Source: Fusarium oxysporum f. sp. lycopersici 4287 (taxonomy: Eukaryota; Ascomycota; Sordariomycetes; Hypocreales; Nectriaceae). Taken from it: 64,000 bases of DNA. This document shows, piece by piece, positions 1 through 64,000 of the stretch; the first letter of the stretch is position 1, and the number at the start of each line of letters is the position of its first letter. The notes under the pieces were generated by a model. That model saw only the letters and a program-made list of their open reading frames with translations. It did not search any database and was not told the DNA's origin. The position numbers and the translations under genes were made by a program. The DNA lies in contig NC_030990.1 of the NCBI RefSeq assembly GCF_000149955.1, positions 4,701,482 to 4,765,481 on the forward strand, in the 5' to 3' direction.

Positions 1-947
1 TAGAAAAACCTTACAAGGTAAAATTCTAACAAGTTTTTCTTGTCACAGTTCAGGCCTATAATTATCAGAGGAGCTTTTTAGGGAAGCTTCTAAGCGAGTA
101 TCCCTTGTTCGACTGCTTGGGGGATGATGTTGGACAGGAGGAGCTCTCTGTGTACAATGAATGTACAATACAGCGGGATAGGTCGCAAAGCGGCTGGAGC
201 GTTCTATGGCCATCGTATGATTCTGAGAGAGGAGTGGAGTAAAGTAAGAACTGGACCTAACTACAAAGAGCGATGCCGTGAGAAAAAGGAGTCTCGCTTG
301 GAGAAAACCGGAAACCTTATTTCTTCAGGCAATAAACACGGGGCTTTGAAGTACCGAGTCTGCAAGTGAAGTGGCTCTGCCTAGCGTATACCCACAGGGA
401 CTACCGAATTTCCTGAGTTGGAGCGGTATCCGTATACCTTTACTGAATGACATTTTGTTTAAAGTTTGCCCACAAGGCGCTATTGGGAGGATGCTGTTAA
501 ACTAGAAGGTGATATCTTAATTGTCTCTAGTTATGGAACCTGCTGTATTTTCTAGATCTGTAAGATACTAATCCTAATTGATTTAATTAATTATATAGTC
601 CCTCTTATCTTAGGAATGCAGCTCGTTTTCGGGAAACGCGGTGCTCAAGTAGCCTTTGCCGTTTAACAGATGCCAGTGCATGGCCCTTTATAAACCCTTG
701 TTATTAAAATTACAACTGGATATGCCGACGCCGATTTATCCGATGTGCTGTTAAGCTTCAAGAAGGGGATTTAAGCTTCTGGAACCTATATACATCTTAA
801 AAATACGAGAATTTTAATAATAGTATAAAGTATATACTCTAAACAATTATATATCAGGAGAGCATATTTTCTGCTGTAACTTTCACATTTCACATCTGTT
901 GTCCTACCTCATTCTGGTGTCTCTCCCCCCTCCCAAACTACCTCAAG
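1..947. other. Intergenic, no gene recognised
   Basis: Only short, unconvincing open frames are present, including one of 81 codons near 124-369 with no recognisable motif. AT-rich patches occur near 540-600 and 780-860. The last 100 bases, pyrimidine-rich before the ATG at 948, are the likely promoter and leader of the aspartic-peptidase-like gene. Confidence 0.5.
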
Positions 948-2403
948 ATGGTCCACCAGTACTGGCTGGTAGCGCTACCCATCCTGGTGCTGGATGCTGC
1001 ACAAGGCGTTGTTGCAATTCCCGGAAGCCACGCAAGGAAACCGAACCCATCGCCTCCTGGACTGCATGTTCTGCCTCTGAGTGAAGATAATTCAGATGAC
1101 TATCATTCATGGATTGCTGAAGTTGCAGCTGGCACTCCCTCCCAGAAAATGAAGCTGAATTTGGACATAGCCAAATCGACAACATGTATGAGCTTCTAGT
1201 CAACAACCAATATTCTTTTCACTGACAATTCTAGGGTTTATTTCCGACAAGACCTTTGCGGAATGTGATGGCTGCAATGATGGATACTACCAACTCAACA
1301 AATCCAAGACCTCGTCCCCAATTCTGGGCCATACTGCAGTCTCCTATGGCGATCCAACGACATATCCGCCAAGTAACCAGACCTTTGATCTTGATTTTCA
1401 CAAGGACACATTTAACATTGCCGGCGTCAGCATTCCTAAGCAAGTCTTTGGTCTTTTCAACCCTTACAAGGATGAGTTCTCCGGAATTGGTGGGCTTGCA
1501 CTTGGCCCCAATGTGGAACATGGATATGCGCCGGGGAAGATATACAGCTCGTTCTTGGATAACCTCGTTGCCAACAAAAAGATTGCCAGCCGTACTTACA
1601 GTGTTGACCTACACGAGCACGGCTCCAAGCCAGGCAAGTCCTTCTGTTGTGCGAACAGACTATTCCACTAACGCTCTGTCGGATAACAGCTTCAATTATT
1701 CTTGGTGGCATTGACACGGGTAAATTCAAGGGCAAACTTGTGAAAAGGCCGCTGGTGAAGGATGAGCTTGGCACATTTGGGCAAGTACTCAAGTCTACCT
1801 TTCGAGAAGAAGGTGATCTAACCTTGAATATTTAGACCTTCAATTGTTCTCACAGGCCTCCGCCAGACTGTCCCCAAAGGAAAGAACCACGCTAGTGAAG
1901 TGACAAGCTACGAAGTTCACAAGAACGACTCGGTCTTCCTCCTCGACAGCTCGAATCAGTACCTCCGATTCCGCCATTCCTTTGTCGATCCTCTTTACAA
2001 GACTCTCGGCGCGGTCAACGACGGACATGACGCCTATTTCGTGCCTTGCGAGAAGCGTAACATGCCTGGTAGTTGGGACTTCCAATTCGGCGATGTCACG
2101 ATCAAGATCCCTTACAACAAGATCATTACCACGCAGTCAGGTGATAAGGGCAAGACTTGTTGGGTTGGTGTTTTGACTACCTGGAAAGGACAGCTAGTCC
2201 TTGGACGTAAGTTGACGCTGTTTTGTGTTAGGATTTTAGAACATGTGCTGATACACTGAACAGAACCTTTCTTGGAAGCTGCCTATCTTGCCTTCGATCT
2301 CGACAACAAGCAGGTTGCACTGGCTCCACCAGCCAACTGCGGTGAAAAGCTAGTTGCATTTGGTTCGGGACCTAATGCCATTCCCAATCTGGAAGGGTGT
2401 TAG
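948..2403 (+). CDS. Secreted pepsin-like (family A1) protein with atypical active-site triads
   Basis: Five exons join cleanly: 948-1185, 1235-1633, 1690-1780, 1836-2206, 2264-2403, giving about 412 aa. Residues 1-23 look like a signal peptide. The two-lobe A1 layout is visible: SIILGGIDTGKFKG in the middle, LVLGQPFLEAAYLAFDLDNK near the C-terminus, and paired cysteines. The first catalytic motif, normally DTG followed by SS and an aromatic, reads LDIAKSTTW; the second reads LLDSSNQY. Both aspartates remain, but the T/S-G that follows them is changed at each site (IA and SS), so activity may be reduced or lost. Introns 2 and 3 fit best as GC-AG introns (donor GCAAGT); intron 3 could instead use a GT donor with a 43-nt intron. 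Similar fungal proteins are secreted or wall-linked acid proteases; no GPI signal is seen at the C-terminus. Confidence 0.8.
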
Positions 2404-2661
2404 TCTACAGGCTCAGATAATGGCAAAATTGGCGTAGTAGTACGCCATAGGACTTGGCGCTGAGGAAACACAAATCTGGGCTGCGTGATGTTCCTGACCT
2501 TGTCTACACTAATAAATTTACTTCCTATGATCTGAATTCCACTTTCTGCGACTGAAGTCAATGTAAATAGTTGCAATTTATACCTCTTTTCCTAGCCTAC
2601 TAATTACAGTTCCTCGATGTTTGACCAGAAGAATCATGGCCACTTTCTATTGTACTACCCA

Positions 2662-4011
2662 TCAGTGATAAGCCAACATTTCGTCCCTCGGGTCCTCCGG
2701 CTCCTCATCGTGATTGGGCCTCGTATACATGGCTTTCCACGCTTGGTTAAGTATGGCAACAGCATCAGCGTTAGCTAACCGATCGCTGTCCCACATAACA
2801 TAACCCCACTGACGTAAGGGCCGTGGTATAAAATCGCCAAAGAGGTTGCTGTATGCTTCTTTCCAAAAGATAACCCATGCCAATGGAGGCGAGTCATCAC
2901 TGTCGCCGCTGAAGACCATCTTCTCACGGTCGTCCTGAGCTTGATCCCTGTCAGAGTGATGGTTCTCGCGCCTTGTTTCTTGATGAAAAGGGTTTGTGCT
3001 TGCGAATAGAATGTCCACCACTACTAAGACAATTTCGCTTGAGACCAATTCTACTAGCTTGGAATGATTCTGAGTCTTGAGAGCGGTGGATAAGACTGAT
3101 AGCCCCCGTGAGATTATGCCATTTATGTGAGACTCCGAGGGTGCTATATGAATTAGTAGCGTACTTCCAGGGAAAGAGTTGCTAAACTCACAATCTTCGA
3201 ATAAGAGACGGAATGCGCCAGGTGGAGTATGCGGACCAGTTCGTACTTTGTCGAAGGATGGATTATCCGGATGCAAGTCCCATTGAACCTGCTCAAATAC
3301 AATGCGGTACTTGGCGTGAATGAAGGTGTTTATGCACAAAATTTCTTCGACCTCCCATGCTGTATATTGGTCAAGAAAGAACCTCAGTCTTTCTTCCTCT
3401 CCAAGAACCCTGTCAGTAGAATAGCTATCATAGCCCTTGGGCGGACCGAAAAGGTTACAGAAGATTTGGAAGCGGTATAAACCACGCGTGATGCGCCGCT
3501 CTTCTGTTTTGCTAATTTCGTTGGGTGAGGTCAAGCCTTCAAGGTTCGAACGAGCCCAAGCAACATAGTGCTTCATCAGGGGGCGGATGACCGAGGAGTA
3601 AAAAATTGCCATGCTCAGGATCTCATGTTCATCTGGCGGTTTCGTAGCTATATCAGTGACTTCGAAACGGTGTGATTTGTAGTCCTCAATGGACAGCAGA
3701 ATCTTTTCCCGATTCCGTCTCAAGCGAAATTCAGGCATATTGCATTGTTCGGCCATGTATGCATCAGCATAAATCTGGCCCAGTTCAAGATGTAGACAAT
3801 GCCATAGCCAGAACGCTCGGTCAAGTCGATACTGTTGATGAAAAGTGGGAGATGCATGGACCAAAGCCGACAAATCTGCGATGGCATCTACTGCAAGTAG
3901 TATACTGTTGCGGATCTCAAAGGGCAGTCCCTCGAGCCTGGAAAGGCAGACAGTCTTTGGAACCTGTTGAGGCAGGAGGCGTTGTCGAGGGCATCTGAGT
4001 AGGCACCTCAT
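2662..4011 (-). CDS. F-box domain protein
   Basis: A single uninterrupted frame encodes 449 aa and starts at an ATG. Near residues 26-75 the sequence has the F-box pattern: LEGLPFEIRNSILL, then DLSALVHASPTFHQQY and an aromatic-rich WLWHCLHLEL stretch. F-box proteins recruit substrates to SCF ubiquitin ligases through Skp1. The rest matches no repeat type I recognise (no WD40 or LRR), which is usual for the large fungal F-box families of unknown target. An acidic, polar tract lies near residues 350-375. Neighbours give no hint of its role. Confidence 0.75.
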   Translation of the reverse strand: MRCLLRCPRQRLLPQQVPKTVCLSRLEGLPFEIRNSILLAVDAIADLSALVHASPTFHQQYRLDRAFWLWHCLHLELGQIYADAYMAEQCNMPEFRLRRNREKILLSIEDYKSHRFEVTDIATKPPDEHEILSMAIFYSSVIRPLMKHYVAWARSNLEGLTSPNEISKTEERRITRGLYRFQIFCNLFGPPKGYDSYSTDRVLGEEERLRFFLDQYTAWEVEEILCINTFIHAKYRIVFEQVQWDLHPDNPSFDKVRTGPHTPPGAFRLLFEDCEFSNSFPGSTLLIHIAPSESHINGIISRGLSVLSTALKTQNHSKLVELVSSEIVLVVVDILFASTNPFHQETRRENHHSDRDQAQDDREKMVFSGDSDDSPPLAWVIFWKEAYSNLFGDFIPRPLRQWGYVMWDSDRLANADAVAILNQAWKAMYTRPNHDEEPEDPRDEMLAYH

Positions 4012-5010
4012 GGTCCTTGTTTGTGCGTTTGTTTTTTCAGTAGCCTTTTAATCTCTGCATTTTACAGGACCTCATTCAAAGAGCAGGACGAAAATGAGAA
4101 GACGCCCTGCGAGGTTGGGAAACATCAGTAAACATTATGCCAACTTGTTCTGTTCTGATGGGCCGCGTACCTCTTCCTTGGGCTCCAGTCTAGCCGTGGT
4201 TTCGCCCAGATGATTTATTTTTAGTAAAGGCTGTTGGTTCTCAGTTGAGAAAAGGAAGTAGATGTTGGAAGTTGTTCAAGATAAAAGATGGTCACATCAT
4301 AAACGTTCGAGATACCGCGCGGCTAGAGCGGGGCGAGTCACATCGACCAATCAAATGAAGCGCCTTCGGGCCCAGGTTACGCGCCTCGTCACCATAGAAG
4401 ACGTTGAGAAAGAAGGCTTTGTTTATCACTATGGGCCAACATGCTATCCCGGAAAATATGGCCCTTGATTGTCCGAGCGGTTGCGGGATTGGCCAGTGCA
4501 GAAGCTCGCGTCTAGGCGCCAATGCTCAACAACGGTCTCTTCAACCGCAAATTCAGCACACATCGCGCTGAGGGTAACGGTATGTTGGTTCTTGTGTTTA
4601 AATCATGCACAAACAGCCTCATTCTTGGCTATTTCAGGATTGTCTTTGGTACAACTTGGAAATGCCTGAAACACTTCGGACCATCTGTGTCGGCCTGGTG
4701 TTCGGCCAACTTGCCAGTAGCATTGAGTGTTGGTAGTCGATGGGTGCTAAGTACTGTCGAAACTTGAGCTCGATGAATGGTATAAGAGAACTCCCAACTT
4801 CTCCTCAATGCCACAAAACACAGGTTTCATCATCCATACACTTTCACGCATTTCATTGCTATTGTCCAATTCTATCCACGATCATCCTCTTCCGCCTGTC
4901 TCAAAATCTCAATTTGCCATCCGTGTGTCAACTTCCAGAGATAACACTCTCAGTTTCGAGTTCTGTTTACCCCATTTTTCACCTCATTTTCTTTTATCAT
5001 TCTCTATACT
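4012..5010. other. Intergenic, no gene recognised
   Basis: Several overlapping short frames (60-108 codons) exist on both strands without motifs, splice support or family resemblance. The stretch 4820-5005 is pyrimidine-rich and probably the leader of the gene starting at 5011. Confidence 0.45.
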
Positions 5011-5977
5011 ATGTGTTCCTCGTGCAATGCCAAAGGATACTTCTCGAGCCGATGCATCAACGGTAGAGGCCCAGTCGTTGATAGGCGACCAGTAGAGCTG
5101 GTTGAGGCACCTAGGGTAAGTCCTATAATCTCAAAGCCGAGTTTCCAGCCATCTAACTAGCTATAGCCAGCACAGAGCTACAGTTCAGGGCATGCGAGTC
5201 AAGAAATCTCATGTCTTCCCAGCCACTTGGTAGCTCAGCGACCTTCGTCAAGTCGCCCTGGAAGCAGCTCCATTCGGAGTAGCGCCAGGCCACAAGTCAA
5301 TGTTCAGTACGAACCTTCTATATTGTCTGTTGACTCTGAACAAAAACTCGTTGATAGCTTGATGTCTCTCCGATTCTGAATCGAGGACATGGGTGAACGT
5401 ATCGAATATTTGCTCGACCTAAGGAAGAGGCTTTCTCATAGGCAGAAGAAAATCGACCCTGATGAGTATAAGCAGGCATTGAACTCACCGTCCATGCTTT
5501 TACTCTATGAAGCATACAAGGAAGCAAGCAATTATAGAGATCAGTGCAGGACTGCTGTTCATCAGAGAATGGCCCAATACCACAACAAATACAGCCTCGC
5601 ACCGGAGGAAGATCTGATGGAAGTATATGCGTTGCAAGAGAAATGGGTCAGGGCTGCGGTTGAGTAAGTACGACCTTGATCGGGGAAAACATAAACAGTC
5701 CGAAGACTAACGCGGCGCCAAAAATCAGCGCTGCCGAGCAGCGGTTGAATTATCTCCAACAGTTTCCATTCGCCTATAAAAACAAGGAGGCAATCAGGGG
5801 CCATATCATTGCAGCAAACGATGCAATGAATGGTGCTGTAAAGGCACTAGAAGAAGTGGAATACAACAAGAGGAGTAAGTACTTGATTTGCGCCTTTTAC
5901 TCATTGAGTGATAAGAGATTCTAACTGGTGCTGCAGTTTTGTTTGCCAAGATGAGTAGACGGGGACCATGGGTTTAG
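5011..5977 (+). CDS. Uncharacterised helical protein, frame interrupted by an in-frame TGA
   Basis: No family is recognised. An ATG at 5011 opens a Cys-containing start (MCSSCNAKGYFSS). A canonical intron 5116-5166 (GTAAGT donor, CTAAC branch) joins in phase to a Ser-rich stretch that stays open to a TGA at 5377-5379. The same frame continues directly into a highly charged, helix-prone segment (from the ATG at 5389: MGERIEYLLDLRKRL). Two further good introns follow, 5664-5728 and 5875-5936 (CTAAC branch), with a stop at 5977. From 5389 alone the product would be 153 aa. The TGA could come from CGA by one transition. Either the upstream part is leader sequence, or the gene is broken, or an unusual intron removes the stop; I could not find a good one. 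Confidence 0.45.
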
Positions 5978-6478
5978 CCATTTTATACAAGTACTATATG
6001 TCAGGGCAATTGGGTAGAGGATGTTAGGGTTGCAACTGGTTTGAAATACGGAGTATAATTGAGTTTGTTCTGTTTAATTGCATAGTGCTTTTATATCATG
6101 CAAAAGACCTGCCTACCTACCCTCACGCGTTCGTTGTTATGGACAAGAACTGTTTGATGGCTGATGCGACTGCTACTCTAATTCTTGCGCATAAGCCAGA
6201 GGATGACTGGAGAGTTCAGCATTGCTCTGTTCCCATTGGCGTTGAGCTTGGTCTGATGGAAGAGAGCTTGAGATTGGGCAACGTGACCGAAACAGATATG
6301 CTTAATCAGTTTACCAATTAAATTGATTACAGGTATTATCTGTATTCTCATAATTGGTCATTAATATTGACCTTGCATATAATCCAAGACTCAAAGATTC
6401 ATGTTTAATTCCCATAGAAGCTCCGTTTGTCTCTCCATTTGTCTTTCCCAACTGCTAAGCATCCCAACATCCATTCCA
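5978..6478. other. Intergenic between two converging genes
   Basis: Holds the 3' ends of the upstream helical-protein gene and of the nitrilase. A 78-codon open frame (6085-6321) is present but has no recognisable motif or splice support. Confidence 0.4.
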
Positions 6479-7710
6479 TCAGCTTGTCGCCTCCTTCTTT
6501 GCTTTCTTAGCAATAAGTTTATCCAACGTCTCATGAGCAGAAAGCAGCGTCTCGCCACTTGTACCTGTGTGATAAGGAGTATTCGTCGGTCCATCAGATA
6601 CGCGAACGACATAGTTCTTGGGTTGATCATCAACAACCAGCCGTAGCAGGTCAGGTCGTGAGTAGTGACCCACACAGTCAGTCAAGGTCTTTGCGTAGTC
6701 AATCTTGTCCAGATCAATGTCGCAGTAAATCAGGCCATCAAACAAGGGGTCAGTAGGCTCAGTCAGCTGTCGGCCATCCGGACCAAAGACAGCTGCGGCA
6801 CCACCGCCTCCAGCGAGCATGAAACCGTCCTTGTCTGCGTTCCCCTGACCCTCACTGTTTAGCTTGGCGCCTTCGGCGGATAGTGGCTGGTTGGTTACGA
6901 GGACGTATACAGCACCCTCCAGGGCATACATGCGACTGGCTGTGACCTCGTGGCTCTGAAAAGACTGAGTAGGNNNNNNNNNNNNNNNNNNNNNNNNNNN
7001 NNNNNNNNNNNNNNNNNNNNNNNNNNNNNNNNNNNNNNNNNNNNNNNNNNNNNNNNNNNNNNNNNNNNNNNNNNNNNNNNNNNNNNNNNNNNNNNNNNNN
7101 NNNNNNNNNNNNNNNNNNNNNNNNNNNNNNNNNNNNNNNNNNNNNNNNNNNNNNNNNNNNNNNNNNNNNNNNNNNNNNNNNNNNNNNNNNNNNNNNNNNN
7201 NNNNNNNNNNNNNNNNNNNNNNNNNNNNNNNNNNNNNNNNNNNNNNNNNNNNNNNNNNNNNNNNNNNNNNNNNNNNNNNNNNNNNNNNNNNNNNNNNNNN
7301 NNNNNNNNNNNNNNNNNNNNNNNNNNNNNNNNNNNNNNNNNNNNNNNNNNNNNNNNNNNNNNNNNNNNNNNNNNNNNNNNNNNNNNNNNNNNNNNNNNNN
7401 NNNNNNNNNNNNNNNNNNNNNNNNNNNNNNNNNNNNNNNNNNNNNNNNNNNNNNNNNNNNNCATCTCGTCTCCATAGGCAGACATGCTGTTTTGCATGTA
7501 CTTCTGCACCAAGGGCATATTCTCCCGGTATGTTCCTGACCATAGGAAATTGGGATAGCCGGGCAACCAGACTTCGGAGAAGGCTATGAGAGATGCTCCA
7601 TTCTGGCTGGCTTCGCTGATGAGTCGGATTGTCTTTTTGATACCGGCGACTTTGTCGAACCAGCATGGTTCAGCCTGGCAGATGGCGGCTTTCCATTGAC
7701 GGATTGACAT
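6479..7710 (-). CDS. Nitrilase-family hydrolase, middle lost in assembly gap
   Basis: The N-terminus (83 aa) and C-terminus (about 165 aa) flank 488 undetermined bases. The N-part has AFSEVWLPGYPNF, the nitrilase motif carrying the catalytic glutamate. The C-part has SRMYALEGAVYVLVTNQ and DCVGHYSRPDLLRLV, typical of fungal nitrilases and cyanide hydratases. The catalytic lysine and cysteine regions must lie in the gap. The two flanks are in different frames across the Ns and the span (1232 nt) exceeds the usual 330-370 codons, so the gap probably hides an intron or is mis-sized. Nitrilases hydrolyse nitriles to acids and ammonia; nitrilase versus cyanide hydratase cannot be decided here. No signal peptide, so cytosolic. 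A TATA-like box lies about 95 bases upstream. Confidence 0.85.
6974..7461. other. Assembly gap (488 N)
   Basis: A run of undetermined bases inside the nitrilase gene. Frames on the two sides disagree, so its true length is probably not 488 or it includes an intron. Confidence 0.99.
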
Positions 7711-7800
7711 TTTGGTAAGAGTAGTGGAAGTAATAAGCAGAGGAATATCTGTTGTGATAGTACTTTGGATTTGTGAACGTTGAAGTATGTATGGTATAAA

Positions 7801-7808
7801 CTTATATA
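7801..7808 (-). promoter_or_regulatory. TATA-like box of nitrilase gene
   Basis: On the minus strand this reads TATATAAG, 91-98 bases before the nitrilase ATG at 7710, a plausible distance for a fungal core promoter. Confidence 0.4.
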
Positions 7809-7888
7809 CTTATTGTCCTAACATTCATGACCTTTATACACAGCAATATCTAGGAGTCAAAATCATCTATGTTGCCCATTTTCTCGGG

Positions 7889-7901
7889 TAAGCATTATCC
7901 A
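7889..7901 (+). promoter_or_regulatory. Repeated motif TAAGCATTATCCA, copy 1
   Basis: Exact copy, preceded by CGGG. It lies about 180 bases upstream of the nitrilase start. Three related copies sit at 8009, 11188 and 11312. A binding site for the neighbouring Zn2Cys6 protein is an inference. Confidence 0.4.
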
Positions 7902-8008
7902 TGATAAAGTTCCCGTAGTGGCTGAGAACAGCCTAGTATTACCCCGCAGATTGGCAGACTTTAGTGATATGCAGGGCCTGCAACCACCACTGGTGACCTA
8001 GACCCGGC

Positions 8009-8021
8009 TAAGCATTATCCA
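8009..8021 (+). promoter_or_regulatory. Repeated motif TAAGCATTATCCA, copy 2
   Basis: Exact copy, preceded by CCGGC and followed by GA, in the nitrilase upstream region. Confidence 0.4.
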
Positions 8022-8260
8022 GACCCAATCCCCTCACTAGGATTAATATAAGTTAGAACAGCCCCGAAAAGACACTGCACATGTTCACATGGGTTATCTG
8101 AACACGTACTCGCAACACGGCATCACTAGTTCGTTGACTCAAGAGATAAGGAACTGTACAAACTGTACTAGACTACGATAACCGATAATAACAGCTGACC
8201 TCTATACCCGAAGTAAATAATGGTTGACAAAGTCTGGCTGCCTATCCTTTAGTTGTTTCC

Positions 8261-10689
8261 TCAAGCAGCATCGCCTGGATATCCCGGTTCTGTAAACAAT
8301 GTGCCAATCCATCCTTGATAGTCCAGACCTTCGCTAGTCATGAAAGGGATATCCATATCGAAGCAATGAGGGCCTTCTGCTGCCCAAAGCGAACTACTAG
8401 AGTCATCCTCCTCAAGTGCTTGTGTTGTACCAACGATAGCATCCCCATTGGCTTGTCCGCTTTCCCCTTTATTGATCCCAAGTGCACCGAATGCATCTTC
8501 ACTGACTGACCATTCCCGAGCTAATTGGCGAATTGCAAACAGTGCACGCTGGCTCCAGGCCCAAGCAGTACTCATATCAGTGAGCGCTTCAGCTAATACT
8601 TTTAACGAAGCTATAGCGCGTTCACGGTCTTTTGCATCTGTAGAGGTTGTCTCGAGGAGAAGGATAATTGAAGCTGTGAAAGCACAGTGGATGGCTGAGA
8701 TTGGTATTCGTCGCTGAGGCAAAAGTTAGCATTATGATATCAACGCGAGTGAAAGAGCTGCTTACCAAGGTATAGTGTTTGCTGTAAAGCTTAAAAATAT
8801 TACTGATGGAATGTGAAGACTGACTGCACTCCTTGAGATGACTTGATCCGGTGCTGGGATGAAAGCTACCAGGGTCCAAAGTCCTTCGCTGCACTCCAAC
8901 AAAGGGTCGATGCAGTAAGATTATAGCGACATGAATCTGGAGGCTTTAATGGTATTAGTGTCTGAGCGCTTCAAGGTGACATTGTAAGGCTTACTGAAGC
9001 AAGTAAACGTGAGGTAGTGTAGGGGCGAGCGGTGATGGCGAAAGACGAAGACAGCTAGGGAGGTTTATCTGGAACTCAATGATATCGACGTGCGTTTTGG
9101 TAACGAGCTCCATGATTCGAGACTTGACATGCTGGCTAACAGGTCTGTATCTTGAGAAAGTTTCAGTATTTGAGCCCTCTAATCAGGGAGTCACTTACAT
9201 CTCATCCAGGGCTGACGATGTGACCCTAAATAGCTGAACTGTAGCGCGGACATTCGAGACTTGGTGGCTGCGTGGAAAGACGATAGGTTCACCGATTGGA
9301 GATTCAGAGTGCCAGGATTCGTACTCTGCATTATGTTCCATAGAAGGCAGCTTGGCAGATATTTCGTGTTCTTGGATAGTTGATGGTCGACCAAGTCCAA
9401 TATTGAATAGCCTCAAGTGATCATGTTAGCTGTAGACCTCTCCCAGCAAGGAATAAGGAGGAGGCTCACTTATCTAAAACGTAGCATCCCCACCAAACAA
9501 TAGTCCCGACTTCAGCTTCGTCTTTGGTTATATGTCCCGTATCAACCCAGTGGCTTCGGTCAAGATGAAGTCCAAGGTTAAAGGCCATTCTTGCTGCCAT
9601 GCCTGTGATCTCGCTATTAGTGATTCAGACGTCTAGGTATCTTTTCTCTTACCGCAATACATCCATCCAAGAGCCTCTTTATCAGTAGCTATCTCGCGTA
9701 ATCCAAGTAATGCTGTCGCCTGGACTGTCGTTACCTTCGGCGCCTGGCTCTCGTAAAACAGTATCATCTTGGCCTGCTCGGCCAACGGGTTCCCCGCCGT
9801 ATTCTGGTCAAGAGGATCACTTCGAAGCTCAACGCGATCCGAGTACCGAGCTGCAAGCGCCAAGACGGCGGAAAGCAATAGCGGTGAGGCATATCGGCCG
9901 GATTGAGTAATGTACAGATCCTCGAGGAACAGTTCCTTGACGACAAGGTACTGCCAGGTGTTTTGCCAGCTCCAAAAGAGATCCAAGAGGTGATTCCGCA
10001 ACTCGTCGGATACTTCGACTCGAAGATTCAGTTGGTCAAGTGTATCTGCGGCCTGTTTTTGCAATTCACGTGATGAGACCGTTGAGCTTGCTACGGGGCT
10101 GTTTTTCAGCAGTGAGAAGTTACTCCTGGAGCCGAAGTAATGGATTTGGCCATCTTCGCCGATGTTGAGGGCCCCGAGCCGATCGCTTATATCCCTGATT
10201 GGAGATCTGTAGCTCGAATCGTCAGGAATAGAATCCCCCTCTGAATTACTGTGAGACTCTTCAGTAGCGTTCAATGGGCCTCTATCCTGGGGTCCAGCGT
10301 CACTTTGGAACCGTTCGAGTTGCGCTTCCAATGTCCTAATCCTCTCCTGGAGCGCCTCGACATAACGTTTGCTTGGAGGCCTATAATACTCGTTAGATGC
10401 TTAGCGCTGTTTCATTGATTCTCCAGAATCGACGACTATTGATGTAGAGAGGCCAGATGAGTTTACTTTCGATTACTGTCCTGAGCTGTGTATTCACAGA
10501 CCTCGCCGTTTGTATGACACGTCGAGCACGATGGACGTTGGCCATCACACTGAATCCATGTTTAGCGAAAGGGAAGTCCTCCCTACCAATTGAAATCAAG
10601 CTTACCTTGACCCGCTTGATGCGACATGTGCTGCAAGCTAAAGCTGATCGTTGCCTCGGCTTTCCAGAAACCGTCACCTGAGATCTCAT
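8261..10689 (-). CDS. Zn2Cys6 transcription factor with fungal TF domain
   Basis: Eight exons join in phase: 10606-10689, 10467-10549, 9653-10380, 9470-9602, 9199-9411, 8995-9135, 8766-8943, 8261-8713; about 670 aa. The GAL4-type cluster is assembled from exons 1 and 2: ACSTCRIKRVKCDGQRPSC, then CHTNGEVC. It is followed by a coiled-coil linker (PPSKRYVEALQERIRTLEAQ) and later the fungal TF homology signature WWGCYVLDKLFNIGLGRPS and ILLHRPFVG. An in-frame ATG at 10710 could be used instead of 10689. It is divergent from the sugar transporter at 11571 and next to the beta-mannosidase, so it may regulate them. All seven introns are short and canonical, and the gene looks intact. Confidence 0.9.
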
Positions 10690-11187
10690 GGTACAGACAT
10701 TCCGGCACACGCAGAGATGGACAGAGCCTGGAACGGAGAGTCGAGCATTGGGGCGGGGTTATAGGCCACACGTGACGCAGTTTCGTGTTTCCCTTATCTG
10801 GTTTTACGCTTCACCAAGCTAACATAAATTCGACGCTAAAATCAGGACGGCTATACGATGGCAACGAAATCGGGGATTGAGCCATTGTGTTAGATGGCCC
10901 AGAAGAAGAAAAGATACATTGGGAAAGCCGTAAACTCGGTTTCATTAGTAGCTGTCGGCGATCTGAAAGATTTAAAGTAAGCATTGCAGATGACAGACAC
11001 CGTGATTGAGAGGTTCCGGGTAGGGCATAGAGGATACATGGCTAAATCCAGCCGAGTATAGCCGCGTAGCCATGAGTTATGCTCACAGTAGACCGATAGA
11101 TATACAGATAGTGCTAGTACCCAATTGCCGAATATAACCTTTGAAGGGCTTCAGATAGGCCTTCAAGGGCTAAGCAGCAATCCTGGT

Positions 11188-11200
11188 TAAGCATTACCCA
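11188..11200 (+). promoter_or_regulatory. Repeated motif, copy 3 (one mismatch)
   Basis: Reads TAAGCATTACCCA, one transition from copies 1, 2 and 4, in the regulator/transporter divergent promoter. Confidence 0.35.
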
Positions 11201-11311
11201 GTATGTCTTCACATCAACAAGCGCCACCTTGAGATAAGCTTCATCCCCGCATATTAGCGTAACCAAGAGCGGAGTCCCATTTTGGAAGCTGATTGGTCAT
11301 TTCTATCCGGG

Positions 11312-11324
11312 TAAGCATTATCCA
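11312..11324 (+). promoter_or_regulatory. Repeated motif TAAGCATTATCCA, copy 4
   Basis: Exact copy, preceded by CCGGG and followed by GA, so it matches copy 2 beyond the core. It lies about 250 bases before the transporter start. Confidence 0.4.
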
Positions 11325-11570
11325 GAGATGCTATCTGCTCTTGACCTCTTGTGGAATAGTACGTCCAGCAACTGATAGTCCCCCTTTGTTGAGCGCCAGT
11401 TAATCAACGTATTCACCTAGCTAAGATTGCAATAGTGTAGCATTAGACAAGCCATGGCAGTTGTAGGAGTATTTGAACCTTCTAATGCGCCCCTGAGGTT
11501 CAGAGGAGTTGCAAAATAACCATCTCGGTTATCGCTACTTCTTGCAAGAACTATCTTTCAACACTACGGC

Positions 11571-13114
11571 ATGGCACTCATTAAGTTCCGCGGAAAACCG
11601 CTTGGTGGCTATAACATTCTAGTACGTCCTACTTCATTATGGCAGTGGACGAAATCTAATCTCTGTATCAACAGATCATCGCTTTTGCAACTTTTGGAAG
11701 TATCACCTACGGATACTGTTCGGCCATCATAGGGTCAACCCTCGGTCAACCATCCTTTCTCCATTACTTCGGTCTCGATACAGCCAGCAATGCAGCTGCT
11801 CTCATTGGCGCGATCAATGGACTCTTCCAAGGCGGTGGCCTCATCGGGACCTTGACCTTTGGAGCCGTTGCTGACAAGTTCGGTCGATGTAAGGCTATGT
11901 TCCTTGCAAGTGTACTCGCTATCATTGGCGGCGGCCTTCAAGCTGGTTCTGTCCACTTGTCAATGTACCTCGTCTCAAGGTTTCTGACAGGTCTTGCTAT
12001 CGGCGGGCTCGTCATGCTTGTGCCTCTTTGGCAGAGTGAAGTTGCACCTCCTCATGCTCGTGGCCTCCTTGTTGGTCTTCACGGTGTTTCGATCTTGGTT
12101 GGATACTCATCATCGGCTTGGGTCGGATTCGGCTTTTACTTCGTGAATGCAGACGGAGCTCAGTGGCGCCCTCCTTTGGCTATACAGTGCTTGCCTCCCC
12201 TCATCCTCGCATGTGGTGTCTACTTCATTCCTGAGTCTCCCCGGTGGCTTATCGACAACGATCAGCACGAAAGAGCCGAGGCTGTTTTGCAGCGAATCTA
12301 CGGAGACTCAAGCGATCCCGATAACCATGCAGCTAGGGCTGAATTTGCCCAGATTCGCGCTCAGGTGGAGCTTGAACGTCACTTGCCATCCTCTTGGGCA
12401 TCCCTCTTCACGGTCCCCCATTATCGAAAACGAGCCTTGATTGGGTTTACCACTCTTCTCGCCGGCCAACTTACAGGAACGACCGTGATCAACAACTATG
12501 GTCCTTCTCTGTATGCAGCTCTGGGACATGGTGCTTCTGCTAGTCTCGCGCTCTCGGCTGGATGGTTGACCGAAGGACTTGTCTGCAATGCCATAAATGC
12601 CGTCCTTCTTGACTACGTTGGAAGGAAATGGCTGATGGTGACCGGTCTCATCGGCTGCGCCATTTCCCTTCTTGGTGTAAGCATCATGGTTGCTCTTTAT
12701 GGGGGCACGACAAATAAAGGTGGCAATTCGGCTGGTGTCTTCTTCTTGTATCTGCACTTCACCTTCTATGCCACCTGCATGGATGCCTCGACTTATGTGT
12801 ACGGCTCTGAGATCTGGCCTACCCATCTTCGAGGGAAGGGATTTGCGATATCCTGTGCCGGTCTTTTCGTTGGCTCTCTTACTCTTCTCGAGGCTGCACC
12901 GACTGCGTTCCAAACCATTGGTTGGAGGTTTTATCTAATCATGATGGCATTCACACTTATTTGTGCCATCATATTCGCCTTGTTCTTCCCTGAGACTAAG
13001 GGAATGACCCTGGAGGAGATTTCAGCTCTCTTCGATGATGAAGTTGCTATCGAGGCATCGAGTGATACTAAGGCCTTATCTATTAACAGCGACAAGGACA
13101 AGGTAAAGGTTTAG
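11571..13114 (+). CDS. MFS sugar transporter
   Basis: Exon 1 is 11571-11621 and exon 2 is 11675-13114, joined across a 53-nt intron (GTACGT donor); 496 aa. Signatures of the sugar porter family: ADKFGRCKAMF after TM2, ESPRWLIDNDQ after TM6, and FFPETKGMTLEEI at the end of the last helix. About 12 hydrophobic helices are visible. It sits between a divergent Zn2Cys6 regulator and a co-oriented intracellular beta-mannosidase. Uptake of manno-oligosaccharides or another mannose-containing sugar is therefore a reasonable inference, but the substrate cannot be read from sequence. Confidence 0.9.
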
Positions 13115-13574
13115 CATTATGTGTACCGGAATCTCTCATGTAATTATAATCGGGCTTGAGATATATTTCTTTCGATTATCTTGCATTTTAATCTGTTAAA
13201 ATATCTCTGAATAATTCGATACCTATGTATAATCGCGCACCGCAGTTCTTGATAGCCCCCAAAACAGAGTTTCACAGTTATTTGTTGCACCGCGGCTAGC
13301 ACGGATCTACATATTACCGCTTTAGTTAGCTGCTAGTGGAGATATGGGTACTTCACCTACCAATGTAAGACTGCACACGTATGATCATCAATCATGTTCT
13401 GGCGGATAAATCCCCGACTGGTTAATCCACTTTCGGCGTAACCCCCATAGTCAGAACATAAGTTGTAGGTTCCCCGCATCGACTGTCCGACTTTATTCAG
13501 AGGAAACACTTTGTTGGACATCTAGAAACCTTCATTGATTGTTCTCACCAAATATCTCTTCTCCCGCAGTGATT
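13115..13574. promoter_or_regulatory. Promoter region of beta-mannosidase
   Basis: No gene. It contains CGGATAAATCCCCG near 13403-13416, a CGG/CCG pair typical of Zn2Cys6 sites, whose GGATAA half resembles the reverse complement of the TTATCC in the repeated motif upstream. Confidence 0.35.
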
Positions 13575-16169
13575 ATGTTCCGTCAAATCCACTTGGAAAA
13601 AGGCTGGAAGTTCAAGCAAGCCAGTTCTCGGAACGATGGCACTGCTTCATCCTTTCTACCTGTCGCCCAGTTTCCAACTGTCGCTCATATTGATCTTTTG
13701 CATCACGAGTTGATCCCCGACCCCTATATCGACATCAATGAACTGAAGTGTCTTTGGGTCAATGATGCGGACTGGACATATCGTACCGAGGAGATCTCTC
13801 CAGTCGATCTGAAACCGTCTGAAAAGGCAGAGCTTGTCTTTGAGGGCCTTGATACAGTAGTTGACGTGTATCTGAACGATTCGCATATCTTGTTTAGCAA
13901 CAATATGCATAGGTCTCATCGTGTTGACGTTACCGATACGCTGCGGGGTAGAGAGAAACCATCTGTTCTTGAGCTGAGGTTCAGAGCTGCCCCAGCATAC
14001 GGTCGTTCGGAACGTGAGCGCATTGGATACAAGACAACAAAGTTTGGAAGAGGTGTCAACTTTGGCGGGTCTGAGAGACTGTTTGTCAGGAAAGCACAGT
14101 ATCATTGGGGTTGGGACTGGGGACCGGCCATCAACACTTGCGGTCCCTGGAAGCCTATATATTTAGATGTCTACGAGTCACGAATCTGTGATCTCCGGGT
14201 CACCCAAGACGTTGCCCCAGATCTCTCTTCTGTGGACATCAAAGTCGAAGCGCACTTGGAGGGTCACAACAGTATCAATGAGGTTCAGGTTCAGTTACTG
14301 GACGTTGAAACAGGGGCCATTGTGGTTGATGATAAAGCATCGAAATCGACTAAAGGGGCTCTATCCTTCACGATTAAGCTCAACAAACCGAAGCTGTGGT
14401 ACCCGTTCTTGTATGGAGAGCAAAGCCTCTATCTCCTCCAGGTCAGCATTCCGAATCATACTGTGAGTAGAAAGTTGGGTATCAGACGGTTGCGCCTACT
14501 GCAACACCCACTCAAGGATCAGCCAGGCACTTCATTCATCTTTGAAGTCAACAACATTTGTCTCTTCAGTGGCGGTTCATGTTGGATACCCGCGGATTTC
14601 ATGCTGCCGCGAGTGTCCAAGGAAACGTACGAGAAATGGATCACTCTTGCCAAGGCAGGAAATCAGTCTATGATTCGTGTCTGGGGAGGTGGGATTGTTG
14701 AGAGCGATGACTTTTATGATATATGTGACCGTGAAGGCATCATGGTCTGGCAAGACTTCTTATACGCATGCGGCAACTACCCTGGTTCGCCAGATTTCGT
14801 TGCTAATGTCAAGATCGAAGCGGAGCAACAAGTACAGCGTGTTGGTCACCATCCCTCTCTTGTCCTGTGGTGCGGGAATAATGAGGATTACATGTGTGCA
14901 GACGGAGATCGTTGCTGGGAGGTTGACTACAGTGACACGACTGGTCCATGGGATAAGACCACATTTCCAGCACGCGAGATTTATGAACGCACTCTCCCTT
15001 CCGTCATCAAAGCATCAGGCACTGATGTCCCGTATTGGATTAGCTCTCCTTATGGTGGAAGCTTCTCCAACGACACAACGGTTGGTGACACACATTGTTG
15101 GGATGTCTGGCATGGCAAGCTATCACCATACCAGGACTACAAGGCCTACACGTCCCGCTTTATCTCGGAATTTGGCTTCGAGTCAGCTCCCAGTCTCCAG
15201 ACTCTTCACCGAGCTATCACGTCTCCCAAAGAGCGCCATGGACAGTCGAGGACTTTTGACGTCCACGATAAAGGTCCCGGTCATCAAAGACGGTACCCAA
15301 TGTACATGGGTGAGAACTATCGCTTTCGAATGAATCCTCTCAGGGATTTCGTATACTGCACGCAGTTCCTTCAAGCCGAGGCGATGGCGTATGCTTATAA
15401 CTGTTGGCGACGTGAGTTCCGAGGGCCTGGGGAAGAGAACTGCGCTGGCGTCTTGGTCTGGCAGCTAAACGACATCTGGCCTGGTATTAGCTGGGCCCTC
15501 GTTGATGTTGACATGAATCCCAAACCAGCATACTACATCACTAAGCGAGCATTGGACAAGATGGTTGTTGGAATGGAACGAGTTGTCACCGAGAAGCCGC
15601 CTTATATCACCACTGGTTATCTCGATAAGAAGCACAAGGTCGACATCTGGGCTGTCAATGGCCATCTCCATGAGATGAGAGTCACGTTGGAGGTGAAGGC
15701 ATTTGATATCCAAAGTGGAAAGTCAATCGGATGGACACGCTCGGACGAGTCGAAGGAATATGCTTTAAAAGGAAACCGTTCAACTGAACTTTTGGCTGGG
15801 TTGGAGATTCCAAACCCAGATGAAACAGTGTTGGTTGCATATCTACGAGACATCTCATCTGGAGAACAAGTGGCAAGATGGGTGAGCTGGCCGGAGCCTC
15901 TCAAGTATGTGCACATGTCTTCTGATCTGAAGATCACTACGGAAATAGTGGACGATGGATCAGCAGTCATTGTGAGAGCCAATGCACCGGTTAAAGGAGT
16001 TGTGTTAAGTGCATCGGGCAGAGATGGCAAGAACCTGGTCTTTGACAACAACTTCATCGATCTGGTGCCAGACGAAGAGGTAAGAATCGGGGTCACGGGC
16101 CTTGTGGGGGATCGTATTGATGTTAGGTTTCTTTACGACTGGGAACTCGAACCGGGATTTGAGTTGTAA
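13575..16169 (+). CDS. GH2 beta-mannosidase, intracellular type
   Basis: A single intronless frame of 864 aa from the ATG at 13575; the frame is open further upstream but has no ATG there. Family features in order: N-terminal jelly-roll (LEKGWKFKQA), YHWGWDWGPAINTCGPW around residue 175, the acid/base region LVLWCGNNEDYMC, and the nucleophile region FISEFGFESAPS. Together these are diagnostic of GH2 beta-mannosidases, which release mannose from the non-reducing end of manno-oligosaccharides. No signal peptide, so it resembles the intracellular MndB type rather than secreted MndA. It follows a sugar transporter in the same orientation, suggesting import followed by intracellular cleavage. Confidence 0.93.
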   Translation: MFRQIHLEKGWKFKQASSRNDGTASSFLPVAQFPTVAHIDLLHHELIPDPYIDINELKCLWVNDADWTYRTEEISPVDLKPSEKAELVFEGLDTVVDVYLNDSHILFSNNMHRSHRVDVTDTLRGREKPSVLELRFRAAPAYGRSERERIGYKTTKFGRGVNFGGSERLFVRKAQYHWGWDWGPAINTCGPWKPIYLDVYESRICDLRVTQDVAPDLSSVDIKVEAHLEGHNSINEVQVQLLDVETGAIVVDDKASKSTKGALSFTIKLNKPKLWYPFLYGEQSLYLLQVSIPNHTVSRKLGIRRLRLLQHPLKDQPGTSFIFEVNNICLFSGGSCWIPADFMLPRVSKETYEKWITLAKAGNQSMIRVWGGGIVESDDFYDICDREGIMVWQDFLYACGNYPGSPDFVANVKIEAEQQVQRVGHHPSLVLWCGNNEDYMCADGDRCWEVDYSDTTGPWDKTTFPAREIYERTLPSVIKASGTDVPYWISSPYGGSFSNDTTVGDTHCWDVWHGKLSPYQDYKAYTSRFISEFGFESAPSLQTLHRAITSPKERHGQSRTFDVHDKGPGHQRRYPMYMGENYRFRMNPLRDFVYCTQFLQAEAMAYAYNCWRREFRGPGEENCAGVLVWQLNDIWPGISWALVDVDMNPKPAYYITKRALDKMVVGMERVVTEKPPYITTGYLDKKHKVDIWAVNGHLHEMRVTLEVKAFDIQSGKSIGWTRSDESKEYALKGNRSTELLAGLEIPNPDETVLVAYLRDISSGEQVARWVSWPEPLKYVHMSSDLKITTEIVDDGSAVIVRANAPVKGVVLSASGRDGKNLVFDNNFIDLVPDEEVRIGVTGLVGDRIDVRFLYDWELEPGFEL

Positions 16170-16742
16170 TGCTACCTCGTTGGGGTACATTATTGGGCGT
16201 CCATTACAATGCCTGATCATACCACGTCGATGGGATTGGCTAGCAAGAGTAACATAGGGTCCAATACCAATACGACCTCTTTTCCCTTCTCATATAAAAC
16301 TTATCTTGTGCAGTGTTCCGTCAAGTAATCGGCAGTACCGTTGCTTAAAAAGCACATGGGTTAGTAATTTGTGCATATTTTAAAGCGCAATGCTCATGGT
16401 GGAAAGCAAGGCTTTAATAACCTACAGCTTATACTCTTCCCGTGTATTGATCCAATTTACCAATTTCAAGGCTTCATAGTGGAAGATAAGCTTTGAGCTA
16501 CAGGTCTTAGCCGCAAAAGGTACAGTGGCGGTCAGGTAACCTAATAATCTAGTACCTCACTAAAAGTGTAGCGCTAGGCAAACGACAGGGCACTCCTTGA
16601 TGGGATCATCGATTCAGAAAATCTGGCGGTCTGAGCAGATCGAATGTTTCTCGAAAACGCAGAGACCTCAAAAACAAATTGTCTCATTAGCAACCAAGCT
16701 GTCCTTTTACTCATCAAATAAATCTCGATTACCTGGGAGAAT
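16170..16742. other. Intergenic, promoter of AflR-like gene
   Basis: No gene recognised between the beta-mannosidase stop and the AflR-like regulator. Confidence 0.45.
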
Positions 16743-18035
16743 ATGCACACCAACTCTCTTCTACTGCGAAAACACTACTCGTCCACAATGGTCCAAGCAA
16801 AACTCCGAGGCTGCTGTGATGGCTGCACCAAAAGCAAGCTCAAATGCAGCGGTGAGATGCCCTCTTGTCAAAGATGTCGGATACGAAGCCTGGACTGCGT
16901 ATACAGCAAGGCTCGCCGCGCTGGGCGTCCACGCCTCAAGCCCAAGCCAAGTAAAGCATCGATCGTTTGTTCTGTTGACCGGGAACCACGAATCGATCTC
17001 ACCAGCTACAGCGACCAACCTTTTAATGGTGTTCAGTGCTCAAAGAGCGAGCTGGTTCTGCCATCACTTCCAGATCTTGTACATTATTCACCAGACTCTC
17101 AAGATATCTCAGTTTTGATGCAAGATCCTTGGGCTTCAACGTCACGTCTCGGCTCAGATGTCACACAGCCCTCAAGCGTCTGCGACTTTGATGACTTGAT
17201 GCTGCAGGATATGCTGTTGAATAACCCTGAGGGCTTTGGCTCGGCATCTGCTATGACTCTGAAACAAGAGTGGAGTCAAGACAACACTCTATTTCACGAT
17301 GGCTTAGACGATACATGTCCAGGACATGGTGCAACTAGCGAGAGGCCACCCGGCCATACCTCCTCAAGCCCATCAGGGTTTTATAAAGTCACAATCCAGA
17401 ATACAGACGATACCAATAGCTATTTGACAGAAGTCGATATGGAGATCAATGCCATCATGGCCACAATCACGGATATCGCCAAACGACCAATCGGATCATA
17501 TCACCTCGACGACCACCCATGTGTAACCTCTTGGCCACAGCTACTAAGCAAAGCCCAACTACTCATGTATATCGCTGGGTCAAAAAGCTCATTTTCCTTA
17601 CGTCTGGATGCAGTGCTGCAAGTCTCATGGACTGCCGAGCAGGTACAAAAGCGAATTTCGGAATGTCCGACCTGCATGTCTCGAGGCATGGAGTTATCTA
17701 GCATGCTTGCTTTGCTGTATGACTAGGTCTCATCACGGATTGCAGGCGCTCTTGAGAATCCTGCCGCTATCCAGTGTTGTTGTTTGACGATCGGCAACTC
17801 AACCCTGACAGGGCAGAACGGCATTATCGGCGTATATGAGCTCGTCAAATGCAGGATAACGAGAGCGATTCATGTGATACAGAGCATAAACAACACAAAT
17901 TCTTCCATAGGGGAAGGGGGCCCGAGTCGGCTATATCCAGTGGCCCGACTTATGCTCGAAGTGGCTAAGAGTCGATTAGAAGCTATTTCGGGAACGATAG
18001 ACCTTTTAGAAAGCGAGCAGTACTGCAGTATATAG
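16743..18035 (+). pseudogene. AflR-like Zn2Cys6 regulator interrupted by TAG
   Basis: The ATG at 16743, or more likely 16788, opens a frame with an AflR-type zinc cluster: CCDGCTKSKLKCSGEMPSC, then CRIRSLDCVYSKARRAGRPR. The frame stops at TAG 17724-17726 after about 313-327 aa. The same frame then stays open for another 103 codons to 18035 and looks like the rest of an AflR-like domain (SSRIAGALENP, then IGVYELVKCRITRAIHVIQ). No intron of acceptable size and phase removes the stop. CAG to TAG by one C-to-T change restores the frame, so this is probably a recent nonsense allele. AflR-type proteins usually control secondary-metabolite clusters. A truncated product that still binds DNA is possible. 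Confidence 0.7.
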
Positions 18036-18236
18036 GGGTAAAGTAAAGTCTGGTAGTTTAGTGGATGGCGTTCTTTTAGACAGAATTTGATGGTCTGTTG
18101 TTTCTTGTCAGAACGTAAATGCACCTATAACAAAACGACCTAAATGGAACAGATATATTCATCGGTTGCCCTTAGTATGTTTTGGTCTCCTCTATAGTGT
18201 AAGATGTGTCTCGAAGTGTTCCATACGCTCTGAGAA

Positions 18237-18824
18237 TTATGAGAAATGTAAAGATGTTCTTGCTACCATAATCTTCACACGGTCCATTGCCAGTTCTATT
18301 TCCTGGTCAAATCGCTGAGGGTGGTGAACAGAGCCTATTGTCCCGGACCTGCGCTTCATACCAATCCACCGAAGATTCTGTCCAATTCTTATAGCTGCGT
18401 CTCTGATAAGCCTTCTTGCGATGACTGTACTCTCACTATCATCGAGGATAAGACTTCCGAATACGAATTTTTCTTTTGTGGATTCCTCAGGCGCCTTCGG
18501 GCTATCATCTGACCGGTCAGACGATAGGCAGCTGTTGTCAGGTGTTTGAGTCCTTGTCGCTGGGGTATAGACTCGTTGTTCTGCTTCGAGGAGCAGCAGA
18601 ATGTCTTTCAAAGCCAAGAGCGCATTTTCGATTGTCCGGGCATCGTTTGAACATTGAGCACATGCTCGAATTGCAACCAATAATGTCGTTATTTGTGTAT
18701 TGAGATTCATAACAGAACCAAGACTGCTCTTCTCAGACCGAGGGTGGTCAATTGCGGGAAAAGAAGTGCCGCTGTGGCATATGCAGGCTGGTTCGTTGGA
18801 CCTTTTTTGCTGGTACTTAAACAT
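18237..18824 (-). CDS. AflR-like C-terminal domain protein without zinc cluster
   Basis: Encodes 195 aa from an ATG. The C-terminal half (FGSLILDDSESTVIARRL, then IRIGQNLRWIG) resembles the end of the AflR regulatory domain, as does the Cys-rich start ACAQCSNDARTIENAL. No Cys6 cluster is found upstream on the same strand. It converges tail-to-tail on the broken AflR-like gene and lies next to the GT2 gene. It may be a paralogous fragment or a stand-alone regulatory domain. No intron was needed. Function is inferred from weak resemblance only. Confidence 0.5.
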   Translation of the reverse strand: MFKYQQKRSNEPACICHSGTSFPAIDHPRSEKSSLGSVMNLNTQITTLLVAIRACAQCSNDARTIENALLALKDILLLLEAEQRVYTPATRTQTPDNSCLSSDRSDDSPKAPEESTKEKFVFGSLILDDSESTVIARRLIRDAAIRIGQNLRWIGMKRRSGTIGSVHHPQRFDQEIELAMDRVKIMVARTSLHFS

Positions 18825-19282
18825 CAGGCTACAAGGTTGCTTGTTTGTTGGCCAGAGCTTTGACGATGTTTACAAAGGTGAATAAGAGCAATTCTCCCAC
18901 AAGATGCGGTATTTATTATTGCAAGAGATAAATCACATAAGTAAAATCCAGCTTAGATAAAATTGATCAACACGACAGGCATGAAAAGTTTTGCTTTTAT
19001 AGATAGCACTTTGACTTGATAGTGACAGGGCTGTCTCGCTTCGTTTGATTGAGCCCATCATTATCGTTGCCCTCTTGCCGGAAGCCTGTCTGACTCAGTT
19101 GGCTCGGTAATGGAGACCCGGCAATTACACAAACTTCAGAGCTAGTTAAATTTTAGCCAGGTACTCCCAGCCATCCCAGAATTAGTAAAAGTATGATAAT
19201 CTATTTATAAACTATATAACACTTCTGAAAGAAGTGGAAAGATCTATATGCAATAATATCTATAAACTAAATAAACGCAGAT
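18825..19282. other. Intergenic
   Basis: No gene. AT-rich near 18890-18970 and 19150-19270. It holds the upstream region of the AflR-like fragment and the 3' side of the GT2 gene. Confidence 0.45.
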
Positions 19283-20761
19283 TTATCTCGTCCACCACTT
19301 TTGGCTCTTCAAAGTCAGAATTCCAAAAACTGAGGTCCAACTCAAAACCCCCAACTGAAACATCCCCGCAAGCCAGGAAAGAACCAAGCGCCACACCAGC
19401 CTACCACTTGTGTGATAGATTTGTAGCCCGCCAACATCAGAAACATATTCCGTATCTTTTTCTCGAAGGGCATCTGGAATAAGCATGAAGCTCCTCCAAA
19501 CTGTCAGGATCGAGATCTCCAATAATATCCAAAGCGCATGTCTGGGGTATAGAATCACACATCTCAGCAACGTGTAGGTGATCAAGAGCATCAGTGGCCC
19601 TTTCAGCCAGATGCATGCCACGTTGATAAATGGATATATGCTTCCTGTACCGTCTTTTGTGATGAATGGCTTGTCTTCCTGTTTTTCCTTGTCCACGAAT
19701 TCCAAGGACTGAACGCGTCTTGGCCGCATTGCAAGCCATAGTCTCAATGTCTTCTGCACTGTTAAAGCCGGATATCCCATGCAGAGAAAGGTATAGTTTG
19801 TACGTTCCCATCGAGAAAACATCAACAACGCCTTTTCAAGAGTTTCAGGAGCCATTGTATGAACAACGGCGTTACTCTGATAAACCGTTCTCCAACCGTC
19901 GCAGAGAATGCGGTATGCTAGCTCCATATCTTCGCCATGCTTCAGAGGTGAGCCAAGGAAGGTGCTTGCACATAGCCTGTCGATATGAGATTGCACTGCA
20001 TCTGCACGAAATGCCGAGAAGGCCCCCGGGAGAATCGTGACAAACCCCTCAGCTGATAGTGCGGAGCGAGGCAGGTTACCGATATGGTCGAAGACGATGT
20101 CAAGTAGACGCGGCAAAAGGCTCCTGAATGAGAAAATGCTGTGGCTCGAGATGTTCAAGACAGCCAGATGTCCAGCTACAGCACCGATCGAAGGATCCCT
20201 CATCAGAGGGCTCACGATGTTGCGAAGTGCACCCTTCTCCACGACGCTATCTGAGTCAAGGGAGATGATGATACTTCCGAGTGCAGTAGCGAATCCCGAC
20301 TGAATGGCTTTCCTCTTGCCCATGTTTACGGCATGTTGTAAGAGTCGAAGTGTTATGCCGCAAATGGAGACTGAGCCTGCAGCCTTGTTTACATGTTCCC
20401 ATGTATCATCAGTAGAGCCATCATCGATAACAATCAACTCAATCCTGTCTTTAGGATAGTCTGAGAGTTCGATAGACTTGATTGAGTTTTTAACGAACTC
20501 GGACTCGTTGTAGACTGGTATAACGATGCTGATGAAGGGTAGCTTGTCATCTTTTGAGGGAGGTTGCACAGGCTCATATCTGATCCATCGCCAGACCATG
20601 TGCACGTACTCGATCTTATAGAAGACAGCGATAAGTTGAAGTATTATTGCGGGCAGCCCAATAAATATCGGAGGTGGACTTGGCCATGGTATAAAGGATA
20701 GTAGAAGCAATCCAAATATGTTCAAGATGCCAAACAAAAGGCGAAGTTGAGAGTCTGTCAT
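19283..20761 (-). CDS. Membrane GT2 glycosyltransferase, NodC/hyaluronan-synthase-like
   Basis: Intronless, 492 aa from the ATG at 20761. Two N-terminal hydrophobic segments (residues about 7-50) precede a GT-A domain: FISIVIPVYNES, the nucleotide-binding VIDDGSTDDTW, the SLDSDS metal site and GSPLKHGEDMELAYR. The RW of the processive-synthase QxxRW motif is present (LLMFSRWERTNY), but its glutamine is replaced by methionine. Several C-terminal membrane helices follow. This is the layout of chitin-oligosaccharide synthase (NodC), hyaluronan synthase and related inverting processive enzymes that use UDP-sugars and export the chain. It is the same orientation as the acyltransferase gene and near a CE4 deacetylase. 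The actual sugar is unknown. Confidence 0.85.
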   Translation of the reverse strand: MTDSQLRLLFGILNIFGLLLLSFIPWPSPPPIFIGLPAIILQLIAVFYKIEYVHMVWRWIRYEPVQPPSKDDKLPFISIVIPVYNESEFVKNSIKSIELSDYPKDRIELIVIDDGSTDDTWEHVNKAAGSVSICGITLRLLQHAVNMGKRKAIQSGFATALGSIIISLDSDSVVEKGALRNIVSPLMRDPSIGAVAGHLAVLNISSHSIFSFRSLLPRLLDIVFDHIGNLPRSALSAEGFVTILPGAFSAFRADAVQSHIDRLCASTFLGSPLKHGEDMELAYRILCDGWRTVYQSNAVVHTMAPETLEKALLMFSRWERTNYTFLCMGYPALTVQKTLRLWLAMRPRRVQSLEFVDKEKQEDKPFITKDGTGSIYPFINVACIWLKGPLMLLITYTLLRCVILYPRHALWILLEISILTVWRSFMLIPDALREKDTEYVSDVGGLQIYHTSGRLVWRLVLSWLAGMFQLGVLSWTSVFGILTLKSQKWWTR

Positions 20762-21673
20762 TTCCAAATGTTACTTCTCTAGTTTCAATTTAAAGGCATA
20801 GACAATGAGCCGAACTGGATCTAGAATGATTGAGCCCTGAAGCTAAAGGAGTGGCAGTAAACGTTGATTTTGTTGCATTTAGCCTGTGGCAAAAATTGCC
20901 CGAGCGTTTGGTAAGTTTACTGGTGAAGCTTAAACTTTGTGAAGTCTATCAGTTACTCGAACGACTTTACCGTCGGGTCTTTTTCCATTGGTCCCGAAAA
21001 GATAGTGAATGTAAAAAAGTGTTGAGATCAAATGTCATAGCCTTCATAGGCTCGCCTCAAGTTGAGAATTTGCCGAGGCCCTACTTAGCCATCGGGCTGC
21101 CCGCTCTAATGTAACGTAGAAAGAGGAGCTCGGAATACGACGCAAAGGTCCATCGGTCTGGTCTCTATGAAGCCGATGGAAACTTCGTGACAAGGTCTTG
21201 GCTATCGAGCTCAATACGAGGACTATACACTCATGCAGGAGTTTCACACCGCTTCTTTCAGTGAGCACGTCTTTGCAAGCCGAAACCAACTCTCATAATA
21301 ATCATGTTTAGGGACATGACTGATATCATTCACATAATAGGCGGTGACAAAGAAGGGTGCGAATTTACTGGATCAACGTAGGCTTTCGTTAGGTTGTTGA
21401 GTCCAACAGCCCAAAATAGTTACAAGTGTTCCTTCAAGCTTGTGGATGACACCAATGCCGAAAACCACTTAATTTCTTACAGCTACATGAATAATATCAC
21501 CCAGGAAGCAATCAAAGGCAGATTCAAAGTAGTTATACATATTCATGTATATACATATATACATTTCGCTCAGATTCGAATCATTTTGCATGCATGTGAT
21601 TAATATTGCTCTATCCAGGTACCACAAGAGTATGCAACACCAACTATACAAAACATGCATGCTTCAAACTGCA
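20762..21673. other. Spacer between GT2 and acyltransferase genes
   Basis: About 910 bp. A 94-codon frame at 20830-21114 has no recognisable motif. It probably holds the GT2 promoter and the 3' region of the acyltransferase gene. Confidence 0.4.
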
Positions 21674-23115
21674 TTAGACAAGCGACGAGCCCTTGATTTC
21701 CTCCTGTCGTATGTAGGCAACAAATTGAGAGGTGAACCGTTCAGCTGCTGTGTCAACGTATCTCGTCCATATCTCAGCAAGTCCGTATAAAATCCCCAGC
21801 CAAGCCGGTAGGCAGAATAGTAGCCACGTATTACCTGCGTATTCAAGCTTTGGAGACGCGCCTTCTGGTTGCTGAATCTGTAGATTGGGTGGTAGAGCAG
21901 TTCCATACATCATCCATGTGAGTAACCATCTTAGTAGCGTGCCATGGAGAAGGTACACCGCGAAGGATCGCTTCCCAAGCCATACCAAGACACGGTGGGA
22001 TAGAATGTCCGTATACCCAGGGAGTAGGGCTCCGCCAATTGTTAAAAGGCAGAACCCGAAGGAAGATGCAAATTTCGGAAATTCGGAGTCCTTGGGGACA
22101 ATTGCTGATAGGATCTGATCTTGCCAGCGCGACCAAGAAACCAGTTCAATGCGGCTTTCAGGGAACGATGCGATGAAGAGGCCGACTCCCACAGACAAGA
22201 AACCGAGAAAAGGGATGTACCGAGACTTGCTCCATGAGATGCGCTGAGACACTCGAGAGTTGTGTAAATCATTCATGAAGACACCCCACCAGAATTGCAT
22301 AAAATACGCTACAGATTTGTCAGCCATGTCCGCAGCAGCGCATTTGAAGAAGACTACTTACGTCTCCCGCAAGCCCAAAGGTAGGCCCATAGTAGTAACG
22401 ACGAACCCATTCTGAACTTTACCTGCACCTTTGCAGTCGCAGTGATGAACAGTAGCACGAAGATTCCGCCTTTGAAGAGTTCGAAGAGCGTGCCCTGGTG
22501 AACGTCGTACTTATTCCCAGCTCCGGTCCAGGTGTTGAAGATATTGATAAAAAGCCGTCTGACTGCTAAAGATATCGGTAACTTGTCTTGGACTGTTTGT
22601 GTCAGATAATAGCTATTGGTCATCTTTGCAGCCTGGAAGAGGCCCAGTTGTGTCGCAGTCCATGCCAAAGCTGTTGCGATGGCACTTGGATATAATAGTC
22701 GTGGAAGCCGCCGAAGCGCAGACTTGGAAACGCAACTCCAGCCTGCTTCATAATTGCCCCGTCGAAAGAGCGCCAACGGCTTCAACGCACATACATAGCC
22801 TGTGACGTAGATGAATATGATGACACCCAGTCGGCCTTGGATCATGATCCGAAGAAAAGGAAGTTGGAGTAGTCTTGGTCTCAATCCTTCGCCAGAGACT
22901 GGAGAGTAGAGATCAAGATCAAAGGCACGTGTAACATGGGCGATCCAAACCAGCGTTGACGCGATGCCACGGAGTCCCTAGATACCGGTTAGCTGGGTAG
23001 TCATAATATCACGCTCAGCAAACAAAGCTGCTTGATACGCTGTCTATAATTTTCTCGGCTTTATTAATTAACATACCTCAATCCACTGGATGTGTCCTTC
23101 TTGTCTGGAAGTCAT
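21674..23115 (-). CDS. Acyltransferase-3 family membrane protein (OafA/NodX-like)
   Basis: Three exons: 23077-23115, 22362-22977, 21674-22308; 429 aa. The short first exon ends QWIE and splices in phase to GLRGIASTLVWIAHVTRAF, the family signature near the N-terminus with its conserved histidine. Many hydrophobic helices follow, including VIIFIYVTGYVCAL and RSFAVYLLHGTLLRWLLTW. Acyltransferase-3 proteins transfer acetyl or longer acyl groups from the cytosolic side onto exported sugars or lipids; NodX and OafA are bacterial members. It is divergent from the CE4 gene (start-to-start 731 bp) and co-oriented with the GT2 gene, so acylation of the GT2 product is an attractive inference. No frame damage is seen. 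Confidence 0.82.
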
Positions 23116-23846
23116 ATTTACTTAATAATGCATATGAAATAAGGAGATACAGAATCCTACTACCGCCCTGTTACTGGTATAATGTTAGGTTATATGAGAA
23201 ATCAATTGTCTACAGACGACAGCCACCATTTAACGGGAAACGTCCCGATTCTCCTACTATCAGTCACTCGATGTAAGTTCTTTGGTGATGAGGCGGCTAC
23301 TTGGTCAATTTGCCCGAGAGGATATCCTAGTTGTCTCTACCAAATTCTCCACATGGGATTGCCGCTATGTTACCTTGGAAAAATATTGCCCGAGAGCCAA
23401 AGTTAAAGGTTTACCAAACGTCACTTCTTGTTACATTGCTACCAGGAACTGGGTTCATGCACGGACAAGCACACGTTTCTTACTCCACTACTTAGCGTTT
23501 GGTAGTCTGAACTCCGGGCGCTCGTACAGACATCAAGGCAATGATGTGACAAAGGTGACATCGGGACTACCGGACTGGTGTGATATTGAAAGCTTGTCTT
23601 CGAGCGGTGAAAGATGTTCTCTTACAGCAGGTACCGAAGCGTTGCCGTGAGCCGAGTGACGCTACCTCGGGTGGAATGCTCGGAAGATTGTATGCCACTT
23701 GCAAGGCGAAGATCTACAGCAGGTCTTGTGACTACAGATTTATACAGAGGTAGGTATGCTAGTACAATTCGTATCCTGAAATTTTGCTAGACTCTTTTCG
23801 CCTTTAGTTTTCTCATCTACTCACGTCACAAAAGCCAACTCAAGCC
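23116..23846. promoter_or_regulatory. Divergent promoter, acyltransferase and CE4 deacetylase
   Basis: A 731-bp spacer between two divergent starts. Only short frames are present. Co-regulation of the two genes from here is an inference. Confidence 0.4.
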
Positions 23847-24811
23847 ATGTCCAGCTTACAACCAGCTCATAAAGGGATCTTGATTCTATTCGGAATCGCC
23901 CTAGTTTTCTTCTAGTAAGGTGCTCAGACTCGTGAGTCTGGGAGTTTCTAATCTTTTCCAGCTTCCAGAAAAGCTCATACTATGGCTCATCCTTTACCTT
24001 GAACCAACGCACAAAGGTACACAGTAAGTCAAACTTAGCGCGTGTCGCAACAATGAAAGCCCTCGATTAATCTATGTAGGACGATGTGTTACACCACGAA
24101 CCATCGCCCTCACATATGATGATAATCCCAATGAGGGGATATACGACCTCCTGTCGCTCTTGAAGAGCTATAACGCAACAGCGACATTCTTTCCAAATGC
24201 TCCGCACCATTACAATACGTTGAAACTGGATAAATACATCCATGATGCACATGCAGCTGGGCATCAAATTGGAATCCATACGTCAGTTTCACTAAGACCT
24301 GTGCAGTTTGTTAGGCTAATGCTCCTCAGGTGGGACCATATCAACCTAGATAATGTTGGCCACAAAGAAGCTTTGGATAATATTGTAAGCTATTTATATC
24401 GTACCCTTATTCTTGGTTGCTAACAGCTCGCAGGAGAAGATGAATGCATGGTTGCATGATGTAATTGGGGTGCGATCCAGTTTCGTCAGGCCCCCCTATG
24501 GCGCATGTGAAATTGACTGCAGGATGGCCTTGACTGGTGGTGGGTATACCATTATACAGTGGAATATGGACACATTAGACTGGATCTTCGGAACAGACGA
24601 CAAGTTTGAGTCCAGCGTTGAGATTATCAAGCATTGGGTAGGCAATCAGCCTGAAATCGACAAGGACGACTATGCAGGACCTATAGTCTTGATGCATGGC
24701 CGATACCATCCAAGCGCCACAGTCGTAACACAATATCTATTAGATCTCTTTACCTCTAAGGGTTTCAAATTTGTGTCAATTTCGGAATGTCTGGGCTTTG
24801 ATAGAAATTAG
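23847..24811 (+). CDS. Membrane-anchored CE4 polysaccharide deacetylase (NodB-like)
   Basis: Five exons: 23847-23914, 23962-24023, 24080-24281, 24330-24384, 24434-24811; 254 aa. An N-terminal hydrophobic segment (GILILFGIALVFFYF) is followed by a polar stalk and no obvious cleavage site, suggesting a type II membrane protein. The NodB-homology motifs are complete: TIALTYDDNPN (metal and base aspartates), HTWDHINLDN (metal histidines), VRPPYGAC, DTLDWIF and PIVLMHG. CE4 enzymes remove N-acetyl groups from GlcNAc in chitin-type polymers or oligomers. The short single-domain form, without chitin-binding modules, and its neighbours (GT2, acyltransferase) suggest it acts on a glycan made at the same membrane. 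Confidence 0.88.
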
Positions 24812-25766
24812 ATTAATAGAATTGTCTCTCCTGGATGTTTGACATCACGGTGGGAACATATTATAATATCTAGTGATCTGCCAACTAACTTATATTCCAT
24901 TCAAGAGCCATCATGGCAGTACGTTCATTCCGTCTGCTTCCCATGGGATGCCACAAGAAGGGGGCAAGTCTTCGGACTGGATCTTCGGCAAGTTCTAGGC
25001 AGGACTCCAGCCGCAGCATGCACGCGCTGGACCATGGTACAACGTAGAGTCAAATAAGTTTCCACCTATCTCCTAAGAGATCATAAGACGCCAATCCATA
25101 ACCCGCCCCACCCTAACCCTGTCATTACGCAAGTACAAGCAGGGTACAAATACCTTTAATTTTCAACCTTTTATAGTCAAACTGCTATATAATTAATAAA
25201 TACATCCCTAGATCCTTGTTAAAGATATAATAATATTATAACCTTTGCAGTAATATTATATTTACCTTATAATTTTCTTACTGCCTAATTAAAAGTTTTT
25301 AACTTAGTCTTTTAGAATTAATTAAAAGATGATTAAAATATTAAATACTAATCTTTTAATATAAATGCATTATTATATACTTTTATTTATCTTTTATAGA
25401 CTTATTTATTATTATTAATTTTTATATATTTTAATTATTGTTTTCTACTCGACTCTTAAATTTAATAAAGATGTTCACCATCCCTCCAACCCTATCCCTA
25501 CTTGCATTACAGATAAACTCGCCATCTAAGCTTTCTCTGAGAGTCCAAAATGACATAGGTGTCGACAATTTGGTCCAATACTCGAGGGACAGTTGCCCAA
25601 ACACCTCAGAATTGTGTGACTCATCAATCAGAAGTAGGATTATGGCAGACGGTCTCCAAGCTCTGCAAACAACATGTACATGACCTGGACCTCGCGAAAC
25701 TACCGGCACATCACTTGTCAGCGCGGCTCCGTGATTCGTCGTCTAGTAGCCAAGGGATAAACGAGA
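24812..25766. other. Intergenic with AT-rich tract
   Basis: No convincing gene. About 25140-25445 is extremely AT-rich, while flanks are normal. Short frames at 25431-25804 are open on both strands but show no family motif. Confidence 0.45.
25140..25445. other. AT-rich tract
   Basis: Very high A+T with repeated TATTAT/AATAAT runs. It looks like decayed repeat DNA or a low-complexity spacer; no transposon termini are visible. Confidence 0.5.
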
Positions 25767-27441
25767 TTAATGAATTAGAAGTCTTACCGTATCAGGATCT
25801 GTGAATACCCCAATTTGATCAGCATGATCAATAGTCGCGTTGGCCCCTAAATTCCAATAAATTCCCTTAAGATTAGCAGGAGCAGCTGCGGCGAGCGGGG
25901 CCGTAAAACTTCCATGATTCACGGGTCCGGTACTCGGGCCATCCATCGATCTGGTATTAACAATGCCATCGTTGTGCTGGAACTCCTGTAATGCAATACC
26001 TGGCAACGTGGTGCCTCGCCCTCCCATGGCGTAGGCAGGGTACATTATAAGTGGGAGCATGTCTTGCCGGGGTATTTGTGAGCCGGGTCGGGGAATTTGA
26101 GAGAAGTACTGCATAATCTGGAGGTGGCGGTTTGCCACGTCGGTGATCCATGTCAATGCCGCATAAAGTGACGGAAGGACTCCGAGCCGAGTTCCAAGTG
26201 GTTGAAACGGAGCTGCAACACGTCCCCATACCCCTAGCGGATTCCAGACTTGATTTAATGGAAATAATGCCAGGAAACCATTGATATCTTGAGTTGTAAG
26301 AGTATCCTTCGGGAATGGGCGAGTTGCACAGAAAGACATAGTGAAGTAATAGATATTGGGTGAAGGAGTGGGGGCGAATGCGTTAAGGTTGCTTACTCCT
26401 GGAATACTGTTATCGTAGAGTCCATTATGTAGCCCAGTCCACCATGCGGTAATGTCGGGGGCGATCCGCGCACGCATTTGGCTGTAGGTCTCTCCTGGGT
26501 TACGGAAAAACCCCCAGTGATCAAGGTGGAGGTCGTAAATCCTATCTTGCCTCGGTTCGTATGAGCACGATGTAATGAAATCTATAAGTGGATCTAAGCC
26601 ACGAGGGGGAAGAATATCCTGCTAAGGGCTTAGTTGCTATCTAGCATCGATAATATCCTAACCGGATAACTTACATTCACGACGTCTGTCACAGTTGTGC
26701 CTTTATGGGGTGTACCTAGAGTGACCACGGATTTGACCCAGCTCCGACGGTCAACGCCCAGAAATTGTGGAAAGTTGGGACCTTTCGCTCCAGATAATAG
26801 CTCGATCAGATATCTGATAGTTGTGCCACCCTGCGAATGACAGATAAAGTTGACCCTATTTGTAGCACTCCATTGCCAGCCGGCTGGAAGTGGGCCGTAA
26901 ACCACTGATCGGGGGGTTTGAGCGTCCCTAAGCAACAGCGGATACGGGGATGGATGCCCAAGTCCGAAATCTACTGGAACAAAAGCCCCAGGTGCCCCGG
27001 GTGGCGTCCCGGGTAGGGCAAATCCACTATTCAAGTTAGCCTCAAGATTTCCGCGGCAGTATAGAGGTATATTACCCTGGACTAGTGAGCTGAGCGAAGA
27101 TCTCACAAGCCCGTTCTCTGTTGGTAGAGATCGGTCCAATTCGAACCACAATGACGACGTAGCCCAGTTGAGACAAAATCAACGGGAGATTCTCGAATCC
27201 GCCGAAATAATTCACCGTTCCTAGGAGGGGCCGTCCCCATCCACTGAATCCAGGAACTTATAAAACATTGCGTTAGTCATACTATATCTCCTTTGAATAT
27301 TGTTGGATGGATATTACCTAAAACTATTGGGCAGTCCCTTTTGAGCGGTCCTGGTAACATGGACCGAATATTAATAACTTCATTCTGCAATTTGAGGATA
27401 CCCTCATTTTCAGGGTCAACAGTATGCATTGTCGGATCCAT
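25767..27441 (-). CDS. Lipase resembling bacterial family I.5 (Geobacillus type)
   Basis: Four exons join in phase: 27319 or 27318 to 27441, 27076-27256, 26675-27026, 25767-26618; about 502 aa. It follows the bacterial thermoalkalophilic lipase layout: oxyanion loop CPIVLVPGFSGWG, then RIGPISTNRERACEIFAQL, nucleophile elbow NFICHSQGGTTIRYL, TLGTPHKGTTVTD, DLHLDHWGFFRNPGE, GLYDNSIPGVSNLN, NDGIVNTRSMDGP and the catalytic-histidine region NATIDHADQIGVF. No signal peptide is seen at the chosen ATG. The last few residues are uncertain because a possible GTAAGA donor lies near 25790. Such lipases are mostly known from Firmicutes, so old horizontal transfer followed by intron gain is one explanation. 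The next gene (LGFP repeats) also belongs to a mainly bacterial family. Confidence 0.82.
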
Positions 27442-28059
27442 CTTGATAAGAGTAATGGCTCGGTGTCTCTTTAGGCGGTGATGCGCTTAGTAGATTGTGT
27501 TCTCCTTGGCTTGAGGGTTCCTTTGCCTATAATGCCTCTATTAACTGAAGTTGGGTTCTTTATAAATGCAGCATGTGGCTAGAGGTTAGCGCACTTCCAT
27601 GTGGCCCTGTCCTGCTAAGTCGTGGACAGCTGGCCTAATTATATGCCTGAAAAAAGGCCACTATGTGCCCTTAATAGAGGAAAGTATCCCGAACGCCAAT
27701 AAGATAATAAATGTCCTCAACGTGGGTTTGAATGATAGAAGCTTGATTCGAAAATTCGTCATTGTGGCTTGCAATACGAAACAATGAAACTGTCCGTATC
27801 CTTGAACTGCTCGGCAAACTCCGCCGACTTATCTATGCAAGCATTGATTAGACGTCAGCCACTACAACGTTGTGCTTACACATCTGCAGAGTTGGCGCTA
27901 GTCGAGCTTGGATTTGGCCTCTTGATCTCAACACGAAGAATGGGATATAAGGATTGGCAATTGGAAAAATAATAGTAGGAGATGATTTGAAGAACGTGGC
28001 CATTAGTCAGAGGATGCACAACGCAGCCGACGAGGATTGGGCTATTCTCTCCTTAGACA
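27442..28059. other. Intergenic, upstream of lipase
   Basis: Short frames only, none recognisable. It holds the lipase promoter and the 3' side of the LGFP pseudogene. Confidence 0.4.
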
Positions 28060-29603
28060 TTAATTAAATCTAAAGTGGTTTGCGTTAAATGGGCGCAAGT
28101 TATCGGATATTGAATCTAAGGACGGTAAGTGCCGTGATATATTCCTCTTAATTAAGATAGGCCTAAATATACCTGCATAATATAAGTTGTCACCACAGCC
28201 TCCCGGGCTTTCACTCCCTGGAGTGGTATCTACCATTTTAAACTTGCCATCTAGGCCTATTAACTCCTTCAAGTCAGTCCCTGCAATCGTGTTGGTCGCC
28301 GAAGCAACTAACCCGTCGCGATGCGTGATAAGAATGTCAATCAGCTCCTATCACATACCCAGTAAGACTACCTAGTAGCCCACCAATGACGTTGCCCACC
28401 ACCGGGGCAGGAGTGCCGAGTAAACGACCAAGCCATGTTCCAACCGCAGCTATCGCACCAGCTAACCCAGCTTTCTCAGCTATCTCCGCCTCGATCGCCT
28501 GCCCTGCTTTCTCGCCCGCAATTTGCGCCCCTTTTGTAGCAAGATCCCATCCCATCGATTCGACTTTGCTCTTGACACCTGAATCTCCACTATTCATAAT
28601 CATATATACAAACAGAGCGATCTCCTCGTCTGCCAACGGGATATTCTCAAGTACAATGTTAAGATACGTGAAGCCGACTCCGTGATCACCTAGTTCTTTA
28701 GTCACTATCACAGGATCTCAACCAAATATGCTAATCGAGGCTATAACAAAGGATGTGTCTGAGACTCAAGAGCGAGTGCTCATACATTGAATCTGGTCTA
28801 TAGAAAAGTTGTAGGCCGAATTCATGCTAACAGAGATAGACTCAGGGGTACTTCGCCAGAAAATCTTACCGTTTTAGAATTTAAAAAACGCCCCTAATGC
28901 GGTATTAATAGGTTGCTCGTCGTAAACCGGAAAGCCAAGGGAACCCAGCGGCCCTCCCAATGAATTGTACTTATCGTTTATAGGAGTACTTAGAGCAAAA
29001 GCTCCCAAGTTTGGTAGCCAGTACATAGCTCCATGTTGGAAAGATTGCCAGCTGCCGGGCCCAACTCCCTGTTCTGGACTTGTTAAGCATCCCAGCCAAC
29101 TTAGCTCGGCGTCCATTTGATGCTATTTATTTCTGATGTCGCCATAAACCTCCTATGCTTTGGTTTCTATTGTCCAGTAGATTGCTCCGATCCGTAAGTT
29201 GTTAAAGCGCCCCCTCCCGTCTCTGGTTGTGGTTTCGTCAGTTAGAGGACAACCAAGGAGTCCGGTACATCCGCCGATTTGGTTGAAGCGGATGCGGATA
29301 TCACCATGCACTTCAAATGCTTCATTTGAAAGCGCAACTGCCCAGAGTGTTGCATTGTCGTATTCTTTATGGAAACAATCCTTGTTTGCAAGATTTTCAG
29401 AAACCCTCTGGCCATGTTTGCCACCGAGCCAGGGTAGCCTTTGGACTGCGGAATCGAATGCTCGATCTGCGGTGTGTTGCAAAGCCAGCTGTCGACGGAC
29501 TTCCACAAGTTCTCGTCCAGATGGTAAACTATTATTTAAGACGGACATTATGGGGGAGGACGAAGCTGAAAACACCGTGAAGAAACATGAGTTTTCGCGC
29601 CAT
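28060..29603 (-). pseudogene. LGFP-repeat protein gene, several stop codons
   Basis: One frame runs from about 29575 to 28337 and reads as a single protein broken by stops at 29153-29155 (TAG), 29123-29125 (TAG), 28874-28876 (TAA) and 28718-28720 (TGA). LGFP-type repeats are clear: LLGCPLTDET, GRFNNLRIGAIYW, EVYGDIRNK, LSWLGCLTSPE, FQHGAMYWLPNLGAF and LGSLGFPVYDEQ. Repeat context suggests the TAA replaced the Q of F-Q-NG. A possible signal peptide (ATG at 29603, LMFLHGVFSF) is one frame off. A glycine-zipper segment near 28400-28470 is followed by another frame change near 28350. Every stop can arise from Gln, Trp or Arg codons by one transition. LGFP repeats are common in actinobacterial wall-associated proteins. 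Confidence 0.75.
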
Positions 29604-31057
29604 GAGGCGGGGGTTGCAGTTTATAGAAAATGGAGGACCTAAAGGAGCTGAAGCAGCTGGGTGCTGCCAAGTCAGCGAATCTTGGTTAGATACTCTTTGC
29701 AGTTCCAACGCTAGCTTGGGCGTCTGCGCCACATACGCTCTGTTAACTTAACTACATACAGGCGAGTGAGTCTAGGTGCCGCACGGGCACTTCCGATAGG
29801 TGCAGCCAGAACACCCTCGTGTTGGCTTCTAGCATATCGAAAAGCAGCAATTGTCCCATGGTGTGGAAGGCAGATATAGTAATTTGAGTTCAGCCGAAAA
29901 AGCCAAATACCGTTGGACAATGTGATATGAGCTGGAATTCCACGTAGAATCAAGAGGCTTGCTTAGTTTGGTTCATGTGGCATCAGTACAGAAGATTTTA
30001 TTCGTCAGATAGTCAGGTGGCTGCATGTTGATACCTTGCCATCACGAACACGATTCATCTGAGAGCGTAAAAATAGTAAACATTGCACTTTAATCCTCCA
30101 TCTGACTGTCTGTGATCAGACCGTTAATTATATTGCTACCACACAATGGCCTTACCTCAAGCGGTGCGTCAGAATTAACTCACCGTGTGAGGCAGTCATT
30201 GTGCTAGAACTGAAAAGCTGTAGTCGAACTGAGTGAGATCTAAATCAACACTAAAAACCACTTGAAGTGGTAGTCCTCCCAGACACTGCTGGATCTCTAT
30301 GGCAAATAGATTCATTCCGTCGGCAAACGGAGCGAGCTTGAAGCAGACTCTTGCTGTGGATACTAAAGTGGAAAGTGTTGAATCCATGGATGGTCAAGCC
30401 GGCTCCGCCAATTTATCATGGAATAACGTGAGGGAAGCAAGACGTTGACGTGGTGCATTGATATCGTTGGAAAAGTTTGAGTATCGATTACGTATTTCTT
30501 CCAAATTCAAACCCCAGTGCTTCAATCGCTGACGATCACGGTTATTCTAGTGACGATGAGCAGAAGGGTTCAAGTGTGAGACAAACACCTGGGTCCACAG
30601 ATGTCTGCAGTCTATGGTAATCTTATGCATGAAAGATTGATCCATTCACCCATCGAATCAATGAGTAATTGCTTCCCTTACTCTGGGCAGCTTTGGCTGT
30701 AATGACTGTGTACATGGGACACTTAACATTTCCCATCTATAACAATGTTCCTAAGTAGCAATACGAGCAGAGGCAGAGGGTTCGGATTCCCCTTTGGCCC
30801 ATTGGGTCTGGAATCATTACGTTCTCTATGTAAGCACCTTCATCTTGGTATAACATGCCTTCATGCACATATGTCACACCAGTCAAACTCATTTGCAGAA
30901 AGAAATATGTACTTGGCATTGTGATGTAGCTCGGCTACTGAATCACTAGACCTTAAAACACCCTGTTCAAACAACCACCTCTCAACTTGGGACATTATCG
31001 TGAAATTGGACGCTAGGACTTGTCCCTATTGGCTCTGCAGTCATGCTAATGGGTAAC
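29604..31057. other. Intergenic, no gene recognised
   Basis: About 1.45 kb with only small frames (60-80 codons) lacking motifs, for example 30196-30387 and 30737-30919 on the minus strand. Confidence 0.45.
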
Positions 31058-31881
31058 TTAACAGAAGTTCTGTCCGTTGCCGTTGAAGGTTCCAGACTGG
31101 TAAGCACCACCAGCGTTACCAAGGCAGTCAGCTATGAATCGTTAGCAACTCTTCTCGTATCGTCTGGCCTTCTTTTTCCAAACTTACCAACAGTGACGAG
31201 CTTGAGGTTGTTCTGCTTGGCCCAGTTGATCAACGCAGGAGTGAGAGTCTGCACCGTGCTGGCGTAGGTCTCGTGCATGAGGGGAATGTGACCGTTTCCA
31301 CCAGCACCAGCCTGCTGGAACTTCTGCAGGCTCTGCTGTGCCGATTGACCATTCCAGTCACCCGAGTCGACATCGTCGGTGATGACCTTGTATCCGAGCT
31401 GCTGCATGGTGGGCAGCACGTTACCGCCGGTGGCGAGGTAGGGAGGTCGCATGTAGGCGGGCTTCTTGCCAATGATATTGACCAAGGCCTGCTCCACCTT
31501 CTGCATCTCCTGCTTCAGCTGGTCGGTGCTGAGACTTCCGAAGTTCTGGGGGTGAGTCCAGGTGTGACTGGCGATCTGGTGGCCAGAGTTGTAGGCCTTC
31601 TTGATGGCAGCCTGTTGGTTGTAGATGCAGCCGTAGAGCGTGCCGGTCAGGAAGAGGGTGGCCTTGGCACCAGCGTTGTTGAGGATGTCGACGAGCTGGC
31701 TGGTGTACTGTCCAGGGCCGTCATCGTAGGCGAGAGCAAGGACACCGGGTCTGTTGCATTGGCGGATGACAACACCAGCTGCCTGGCGGTTGAAGAGCTC
31801 AACGGGGTCCTCAATAGCAGCGCTGGCAACGGTGCCAACGAGGAGGAAAGTGCTAACAGCTGCCTTGAGGAATGACTTCAT
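31058..31881 (-). CDS. Secreted CE4 chitin deacetylase
   Basis: Exon 1 is 31188-31881 and exon 2 is 31058-31131; 255 aa. A signal peptide (KAAVSTFLLVGTVASAA) is followed by a short propeptide ending in NRQ. The NodB domain is complete: VLALAYDDGPGQYT, the metal-binding HTWTHPQ, YMRPPYLATGG, DDVDSGDWN and IPLMHETY. The last exon gives a Cys-containing tail (DCLGNAGGAY ... QNFC). This is the usual form of secreted fungal chitin deacetylases, which convert chitin to chitosan and can hide the wall from chitinases and plant receptors. Codon use is strongly biased, suggesting high expression. A TATA box lies about 90 bases upstream. It is distinct from the membrane-anchored CE4 at 23847. Confidence 0.93.
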
Positions 31882-32794
31882 TGTGGGTGAATATGTACGA
31901 AAAGATATATACAAAGTGAAGAAAGAGAAGTGATTGACAAGGCAATATTAATTGTTGGTGCCAAGGAGTGTTTATATAGGGATGATGAACGAGGTATTGT
32001 TTCAGGAAACATATTCTCCATTTGAGCCGGCCCGAAACTATTCCTCTTAAGATCACAGGATTGCATAGATCAATCAGGCCTTGGACCCCAGTGGGAAGAT
32101 GTCCTGAAACGCTGCTATGTGTTTTCAGGCTAAATTCGCGACCCCCTGTGCCCCTAGTAATTAAACCACAAACGGACGGAATAACCCATGATTCGACGGG
32201 TGATTTCAGAGGGTCAACGATACAGGGCAGCTGATAACAGCCGGGACCTGATCTGGAACTTCGGCATCAGTGCCACGTGGTTCGACAATGCGGAGACTCA
32301 GTATGACATGTTGCCATTCTGAGGTTCAGCTTTGACTTTATTTGACGATCCGGGCATTGTTCCTCCGGCATTGCAGTGCAAGCGGTTAAACTGGGACCGG
32401 TTTCATCCTTCAGAAATGGTTACTCGCTCATGCCGTGGCTCCACAGAGAGATCCACAAGTCGATATCACTAATAAACGGTCAGCTTCCAAGTAAATTGTC
32501 AATTAATTCGGCATTGAACCTGACAAGCCTCCTTCATTTTACGTATTTTACCCGGTGGCAAAATGCAAACTAAGCACAGATATTGAACCCCAGATCTAAT
32601 ATAACCCATTCCCCTCATTCTTCTCAGCACCCAACCCTCTTCTGTACCGATATTGCAACCTCATCAACTTAGCCACGCCATTTATGCCGGGTCGGAAGGA
32701 TAATCGATCGTGAAGTTGCCGAAGAACCATGCGCATTTCTCGGAATGTCGATACCCGCACGGCTATTCCCAAGCTCTGTTCTGTCGTGACCTCA
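31882..32794. other. Intergenic, promoter of chitin deacetylase
   Basis: No gene recognised; holds the TATA box listed next and the 3' region of the lactate-dehydrogenase-like gene. Confidence 0.45.
31971..31978 (-). promoter_or_regulatory. TATA box of chitin deacetylase
   Basis: The minus strand reads CCTATATAAACACT here, with TATATAAA about 90-97 bases before the ATG at 31881. It is the clearest core promoter in the window and agrees with the strong codon bias of the gene. Confidence 0.55.
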
Positions 32795-34358
32795 TCAAAG
32801 CTTGGAACCTGGTCTCCGCACTTTTCGGGCGTAAGGATGTCCTCCAACGCGGACAAGATGATCTACATCGGAAGTGTTTACATAGTCAGGGCTGGCATCT
32901 GCCAAGTCCGTCAAGCCGCAAAGACGCATCGCGGTTTCCAACTCGTCTCGTAAAACTTGGATAATGTCAGTACCGGCCAGGCCGAAACAGTGTTTCTTGA
33001 ACTCCAGGTGATGGTGACTTACTATGGAAGGCATGTTCGACGCCGTCTTCGCCGTAGCCTACTGAGTAAGCAAATGGTCTTCCAAGACCAACAGCTGATG
33101 CTCCAAGGCAGATCGCTTTGAGTACATCGGAACCTCTTCTAAATCCGCCATCAACTAACACGACGAGCTTGTTGAACACTTCGGGGCAGTTCTTGTGAAG
33201 CTCCAAGAGTAGCAAAATTGCCGGAGGAGCTGTGTCTGCTGCGCGACCTCCGTGATTGCTGAGGACAATACCTTGTACGTCGTGTTGCATAGCCAGTTTA
33301 GCATCTTCCCATCTCTGAATTCCCTTGATAACAATTGGGACGTCGACCTGAGCACGGAGCCAAGTGATATCATCCCAATTCAGAGACGGATCGATGAACG
33401 AGCCCGTCTGACGTGCCAGTCCCGATCCTTTCCAATCTTCCCCTGGTCCGGCGTTCTCGCTTTTAACCCTCTCATCAGCTTCTCGCTTGGACACGACGGG
33501 TAAATCTGCTGTGACAAAGAGTGCCTTGATCTTGCCGGTTTTTGTGACCTTTTTCAGCATGTCTTCTGACAGTTTTCGGTTCTTGTTCACGTATAACTGG
33601 AAAAAGGCTCGTTCCGGCGTGGCGTCAAGAACATCTTCATGCGGAAAAGATGAGGGTGTCGCCAGTGTCTGAATGATGCCCGTCTTTGCTGCTCCTTTGG
33701 CTAATGCGAGCTCTCCTTGTTCACCACCCGTCAGGGCCGCACCAGTCGGTGAGATATATACTGGCAACTGGAGATTACATCCGAATAGCTCAGTTGTGGT
33801 GTTGACCGTTTGAACGTCTCTCATCACTGCTGGGCGTAGCCAGATCCGTCCGAGGAATGAGGCATTCGCGTCACGGGTGAGATTATCGTTTGCTCCTCCG
33901 CTGATATACGCCCATTCCTTTTTTGCCAGTGCTGTTGATGCCACATTCTCAAAGTCGTGCAAGTTGATTATGTCGCGAAGAGGAGGTCTCTCATTGGGAC
34001 TTCTTGGTTTGTTCTTTGCTTGCCCATTGGATTCCGATTGCTTCTCCTTGTTGCTCTTAGACACTTTGAGGGATCCGAGATGATATTTGGCATCCAGTGC
34101 TTTCTGTACCAATGACGGCGCGTGGAACCTGTTATATTCATCGCTCGCATCCTTGCCAGCATACTGGTAGAGGACTTTCGCATGTTAATTGATAAGAATG
34201 CGGCGATGTCAGAAAGCTGTTGACAACTCACTCTCGGCACCTCCTGGGTGATCTGGTGCAAAATCCGTGAAGTCATAGACTTTATCATTAATCGCTAGCC
34301 ATAGGTCATGCGGTGTGCTATGCACAGCGATATCCTCCTCGGAAAATTCTTTCGACAT
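32795..34358 (-). CDS. Flavocytochrome b2-like L-lactate dehydrogenase
   Basis: Three exons: 34232-34358, 33023-34174, 32795-32955; 479 aa from the ATG at 34358. The N-terminal cytochrome b5 domain has the heme ligand motif DFAPDHPGGAE. The FMN barrel follows: INLHDFENVA, KEWAYISGGAND, PVYISPTGAA, ALFVTADLPV, IVIKGIQRWEDA, the catalytic LSNHGGRAAD and VLVDGGFRRGSDVLKA. This is the architecture of yeast CYB2, which oxidises L-lactate to pyruvate and passes electrons to cytochrome c. No mitochondrial presequence is evident, so a cytosolic 2-hydroxyacid dehydrogenase is possible; many fungi have several paralogues with unknown substrates. Confidence 0.88.
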
Positions 34359-35459
34359 TGCTTGAGTTGATTGGGAATCTATATCAATGCAGTGAGTAAA
34401 AAGAACGTCCTCCTCTGTCACGCAAAAGGTCATCTCAGAATGTATTTAACGTATCGGAATTGCCAATCGCAAACGGAATTCCAAGATCCAAGTGCACGGA
34501 AACCATATCTCTGTATTCCGATTGGTGGATCTGGTACGCCCCGCATTGCTTGCGGGTTCCATCCGAGGTCAAGTCTGGTCACTCTCGGATACTACCCGGT
34601 AGCCTCTAATGATTTCTAATGTATTCGCTGCAGCCTACCATTATTCTACAAATAAATAGGCACATACTGATATATCATGGTGACTCGTTTCTATTTGACT
34701 TAGAGATTGTTTAAAGAGATTTGGTGTTAATCTGTTCATTACATCATATATGCTTGTTGTTGTAACATCTGTAACCCCCCAACCATTTCAATACGGAAGA
34801 TGTTGCTGAACGGATTGGATCCCTTGGAACCACCACTAAGAAAACAGAACAAGAATATAACCCAGCTTATGTCACTAACATCCAGGTCGATGACTCCTGG
34901 TAAAACTTACTAAGCAATGAGCAGATGTCAACTACTAATACAAGCACAACATAAACCCACTTTGGGCCAAAGATAAACAAATTATCGGGGAATCTATAGT
35001 CCGGGTCAGCTTGGACCCTTGGCAACGCTTATCTTAGTATGATTTCCCTTATCCAAAGCGAATCACTCACTCACCAATCAGCTGATCATTTGGAGTGCGC
35101 TAACTCTTTGTGTAATTAATGTTAACTAGCACAAAATGGTAGCCAGTAGGTGGAAAGCTGAAGTTCCTGAACTGGCATGCAAGACAAGCTAGTTATCAAT
35201 AGCCTCTCAAGCTTGTGTTACTATATGTCACTATCTGGCCTAGCTGAACGCCGTGAAGGTCTCGATCAACGCCCAAACAGATCGAGACCAAAGCCACGAG
35301 AAAAACACGAGCTCACATGCCTGACTTGAGTTAACAACAATGCCTAGCAATTCTTATAAAGACAGCGTGGTCTGCAAAAGTGTTCAAAGTATTATTTCAC
35401 TCCCTAGTTGGAGACTGCGACAAGACAGAGCCCGAAGTCTGCATCGTCTAATCGTCACT
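34359..35459. other. Intergenic, divergent promoter region
   Basis: About 1.1 kb between the lactate-dehydrogenase-like gene and the small secreted protein. No gene or RNA recognised. Confidence 0.45.
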
Positions 35460-36228
35460 ATGGTCAAAATACAGCTTCTCTACTCGTTGGCAGTTGCTGC
35501 CTCAGCTCTGGCTGCACCCTCCGGAGTATTCAGCTCCCTCTTTTCGTCTCTTGATAAGCGAGCTTGCACCAATCCTTCAAACCTGCTCAAAAACGCCGGC
35601 TTCGAGTCAAAATCCATTAGTAAGCCTAGTCGACAACCAGCAACATAATTCCCAAACTCTTCCATTAATACTAGGTGAATTCACCTGCCCATGAATAACC
35701 CACTAACATGAGCCAGAACCATGGGTCTATTCCCCGTACTATCCGAAGCTCACAAGCCAGAAACTTGTCGCCTCTGGCTACAAGAGCGACCAGGCTCTCC
35801 AGATCTCTGGCCTTGCCAAGACACAGAATGATTATGGTTTCAGTAGACTTGAACAGAACTTCACCAACTGCAAGTTTGGAAAGTACGAGCTTTCATGGTC
35901 CATGTACCTCCCCAAGGGTGCAGCTCAGGGCCTGGATCCCCGCAACCCTGCAATGACTATCTGGGTCTACGATCGCGCGGGCGATGGCCAAGTAGGAACA
36001 CTCTCCTTTGGACCCAATTCTTTCAACAGTTCACTTGGGTATCCTGTGCAGCGAGGAACACACAAGGTGAATCAGTGGGTGAACCTCTCGATGAAACTAC
36101 CCTATAACGTTAATGTTGGCAAATGTACCTTGGTCATCAATTGGATTGTGCCAGGTCAAGAGACGGGCAACGGAGACGGGAAGTTGACACTCAAGCTCGA
36201 CAACTTTGTTCTAAAGCCTGCGAAATAG
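35460..36228 (+). CDS. Small secreted protein, CenC-like carbohydrate-binding fold possible
   Basis: Exon 1 is 35460-35619 and exon 2 is 35717-36228; 223 aa. A signal peptide (LLYSLAVAASALAAP) is followed by a Kex2-like KR and then NLLKNAGFESKSIKPWVY. An NxGFE start followed by a beta-rich domain, ending in LTLKLDNFVLKP, is the pattern of single CenC/CBM4_9-like jelly-roll modules found in many secreted fungal proteins. Two cysteines (NCKFGKYE and KCTLVINW) could pair. No catalytic motif is seen. A carbohydrate-binding role is an inference from the fold-like pattern. The gene lies 220 bp from the converging hexokinase gene. Confidence 0.7.
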
Positions 36229-36448
36229 AGTAGCTGGCTTTGTGGTGTCGGATGACTTCGTCCAAGAGCAGCATATGTACACTTGGCCTTTCTCTCTGGG
36301 TTCGGCAACAACAAGAATGCTGTACAGATGCAGCTCTTATCTGAGGAAAGGGGATAAGCTTCCTGAGGGATCTCAATTATTAGGAGAACCAAGGTTATAA
36401 ATTCCTTTGGTCAATATCTATTCAACTTTCTATATCAATATGCATATG

Positions 36449-38123
36449 TTATGCTGCAGCTGCAGCTATGAGTGCTGCACCAGTCCCAGAACCGTCTCTT
36501 GTAAGCTCTATTTTTATCCTTGCTTCGTTGGCCTTCCCAATTGCTTCAACGTCGTGCAGAGCAGTACGCATAAAGCTCTCGAAAGCAGTATGGAACTCAA
36601 AAAGTGAGCCATCGACCGCGATATCAATCACCTCATCTGCCAGTTCTGAAGACTCGAGGGTGTCTTTGGAGTCATATGACGATCCGCTTGTCGAAATGGG
36701 TGATGGCTCTTCTGGGCGTATGCAGCCAAACATTCGCCGTATAAATCGAGTCAAGGTGTTCCGCCGGCTGCCGATCTGCGTTGATGTCGACTTGTCTTGT
36801 ATTTGATGTGTATGAGCTCCCAGACCCGTCTTCTGAGACATACCTGAAGCATCAAGCCTGCCAGACTGTATGAGAATTGCAGCAAGACCAGCGCCCACCA
36901 ATCGAGCAGATCGTTTCACGATAACAGTAGCCAGCATCTGGATAGTTCGCAAGTCCCTCGATGTCACACCTGTTGCTACTAGCGTGTCGGTGATACAGGA
37001 CAAAGCTGACAGCGAATTCTCTGGTTTTGACTCTGCAATCTTGGACAAGAATGCGCTTTCAATACCCATATGTATGTAAACGGGGCTTCCATCCGGAAAT
37101 GACATGTCTAATGCACCGTGGCGCATCAGGTCCAAGAGTGACAAGCGCAGTAGCTCCCCAAGATACATGCCGGAGACCATCTTCTCAAGAAGACCACATC
37201 CAGGATCTGAAGAAGACTCATCGACGAGTGTGTCGAACCGTGTTTGAGGAAGAACTTTCAGCCCGTCGTCCCATGATCCCCATTCCGTGTTGACTACCAT
37301 GATCCCGTCACTATTAGAGTGATGTGCGCGATCGGCCGTTGTATCGAGTCTCTGGATGTTTGACATGCGCTCAATATACGCAGCATTTGTGCCGGTCCCG
37401 AGGATTATAGATGCCAAGGTAGAGTTCTTTGTTTTCGAGGTATATGCTCTAGTAAGCAGCGTTCCGACTGCATCGTTGGCCAAAACGCGAACTCGCACTG
37501 GTAATGAGATCTCATCAATCGCTTCCTGTAGTAAGGCGCAAGGATCTAGACCCAGGGTGCTTGGGATATCCCATCCTTTGTCCCAGTGAACGAGGGTGCC
37601 GCTAGAAATGGATGTCTGTTCACAAGTGAAGCTGAATGTGAAGCCAAGATTGAAGCATGCCTCGGAACTGTCACTACTCCCACTACTCTTATGCTCACGA
37701 AGAAGGTCTTGGATCTTCAAGGCGATGAAATGGAATAGAGGTTTATGACTTGAATGCACTCGAATATCATGAGGGACAAGGTGCTTCCTTTGAAACACAT
37801 CGAAAGTCGAGTCGCCATGAAGGGTAACAGCACAAACTCGACAATTTGTACCGCCCAAGTCGACTGCAAGAAAAAGGCCCTTCTCTCGGCCACTGGGGAT
37901 TTGTGTGACAAAAGAGGGTATCTGATAAGCATGCTTGTCCTTCAAACCATGTTCTGATAGGTTGGGTCAGTAGATATACACGAGATAGCAAGTCACAATA
38001 CATACTTATCTGCTTAACAAAGTAATTCGTTATCTCCTGTATTTTCTCGCTCCAAACCTCGAACTCTTGGGCAACCGATTGAACAGTTGCCTGCTGGCTG
38101 TCCCCTAAGCCATCCTCCAACAT
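36449..38123 (-). CDS. HXK3-like hexokinase, probable N-acetylglucosamine kinase
   Basis: Exon 1 is 38006-38123 and exon 2 is 36449-37953; about 540 aa. Hexokinase family features: the phosphate-binding FLAVDLGGTNCRVCAV, FTFSFTCEQ, VLANDAVGTLL, ILGTGTNAAYIE, NTEWGSWDD and the C-terminal AVDGSLFEFHTAFE and GSGTGAALIAA. A Ser/Thr-rich, basic insertion (QIGSRRNTLTRF ... TSGSSYDSKD) precedes the last block; divergent HXK3-type kinases have such insertions. In Trichoderma and Candida the HXK3/HXK1 type phosphorylates GlcNAc. The nearby glucosamine-6-phosphate deaminase supports an amino-sugar role. An in-frame ATG at 38138 is an alternative start. Confidence 0.82.
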
Positions 38124-38489
38124 GGCAAAGCAAGACAAGCAAAAGAATACGTGAAGATGGAAACAATGAGTACGGTACGCATTGTAGAGGCAAGGTCAAG
38201 GACTAATACCAAAACTGTTAATAATTCCGCAGTCAGCTCAATCCACATGGACCAGAATGGTGCAATCCCATCGCCAGGCTTCGCGGCAAAGTCCGGCCCG
38301 GTAGCGGCCAACGCCGGATTGAGTAGCCACATTTGTACTAGACCAGGGGTGACTAGCTTGATAAGACACCAGGGAAATATCGGTCACTTCGCCGTTACTC
38401 TCCTCCCCGCACATTTCTTGCTTCATCCACTTTGCATATGCACATCCACTGAGCAGAGCAGACATCCACGTCCACTCTGACACTCGACC
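38124..38489. promoter_or_regulatory. Divergent promoter, hexokinase and possible regulator exon 1
   Basis: A 366-bp spacer between the hexokinase start and the ATG at 38490 that may begin the regulator gene. Contains GGCAAAG and CGG-rich stretches but no site I can name. Confidence 0.35.
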
Positions 38490-38660
38490 ATGACATTCGG
38501 CGAAGATTCCCGTCCTCTGGACCGCGACGCCCCAGATGAGGCTTCAGCACTCAAGGCCCGCAAGGCTTGCAGTGGGTACCCCCCTGTCTCTGGACCTATT
38601 GGGCACCAGATGATCCCAAGACATCGAATGCTGATTAAGCTGCCAAGTAAACTGCCGGAA

Positions 38661-38690
38661 GTATGTATGTATGTATGTATGTATGTATGT
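38661..38690. repeat. GTAT microsatellite
   Basis: About seven tandem GTAT units, inside the apparent long intron or insertion of the regulator gene. Confidence 0.9.
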
Positions 38691-39340
38691 GTATTTTTCG
38701 TCTGGGTGGCTGTAACGAAGCCAAATCTCCTACTGGAGCAAAAGACGTGCTGAGCTAGCTAGGTACAGGATACCCCGCTTCCTTCACCATCCAGCATACC
38801 AATGGCACAAAAGGTGCTGTATTTCTCAAGCCCGTCACCCGTCAGCGGGTTCGAGGGCAATCTATTGTCGAACTTTTTCCACCGACCAGAATTCTCTCGC
38901 GCATCACTACATCTGCTGACGCAGTCCACAATCTCCAGTAACCAAGTTGTAGCTCGTAGTCGACTGTCGCGGCGGCAGGGAAAAACCTCGGGAAGGGATC
39001 AGAGGCCGACGGTGCGGCTTGCCTTTAAAGGAGAAAAACCCATCGCAATCGGCGTCGTTGATCGGAAGGATGTCGCTACGAATGCCCGGGGCATCGCCCT
39101 CCGATATCTAAGGCGTTCTGGTTCTGAGGTGCCGCCATTAGATCCGACAAAGGTGTTGTCAGAGAAGGCGAACTCTCCAAAATTCCTTCTCTGAAAACTG
39201 CTGTTAGGGAGCCGATAGCGTCCCCGCAGTTTTTGTGTGGTCGCGTGGCCTGCAGAAAATCCCGCTCCTAGCACCGCACTAACAGTGCGTGCCAAGAAAG
39301 AATTTTTACAGGAGAGAGTTGAAACTGCCGGAAGCAAAAG

Positions 39341-41011
39341 ATGAAATGCGTCCTCCAGGGTAGCAGTGAAGCATGTCGTCGATGTCGCCGAGCAGGACTT
39401 CCTTGTGTGTTTGTGCCCAGAGCGAATGCAGCTCAGTTACCCTCGCTCTCAGGGACTCTGGATCTAGACTTCAAGAACAATGTCCTATCTAGGTTAAAGG
39501 TTGTCGAGGAAAGACTATCCATTGTAGCTGATGGTGATATGGATTTTGGTGCTGTGGGAATGTTCTCTGCTGTTTCCGAGCAGTCACCAGAGCCAACCCC
39601 CGATGGACCACTCTGGAATGCGATTGTACTCCTACAGAGGTGCTCCCCAGCCGTGCCACCATCGATTTGGCAACGTGATACTATTGAGTCACTCTGGTCC
39701 TCGTACGTTTCCTCTCTTTCCATTGTAAAAGTCATTAGTAACGTGTATTTGTTCCAGCTTTCATGACAGGATGCCAGGGCTGCATTTCATGCCCGACAAG
39801 CAAACATTTTCGACGCCGCAGCCAATCCTACTTGCATCCATTCTCTACTGTTCAAGCAGTCGTGGGCCACCGGACGTGTTAGAAATTGCTCCCCAATTCT
39901 TCACCGTTTTATGCAACGCCATCGCTCAACTGAGCATACCCAGCAGTGAGATTGGGACACCTCGAGAGTCAACTGTCTCCCAAGAGGAGTGGGCTTTCCA
40001 GACTGTCCTTGGTATAGTCCTTGCTGGTTTGCTGACAGAGGGTAATATAAAGGAAACTGGAAACTGGATTGCCATTGGCTACCGGCTGATGCTGGACTAT
40101 TGCCCTGCTCATGTTGATGACACGTCAAGAGAATGGCGCAAACTATTCAGCGGCATTCAGATCGTTGACTTGGAGCACTCATCGATTTATCTGTCCTGTC
40201 CAGTGATTCCCATTGAAGCACCGCTTCCAATTTTACGCATGTCACCACTGGATCAGTTATATAAGCTTTCCCGTATGATGCATACCGGGTTGAGTCACTT
40301 TACTGGGCGAAGATTACCAACTATCTGGTCCTGCTTCCAGGAATCTAGCCTGAGCTACCATGGTTCAGCCACAAGTTTCACTGCCATTGATGGAATACTT
40401 ATCAAAGATTGGGCAAAGCAACTAGATGACTGGCTTCAGGAGTTCAAGGGGAAGATGACAGAACCTGATGACCAAAGCAGCAAGTTGGTTCTTCGTCAAT
40501 ATGTCCTGCATCGACTACTTGTGCTATCAATCTACCATCCTGCTAGAAGCGGCAATCTTTGGGCGCATAGCATAACGTCAAATGAGCAGGAAGAGCTCCT
40601 CCTGTCAGCGAGGGCGACTCTAAAGCTTCACCAGCATGATGACTCCATCTGGGCTAACTGGGACTTGATCATGATAACGTGGGCGGCATTGATCGTTCTG
40701 CAAGGATTACAAGGGGGAGTGGGAGAGATAGATGGTAAGCATTATCGTATATGTTCGGTTCAAGCGCTAACCGTTTTCTAGACATGAGAAACATCAGGTT
40801 GCACCTTGATATTCTAAAACAAAAGAACGAACCCAAGCCAAGTCTTTGCGATAAGCTTATTGCGCGACTAGAGGACAGCCTCCAAGATATCAGCACGCCC
40901 GATTTTACTTACGTGCAGCCAGGCCATCCAACAGTCATGGACCCCACATTTGATTACTCTTGGCAATTATTCGATCAAGTAAATTTGCAGCAGATACAAT
41001 TTCCTGGATAA
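39341..41011 (+). CDS. Zn2Cys6 regulator of the amino-sugar group, 5' end uncertain
   Basis: From 39341, exons 39341-39702, 39758-40734 and 40782-41011 give 522 aa with a fungal TF domain (GPLWNAIVLLQ near residue 100, LVLRQYVLHRLLVLS near 360). It starts inside the zinc cluster: KMKCVLQGSSEACRRCRRAGLPCVF. Just upstream, bases 39323-39340 encode NCRKQK in frame but follow a TGA at 39320. A plausible first exon lies at 38490-38570, ending ARKAC before a GTGGGT donor; joining it to GAAACTGC would give a perfect KACRNCRKQKMKC, but no AG acceptor exists there and the intervening 750 bp is far longer than other introns. The 5' end is therefore disrupted or very unusual. Position between hexokinase and deaminase genes suggests GlcNAc control. 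Confidence 0.65.
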
Positions 41012-41043
41012 ATAAAACTTCCAATCTACCTAGAAACTTGACC

Positions 41044-42099
41044 TCACATTCCAACAGGGAACGTCACAGACCGAACCCTCATCGTAGGCGCTATACGTGA
41101 TGCCATGTTATCAGGCTTCAGGTCACCGTCTTCGTCCCCGTCAGCTGTCAGTGTGGGTGATGGAGGAAGGTGACCCGAGACCTCCCTCTGCCTGATAGTT
41201 TTTTCAACTCCGTGAAAATACTGTATTCGTCAGTCTTGTTGATGGAGACAACTTGGGTTGGGTACTTACGTTCACTGTCTTTACCTTCAACTCGAGGGTA
41301 GCGTCTCTGTCCACCACCACCATGCTCTTTGGATGTAACTGGAGGCATGAGAGTGTGCAAAGATGGCTGACTCCACCCTCTACCGCTTGCTGAATAGCAA
41401 TTGCTTTCGAGGCACCAGTGGCAATGATGACGACTTCTCGTGCATCCATGACAGTCTGTACTCCAACAGTCAAGGCCATGTCGGGCACTGCCTCGATATC
41501 ATTGTCAAAGAATCTCGCATTTGCAATCCGGGTCTCATATGCAAGTGACTTGATTCGAGTTCGGCTGACAAGACTAGAGCCTGGTTCATTGAAAGCAATA
41601 TGACCGTCTGTTCCTATACCTCCGAGGAAGAGCTCGATGCCACCGAATGACTTGATCTTATCCTCATAAGCCAAGCACTCGGCGAAGAGGTCAGGGGCAT
41701 TCCCATTGAGCAAGTGAATATTCTCTGGTTGGATATCGATGTGTTTGAAGAGATTGTGGTGCATGAAAGAGTAGTATGACTCGGGATGCTCGCGGGGTAG
41801 GCCGACGTATTCGTCCATATTAAATGTCACGACATGCTGGAAGGATATCTTGGAAGCTTTGTATGCTTTGATCAAGTCATTGTATATATGGAGAGGGCTG
41901 CTTCCGGTAGGAAGGCCGAGGACGAATGGCTTTTCGGATGTAGGATTGAAAGCACGAATGCGGTCTGAAACATTGCAGTATCAGCATATCTTGTTTAATC
42001 TAGACTGGAGACTTATATAAGCAGGCAAGGCTTACTGATAATGTAGTCAGAGATGTATTGAGATGCCTCTTGGGGGCCTTCGCGTATTACGAGACGCAT
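41044..42099 (-). CDS. Glucosamine-6-phosphate deaminase
   Basis: Three exons: 42036-42099, 41270-41964, 41044-41220; 311 aa. Typical sequence throughout: [88 protein letters not shown] and the C-terminal [10 protein letters not shown]. The enzyme converts GlcN-6-phosphate to fructose-6-phosphate and ammonia, the last step of GlcNAc catabolism. Its neighbours, an HXK3-like kinase and a regulator, match part of the GlcNAc cluster known from Trichoderma and Candida; the GlcNAc-6-phosphate deacetylase and transporter are not in this window. Stops of this gene and the regulator are only 32 bp apart, tail to tail. Confidence 0.92.
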
Positions 42100-42605
42100 C
42101 TTGGGTTTAAAATGTGGATAGGTATTTGAACAATAGTATGTGATGGATAATGTTAACTTGCACACAGTCTACATTTCGATCCATAATCAACTGGCAATTA
42201 TAACTTATACACTTCTCCTCCATCACTTGCTAAACTATCTATTGTGTCATTGGAGTATGATAGAAGTAAGGGAGAAGCCCGAACTTTGCCGGTGCGGAAA
42301 CCGAGTCAAACAGAGTTTCATGGCAGTCACTGGTCCGGGATACTACGGCCATTCTGCGGTTCCGGCCCCTTGGGTTAGGGACACTAACAACTTCAAGTTA
42401 GCTCCTTATCGGCAAATGATAAAATGCGGCGAACCACCAAACGCCACAAAAAGAACCCCCCTTGGTACATGAGTCGCGAACCGAACCAGATGAACTCTAA
42501 ATTTCCGAACTCCTCTTTATTGACACATGCTATGTTACACTACTAATAATCTGACAGAAACATAATAACCCCATTACTCAGTGTTGCATCCCGCCCCTTG
42601 TCATT
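42100..42605. other. Intergenic
   Basis: Upstream of the deaminase and downstream of the secreted protein at 42606. A 110-codon frame at 42140-42472 shows no motif. Confidence 0.45.
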
Positions 42606-44434
42606 CTAGCATGTATAAGTCATGTCCAAAGTGACGCTAGGAGTACCCTTGAATCCCTCAGGCACCGCGTACGAGATGTTGTAGATCCAGTGATCCCTCA
42701 GTGTAGCTCCATAAACAACATCCTGCTTTACTAATCCTGGTGCAGTGACGTTCACATCAAGGCATGGCAGCTTCTCAAGGCCCTTGACCACGTTCTTGCC
42801 GCCAAGAGTCCAAGAAGGAGGAATACCAGTAAGAGCAAAAGTGAAGATGTTTGTTCCATCCTGAGTAGTGTTGGGATAAGAAACTGTCAACTTGTTTGCT
42901 TCGGCCTTTGCGTTCAAGGTTGAAGCGCTGGGGTACAGCGAGAAGAAGCCCATGTACGGGTAAGGCTTGTGCGAAGGATCGGAGGCCCACTGCACGATGG
43001 CTGGGACATACTGGTTGCCTCTGTTCTTGGTCTCGCTGACGGTCTGGCCGCCGATCATGAGCTCAGCACTGATCCAAGAGGTAACGTGGCGGGGGTTGTT
43101 CGAGTCAAGCTCCTCGTAGATGGTCTTCTTGATGAACCGTGTACCCTTCCACTTGCCCTTGGACTTGATGATGGCCTGAGCGTCCTTGGAGATTGTGGGC
43201 GCGATGACATCCATGACAAGTGCAAGCGCAGCACCTTGTGCGATATCGTAGAGGAGATCGCCTTCTCCGAGAGGAGGCTGGCCTCCAACACCGCGTCCAT
43301 AAACACCCCAGAGAACCATGGAAAGAATCTGAGAATGAGTGGTGGCATCACGACTGTAGGCACGATCGTATGGTCCGACCATGTTACCCAGATAAGGGTT
43401 GTAGTGAGCAGCAATGTCCTTCCACATCTCTTGCAGGATGTAAACTGAGTTCTTGGTCATGGGAGCATCCTTGGGTCCATATGCAATGTTTGCCGCAAGA
43501 GCCCAAATGTCAATACCGTAGTAGTTGGGTGCATTGTACTCAGACAAGGCATTCTGGCCGCCGCGCTTGAAAAGCTTCAGGAGATCATTGCCCTGCTCCT
43601 TGGCAAAGTTGATGAGAACTTTGTTGTTCTTGCGCTTTCCGACCCAGCCAGTGGTTAGAGCTCGCATGATGCCCGGGTTGGAGTAACCGAGAATCAGGTT
43701 GTCATCCAACGGGAAAGATCCATTGCGACGCATTCCTCCAATTGCAGCAGCCTCAAGAGCATCTTCGATGCGAGATTCAAGGCCAGCTGGCAAAAGGTGG
43801 CCAAATTCCTCGACAACTTGGATAAGCTGGGTACTGGCAAAAAAGTTAGCATAAAAGTTCATCACTGACAAGGAATTACTGTGACTTACCCGACAAATTC
43901 TCTCCAGTTGGGATCATAGCTACCGTAGATAGTAGGAGGGTAGAGAGGGCCATTAGGGGTAGGGTCAGGCTCATCCGGCGAGAGCTTGAAAGTACCATAC
44001 CAAGCCGAGTTGAAGTCGCTGTTCAGCTGGTTTGCCAAGCTGGTATCGAAGTCAGTCAATTGATTTTGTTGGGGCTGGTGAGAATCTGACTTACACATTT
44101 TCGATGGCCTTGACAGCAGTCTTCACATCATCGCCCTTGGCGCGATGCAGCAGTCCTGGAATGTGCCAGGCCGTAAAGCGGACAGACCATTGACCATTGT
44201 CCTGGTACCAGACATAACCATAGCTTGAGTCATAACGGGAATCCGATACCTGCATAGAGTAATCGAACAGGCTCTGTGCAGCTGTAGAATTTGTCAACAC
44301 AAGTTGCACGAAGTAGAACGATGACACAAACCTGGTGTAAGCTTCTGGCTATTGCTGTTGCGCTTGGCCAGGCTCGCTGCAGACGCCGCAGAGCCAAAGG
44401 CCAAGAAAGTGGTAGCGAGTGAAAGAAGACCCAT
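42606..44434 (-). CDS. Secreted protein of unknown function, all-helical
   Basis: Four exons: 44332-44434, 44095-44281, 43890-44039, 42606-43833; 555 aa. A signal peptide (LLSLATTFLAFGSAASAA) is followed by a dibasic KR. The mature part is rich in aromatic and glycine patches such as SYGYVWYQDNGQW, WHIPGLLHRAKGDD, FPLDDNLILGYSNP, NAPNYYGIDIWAL, YDRAYSRDATTHSQ and PYPYMGFFSLYP, which would suit an alpha/alpha-toroid. The C-terminal 120 residues look beta-rich. I do not recognise the family. Acidic and aromatic patches are compatible with a glycoside hydrolase or lyase, which is a guess. Several NxT/S sites suit secretion. Introns are canonical and the frame is intact. Confidence 0.75.
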
Positions 44435-45337
44435 ATTGAATGTCTCAGGTTGAAGTGATACGGCAAAAACAGACAACGGACCTGTAACCCGAAAGACAGA
44501 GAAATGAGTGGACAATCAGCCCCTCTTAACATGACTCCTGATCAACAGCGTCTTTCCCCAGATCGTTTCCAGACCCTTGGGATGGGATGGGCAAAACCGG
44601 CGAATGACACCGGCGATTTTGACCCTCTTGGGAACTTCTCCGCATTCTGACCTTGCCATTCATCGTCTAGACTAGATAAATCAGGCTAGGAAACAGCTGA
44701 TGAACGGCTACTCCACACTTGATAGCGGCCCCAGCTGTTGATGGGGCTGCAAAAGTTCATGCAGGTTCAACAATCTCTGTCTCTGAGTGGATAAACACGG
44801 AACTGATGCGCAATTGTTCCGTTCATTTGTGTTGTACTTGTTTCTTGAAGAAATGTTTCTTTTGTACTGCTGTAGCTAAAAGGACACATCTATGCCAGCT
44901 TATTGATGAATGGGGCCTGACAACTGTAATGACTCAGGTCCAATTCCTTGAGCATGCATGTCAAAAGTCCAAACTCTAACTTCGTTACCCAACACGAGGG
45001 ACTTATTTTCGCTTGGAATTTCGGCTCCGAGTGCCTGGTTGGACCCTGATCAGATGATAGCACTAACCTCGCAGGCTAGAAAACGGCTCGAGATTGGCTC
45101 CGGCAAAGTTCGGTGGACTCTCCGATGCTAATCACTTCCATCCTTGTCTATCATGGTCGCGTGCACTCTGGGGACTAAGCTAGCTCGCCCCATGGGGGTC
45201 CGATAATAGTAACGTCGCGGGGAACACCGGCCCACAAGAGATACGGTATCGGGCTCAGATGGTAGATAATGCTACCTTGCCTCCCCTCTCTCATTCTGCA
45301 CGTCTCCAGTCAAACCTCGTCTCATCATCGCATCACA
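44435..45337. promoter_or_regulatory. Divergent promoter, secreted protein and lactose-permease-like gene
   Basis: A 903-bp spacer with several CGG/CCG elements and no recognisable gene; the last 60 bases are pyrimidine-rich before the permease ATG. Confidence 0.4.
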
Positions 45338-47045
45338 ATGGTTCAAGCACAGGCTTCACTTGCCCTCGACGACCAATTGGCCGCTGGCTGGTTTGGCTGG
45401 CTGACCAACAAGGGCATCCTCAAACTCAATGCGATTCTCTGTCTTTCGCTCATCTCCAGTTATGCTACTGGTTATGATGGAAGTAAGTGCTCAGCCTAAT
45501 CAATTGGTATCAGCTCACATTTACTCACCACTTTGTTAGGTATGATGAATGGATTGCAGAGCTTGGATACGTGGAAGGCATCCTTCAACAATCCCGATGC
45601 CAATAAACTCGCCATGTAAGTCTTGACCGTTGAGGCTTAAATCTTGGCACCTTGTCAAGTCTCTTGGCTCCATAACTAACCTAACCCACTTCAGCTTGAA
45701 CGCAATTCAGAACATCGGCCAACTCGCAGCCTTGCCATTTTGTGCCTGGTTCTGCGATAAATATGGTCGTCGCCCTGGCCTTGTTGTTGGAGCGACTATC
45801 ATGCTTCTCGGTGTTGGTCTTCAAGGTGGAGCCCGGAATACGGGAATGTTCATTGCTGCTAGAGGTATTCTCGGTTTCGGCTTGGCTCTGAACATTACAG
45901 CTGCGCCTGTTCTGATTATGGAGTTGGCGTATCCCACTCAACGAGCGCCTATGGTTTCTATCTACAACACTCTTTGGGGTCTTGGTGCTCTTTCTGCAGC
46001 TTGGATCACTTACGGCACCTTCAGAATCAACAGCGACTGGGCTTGGCGCATTCCTTCCATCCTTCAAGCATTATCCAGTTTCTTACAGCTTGGTCTATGC
46101 TTCCTCATCGACGAGTCCCCTCGATGGCTGGTAGCCCAAGAGCGCGAGCCTGAGGCCGAGAAGCTTCTTATCAAGTATCACGCCAACGGAGACAGCAGCA
46201 ATCCCGCAGTAGCTGTCGAGATGGAGGAGATACGAACTGCCATTCGCTTGGAGAACGACGCTATGAGTTCCACCAGCTACCTATCTTTCTTCAAGACCAA
46301 GGGTAATCGCCATCGTTTCTTCATCATTCTCGCAGTCGGCTTCTTTAGTCAATGGAGTGGCAATGGTCTGATTAGCTACTACTTGACTTTGATTCTCAAC
46401 TCGATTGGCTACCGATCTCAGGAGACACAGACACTCATCAATGCGTTACTGACCGTCTGGGGATTGTTCTGGGGTGTTGTGTTTTCCCTTCTCGTCAACC
46501 GCATCCCTCGCCGCGCCTTGTTCCTTTTCTCGACTCTTGGTTCTCTGGCAACCTATGTTGTCTGGACCGCCCTTGAGGCGACCTACGAGATGTCCACCGA
46601 CCTCAATGAAGACGGAACTGGAGGCCCAAGTGGCATCGCCAAGGGTGTTCTTGCCATGATCTTCCTCTTCAATGTCTTCTTCACAGCAGGTTGGGGTGTT
46701 CTCCAAGTCACTTATGTTGTTGAAATCCTTCCTTTCAACCTTCGTGCAAGAGGCCTTGTCTTGTACAACCTGTTCGTGGCCTGCGCTCTGATCTTCAACC
46801 AATACGCCAACCCAATTGGTGTCACGAACTCGGGCTGGAAGTATTACATTACTTACGATGTCTGGTTGGCTGTAGAGGCTCTTGTCGTCTACTTCCTGTT
46901 TGTTGAGACGCGTGGCCTGAGCCTGGAGGAGACAGCATTGGTGCTCGATGGTCCCGAGATGGGAGACAGACTGGTCGGAGAGGTTCTGAAGAACACGGAA
47001 AAGACTGTTCAAGTTATCGAGACTGAGAAGCGAGGGTCGATATAG
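45338..47045 (+). CDS. MFS lactose-permease-like sugar transporter
   Basis: Three exons: 45338-45482, 45540-45615, 45695-47045; 523 aa. Sugar porter marks: WFCDKYGRRPG after TM2, GLALNITAAPVLIMELAYP in TM4-5, IDESPRWLVAQERE, a helix with WSGNGLISYYL, and the end VETRGLSLEET. The Lac12/LacpA-like clade has this look (NGLQSLDTW near the start). It is immediately upstream of, and co-oriented with, an intracellular GH2 beta-galactosidase, the arrangement of lactose-utilisation pairs such as Aspergillus lacpA-bgaD and Kluyveromyces LAC12-LAC4. Import of lactose or plant galactosides is inferred from that context. Confidence 0.88.
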
Positions 47046-50761
<3,716 letters not shown>

Positions 50762-50835
50762 ATCAAGTAAATACATGGCACGTTCATCATAGAACCCTCT
50801 TGAGTCAAACTCTTCTATATTGATTATACTGTCTC

Positions 50836-51911
50836 CTATAGTCCTACTTCGGACAGCTTCCAAGTCGTTCTGCACGACATTGTAGCGTTCCTTGCTTCAA
50901 CATCAATGTCCAACGGTTCCCAAATATACCCAGACTTGTCCAGCTCATTCTTGCTCCATCTGTCGCCCATGTAAACGAATTTGCCAGCGGCCGTTCGAAA
51001 GACGAATGTGGTCTGGGAATTGCAAGTTTTACTGCCTGTTGGCGCAAAGGTTGCAGGTTTGGACCACGATCCCTTGAGGTCCTCGGTCGTTGTATATTGG
51101 TTGTTATTCTGAAAGCCTTTAGCGTATGAGACCTGAAAGATAGCGATGTGAACGTACCGTCGACCAACCAGTCAAGCGGCTCCCGAAGAAGTAATATACT
51201 CCATCAGTTTTCACAACAGCTGGTGCTTCCAGTGCTGACATGAATGAATATGGAATGGTAGCGGCCAAAGAATCAACCACTGTATAGTTGTCAGACAGCT
51301 GGAAGAAGTGGGTGCCTTCTCTTCTATCTTCAGCAACAAGGTAGGCAGTACTGTCATCATCAACAAAAAGGGTCATATCGCGAGCAATGTGGCCTTCTGG
51401 TCGCAGGCTGCCGAGGTACTCATAGTCTCCACAGGGTGTGTCAGACACGGCAACACCAGACCCGGCATCCCCATAATCCGAACTGTCAACGTGCATCCAC
51501 ATCACATATTTGCCAGTCTCCTCGTTGTATATAGCCTTTGGGCGCTCAATCACACGATCCGGCGCTAGATCTGGGTGAGGATTGGTGTTTGTCAGAAGAT
51601 TGTTCTGAAACTCCCACGAGAGTAGATCTTTGGAACTGTAACACTATTTATCCTTCAGTGAGCTACGCTGAGGGGCTGGCCTTTGGGACGATCAGGAACA
51701 TACTGCCACACTGTTGAATAGGTTGCCTCGAGGATTGCTGGTAGTTCTTGTCTTGTTCTCCCCAATGGGGTAGTAAGTGCCATTAACCTCAAGCAGACCA
51801 GCGCCATGGGCTTGTAGACTTCTCCCGTCGCTGTCATATAAAGGGGCTCCTGGACTGATGACGCCGTTTGAAGCTGCCGCCGTGGTGAATCAAAAAGAGA
51901 GCTGGAAGCAT
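50836..51911 (-). CDS. GH43 family (subfamily 24-like) glycosidase, shifted start
   Basis: Exons 51704-51889, 51158-51643 and 50836-51108 join in phase and give a beta-propeller enzyme: APLYDSDGRSLQAHGAGLLE, TYYPIGENKT, SSKDLLSWEF, KAIYNEETGKYVMWMH, MTLFVDDDSTAYLVA, SALEAPAVVKTDGVYYFFGS. This resembles GH43 exo-beta-1,3-galactanases. The upstream end is the problem: an ATG at 51911 starts MLPALFL, a good signal-peptide beginning, but it is one base out of frame with FTTAAASNGVI, which starts at 51889. Dropping base 51890 would join them. No intron fits. So this is either a frameshift mutation, a sequencing error or an undetected exon. The protein would be secreted and act on arabinogalactan side chains, by family knowledge. 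Confidence 0.72.
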
Positions 51912-52496
51912 GATATCAGCGTCTATTTTCTTGGCGATGGTGCTGCAGTGGTATTTCTCAAGAAAATCACTGCTTCTGGAAGATCAAACTTATGATGCGC
52001 TTTGCGTTATGCTTTTTAATATGTCTTGTTGCAATTAGGAGACCCATCTCAATCTTCACACTTGCCGAGACTTCATCCGAGTCCCGAGAGTCCGGAGCCA
52101 ATGCTATGTCACTGATTTTAGACTTCATCTATGACTTCTTGCTATTTCACTCTAAGGCTTACCCCACAATCCCCCAACGGAAATCCTCGTATTCAAAGTG
52201 TGGGGTACAGAACAAGTGCAGGGGCATCAAATATTTTCAGTTCGAACTTGCTTTGTTGGGTCAGCCACCTCATTAGCATCTCCGAGTCTTGAGAAAGTAA
52301 CCCGTTGTCGATTCGAAATATCTCGTAGCCTTTCCTTCAATTGTCGATTCCGGACTTAATGAGGTTAGCGAGATCAAAGGAGAACGCTACTTGAGTAATG
52401 CAATAGACATGCAATAGAGTAGCCCTGCATTGGAACCTCAGTGTGTTTGATCATCTTAGGTACTGCGAATCTAACTCATATTAGTCCAGAAGATAG

Positions 52497-52526
52497 TTAC
52501 CCAATTTCTCGTTACCCAATTTCTCG
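52497..52526. repeat. 15-bp tandem direct repeat
   Basis: TTACCCAATTTCTCG occurs twice head-to-tail without a spacer. Confidence 0.9.
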
Positions 52527-52935
52527 TAGGCGGTGTCTCTAGGGTTGAGGATCGACAAATGCCGATGACCTTGTTGAACAAGACTGAACTGAATTCCAAG
52601 CTCGGGTCCAGTTAGATAGTTAGTGCGATGCACACATTCCGAAAGGCCTTCGAGGATCGGGCATCGGGCTATATCCTATTTGAGCATAGACTACTTATAC
52701 AGCCAATTGGCCATCAGCCTCCTTAGTAACCTTCCCCATGGGGTTTGTCGCATTGACCCCTTTAAACATACGGGGAATTGGAGAGATGACCAATCGGTTC
52801 GAGTGAAGATTGAGGGTAAAGGCTAGAATTAATGCCTGTGCTGGTGTATGAAGGATAGGACACAGAAATGTGGGCATGAGGGAATGATTTAGAGGTGAGT
52901 TGTAAAAAGCGTTTACTGGTTTCATAGCATATGAT

Positions 52936-52942
52936 TATAAAA
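52936..52942 (+). promoter_or_regulatory. TATA box of GH5 gene
   Basis: TATAAAA, 68-74 bases before the ATG at 53010. Confidence 0.45.
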
Positions 52943-53009
52943 CAGGCTATTGCCCTACCTATGAATTCCTATCTCAACAACATTATCCAGCAAAACATTC
53001 TTTCTCATC

Positions 53010-54376
53010 ATGAAGCCTTTCAGTTATTTATCTACTGCTTTGGCCTTTGCCTCCCCTTTGTGGGCGACGCAGATACATCCTAGAGATGCATCGGATTGGC
53101 CCGACGGCCCCTTCAGCACCGATGGCCGCTGGGTCGTTGATGCCTCCGGACAACAAGTCCATTTTGCCGGCGTCAATTGGCCTGGAGCTGCCGAGGTCAT
53201 GATTCCAGAAGGTTTGCAATACCGCTCAGTTGAGCAGATTGTATCCCAGATAAAGAGTGTCGGCTTCAACGCTGTGCGCCTCACGTATGCCATCGAAATG
53301 GTTGATCAGATATACGACAACGACGGTAAAGATATCAGAATCGAGACCGCCTTTGTCAATGGCCTAGGATCTGAAAATGGAACCTTGGCTCTCGCAAAAG
53401 TGCTCAAGAATAATCCATCTTTCACCAATGAGACAACCCGACTTCAGGTACAGACACATTATCTGCTCTCGGATTATATTAACTGAAACCTAGGTATTTG
53501 ACGCAATTGCTGAAGAACTGGCCACACAGAACATCCATATCCTCCTAGATAACCACATTTCTAAAGCAAAGTGGTGTTGTTCCGGCTCAGACGGCAATAC
53601 CTGGTGGGGTGATAGCCAATTCAACGTCGCCAACTGGCTGCGCGGGTTAAGCTACATGGCAACTCATGTAAGTCAGTCCTACAATCAACAGTTCGATCGC
53701 TTATGCAGACAAGGGAAAACAATGGACCGGACTTGTCGCAATGTCACTTCGAAATGAGCTTCGGAACGTGGAAAACAACCCTGCCCTGCTCAAAACATAC
53801 AATTGGCAGACATGGTATAAATACGTGCAGCAGGGTGCCAAGGCCATCAACAATGCCAATGGCGACGTCCTGGTCTACCTTTCCGGCCTCGGCTACGACA
53901 CGTGGATCACTCCAGTCTTCACACAAACAGCACTGACACCTGGCAAGGAGGTCTTTGACAAAGCTGCCTTTGCAGGATTCTCTGACAAGCTTGTCCTCGA
54001 GATTCACAACTATGAAAAGACGGTTGGCAGCTGTGCAACTCTCAAGAGTCATCTCTACACCAAGGGATTCCAAGGTATGAACTCCACTGATGATGCGACG
54101 AAAGCCGTCTTTCCTGTACAGCTCACCGAGTGGGGCCACCTGATGGATGCCACGACCTGGCAGGGGGTCTACTCGACTTGCTTGAGGAGCTATGTCGGCT
54201 CCCTCAAGGCTAGTTGGTTTATGTGGGTGATTGCAGGAAGCTACTACACGCGTTATGGGAAGCCGGATAATGATGAACTATGGGGTTTGTTGAATCACAA
54301 CTGGACGGATTGGAGGAACCCTGATTTTGTAAAGTCGGGGCTGACCCCGTTTATCCGCCAGACTCTTAATAGTTAG
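53010..54376 (+). CDS. GH5 family secreted glycosidase, exon junction unresolved
   Basis: Signal peptide (YLSTALAFASPLWA), then exon 1 53010-53447 and exon 2 53494-53667 joined in phase: HFAGVNWPGAAEVM, VRLTYAIEMVD, IHILLDNHISKAKWCC. The last part, from about 53715, has the acid/base region VAMSLRNELRN, VLEIHNYEKT and the nucleophile region VQLTEWGHL, as in GH5 endoglucanase-like enzymes. The junction between them fails: the GTAAGT donor at 53668 and the only nearby CAG (ending 53708) would leave a 41-nt intron and the wrong frame. A small deletion, a sequencing error or an atypical intron could explain it. If intact, it would be an extracellular beta-glycanase of unknown specificity. Confidence 0.75.
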
Positions 54377-54427
54377 GTTATTGTATACGGAGTATTGGGT
54401 TTCATGATCTAATAATGTTAATAATTA

Positions 54428-55126
54428 TTACTCTTGAAGCCACTTGCCACCCTTTACTACTGGCCGCAGACTGTCATCGAACTCATAAACAATAGGTGTC
54501 CCCGTAGGGATATTCAGCTCGACAACCTCTTCATCCCCCAAGCAATCGATGATTTTAACCAGTGCACGAAGTGAATTCCCATGAGCCGCAACAAGCACAG
54601 TCTTGCCAGATCTCAAGTCAGGAATGATGCACTCCTTCCAATACGGTTCCACGCGTGCCACCACGTCTTCCAATGATTCTGTTCTTGGGGCTTGGATGGA
54701 TTGGTCCTGCAAGCGCGTATACTCGTTCTGTTTCTGGTAGGCGTCGTCAGACATTGGTGGCGGCTGAACATCGTACGAGCGCCGCCAGATCTTGACTTGC
54801 TCATCACCGTATTTCTCCGCCGTGGTCTTTTTATTGAGGCCTTGTAATGCGCCGTAGTGGCGCTCATTGAGTCTCCAGCTTTTCGTAACGGGAATCCAGT
54901 GACGGTCTGATGAGTCGAGTACAATATTGCCTGTCGTGATTGCACGTCGCAGTAGCGAGGTATGACTCAAGTCTGGTAGGTGATTGTGTCTCTTTAATAG
55001 CGCCCCAGCCTGAGTTGCTTCAGCGCAGCCGTTTTGAGTGATACCCACGTCTTCCCAGCCCGTGAAAAGGTTCTTTTCATTCCAGGTGCTCTGGCCATGT
55101 CGAAGAAGTATTAATTTAAAAGTCAT
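54428..55126 (-). CDS. Cofactor-dependent phosphoglycerate mutase
   Basis: Intronless, 232 aa from the ATG at 55126. The full dPGM signature is present: LILLRHGQSTWNEKNLFTGW, SLLRRAITTGNIVL, WRLNERHYGALQGLNKK, IWRRSYDVQPPPM, ESLEDVVARVEPYW, VLVAAHGNSLRALVKI and LNIPTGTPIVYEFDD, including both catalytic histidines. The enzyme interconverts 3- and 2-phosphoglycerate using 2,3-bisphosphoglycerate. Many filamentous ascomycetes rely on the unrelated cofactor-independent enzyme, so this may be an accessory copy; that cannot be checked here. It converges on the GH5 gene with about 50 bp between stops and has an AT-rich tract upstream. Confidence 0.93.
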   Translation of the reverse strand: MTFKLILLRHGQSTWNEKNLFTGWEDVGITQNGCAEATQAGALLKRHNHLPDLSHTSLLRRAITTGNIVLDSSDRHWIPVTKSWRLNERHYGALQGLNKKTTAEKYGDEQVKIWRRSYDVQPPPMSDDAYQKQNEYTRLQDQSIQAPRTESLEDVVARVEPYWKECIIPDLRSGKTVLVAAHGNSLRALVKIIDCLGDEEVVELNIPTGTPIVYEFDDSLRPVVKGGKWLQE

Positions 55127-56666
55127 TGTGATTTTGGTATTTGTTCGACTGGGAATCCTAAGTAAAGTAAACGCCGTTTTATAGACGCTTGCTCCTACCA
55201 TGGTAGGTGTTAACTGGCACCCTTGAGTGAACACCCGAGAGTTCCGAATAGCAAACTGGACGTCACGATTTCCTGAAGTCTGTAGAGGCAATTTGTCCAA
55301 TGGGAGATCACTCTGATGTCTGCATGGCTATATGGCTTACAGGCCGGGTGTATAGTTGGGTCTGGTGTTGGCACCGTTTGCCGCGCAAATATAACTTCAA
55401 AACCCCGCGCGTTTATGCCTTCCCATGTAAGAATCCTACTTTAAGCTTCCCTGTGAACACCCCTAATAAGATAATCTAGGCCATGAAAGCTTGTAGGCTA
55501 TTTTTATAGTAGGATAAAGAGATATAGTAAAGTCTTATCTCTTACTAATAAGTCACAGTAGGGGAATATTAGTATAATAACAGTAAGTGCATAAATAACC
55601 TTAAATATAACCTTTTTTACGCTTATGCCTTAATAAACCTAAATACATAATATTATTATATAATCGGCCTATTATAACATAAGCCGGTTTAAACTTATTA
55701 AAGAGACTTTTATTAAATTAATATTAAAGGATATAAAACTATTTTTTATTATAAGCTCTAAGAAGAATTTAATAAAAATCTTATAAAGTTTAATACCAAG
55801 ATCAGCTTAGAGCAGACCAAGACTACCTTCTCTTTCTAAGCGAGCTATGAAAAACTTTATCCTAGGAGTATTGAAGAAATTACAAGATAGTTCCAGGTAA
55901 TCTGGCATCTTGAATAAAGCTTAAGATTTCCTAGTAGGAATCAATGTGGCAGATAGGTAGCCTTTGCATGGGATGTTGGCTACGTAGTATTAGCTACAAA
56001 TAATAATTATGTTTTCTATACCGCTTCCCGTATCCTTCAAGTCATAGGTCTTGCGATGGACAGTTGGATTGATGGGACTCGGATTTGACTTAGGTATGGG
56101 CGCCGTTGACAGAGTGAGCTGGGTCTCTGGACTATAACACAAGATAGACAATCCTGCCTCGCCTGTGTACATTATCCAGGAGTTAGTTTGGGAAGAATAT
56201 AAAGTTATTTTTGCGTAGTGCCCAGCCATATTTGCCTTACAGTGGAGCTTCGGGCTTCACAGGCTACTAACTTTTTGAACTATGCTAATACCATTTGCGC
56301 TACTGAGCGGCTAATGGAAGTAACCTGGCTAGAATTTAACGGCATCGGTGCCGACGCCGACGCTACTATGCAGCGAAAGTTCAGCCCCGCTGCAACTATT
56401 CGCTCCAATTTGATGAATGCACAAGTGTGATGATGTGGATTGGGGAAGCTAAGGTAGGACTACTTCGGGCATAACTCCTCAGAATCATCGTCGGTGTAGT
56501 CCTGTGCCGCCTTTACCCCGCACGAATGTCTAGAGATAAGTGATTCGGCAGCACACCCGCTCCTGACGTCGGATTCCTGTCTTTGTTTACCCACGCACTT
56601 AAGATTTACACCTTGTCAAATTTCCCGAATTACTGACGGCCCTTGGCACCGCCTTCCGCTGTAGCG
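55127..56666. other. Intergenic with AT-rich relic
   Basis: About 1.5 kb without a recognisable gene. Its middle (55430-55960) is AT-rich and listed separately; short frames at 55990-56430 show no motif. Confidence 0.5.
55430..55960. other. AT-rich tract, possible decayed transposon
   Basis: Strongly AT-biased with abundant TA steps and no open frame, unlike flanking DNA. Consistent with an old repeat after repeat-induced mutation, but no protein trace or terminal repeats are visible. Confidence 0.4.
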
Positions 56667-59538
56667 ATGGACTCAGCAAGAGCCCCGGATTCAACGCCAC
56701 GTCCCTTCCGCCGACCCCGCGCGTAAGTCCTACATGAGATCCTGTGAAGCCTGTTCCATCCCGCTAAACTTCGTGGGCCTGTTTTCGCAGATGCAAGGGT
56801 TGTCGGACTGCGAAAGTACGATGTTCGGGGGGTGAGCCGTGCCAACGATGTGTAAGGCGGGGCGCCGAATGTATATTCGCTTCCGACAAGGACTTCGTCT
56901 CTGTCTCCGAGCGCTATCTACGCGACTTGCAGCAACGGTTATTCGAGAAAGAACACGGCATCTTGGCCGAAAGTGCGTCTGAGCCCAAGCAAGCTCCTGT
57001 TACATCACCCCAGGGACAGGTAGAGATCTCACGGTCCTCATGTGTGCAGGCGGCAGTTTCCATCACGAACCCAGCCTCCCCCATCCTCTCGCAGACTCAT
57101 ACCAGTACGAGAGATTTGCCTCAACGGATAACGAGACTATGCTCGTCGCCTTTGTTGCCATCTGCGCAAGCTAGAGTGGCATACAATAAACCTCAATTAG
57201 GTATGTTCAAGCCACAAGCTCAGCCTTCGACCATTTATAGCATGGATTACGATAACTTTAGCTAACTCGAGCCAACAGAACAGCAGCCCAGCAGTTTGAC
57301 AAATCCAAGACAACCAGTGACTTCATCTATTTCGCCCATCACTTCATCAATCACGCCCACGGCCCATAGCCATCCTGCTGAGGGCGAATCCCAGGACGGA
57401 GATCAAGTTCGACGTCCCAGAAATAGCCTCCTCGGTAGTGAATTCGCTTACGTCCATGATTCTCAATCATCTCTTTTCCGTATGTTCAGATCATCTACCA
57501 AATCTCTGTTCAGTGTTTCTTGCATCAGGAGATCTTGGCGCATTTCGAGCCTGATCGTCGCTAACAATGTACCCTCTTGGCTTTGTAGTGTTTCTTGGAC
57601 CTACTTCAACATGGACTTTCTGCCGACGGGTGTTTACCGTTCTAGAAAACGCTGCCGACAGTCCAGATGCACCTCTAGCTCCATTAAATTTGGATGGAAC
57701 GGCATTCGTCTTACAATGGCAATCTAAGCTTGAAGTGGATGCTGATGACTTGTTACGTTTGCCCCCTATGGATCATGCCCTCTTTCTATATAACACAGTC
57801 AAGTTTCGCCTTGGGGAGCTATTTTGCATCATTGATGAGCCCAGCTTCCTTGAAATCTTTTACCTTTTTCACAAGAATCCGCTAGGGACCGCGCAGGAAC
57901 ACCGTTTGTGGTTTATCGAGTACCTCCTCATACTTGCCTTAGGTAAGGCACTCACATCTGGTTATGGTAGTACCTCTCGCGCAAAAACGACTCTCAATGG
58001 ATCCTATCTTGCTGCGCGGGCCCTATCACTGTTGCCAGATATTGCAGTCCTCCAAAATAAACGCCCAGCGTTGTTGGCTATGAGAGTTTTGTCTTTATCA
58101 GCGCTGTATCTTCACGCTGTTGACATGCGTTCAGCAGCGTACCAATATGTCAGTGCGGATGTTTCTTCTACTCGATTTCTGAATTCCACAAGACTGACTT
58201 TATGATCTACTGCATTTGCAGATGGGCCAAGCATTTCGCCTAGCGCTACATGATGGTCTTCATCGCCGGATGCCAAAGGATGTTTGCCCTAAACTGGTAG
58301 CTGAATTCAGCAATACCTGGTGGGGTATCTACGTGCTCGACCAAGAGATCTCCGCAGGTCTAGGGTGCCCATCAACGTTGTCGCAAGACTACATTACCAC
58401 CTCAACTCCAGATTTACTGTCCTCCGATCATTTAGAAAAAGCACTCAGTCTACGAGTGCGTCTATCTCGACTCGTCTTAACTATAACCAGCTGTATGAGA
58501 ATACTATCAATCCCATCATAATTCCTCTGCATCTGATATTAATATAAGTTAGGTAGCTACAGCTTTGATCAAGAGTCAGTCTCGGATTTCGTGCGAGATA
58601 CGACATCAAATTTGCATAGCCTTGCCGAACTATCTAGAGACATTGACCAAACTATCTCCTTTTATAGGACTAGTGGTGGCGAACCGCCACAGATGTTTAT
58701 CAACATAAATCTATCTTATCACTATGTAAGCTGGAAGACAAGAACACCGTTCACGAGAAATTACCTGTTGACCACATGACGAACTACTTAGTGCATAGTA
58801 CTAGCGACCCGTCCACTTATAATATGGCTACTTACGCGAAATTTCTCTCCGGGAGTTGAACCCCAGTGGCTGACAGGACCTGGGGCTACTCTTATTGAGA
58901 AGTCCGGGCAATCAGCTGGAGCAATACTTTCGGCACTAGACGATCTTGCTCAAATTGATATAATAGGTATAGTTGGTTCTGATTCGTAGTCAGCTGACTA
59001 TTACTCTCGAGCTCAAGTTTATTAATAGTTGATTGTAGAAGCCTTTTTACCCTTCCATCTCGAATACGCGTTTTCTGCCGCCACATTGCTCACTATACTC
59101 TCAGCGTTCCTGCCATCACATATACAACAGTTTGAATGGCGTCAGTCAGTGGCTGTGATTTTCGAAGCTTTGATGTGCAAGGGAAGCGTAACAGTTGGGC
59201 TTCGCAGAACCGAATTGGAGCACCTTGAAACTCTTTTGGCCCCTCATCGGAATGAGGAGTCGGCCAGCGAGCGCTGCTATCTACCGACAGAACCCTCTAG
59301 TTTGAATCCATCAACACCGCATAGATCTTGGGGCGGACGAGCAAGCGGTGGCCAAGGCCAGGATGACCAGACGCCGGTTGGTAGCTGTCCAGATGATACG
59401 GGTCTGAGTACGGGTCTGAGTACTGGTCTGTGGGATTTTGCTGTTTCCCATGTTGGGTTGGAAGAAATACTTTCATTGGCTCGCGAATTTGAGAATGATG
59501 ACCCTATCCCTTGGCTATTGTCTCCTGATTTCGTTTAA
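56667..59538 (+). CDS. Zn2Cys6 transcription factor with fungal TF domain
   Basis: Eight exons join in phase: 56667-56722, 56791-57200, 57279-57479, 57589-58148, 58222-58492, 58553-58725, 58792-58971, 59029-59538; about 786 aa. The cluster spans the first intron: RACKGCRTAKVRCSGGEPC, then CVRRGAECIF, followed by the coiled coil SERYLRDLQQRL. The fungal TF domain shows FLGPTSTWTF, YMGQAFRLALHDGLHR, NTWWGIYVLDQEISAGLGCP and the late NLSYHYCIVLATRPL. The 109-nt intron before FLGPTSTW and the weak GTTGGT donor at 58972 are the least certain joints. A 12-bp tandem repeat gives STGLSTGL near the C-terminus. Target genes are unknown; it is 1.7 kb from the BVMO gene. Confidence 0.85.
59401..59430 (+). 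repeat. 12-bp coding tandem repeat
   Basis: GGTCTGAGTACG and GGTCTGAGTACT in tandem plus half a unit; in frame, it encodes repeated GLST in the regulator's C-terminal tail. Confidence 0.85.
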
Positions 59539-60934
59539 TATATATAAATATTATCTGATTTTCACAGCCGAAGGTCTTTCAATATGATTCGGCACACAAG
59601 ATAGCCATGGAGATCGCCAAGCTTTGTGATTTAACAATATTAAAAATCAACCAGGTGTCTACTTGAAAGAAGACATTATCTAGCATTTATATAAGTCTAA
59701 CTAAGCTTGATTTAGCCCAACCGAGTCTAGAGAAGATACCTTGTTGCCCTTTATGGAGACTTTAGGCTCCTAATGCTTTCCCCAAGCTGGGTTGAGGTGA
59801 TATGGAGTTTCCTGTGCCATTTACGGCGAAATCATCGAGACAGGGTTTATGATAATTACCAATTAACACAATGAAGGCAAGGGTAAATCTTTGCACATCA
59901 CCTATTGGTTTCCTAAGCTTCTTATGCTACATGTATTCTCTCATAGTCCCCGCTTATTAAAGTACTCAAGAAGCTACTTCACCTGCCCTACTAATACGAT
60001 GGTTCCTAGGCTCGGCACTGAGCATCTGAGCCTTTCCGAGTCCACAGTATTCTTGACCCTGGCCTTGTAGCCAGCACTTTCCAAGGGAAATACTCGAACT
60101 GTGCAAATTACAATTTCACCTGGCTTCAGTAGGCCCACAGAGTAGGTCGCGCGCTTCCCAAAGATAAATTCAAACATGTTATATTTATTATAACTGGGAC
60201 ACTTCTTACTACGGCACAACTCTTATTAGAATAAAGCCTCATCGCCGTGTACTAGACCCTAATGAACTCCGTCACTCAATTCCATACAAGCCTTTCCATT
60301 CATTTATAAACTTCATCTTTCCCAATGACCTGAGAACAAAAGCTTCGTGGGCCTTGATTAGCCTAGTTCTACGATTCACATCGGCCAACGGGGATCTGGC
60401 ATACTACAGAAAACAATACAACAGAGGCAATAGACCCAAAGGAAATCACCAGAAAGAGGATCTCGTGGACATGTATCCGGCATGACTGCATTTACATCCT
60501 TATCATTTGGTAGGTGTGTACATGTGGCGATAGAGAGATGATCTAATGCTATGGCCGATGTGTTTAGGTCACAAATGGTTGGCTTCCTTTCCTACGACAT
60601 TCCTTCTGCGCCAAGCGCTTTCGAAGACTTAACACCTCTCAAAACCATTTACGACTGAGATAGATAAGGACTCGCAAATATATTATAAACTTAACTTATA
60701 ATATCCATAAAGAGAAAAAGGGAAAAGAATTTCAAAAGATAATTTTAACTTTATTACTCTGTAAAGAAGATCATGATATATAAAGTTGTTAGGGAAAATA
60801 CATCTAAGCTTATATCTTGGCCAAAACTCTGTTTGATTAGCTGTTTGCGTTGCGCTCTGACCTTGAGCATAACAAGTCCCTCCCATCGCTCTCTTTGGCC
60901 ATTCGACATTGCCTTGATTCTAATTGCGCTTCCA
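59539..60934. other. Intergenic up to assembly gap
   Basis: Short frames only. AT-rich at 60640-60800. A minus-strand frame at 60683-60886 has no recognised motif; because it abuts the gap, the BVMO C-terminus could extend towards it. Confidence 0.4.
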
Positions 60935-61274
60935 NNNNNNNNNNNNNNNNNNNNNNNNNNNNNNNNNNNNNNNNNNNNNNNNNNNNNNNNNNNNNNNNNN
61001 NNNNNNNNNNNNNNNNNNNNNNNNNNNNNNNNNNNNNNNNNNNNNNNNNNNNNNNNNNNNNNNNNNNNNNNNNNNNNNNNNNNNNNNNNNNNNNNNNNNN
61101 NNNNNNNNNNNNNNNNNNNNNNNNNNNNNNNNNNNNNNNNNNNNNNNNNNNNNNNNNNNNNNNNNNNNNNNNNNNNNNNNNNNNNNNNNNNNNNNNNNNN
61201 NNNNNNNNNNNNNNNNNNNNNNNNNNNNNNNNNNNNNNNNNNNNNNNNNNNNNNNNNNNNNNNNNNNNNNNNNN
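60935..61274. other. Assembly gap (340 N)
   Basis: Undetermined bases that remove the C-terminal part of the BVMO gene. Confidence 0.99.
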
Positions 61275-62576
61275 GAATGTTTGGGGCAGGAAGTCAAGCC
61301 AAGCAGCACGGTCGGCCTCAGCTCGCCGCTCCGAGCCATGAGCGGGATACCGTCCTTGGCACGGAAGTCAACATTGACGAAAGCGGCCAGTAATGGCATT
61401 GAACCCAGTGGCATAGATAAGCACGTCAAGCTCATATTTGGTGCCATCTTCCAGGGTAATGCCAGTGGGAGTAATTCTCTCAATGCCGTTAACGCTAATA
61501 TCGGCAAGGTGGATGTTAGACTGGTTATAAACCTCGTAGTAGCCGCTCTCAAGAGGCACCCGGGCAAGGCCGAAACCATGATCCTTAGGAATCAACTTCT
61601 CAGCGATCTCTGGGTCGTTGACCCGGGCCCGAATCTTGTCAGCCATAAAAGCCGAGTATAGATTATTGGCTTCGCGGTCTGTATAAGTGTCAGAGAAGGC
61701 ACTCAGCCACTTGCCCATGCCGGGCTTATTATAAAGGCTTTCCCAAAGCTCACGACGCTCTTCGGGAGTGGCCTCGCTGGATTTGCGCTTATCAGGCGAG
61801 TGAATAAAGCCGGTTGGGGACTCGCCACGCAGCTTGAAGATCTCGGGGTATTTCTTTCGCTCCTGAATCATGTCTTCTTCAGAGATAGGGGTGTTGCGCA
61901 GAGGTGCAGCCCACATAGCTTGCTTCTGGAAGACGGTCAACGACTTAAGCTCGGGAATCTTGGCAAGGGCGGTGATAGTCTGGATGCCAGTTGCGCCAGT
62001 GCCGATGATTCCCACGCGCTTGCCGGCGACCATGTCACGGTGGCTAATATCGGTTGGCCACCGTGACGTGTGAAACGCCTGGCCGCCAAAGTTCTGGATG
62101 CCGGGGATAGCAGGCAGGGTAGGGTTCGAGAGGAAACCAAGGCACGAGACGAAGAATCTGGCCGAGTACGAGCGGCCAGTCTCGTCGACAAAAATCCATC
62201 GACGGGATTCATCGTCAGACCAGCGGGCAGAGACGATGCGGGTGTTGAGCTGGATGTCGCGGCGCAGGTCAAGGCGATCGGCGACAAAGTTGATATAGGC
62301 GAGCGTGTCTGGCTGGGCCGAGAAGCGTTCCTTCCAGTGCCATTCGTCGAGCAGCTTCTGGTCAAAGGAGAAGGTATATGAAAGTGACTCAGAATCGAAG
62401 CGGGCGCCTGGGTAGCGGTTCCAATACCAAGTGCCGCCTACCGACGGCGCCGAATCCAGCACGCGGATACGCCAGTCGGGGAACTTGGTCCTGATGCTAT
62501 GGAGGGCGCAGATCCCAGACATCCCAGCGCCTACAATGAGGACATCGTATGTCTCGTCTATTGTGTCGGAAGGCAT
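61275..62576 (-). CDS. Baeyer-Villiger monooxygenase, partial, one frameshift
   Basis: From the ATG at 62576 about 395 residues of a flavin monooxygenase are read: FAD site LIVGAGMSGICAL, GTWYWNRYPGARFD, the BVMO fingerprint NFGGQAFHTSRWPTD, NADPH site VGIIGTGATGIQ, and LIYATGFNAITG. Right after that (about 61384-61390) the frame must shift by one base to continue as AFVNVDFRAKDGIPL and VLLGLTSC, as the family expects; a single extra C would explain it. The remainder falls in the gap. BVMOs insert oxygen next to ketones using NADPH, in steroid/ketone breakdown or secondary metabolism. It is divergent from an SDR gene 549 bp away, and an alcohol-to-ketone-to-ester sequence is a natural inference. 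Confidence 0.88.
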
Positions 62577-63125
62577 CTTTTATTGTTTGTGTATGCCTCT
62601 AGGGGAGGAAGAGAAGAGTCAGAATAATAGATAGATGTTTTTGACTACAACGATCGTGATTCAGGACTAATTCATGCACGTATAAGTATGCCATGGCGGG
62701 CGCTGCTACCTTAAAATCAATCTGTTGTCAACTTGGTGATCGCCCTAGGGGCCGAAACCGGGGATGCAACTGAAAGCATTACCAAAGGCCGCCGCGCCAT
62801 CTTGGTCTGCTACTGAATTGTGTGACGCCACTGTCATAAAGGCCTAAACGGGTTAGGTGTCGGAGTCGGCGCCGAAACCGATGCCGAGACAGAGCTAACG
62901 TGGCCGATCCCGATCGGGCCGCCACGGGGCCCACTTCCGGGGCATCTCCCAAGACTGTTGGTCGCGGACCGAGACCAGCAATCTCAGCATCTTTCCCCGA
63001 TCGTCAGTACAGGGGGTGTTTGTCTACAACATACGACTTTTTAAAGCTTTAGCAAGCCCAACAGAATCATGATAATGTATGTCACTCGCCCCTAATCTTA
63101 CTACGATTATCATAAACACAATATT
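62577..63125. promoter_or_regulatory. Divergent promoter, BVMO and SDR
   Basis: No gene. GC-rich, with several CCG/CGG triplets, including GCCGAAACCG twice (near 62752 and 62871), a candidate regulatory repeat. Confidence 0.4.
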
Positions 63126-64000
63126 ATGGCTTCATTCGATAACAAAGTGGTAGGTATTGTGCTGCTGCTGTCCCGATACCAAGCTAATTACCCTTGTTTC
63201 AACCCAAACAGATTGCCATCACAGGCGCGGCTAGTGGTATGGGCCTTGCCACCGCCAAGCTACTCGCATCCCGCGGTGCCTCGCTCTCCTTGGCCGATCT
63301 AAATGAGGTTGCGTTGCAGAAGCTTATCTCAACCTTGCCAGGCGGTGTTGTAAAACACCTCGGCGTAGCTGTCGATGTCCGCGACGCAGCCTCCGTTGAG
63401 GCGTGGATTGACAAGACTGTCGAAAAGTTTGGTAAACTCGATGGCGCCGTCAACATGGCTGGTGTGCTTGGCCCCTCTCACACTTCTATTTTGGACACTA
63501 CCGAGAAGGATCTCAACTTTGTCATGTCGGTCAATGTCAACGGCGTTTTCAATTGCCTCAAGCCGCAGATCAAAGCTCTCAAGCAAGGTGGTGCTATCGT
63601 GAGTCATATATTAAATTATGTGTTCTACATCTTCTCGAACCGCCTTACTAAACTCGTTTCACCTCAGGTCTCTGCAGCTAGTATCTCTGGCCAGGTGGGT
63701 CTCCCTTACAGCTCCATTTACTGTGCCAGTAAGGCTGCTGTCATCTCCCTTTCCACTGCCGCCGCCAAGGAGAATGGTCATCTTCGCATCAACTGTGTTG
63801 CTCCCGGTGAGTCCGATACATGCAAGCCTTGGAATGGGGTGGCTTTGGAGCTCGCGGCTAACTTGTGGTGCCTTACATCAGGTGTCGTCTATACCCCAAT
63901 GTCAGCGGATCACGACCCTAAGCGTGTAGAAAATGGCATGATGGCCAACGCTCAAAGGAAAATTGGCAGTGCCCACGAAGTAGCCTCGGTGATTGCATTT
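63126..64000 (+). CDS. Short-chain dehydrogenase/reductase, truncated by window end
   Basis: Exons 63126-63149, 63212-63598, 63668-63806 and 63882 onward; open at the window edge. Classical SDR features: IAITGAASGMGLATA (NAD(P)-binding TGxxxGxG), SLADLNEVAL with an acidic residue after beta-2 that favours NAD, DVRDAASVEAW, NMAGVLG, catalytic serine in AASISGQ and YCASKAA (YxxxK), then INCVAPGVVYTPM. About 215 residues are visible of an expected 250-270. It probably oxidises an alcohol, or reduces a ketone, in the same pathway as the divergent BVMO. Confidence 0.9.

What the first reader, a model, noticed from the sequence alone, without database searches (positions are those of the whole stretch)
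19283..24811. Fungal GT2 / acyltransferase-3 / CE4 locus: the Nod-factor-type enzyme set in one place
Three adjacent genes encode a NodC/hyaluronan-synthase-like membrane GT2, an acyltransferase-3 membrane protein (NodX/OafA family) and a membrane-anchored NodB-homology deacetylase with all five motifs. In rhizobia, GT2 plus CE4 plus acyl transfer makes lipo-chitooligosaccharides, and fungi are reported to make such signals by unknown genes. A de-N-acetylated, acylated chitin- or hyaluronan-like glycan made at one membrane is a coherent inference. Seen: motifs, intact frames, gene order. Inferred: a shared pathway and product. An ordinary modified wall polysaccharide is the main alternative.
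Basis: partly seen in the sequence, partly recalled or inferred. Interest (0 to 1): 0.85.

Follow-up and report, generated by a model that had tools for sequence, protein, structure and literature searches.

The report
Fungal gene trio for modified glycan
A Fusarium genome carries three neighbouring, evolutionarily linked genes that probably build, partly deacetylate and acylate an amino-sugar chain at the cell surface; they are not the bacterial Nod-factor set, but they are a concrete, testable lead on unexplained fungal surface sugars.

Summary
Window 19283-24811 (Fusarium oxysporum; closest proteins 98-100% identical) encodes an intact membrane GT2 (492 aa), an acyltransferase-3 (AT3, 429 aa) and a membrane-anchored CE4 deacetylase (254 aa, all five motifs). 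One correction: the GT2 has MxxRW where NodC, HAS and PgaC have QxxRW. The linkage recurs: six contigs from five species hold at least two of the three genes, and one (F. austroafricanum) holds all three.

The Nod reading is only partly supported. The GT2 lies on the NodC/HAS side of the tree, but its 99% identical twin P0001 scores 110 bits against a NodC cut-off of 550 (real NodC: 750-761). The CE4's best solved relative is a chitin deacetylase. No NodA was found (a weak negative). The same three functions occur in the Streptomyces mat and staphylococcal ica sets, which make an adhesive GlcNAc polymer.

Best explanation: an apparently undescribed fungal cluster for a partly deacetylated, acylated, GlcNAc-containing surface glycan (0.6). 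Lipo-chitooligosaccharide synthesis is possible but unlikely (0.07).

The parts
19283..20761 (-). GT2 gene, single exon, 492 aa: membrane glycosyltransferase with a hyaluronan-synthase-like fold, of an MxxRW subfamily on the NodC/HAS side of the family
21674..23115 (-). AT3 gene (exons 23115-23077, 22977-22362, 22308-21674), 429 aa: transmembrane acyltransferase; several relatives are named 'hard surface induced (protein) 3'
23847..24811 (+). CE4 gene (exons 23847-23914, 23962-24023, 24080-24281, 24330-24384, 24434-24811), 254 aa: membrane-anchored polysaccharide deacetylase with all five motifs
23116..23846 (.). 731-bp divergent intergenic region between AT3 and CE4; a shared promoter is possible (inference, not tested)

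Best explanation
A gene cluster, apparently undescribed, that makes a modified amino-sugar glycan at the fungal plasma membrane. The GT2 polymerises an N-acetylhexosamine-containing chain, most likely GlcNAc from UDP-GlcNAc, in the cytosol and passes it through its own membrane channel. The anchored CE4 removes some N-acetyl groups outside. The AT3 moves an acyl group from acyl-CoA across the membrane onto the chain. The likely role is a chitin- or chitosan-like surface or matrix glycan for adhesion or growth on surfaces. Inferred: substrate, sugar linkage, polymer or oligomer, topology, role. The 0.6 leaves out the three specific products listed as rivals.
Confidence: 0.6

Rival explanations
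1. Lipo-chitooligosaccharide synthesis: the GT2 makes short chitin oligomers like NodC, the CE4 frees an amine like NodB, and the AT3 either O-acetylates like NodX or, more boldly, N-acylates the free amine in place of NodA.
For: GT2 is on the NodC/HAS side. NodC outscores PgaC/IcaA in 5 of 6 fungal-type GT2s scanned (by 19-29 bits in four of them, by 4 in P0006; in the window's twin P0001 PgaC leads by 2). How and where fungi make LCOs was called an open question in 2020 (PMC7403392, Discussion section read whole). HGSNAT, the AT3's nearest solved fold, N-acetylates glucosamine (PMC11357348, start of abstract in the listing).
Against: NodC 109.7 of 550 bits and NodB 59 of 240 bits; real ones reach 750-761 and 328. 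No NodA match (weak negative). LCOs were found in 53 of 59 fungal species tested (PMC7403392, start of abstract), whereas the named fungal relatives of this GT2 come from seven ascomycete genera (capped list). HGSNAT as nearest fold says little, since only HGSNAT and GWT1 of that superfamily appeared.
Confidence: 0.07
2. PNAG-type beta-1,6-GlcNAc polymer, a fungal counterpart of ica/pga/mat.
For: Same three activities as icaA, icaB and icaC (PMC5972031; PMC9558356; passages). PgaC_IcaA is the top NCBIfam model for P0001 (112.1 bits). Antibody to PNAG is reported to protect mouse eyes against Fusarium solani (PMC5963004, passage citing another paper).
Against: 112 of 422 bits; real PgaC 648. 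PgaC and the CE4-GT2 fusions lie on the other side of a 100/99 branch.
Confidence: 0.12
3. Hyaluronan-like alternating polymer.
For: Best structural matches include HAS; one relative is named hyaluronan synthase in its source (P0009).
Against: HAS signature QQxRWSKS absent; a separate HAS-like gene that has it lies at C2:4545950. None of the six UDP-sugar dehydrogenase matches of the genome is in the window.
Confidence: 0.06
4. Neighbours by descent with no shared pathway.
For: AT3 relatives are listed from many more genera than GT2 and CE4 relatives.
Against: Linkage kept between Fusarium and Neonectria (GT2, AT3), and in a diverged F. proliferatum copy (GT2 70%, CE4 54% identical to the window's).
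Confidence: 0.15

Closest known systems
Streptomyces matAB with a downstream icaC-like gene (PMC5972031, passages)
   Same: CE4, GT2 and AT3 together; filamentous organism; a GlcNAc polymer for hyphal aggregation
   Different: CE4 and GT2 are fused there; the Streptomyces CE4-GT2 fusions L048 and L060 in my tree fall on the PgaC side (that these loci are mat itself was not checked)
Rhizobial nodABC plus nodX
   Same: GT2 on the NodC/HAS side, a CE4 deacetylase, and AT3 as in NodX
   Different: NodC and NodB cut-offs not met, no NodA found, MxxRW instead of QxxRW
icaADBC / pgaABCD
   Same: GT2, CE4 and (in ica) AT3
   Different: PgaC/IcaA cut-off not met; other half of the tree
Fungal chlorovirus-like chitin synthase clusters with UDP-sugar dehydrogenase and polysaccharide deacetylase (PMC5122149, section 8 read whole)
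   Same: a fungal GT2 synthase next to a CE4
   Different: those are chitin synthases with a dehydrogenase; here AT3 instead. Two places of similar content exist elsewhere in this genome (class not checked)
ZtGT2/FgGT2 (PMC5653360, passages)
   Same: a fungal GT2 needed for hyphal growth on solid surfaces
   Different: probably a different GT2: the window GT2 finds only itself and one 25% HAS-like hit in its genome; I did not look for the ZtGT2 orthologue itself

Membership tests
Nod-factor synthesis | NodC equivalog score (TIGR04242, cut-off 550) | tested here: not met
   109.7 bits for P0001, 99% identical to the window GT2; real NodC 750-761
Nod-factor synthesis | NodB equivalog score (TIGR04243, cut-off 240) | tested here: not met
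   59 bits for P0121, identical to the window CE4; real NodB 328
Nod-factor synthesis | NodA N-acyltransferase present | tested here: inconclusive
   no PF02474 match in the genome, but no control genome rang; the profile gives R. tropici NodA 321 bits
Nod-factor synthesis | product is a lipo-chitooligosaccharide | not testable with these tools
   needs mass spectrometry
PNAG synthesis (ica/pga) | PgaC/IcaA equivalog score (TIGR03937, cut-off 422.3) | tested here: not met
   112.1 bits for P0001; E. coli PgaC 648
PNAG synthesis (ica/pga) | GT2 groups with PgaC | tested here: not met
   split by a 100/99 branch, 100/100 in the first tree
PNAG synthesis (ica) | CE4 and AT3 next to the GT2 | tested here: met
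Hyaluronan synthase | QxxRW within QQxRWSKS | tested here: not met
   MFSRWERT
Hyaluronan synthase | HAS-type fold with channel helices | tested here: met
Chitin synthase | PF03142 score (cut-off 27) | tested here: inconclusive
   28.9 bits for the whole protein, just over the cut-off, but no stretch passes on its own; PMC5122149 says this domain also rings in non-chitin-synthase GT2s
Chitin synthase | QxxRW | tested here: not met
   MFSRW
CE4 deacetylase | five CE4 motifs | tested here: met
   PF01522 86 bits
AT3 / TmAT acyltransferase | PF01757 with R-X10-H, RxxR and SxxxY | tested here: met
   61 bits, cut-off 31; motifs; their role from PMC9833829 and PMC12423673, passages
AT3 / TmAT acyltransferase | TmAT fold | tested here: inconclusive

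The most novel reading that the evidence does not exclude
The trio is a dedicated anabolic locus for acylated chito-oligosaccharide signals in a fungus: the MxxRW GT2 makes short GlcNAc chains, the CE4 frees an amine, and the AT3, with an HGSNAT-like transmembrane mechanism, N-acylates it in place of NodA.
Probability: 0.05. Interest if true: 0.92.

Novelty: new variant of a known kind. Interest (0 to 1): 0.55.

Why it matters
How fungi make lipo-chitooligosaccharides was called an open question (PMC7403392 Discussion), and I know of no fungal gene behind the PNAG reactivity reported from fungi (recalled, not searched as such). This locus gives three named genes whose deletion tests either idea directly. 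I also know of no characterised member of the MxxRW GT2 subfamily (recalled), which occurs in fungi and in diverse bacteria, so its product would be informative in either kingdom.

Tried and rejected
Rejected: NodC, NodB, PgaC and HAS membership (see membership test). Rejected: inheritance of the trio as one bacterial operon; 0 of the 21 nearest bacterial GT2 loci (L025-L045) showed a CE4 or AT3 in the stretch held. Some of those contigs are only 5-10 kb long, and the profiles were built locally: the fungal AT3 profile missed the AT3 of L048, so a second was built from L048. Pfam scans of the genomes of 14 of those 21 loci found CE4 in 13 of 14 and AT3 in 9 of 14, but contig numbers could mostly not be matched to the loci; only L040 could be checked (taking its C1 to be the one chromosome), with none within 10 kb.

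Led nowhere: viral contigs gave only weaker GT2 matches (best row 25%). A Colletotrichum gene-transfer paper (PMC4320630, word search only) holds none of six terms. PMC13390465 (passages) was not relevant. The AT3 profile has no PDB sequence relative. No NodC or PgaC structure appeared among the VIA rows shown; that absence says nothing.

Colletotrichum acutatum P0035 joins the GT2 to a CE4 in which, by eye, the first metal histidine is a serine. A near-identical protein, P0016, lacks the CE4, so P0035 is probably two neighbouring genes in one model; I count it only as a hint of adjacency.

Not found in print: the rows listed by paper searches (one search found 0 papers) gave none describing this trio. 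Only listed titles, starts of abstracts and the passages named were seen. Supplementary files could not be read.

Rows dropped: of 120 listed GT2 relatives 27, and of 80 loci 27, went into the first tree (59 rows with 4 references and 1 fragment). The second (54 rows) left out CvHAS_frag, L044, L059, L068, L071 and P0035 and added the HAS-like gene of L010. Six of the 16 'fungal' rows (P0014, P0015, P0016, P0023, P0024, P0030) have no named source and are called fungal only because they group there. L055 also has CE4 and GT2 in one ORF but was not scanned with Pfam.

Full report
Check of the observation. The window belongs to Fusarium oxysporum by protein identity (P0001 99%, P0121 100%, P0144 98%), on contig C5 (4.91 Mb) of a 61.2-Mb genome, about 190 kb from the contig end. 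Splicing by eye on GT-AG introns gives an intact GT2 (492 aa, one exon), AT3 (429 aa, three exons) and CE4 (254 aa, five exons). The CE4 model is identical to a public protein, and the GT2 and AT3 models have the lengths of their nearest public relatives. Pfam confirms each family. GT2 and AT3 are in tandem on the minus strand, 912 bp apart; AT3 and CE4 are divergent across 731 bp.

Motifs. The CE4 has all five motifs. The AT3 has R-X10-H, RxxR and SxxxY, which papers tie to acyl-CoA binding and transfer (passages). R16 and H27 are invariant in the 58 relatives aligned; over all 120 listed, R-X10-H is found near the start in 105, the other 15 being mostly models with a missing or altered start. 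The GT2 has DDGS, DSD and GED but Met in place of Gln in QxxRW. Met is there in 116 of 120 listed relatives, with 4 unmatched, while NodC, PgaC, Chlorella virus HAS and the CE4-GT2 fusions have Gln. In the CE4 relatives, 17 of 23 read T(Y/F)DDNP, 3 read TYDDGP and 3 gave no match; the DDNP group includes Fusarium, Bipolaris, Corynespora and a Phaeosphaeriaceae, and Fusarium and Bipolaris also have the GT2.

Where the GT2 belongs. In a tree of 54 rows the 16 fungal-type sequences (10 named fungi, 6 unnamed) form one group (100/100), next to 18 bacterial-type MxxRW sequences (89/79, moderate); both join NodC and HAS-like rows (100/99), away from PgaC and the CE4-GT2 fusions. A first tree of 59 rows agrees on the fungal group and the main split (both 100/100) but leaves the order within the NodC/HAS half open. 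Long branches (L064, L049, the F. oxysporum HAS-like gene) make details there unsure. For P0001 the NCBIfam scores for NodC (109.7) and PgaC/IcaA (112.1) are nearly equal and far below both cut-offs; in the five other fungal-type GT2s scanned NodC leads, by 4 bits in P0006 and 20-29 in four. Named fungal relatives among the 120 listed come from Fusarium, Neonectria, Colletotrichum, Microdochium, Seiridium, Bipolaris and Pyrenophora. A bacterial origin of the fungal group is possible but was not tested further.

Linkage in relatives. No fungal contigs could be read, so I compared longest-contig lengths and locus tags. Six contigs hold at least two of the three: F. austroafricanum 117,002 (all three); F. 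proliferatum ET1 3,966,834 (GT2, CE4); F. oxysporum 5,137,128 (GT2, CE4); F. proliferatum 22,557 (GT2 FPRO04_14240, CE4 FPRO04_14237); Neonectria ditissima 216,829 (GT2 AK830_g3879, AT3 AK830_g3876); F. decemcellulare 47,382 (CE4 FDECE_7311, AT3 FDECE_7310). Of the 13 best GT2 groups (P0001-P0013), 5 show such a partner; the other 8 cannot be judged, because each group names one contig only. On the contigs of several megabases the distance is unknown. The window genome shows no second copy of the trio, and its other AT3 matches share no contig with a CE4 match.

The same set elsewhere. L048 (Streptomyces) carries CE4, GT2 and AT3 in one 1105-aa ORF. L057, L060 and L061, the other Streptomyces among the 80 loci, have a CE4-GT2 ORF with an overlapping AT3 open frame. 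Five other actinobacterial CE4-GT2 ORFs (L052, L053, L054, L056, L066) had no AT3 in the ORF, and none was found beside them with the L048-derived profile. L051 and L076 carry GH18, CE4 and GT2. The mat paper describes MatB as CE4+GT2, an icaC orthologue downstream, a PNAG product, and a need for hyphal aggregation and adhesion to glass (passages). So the three activities form a working unit in another filamentous organism, though with a GT2 from the other half of the family. In the window's own genome, chitin-synthase-like frames lie beside CE4 and UDP-sugar-dehydrogenase matches at C5:4.18-4.19 Mb and C10:1.576-1.583 Mb, resembling what is reported for chlorovirus-like fungal chitin synthases (PMC5122149 section 8).

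Mechanism. Shown: three intact genes, their recurring linkage (inferred as above), a HAS-like predicted synthase fold, AT3 motifs, one N-terminal membrane segment on the CE4 by hydropathy. Inferred: cytosolic polymerisation with export through the GT2, deacetylation outside, acylation across the membrane, a surface or matrix role. The name 'hard surface induced 3' of several AT3 relatives is suggestive; an F. graminearum gene of that name stands in a table of a section on genes shared with known in-planta sets (PMC4960244, passage), but its orthology was not checked.

Nod factors. The finding's analogy is reasonable as chemistry but fails as membership. NodC, NodB and PgaC controls pass their own cut-offs by wide margins while the window proteins, or their near-identical twins, do not. 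NodA was not found (weak negative). LCOs were reported in 53 of 59 fungal species (PMC7403392, start of abstract), wider than the spread seen for this GT2 in a capped list. LCO synthesis by this locus stays a low-probability, high-value idea.

Verdict. A real, recurring and, as far as the searches named go, undescribed fungal locus of a kind known from bacteria; product unknown. Interest 0.55.

Noticed in passing
window 31132-31914 (-): A second CE4 deacetylase (PF01522, 5e-30) with a signal-peptide-like start by eye, 6 kb from the trio.
   Followed up: partly
window 36449-37945 and 41204-41875 (-): A hexokinase-like gene and a glucosamine-6-phosphate-deaminase-like gene, with regulator-like frames by eye between them (39341-40781). 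Below-cut-off nagA-like pieces lie near another deaminase-like match at C8:1.705-1.711 Mb, so the window pair may be an extra glucosamine-use group.
   Followed up: partly
L048, L057, L060, L061: Streptomyces CE4-GT2 ORFs with AT3 fused or in an overlapping frame; L051 and L076 carry GH18-CE4-GT2.
   Followed up: partly
L010 (own genome C2:4545950): A separate 720-aa HAS-like protein with QQTRWSKS, distinct from the window GT2.
   Followed up: partly
own genome C12:1.685-1.691 Mb and C11:1.834-1.839 Mb: Two more chitin-synthase-like frames close to UDP-sugar dehydrogenase matches, without CE4 matches on those contigs.
   Followed up: no
P0152 (F. decemcellulare): AT3 gene model joined to a PF04488 sugar transferase, perhaps a fourth cluster neighbour there.
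   Followed up: no
window 11852-17726: Sugar transporter, GH2 beta-mannosidase and Zn2Cys6 regulator side by side.
   Followed up: no
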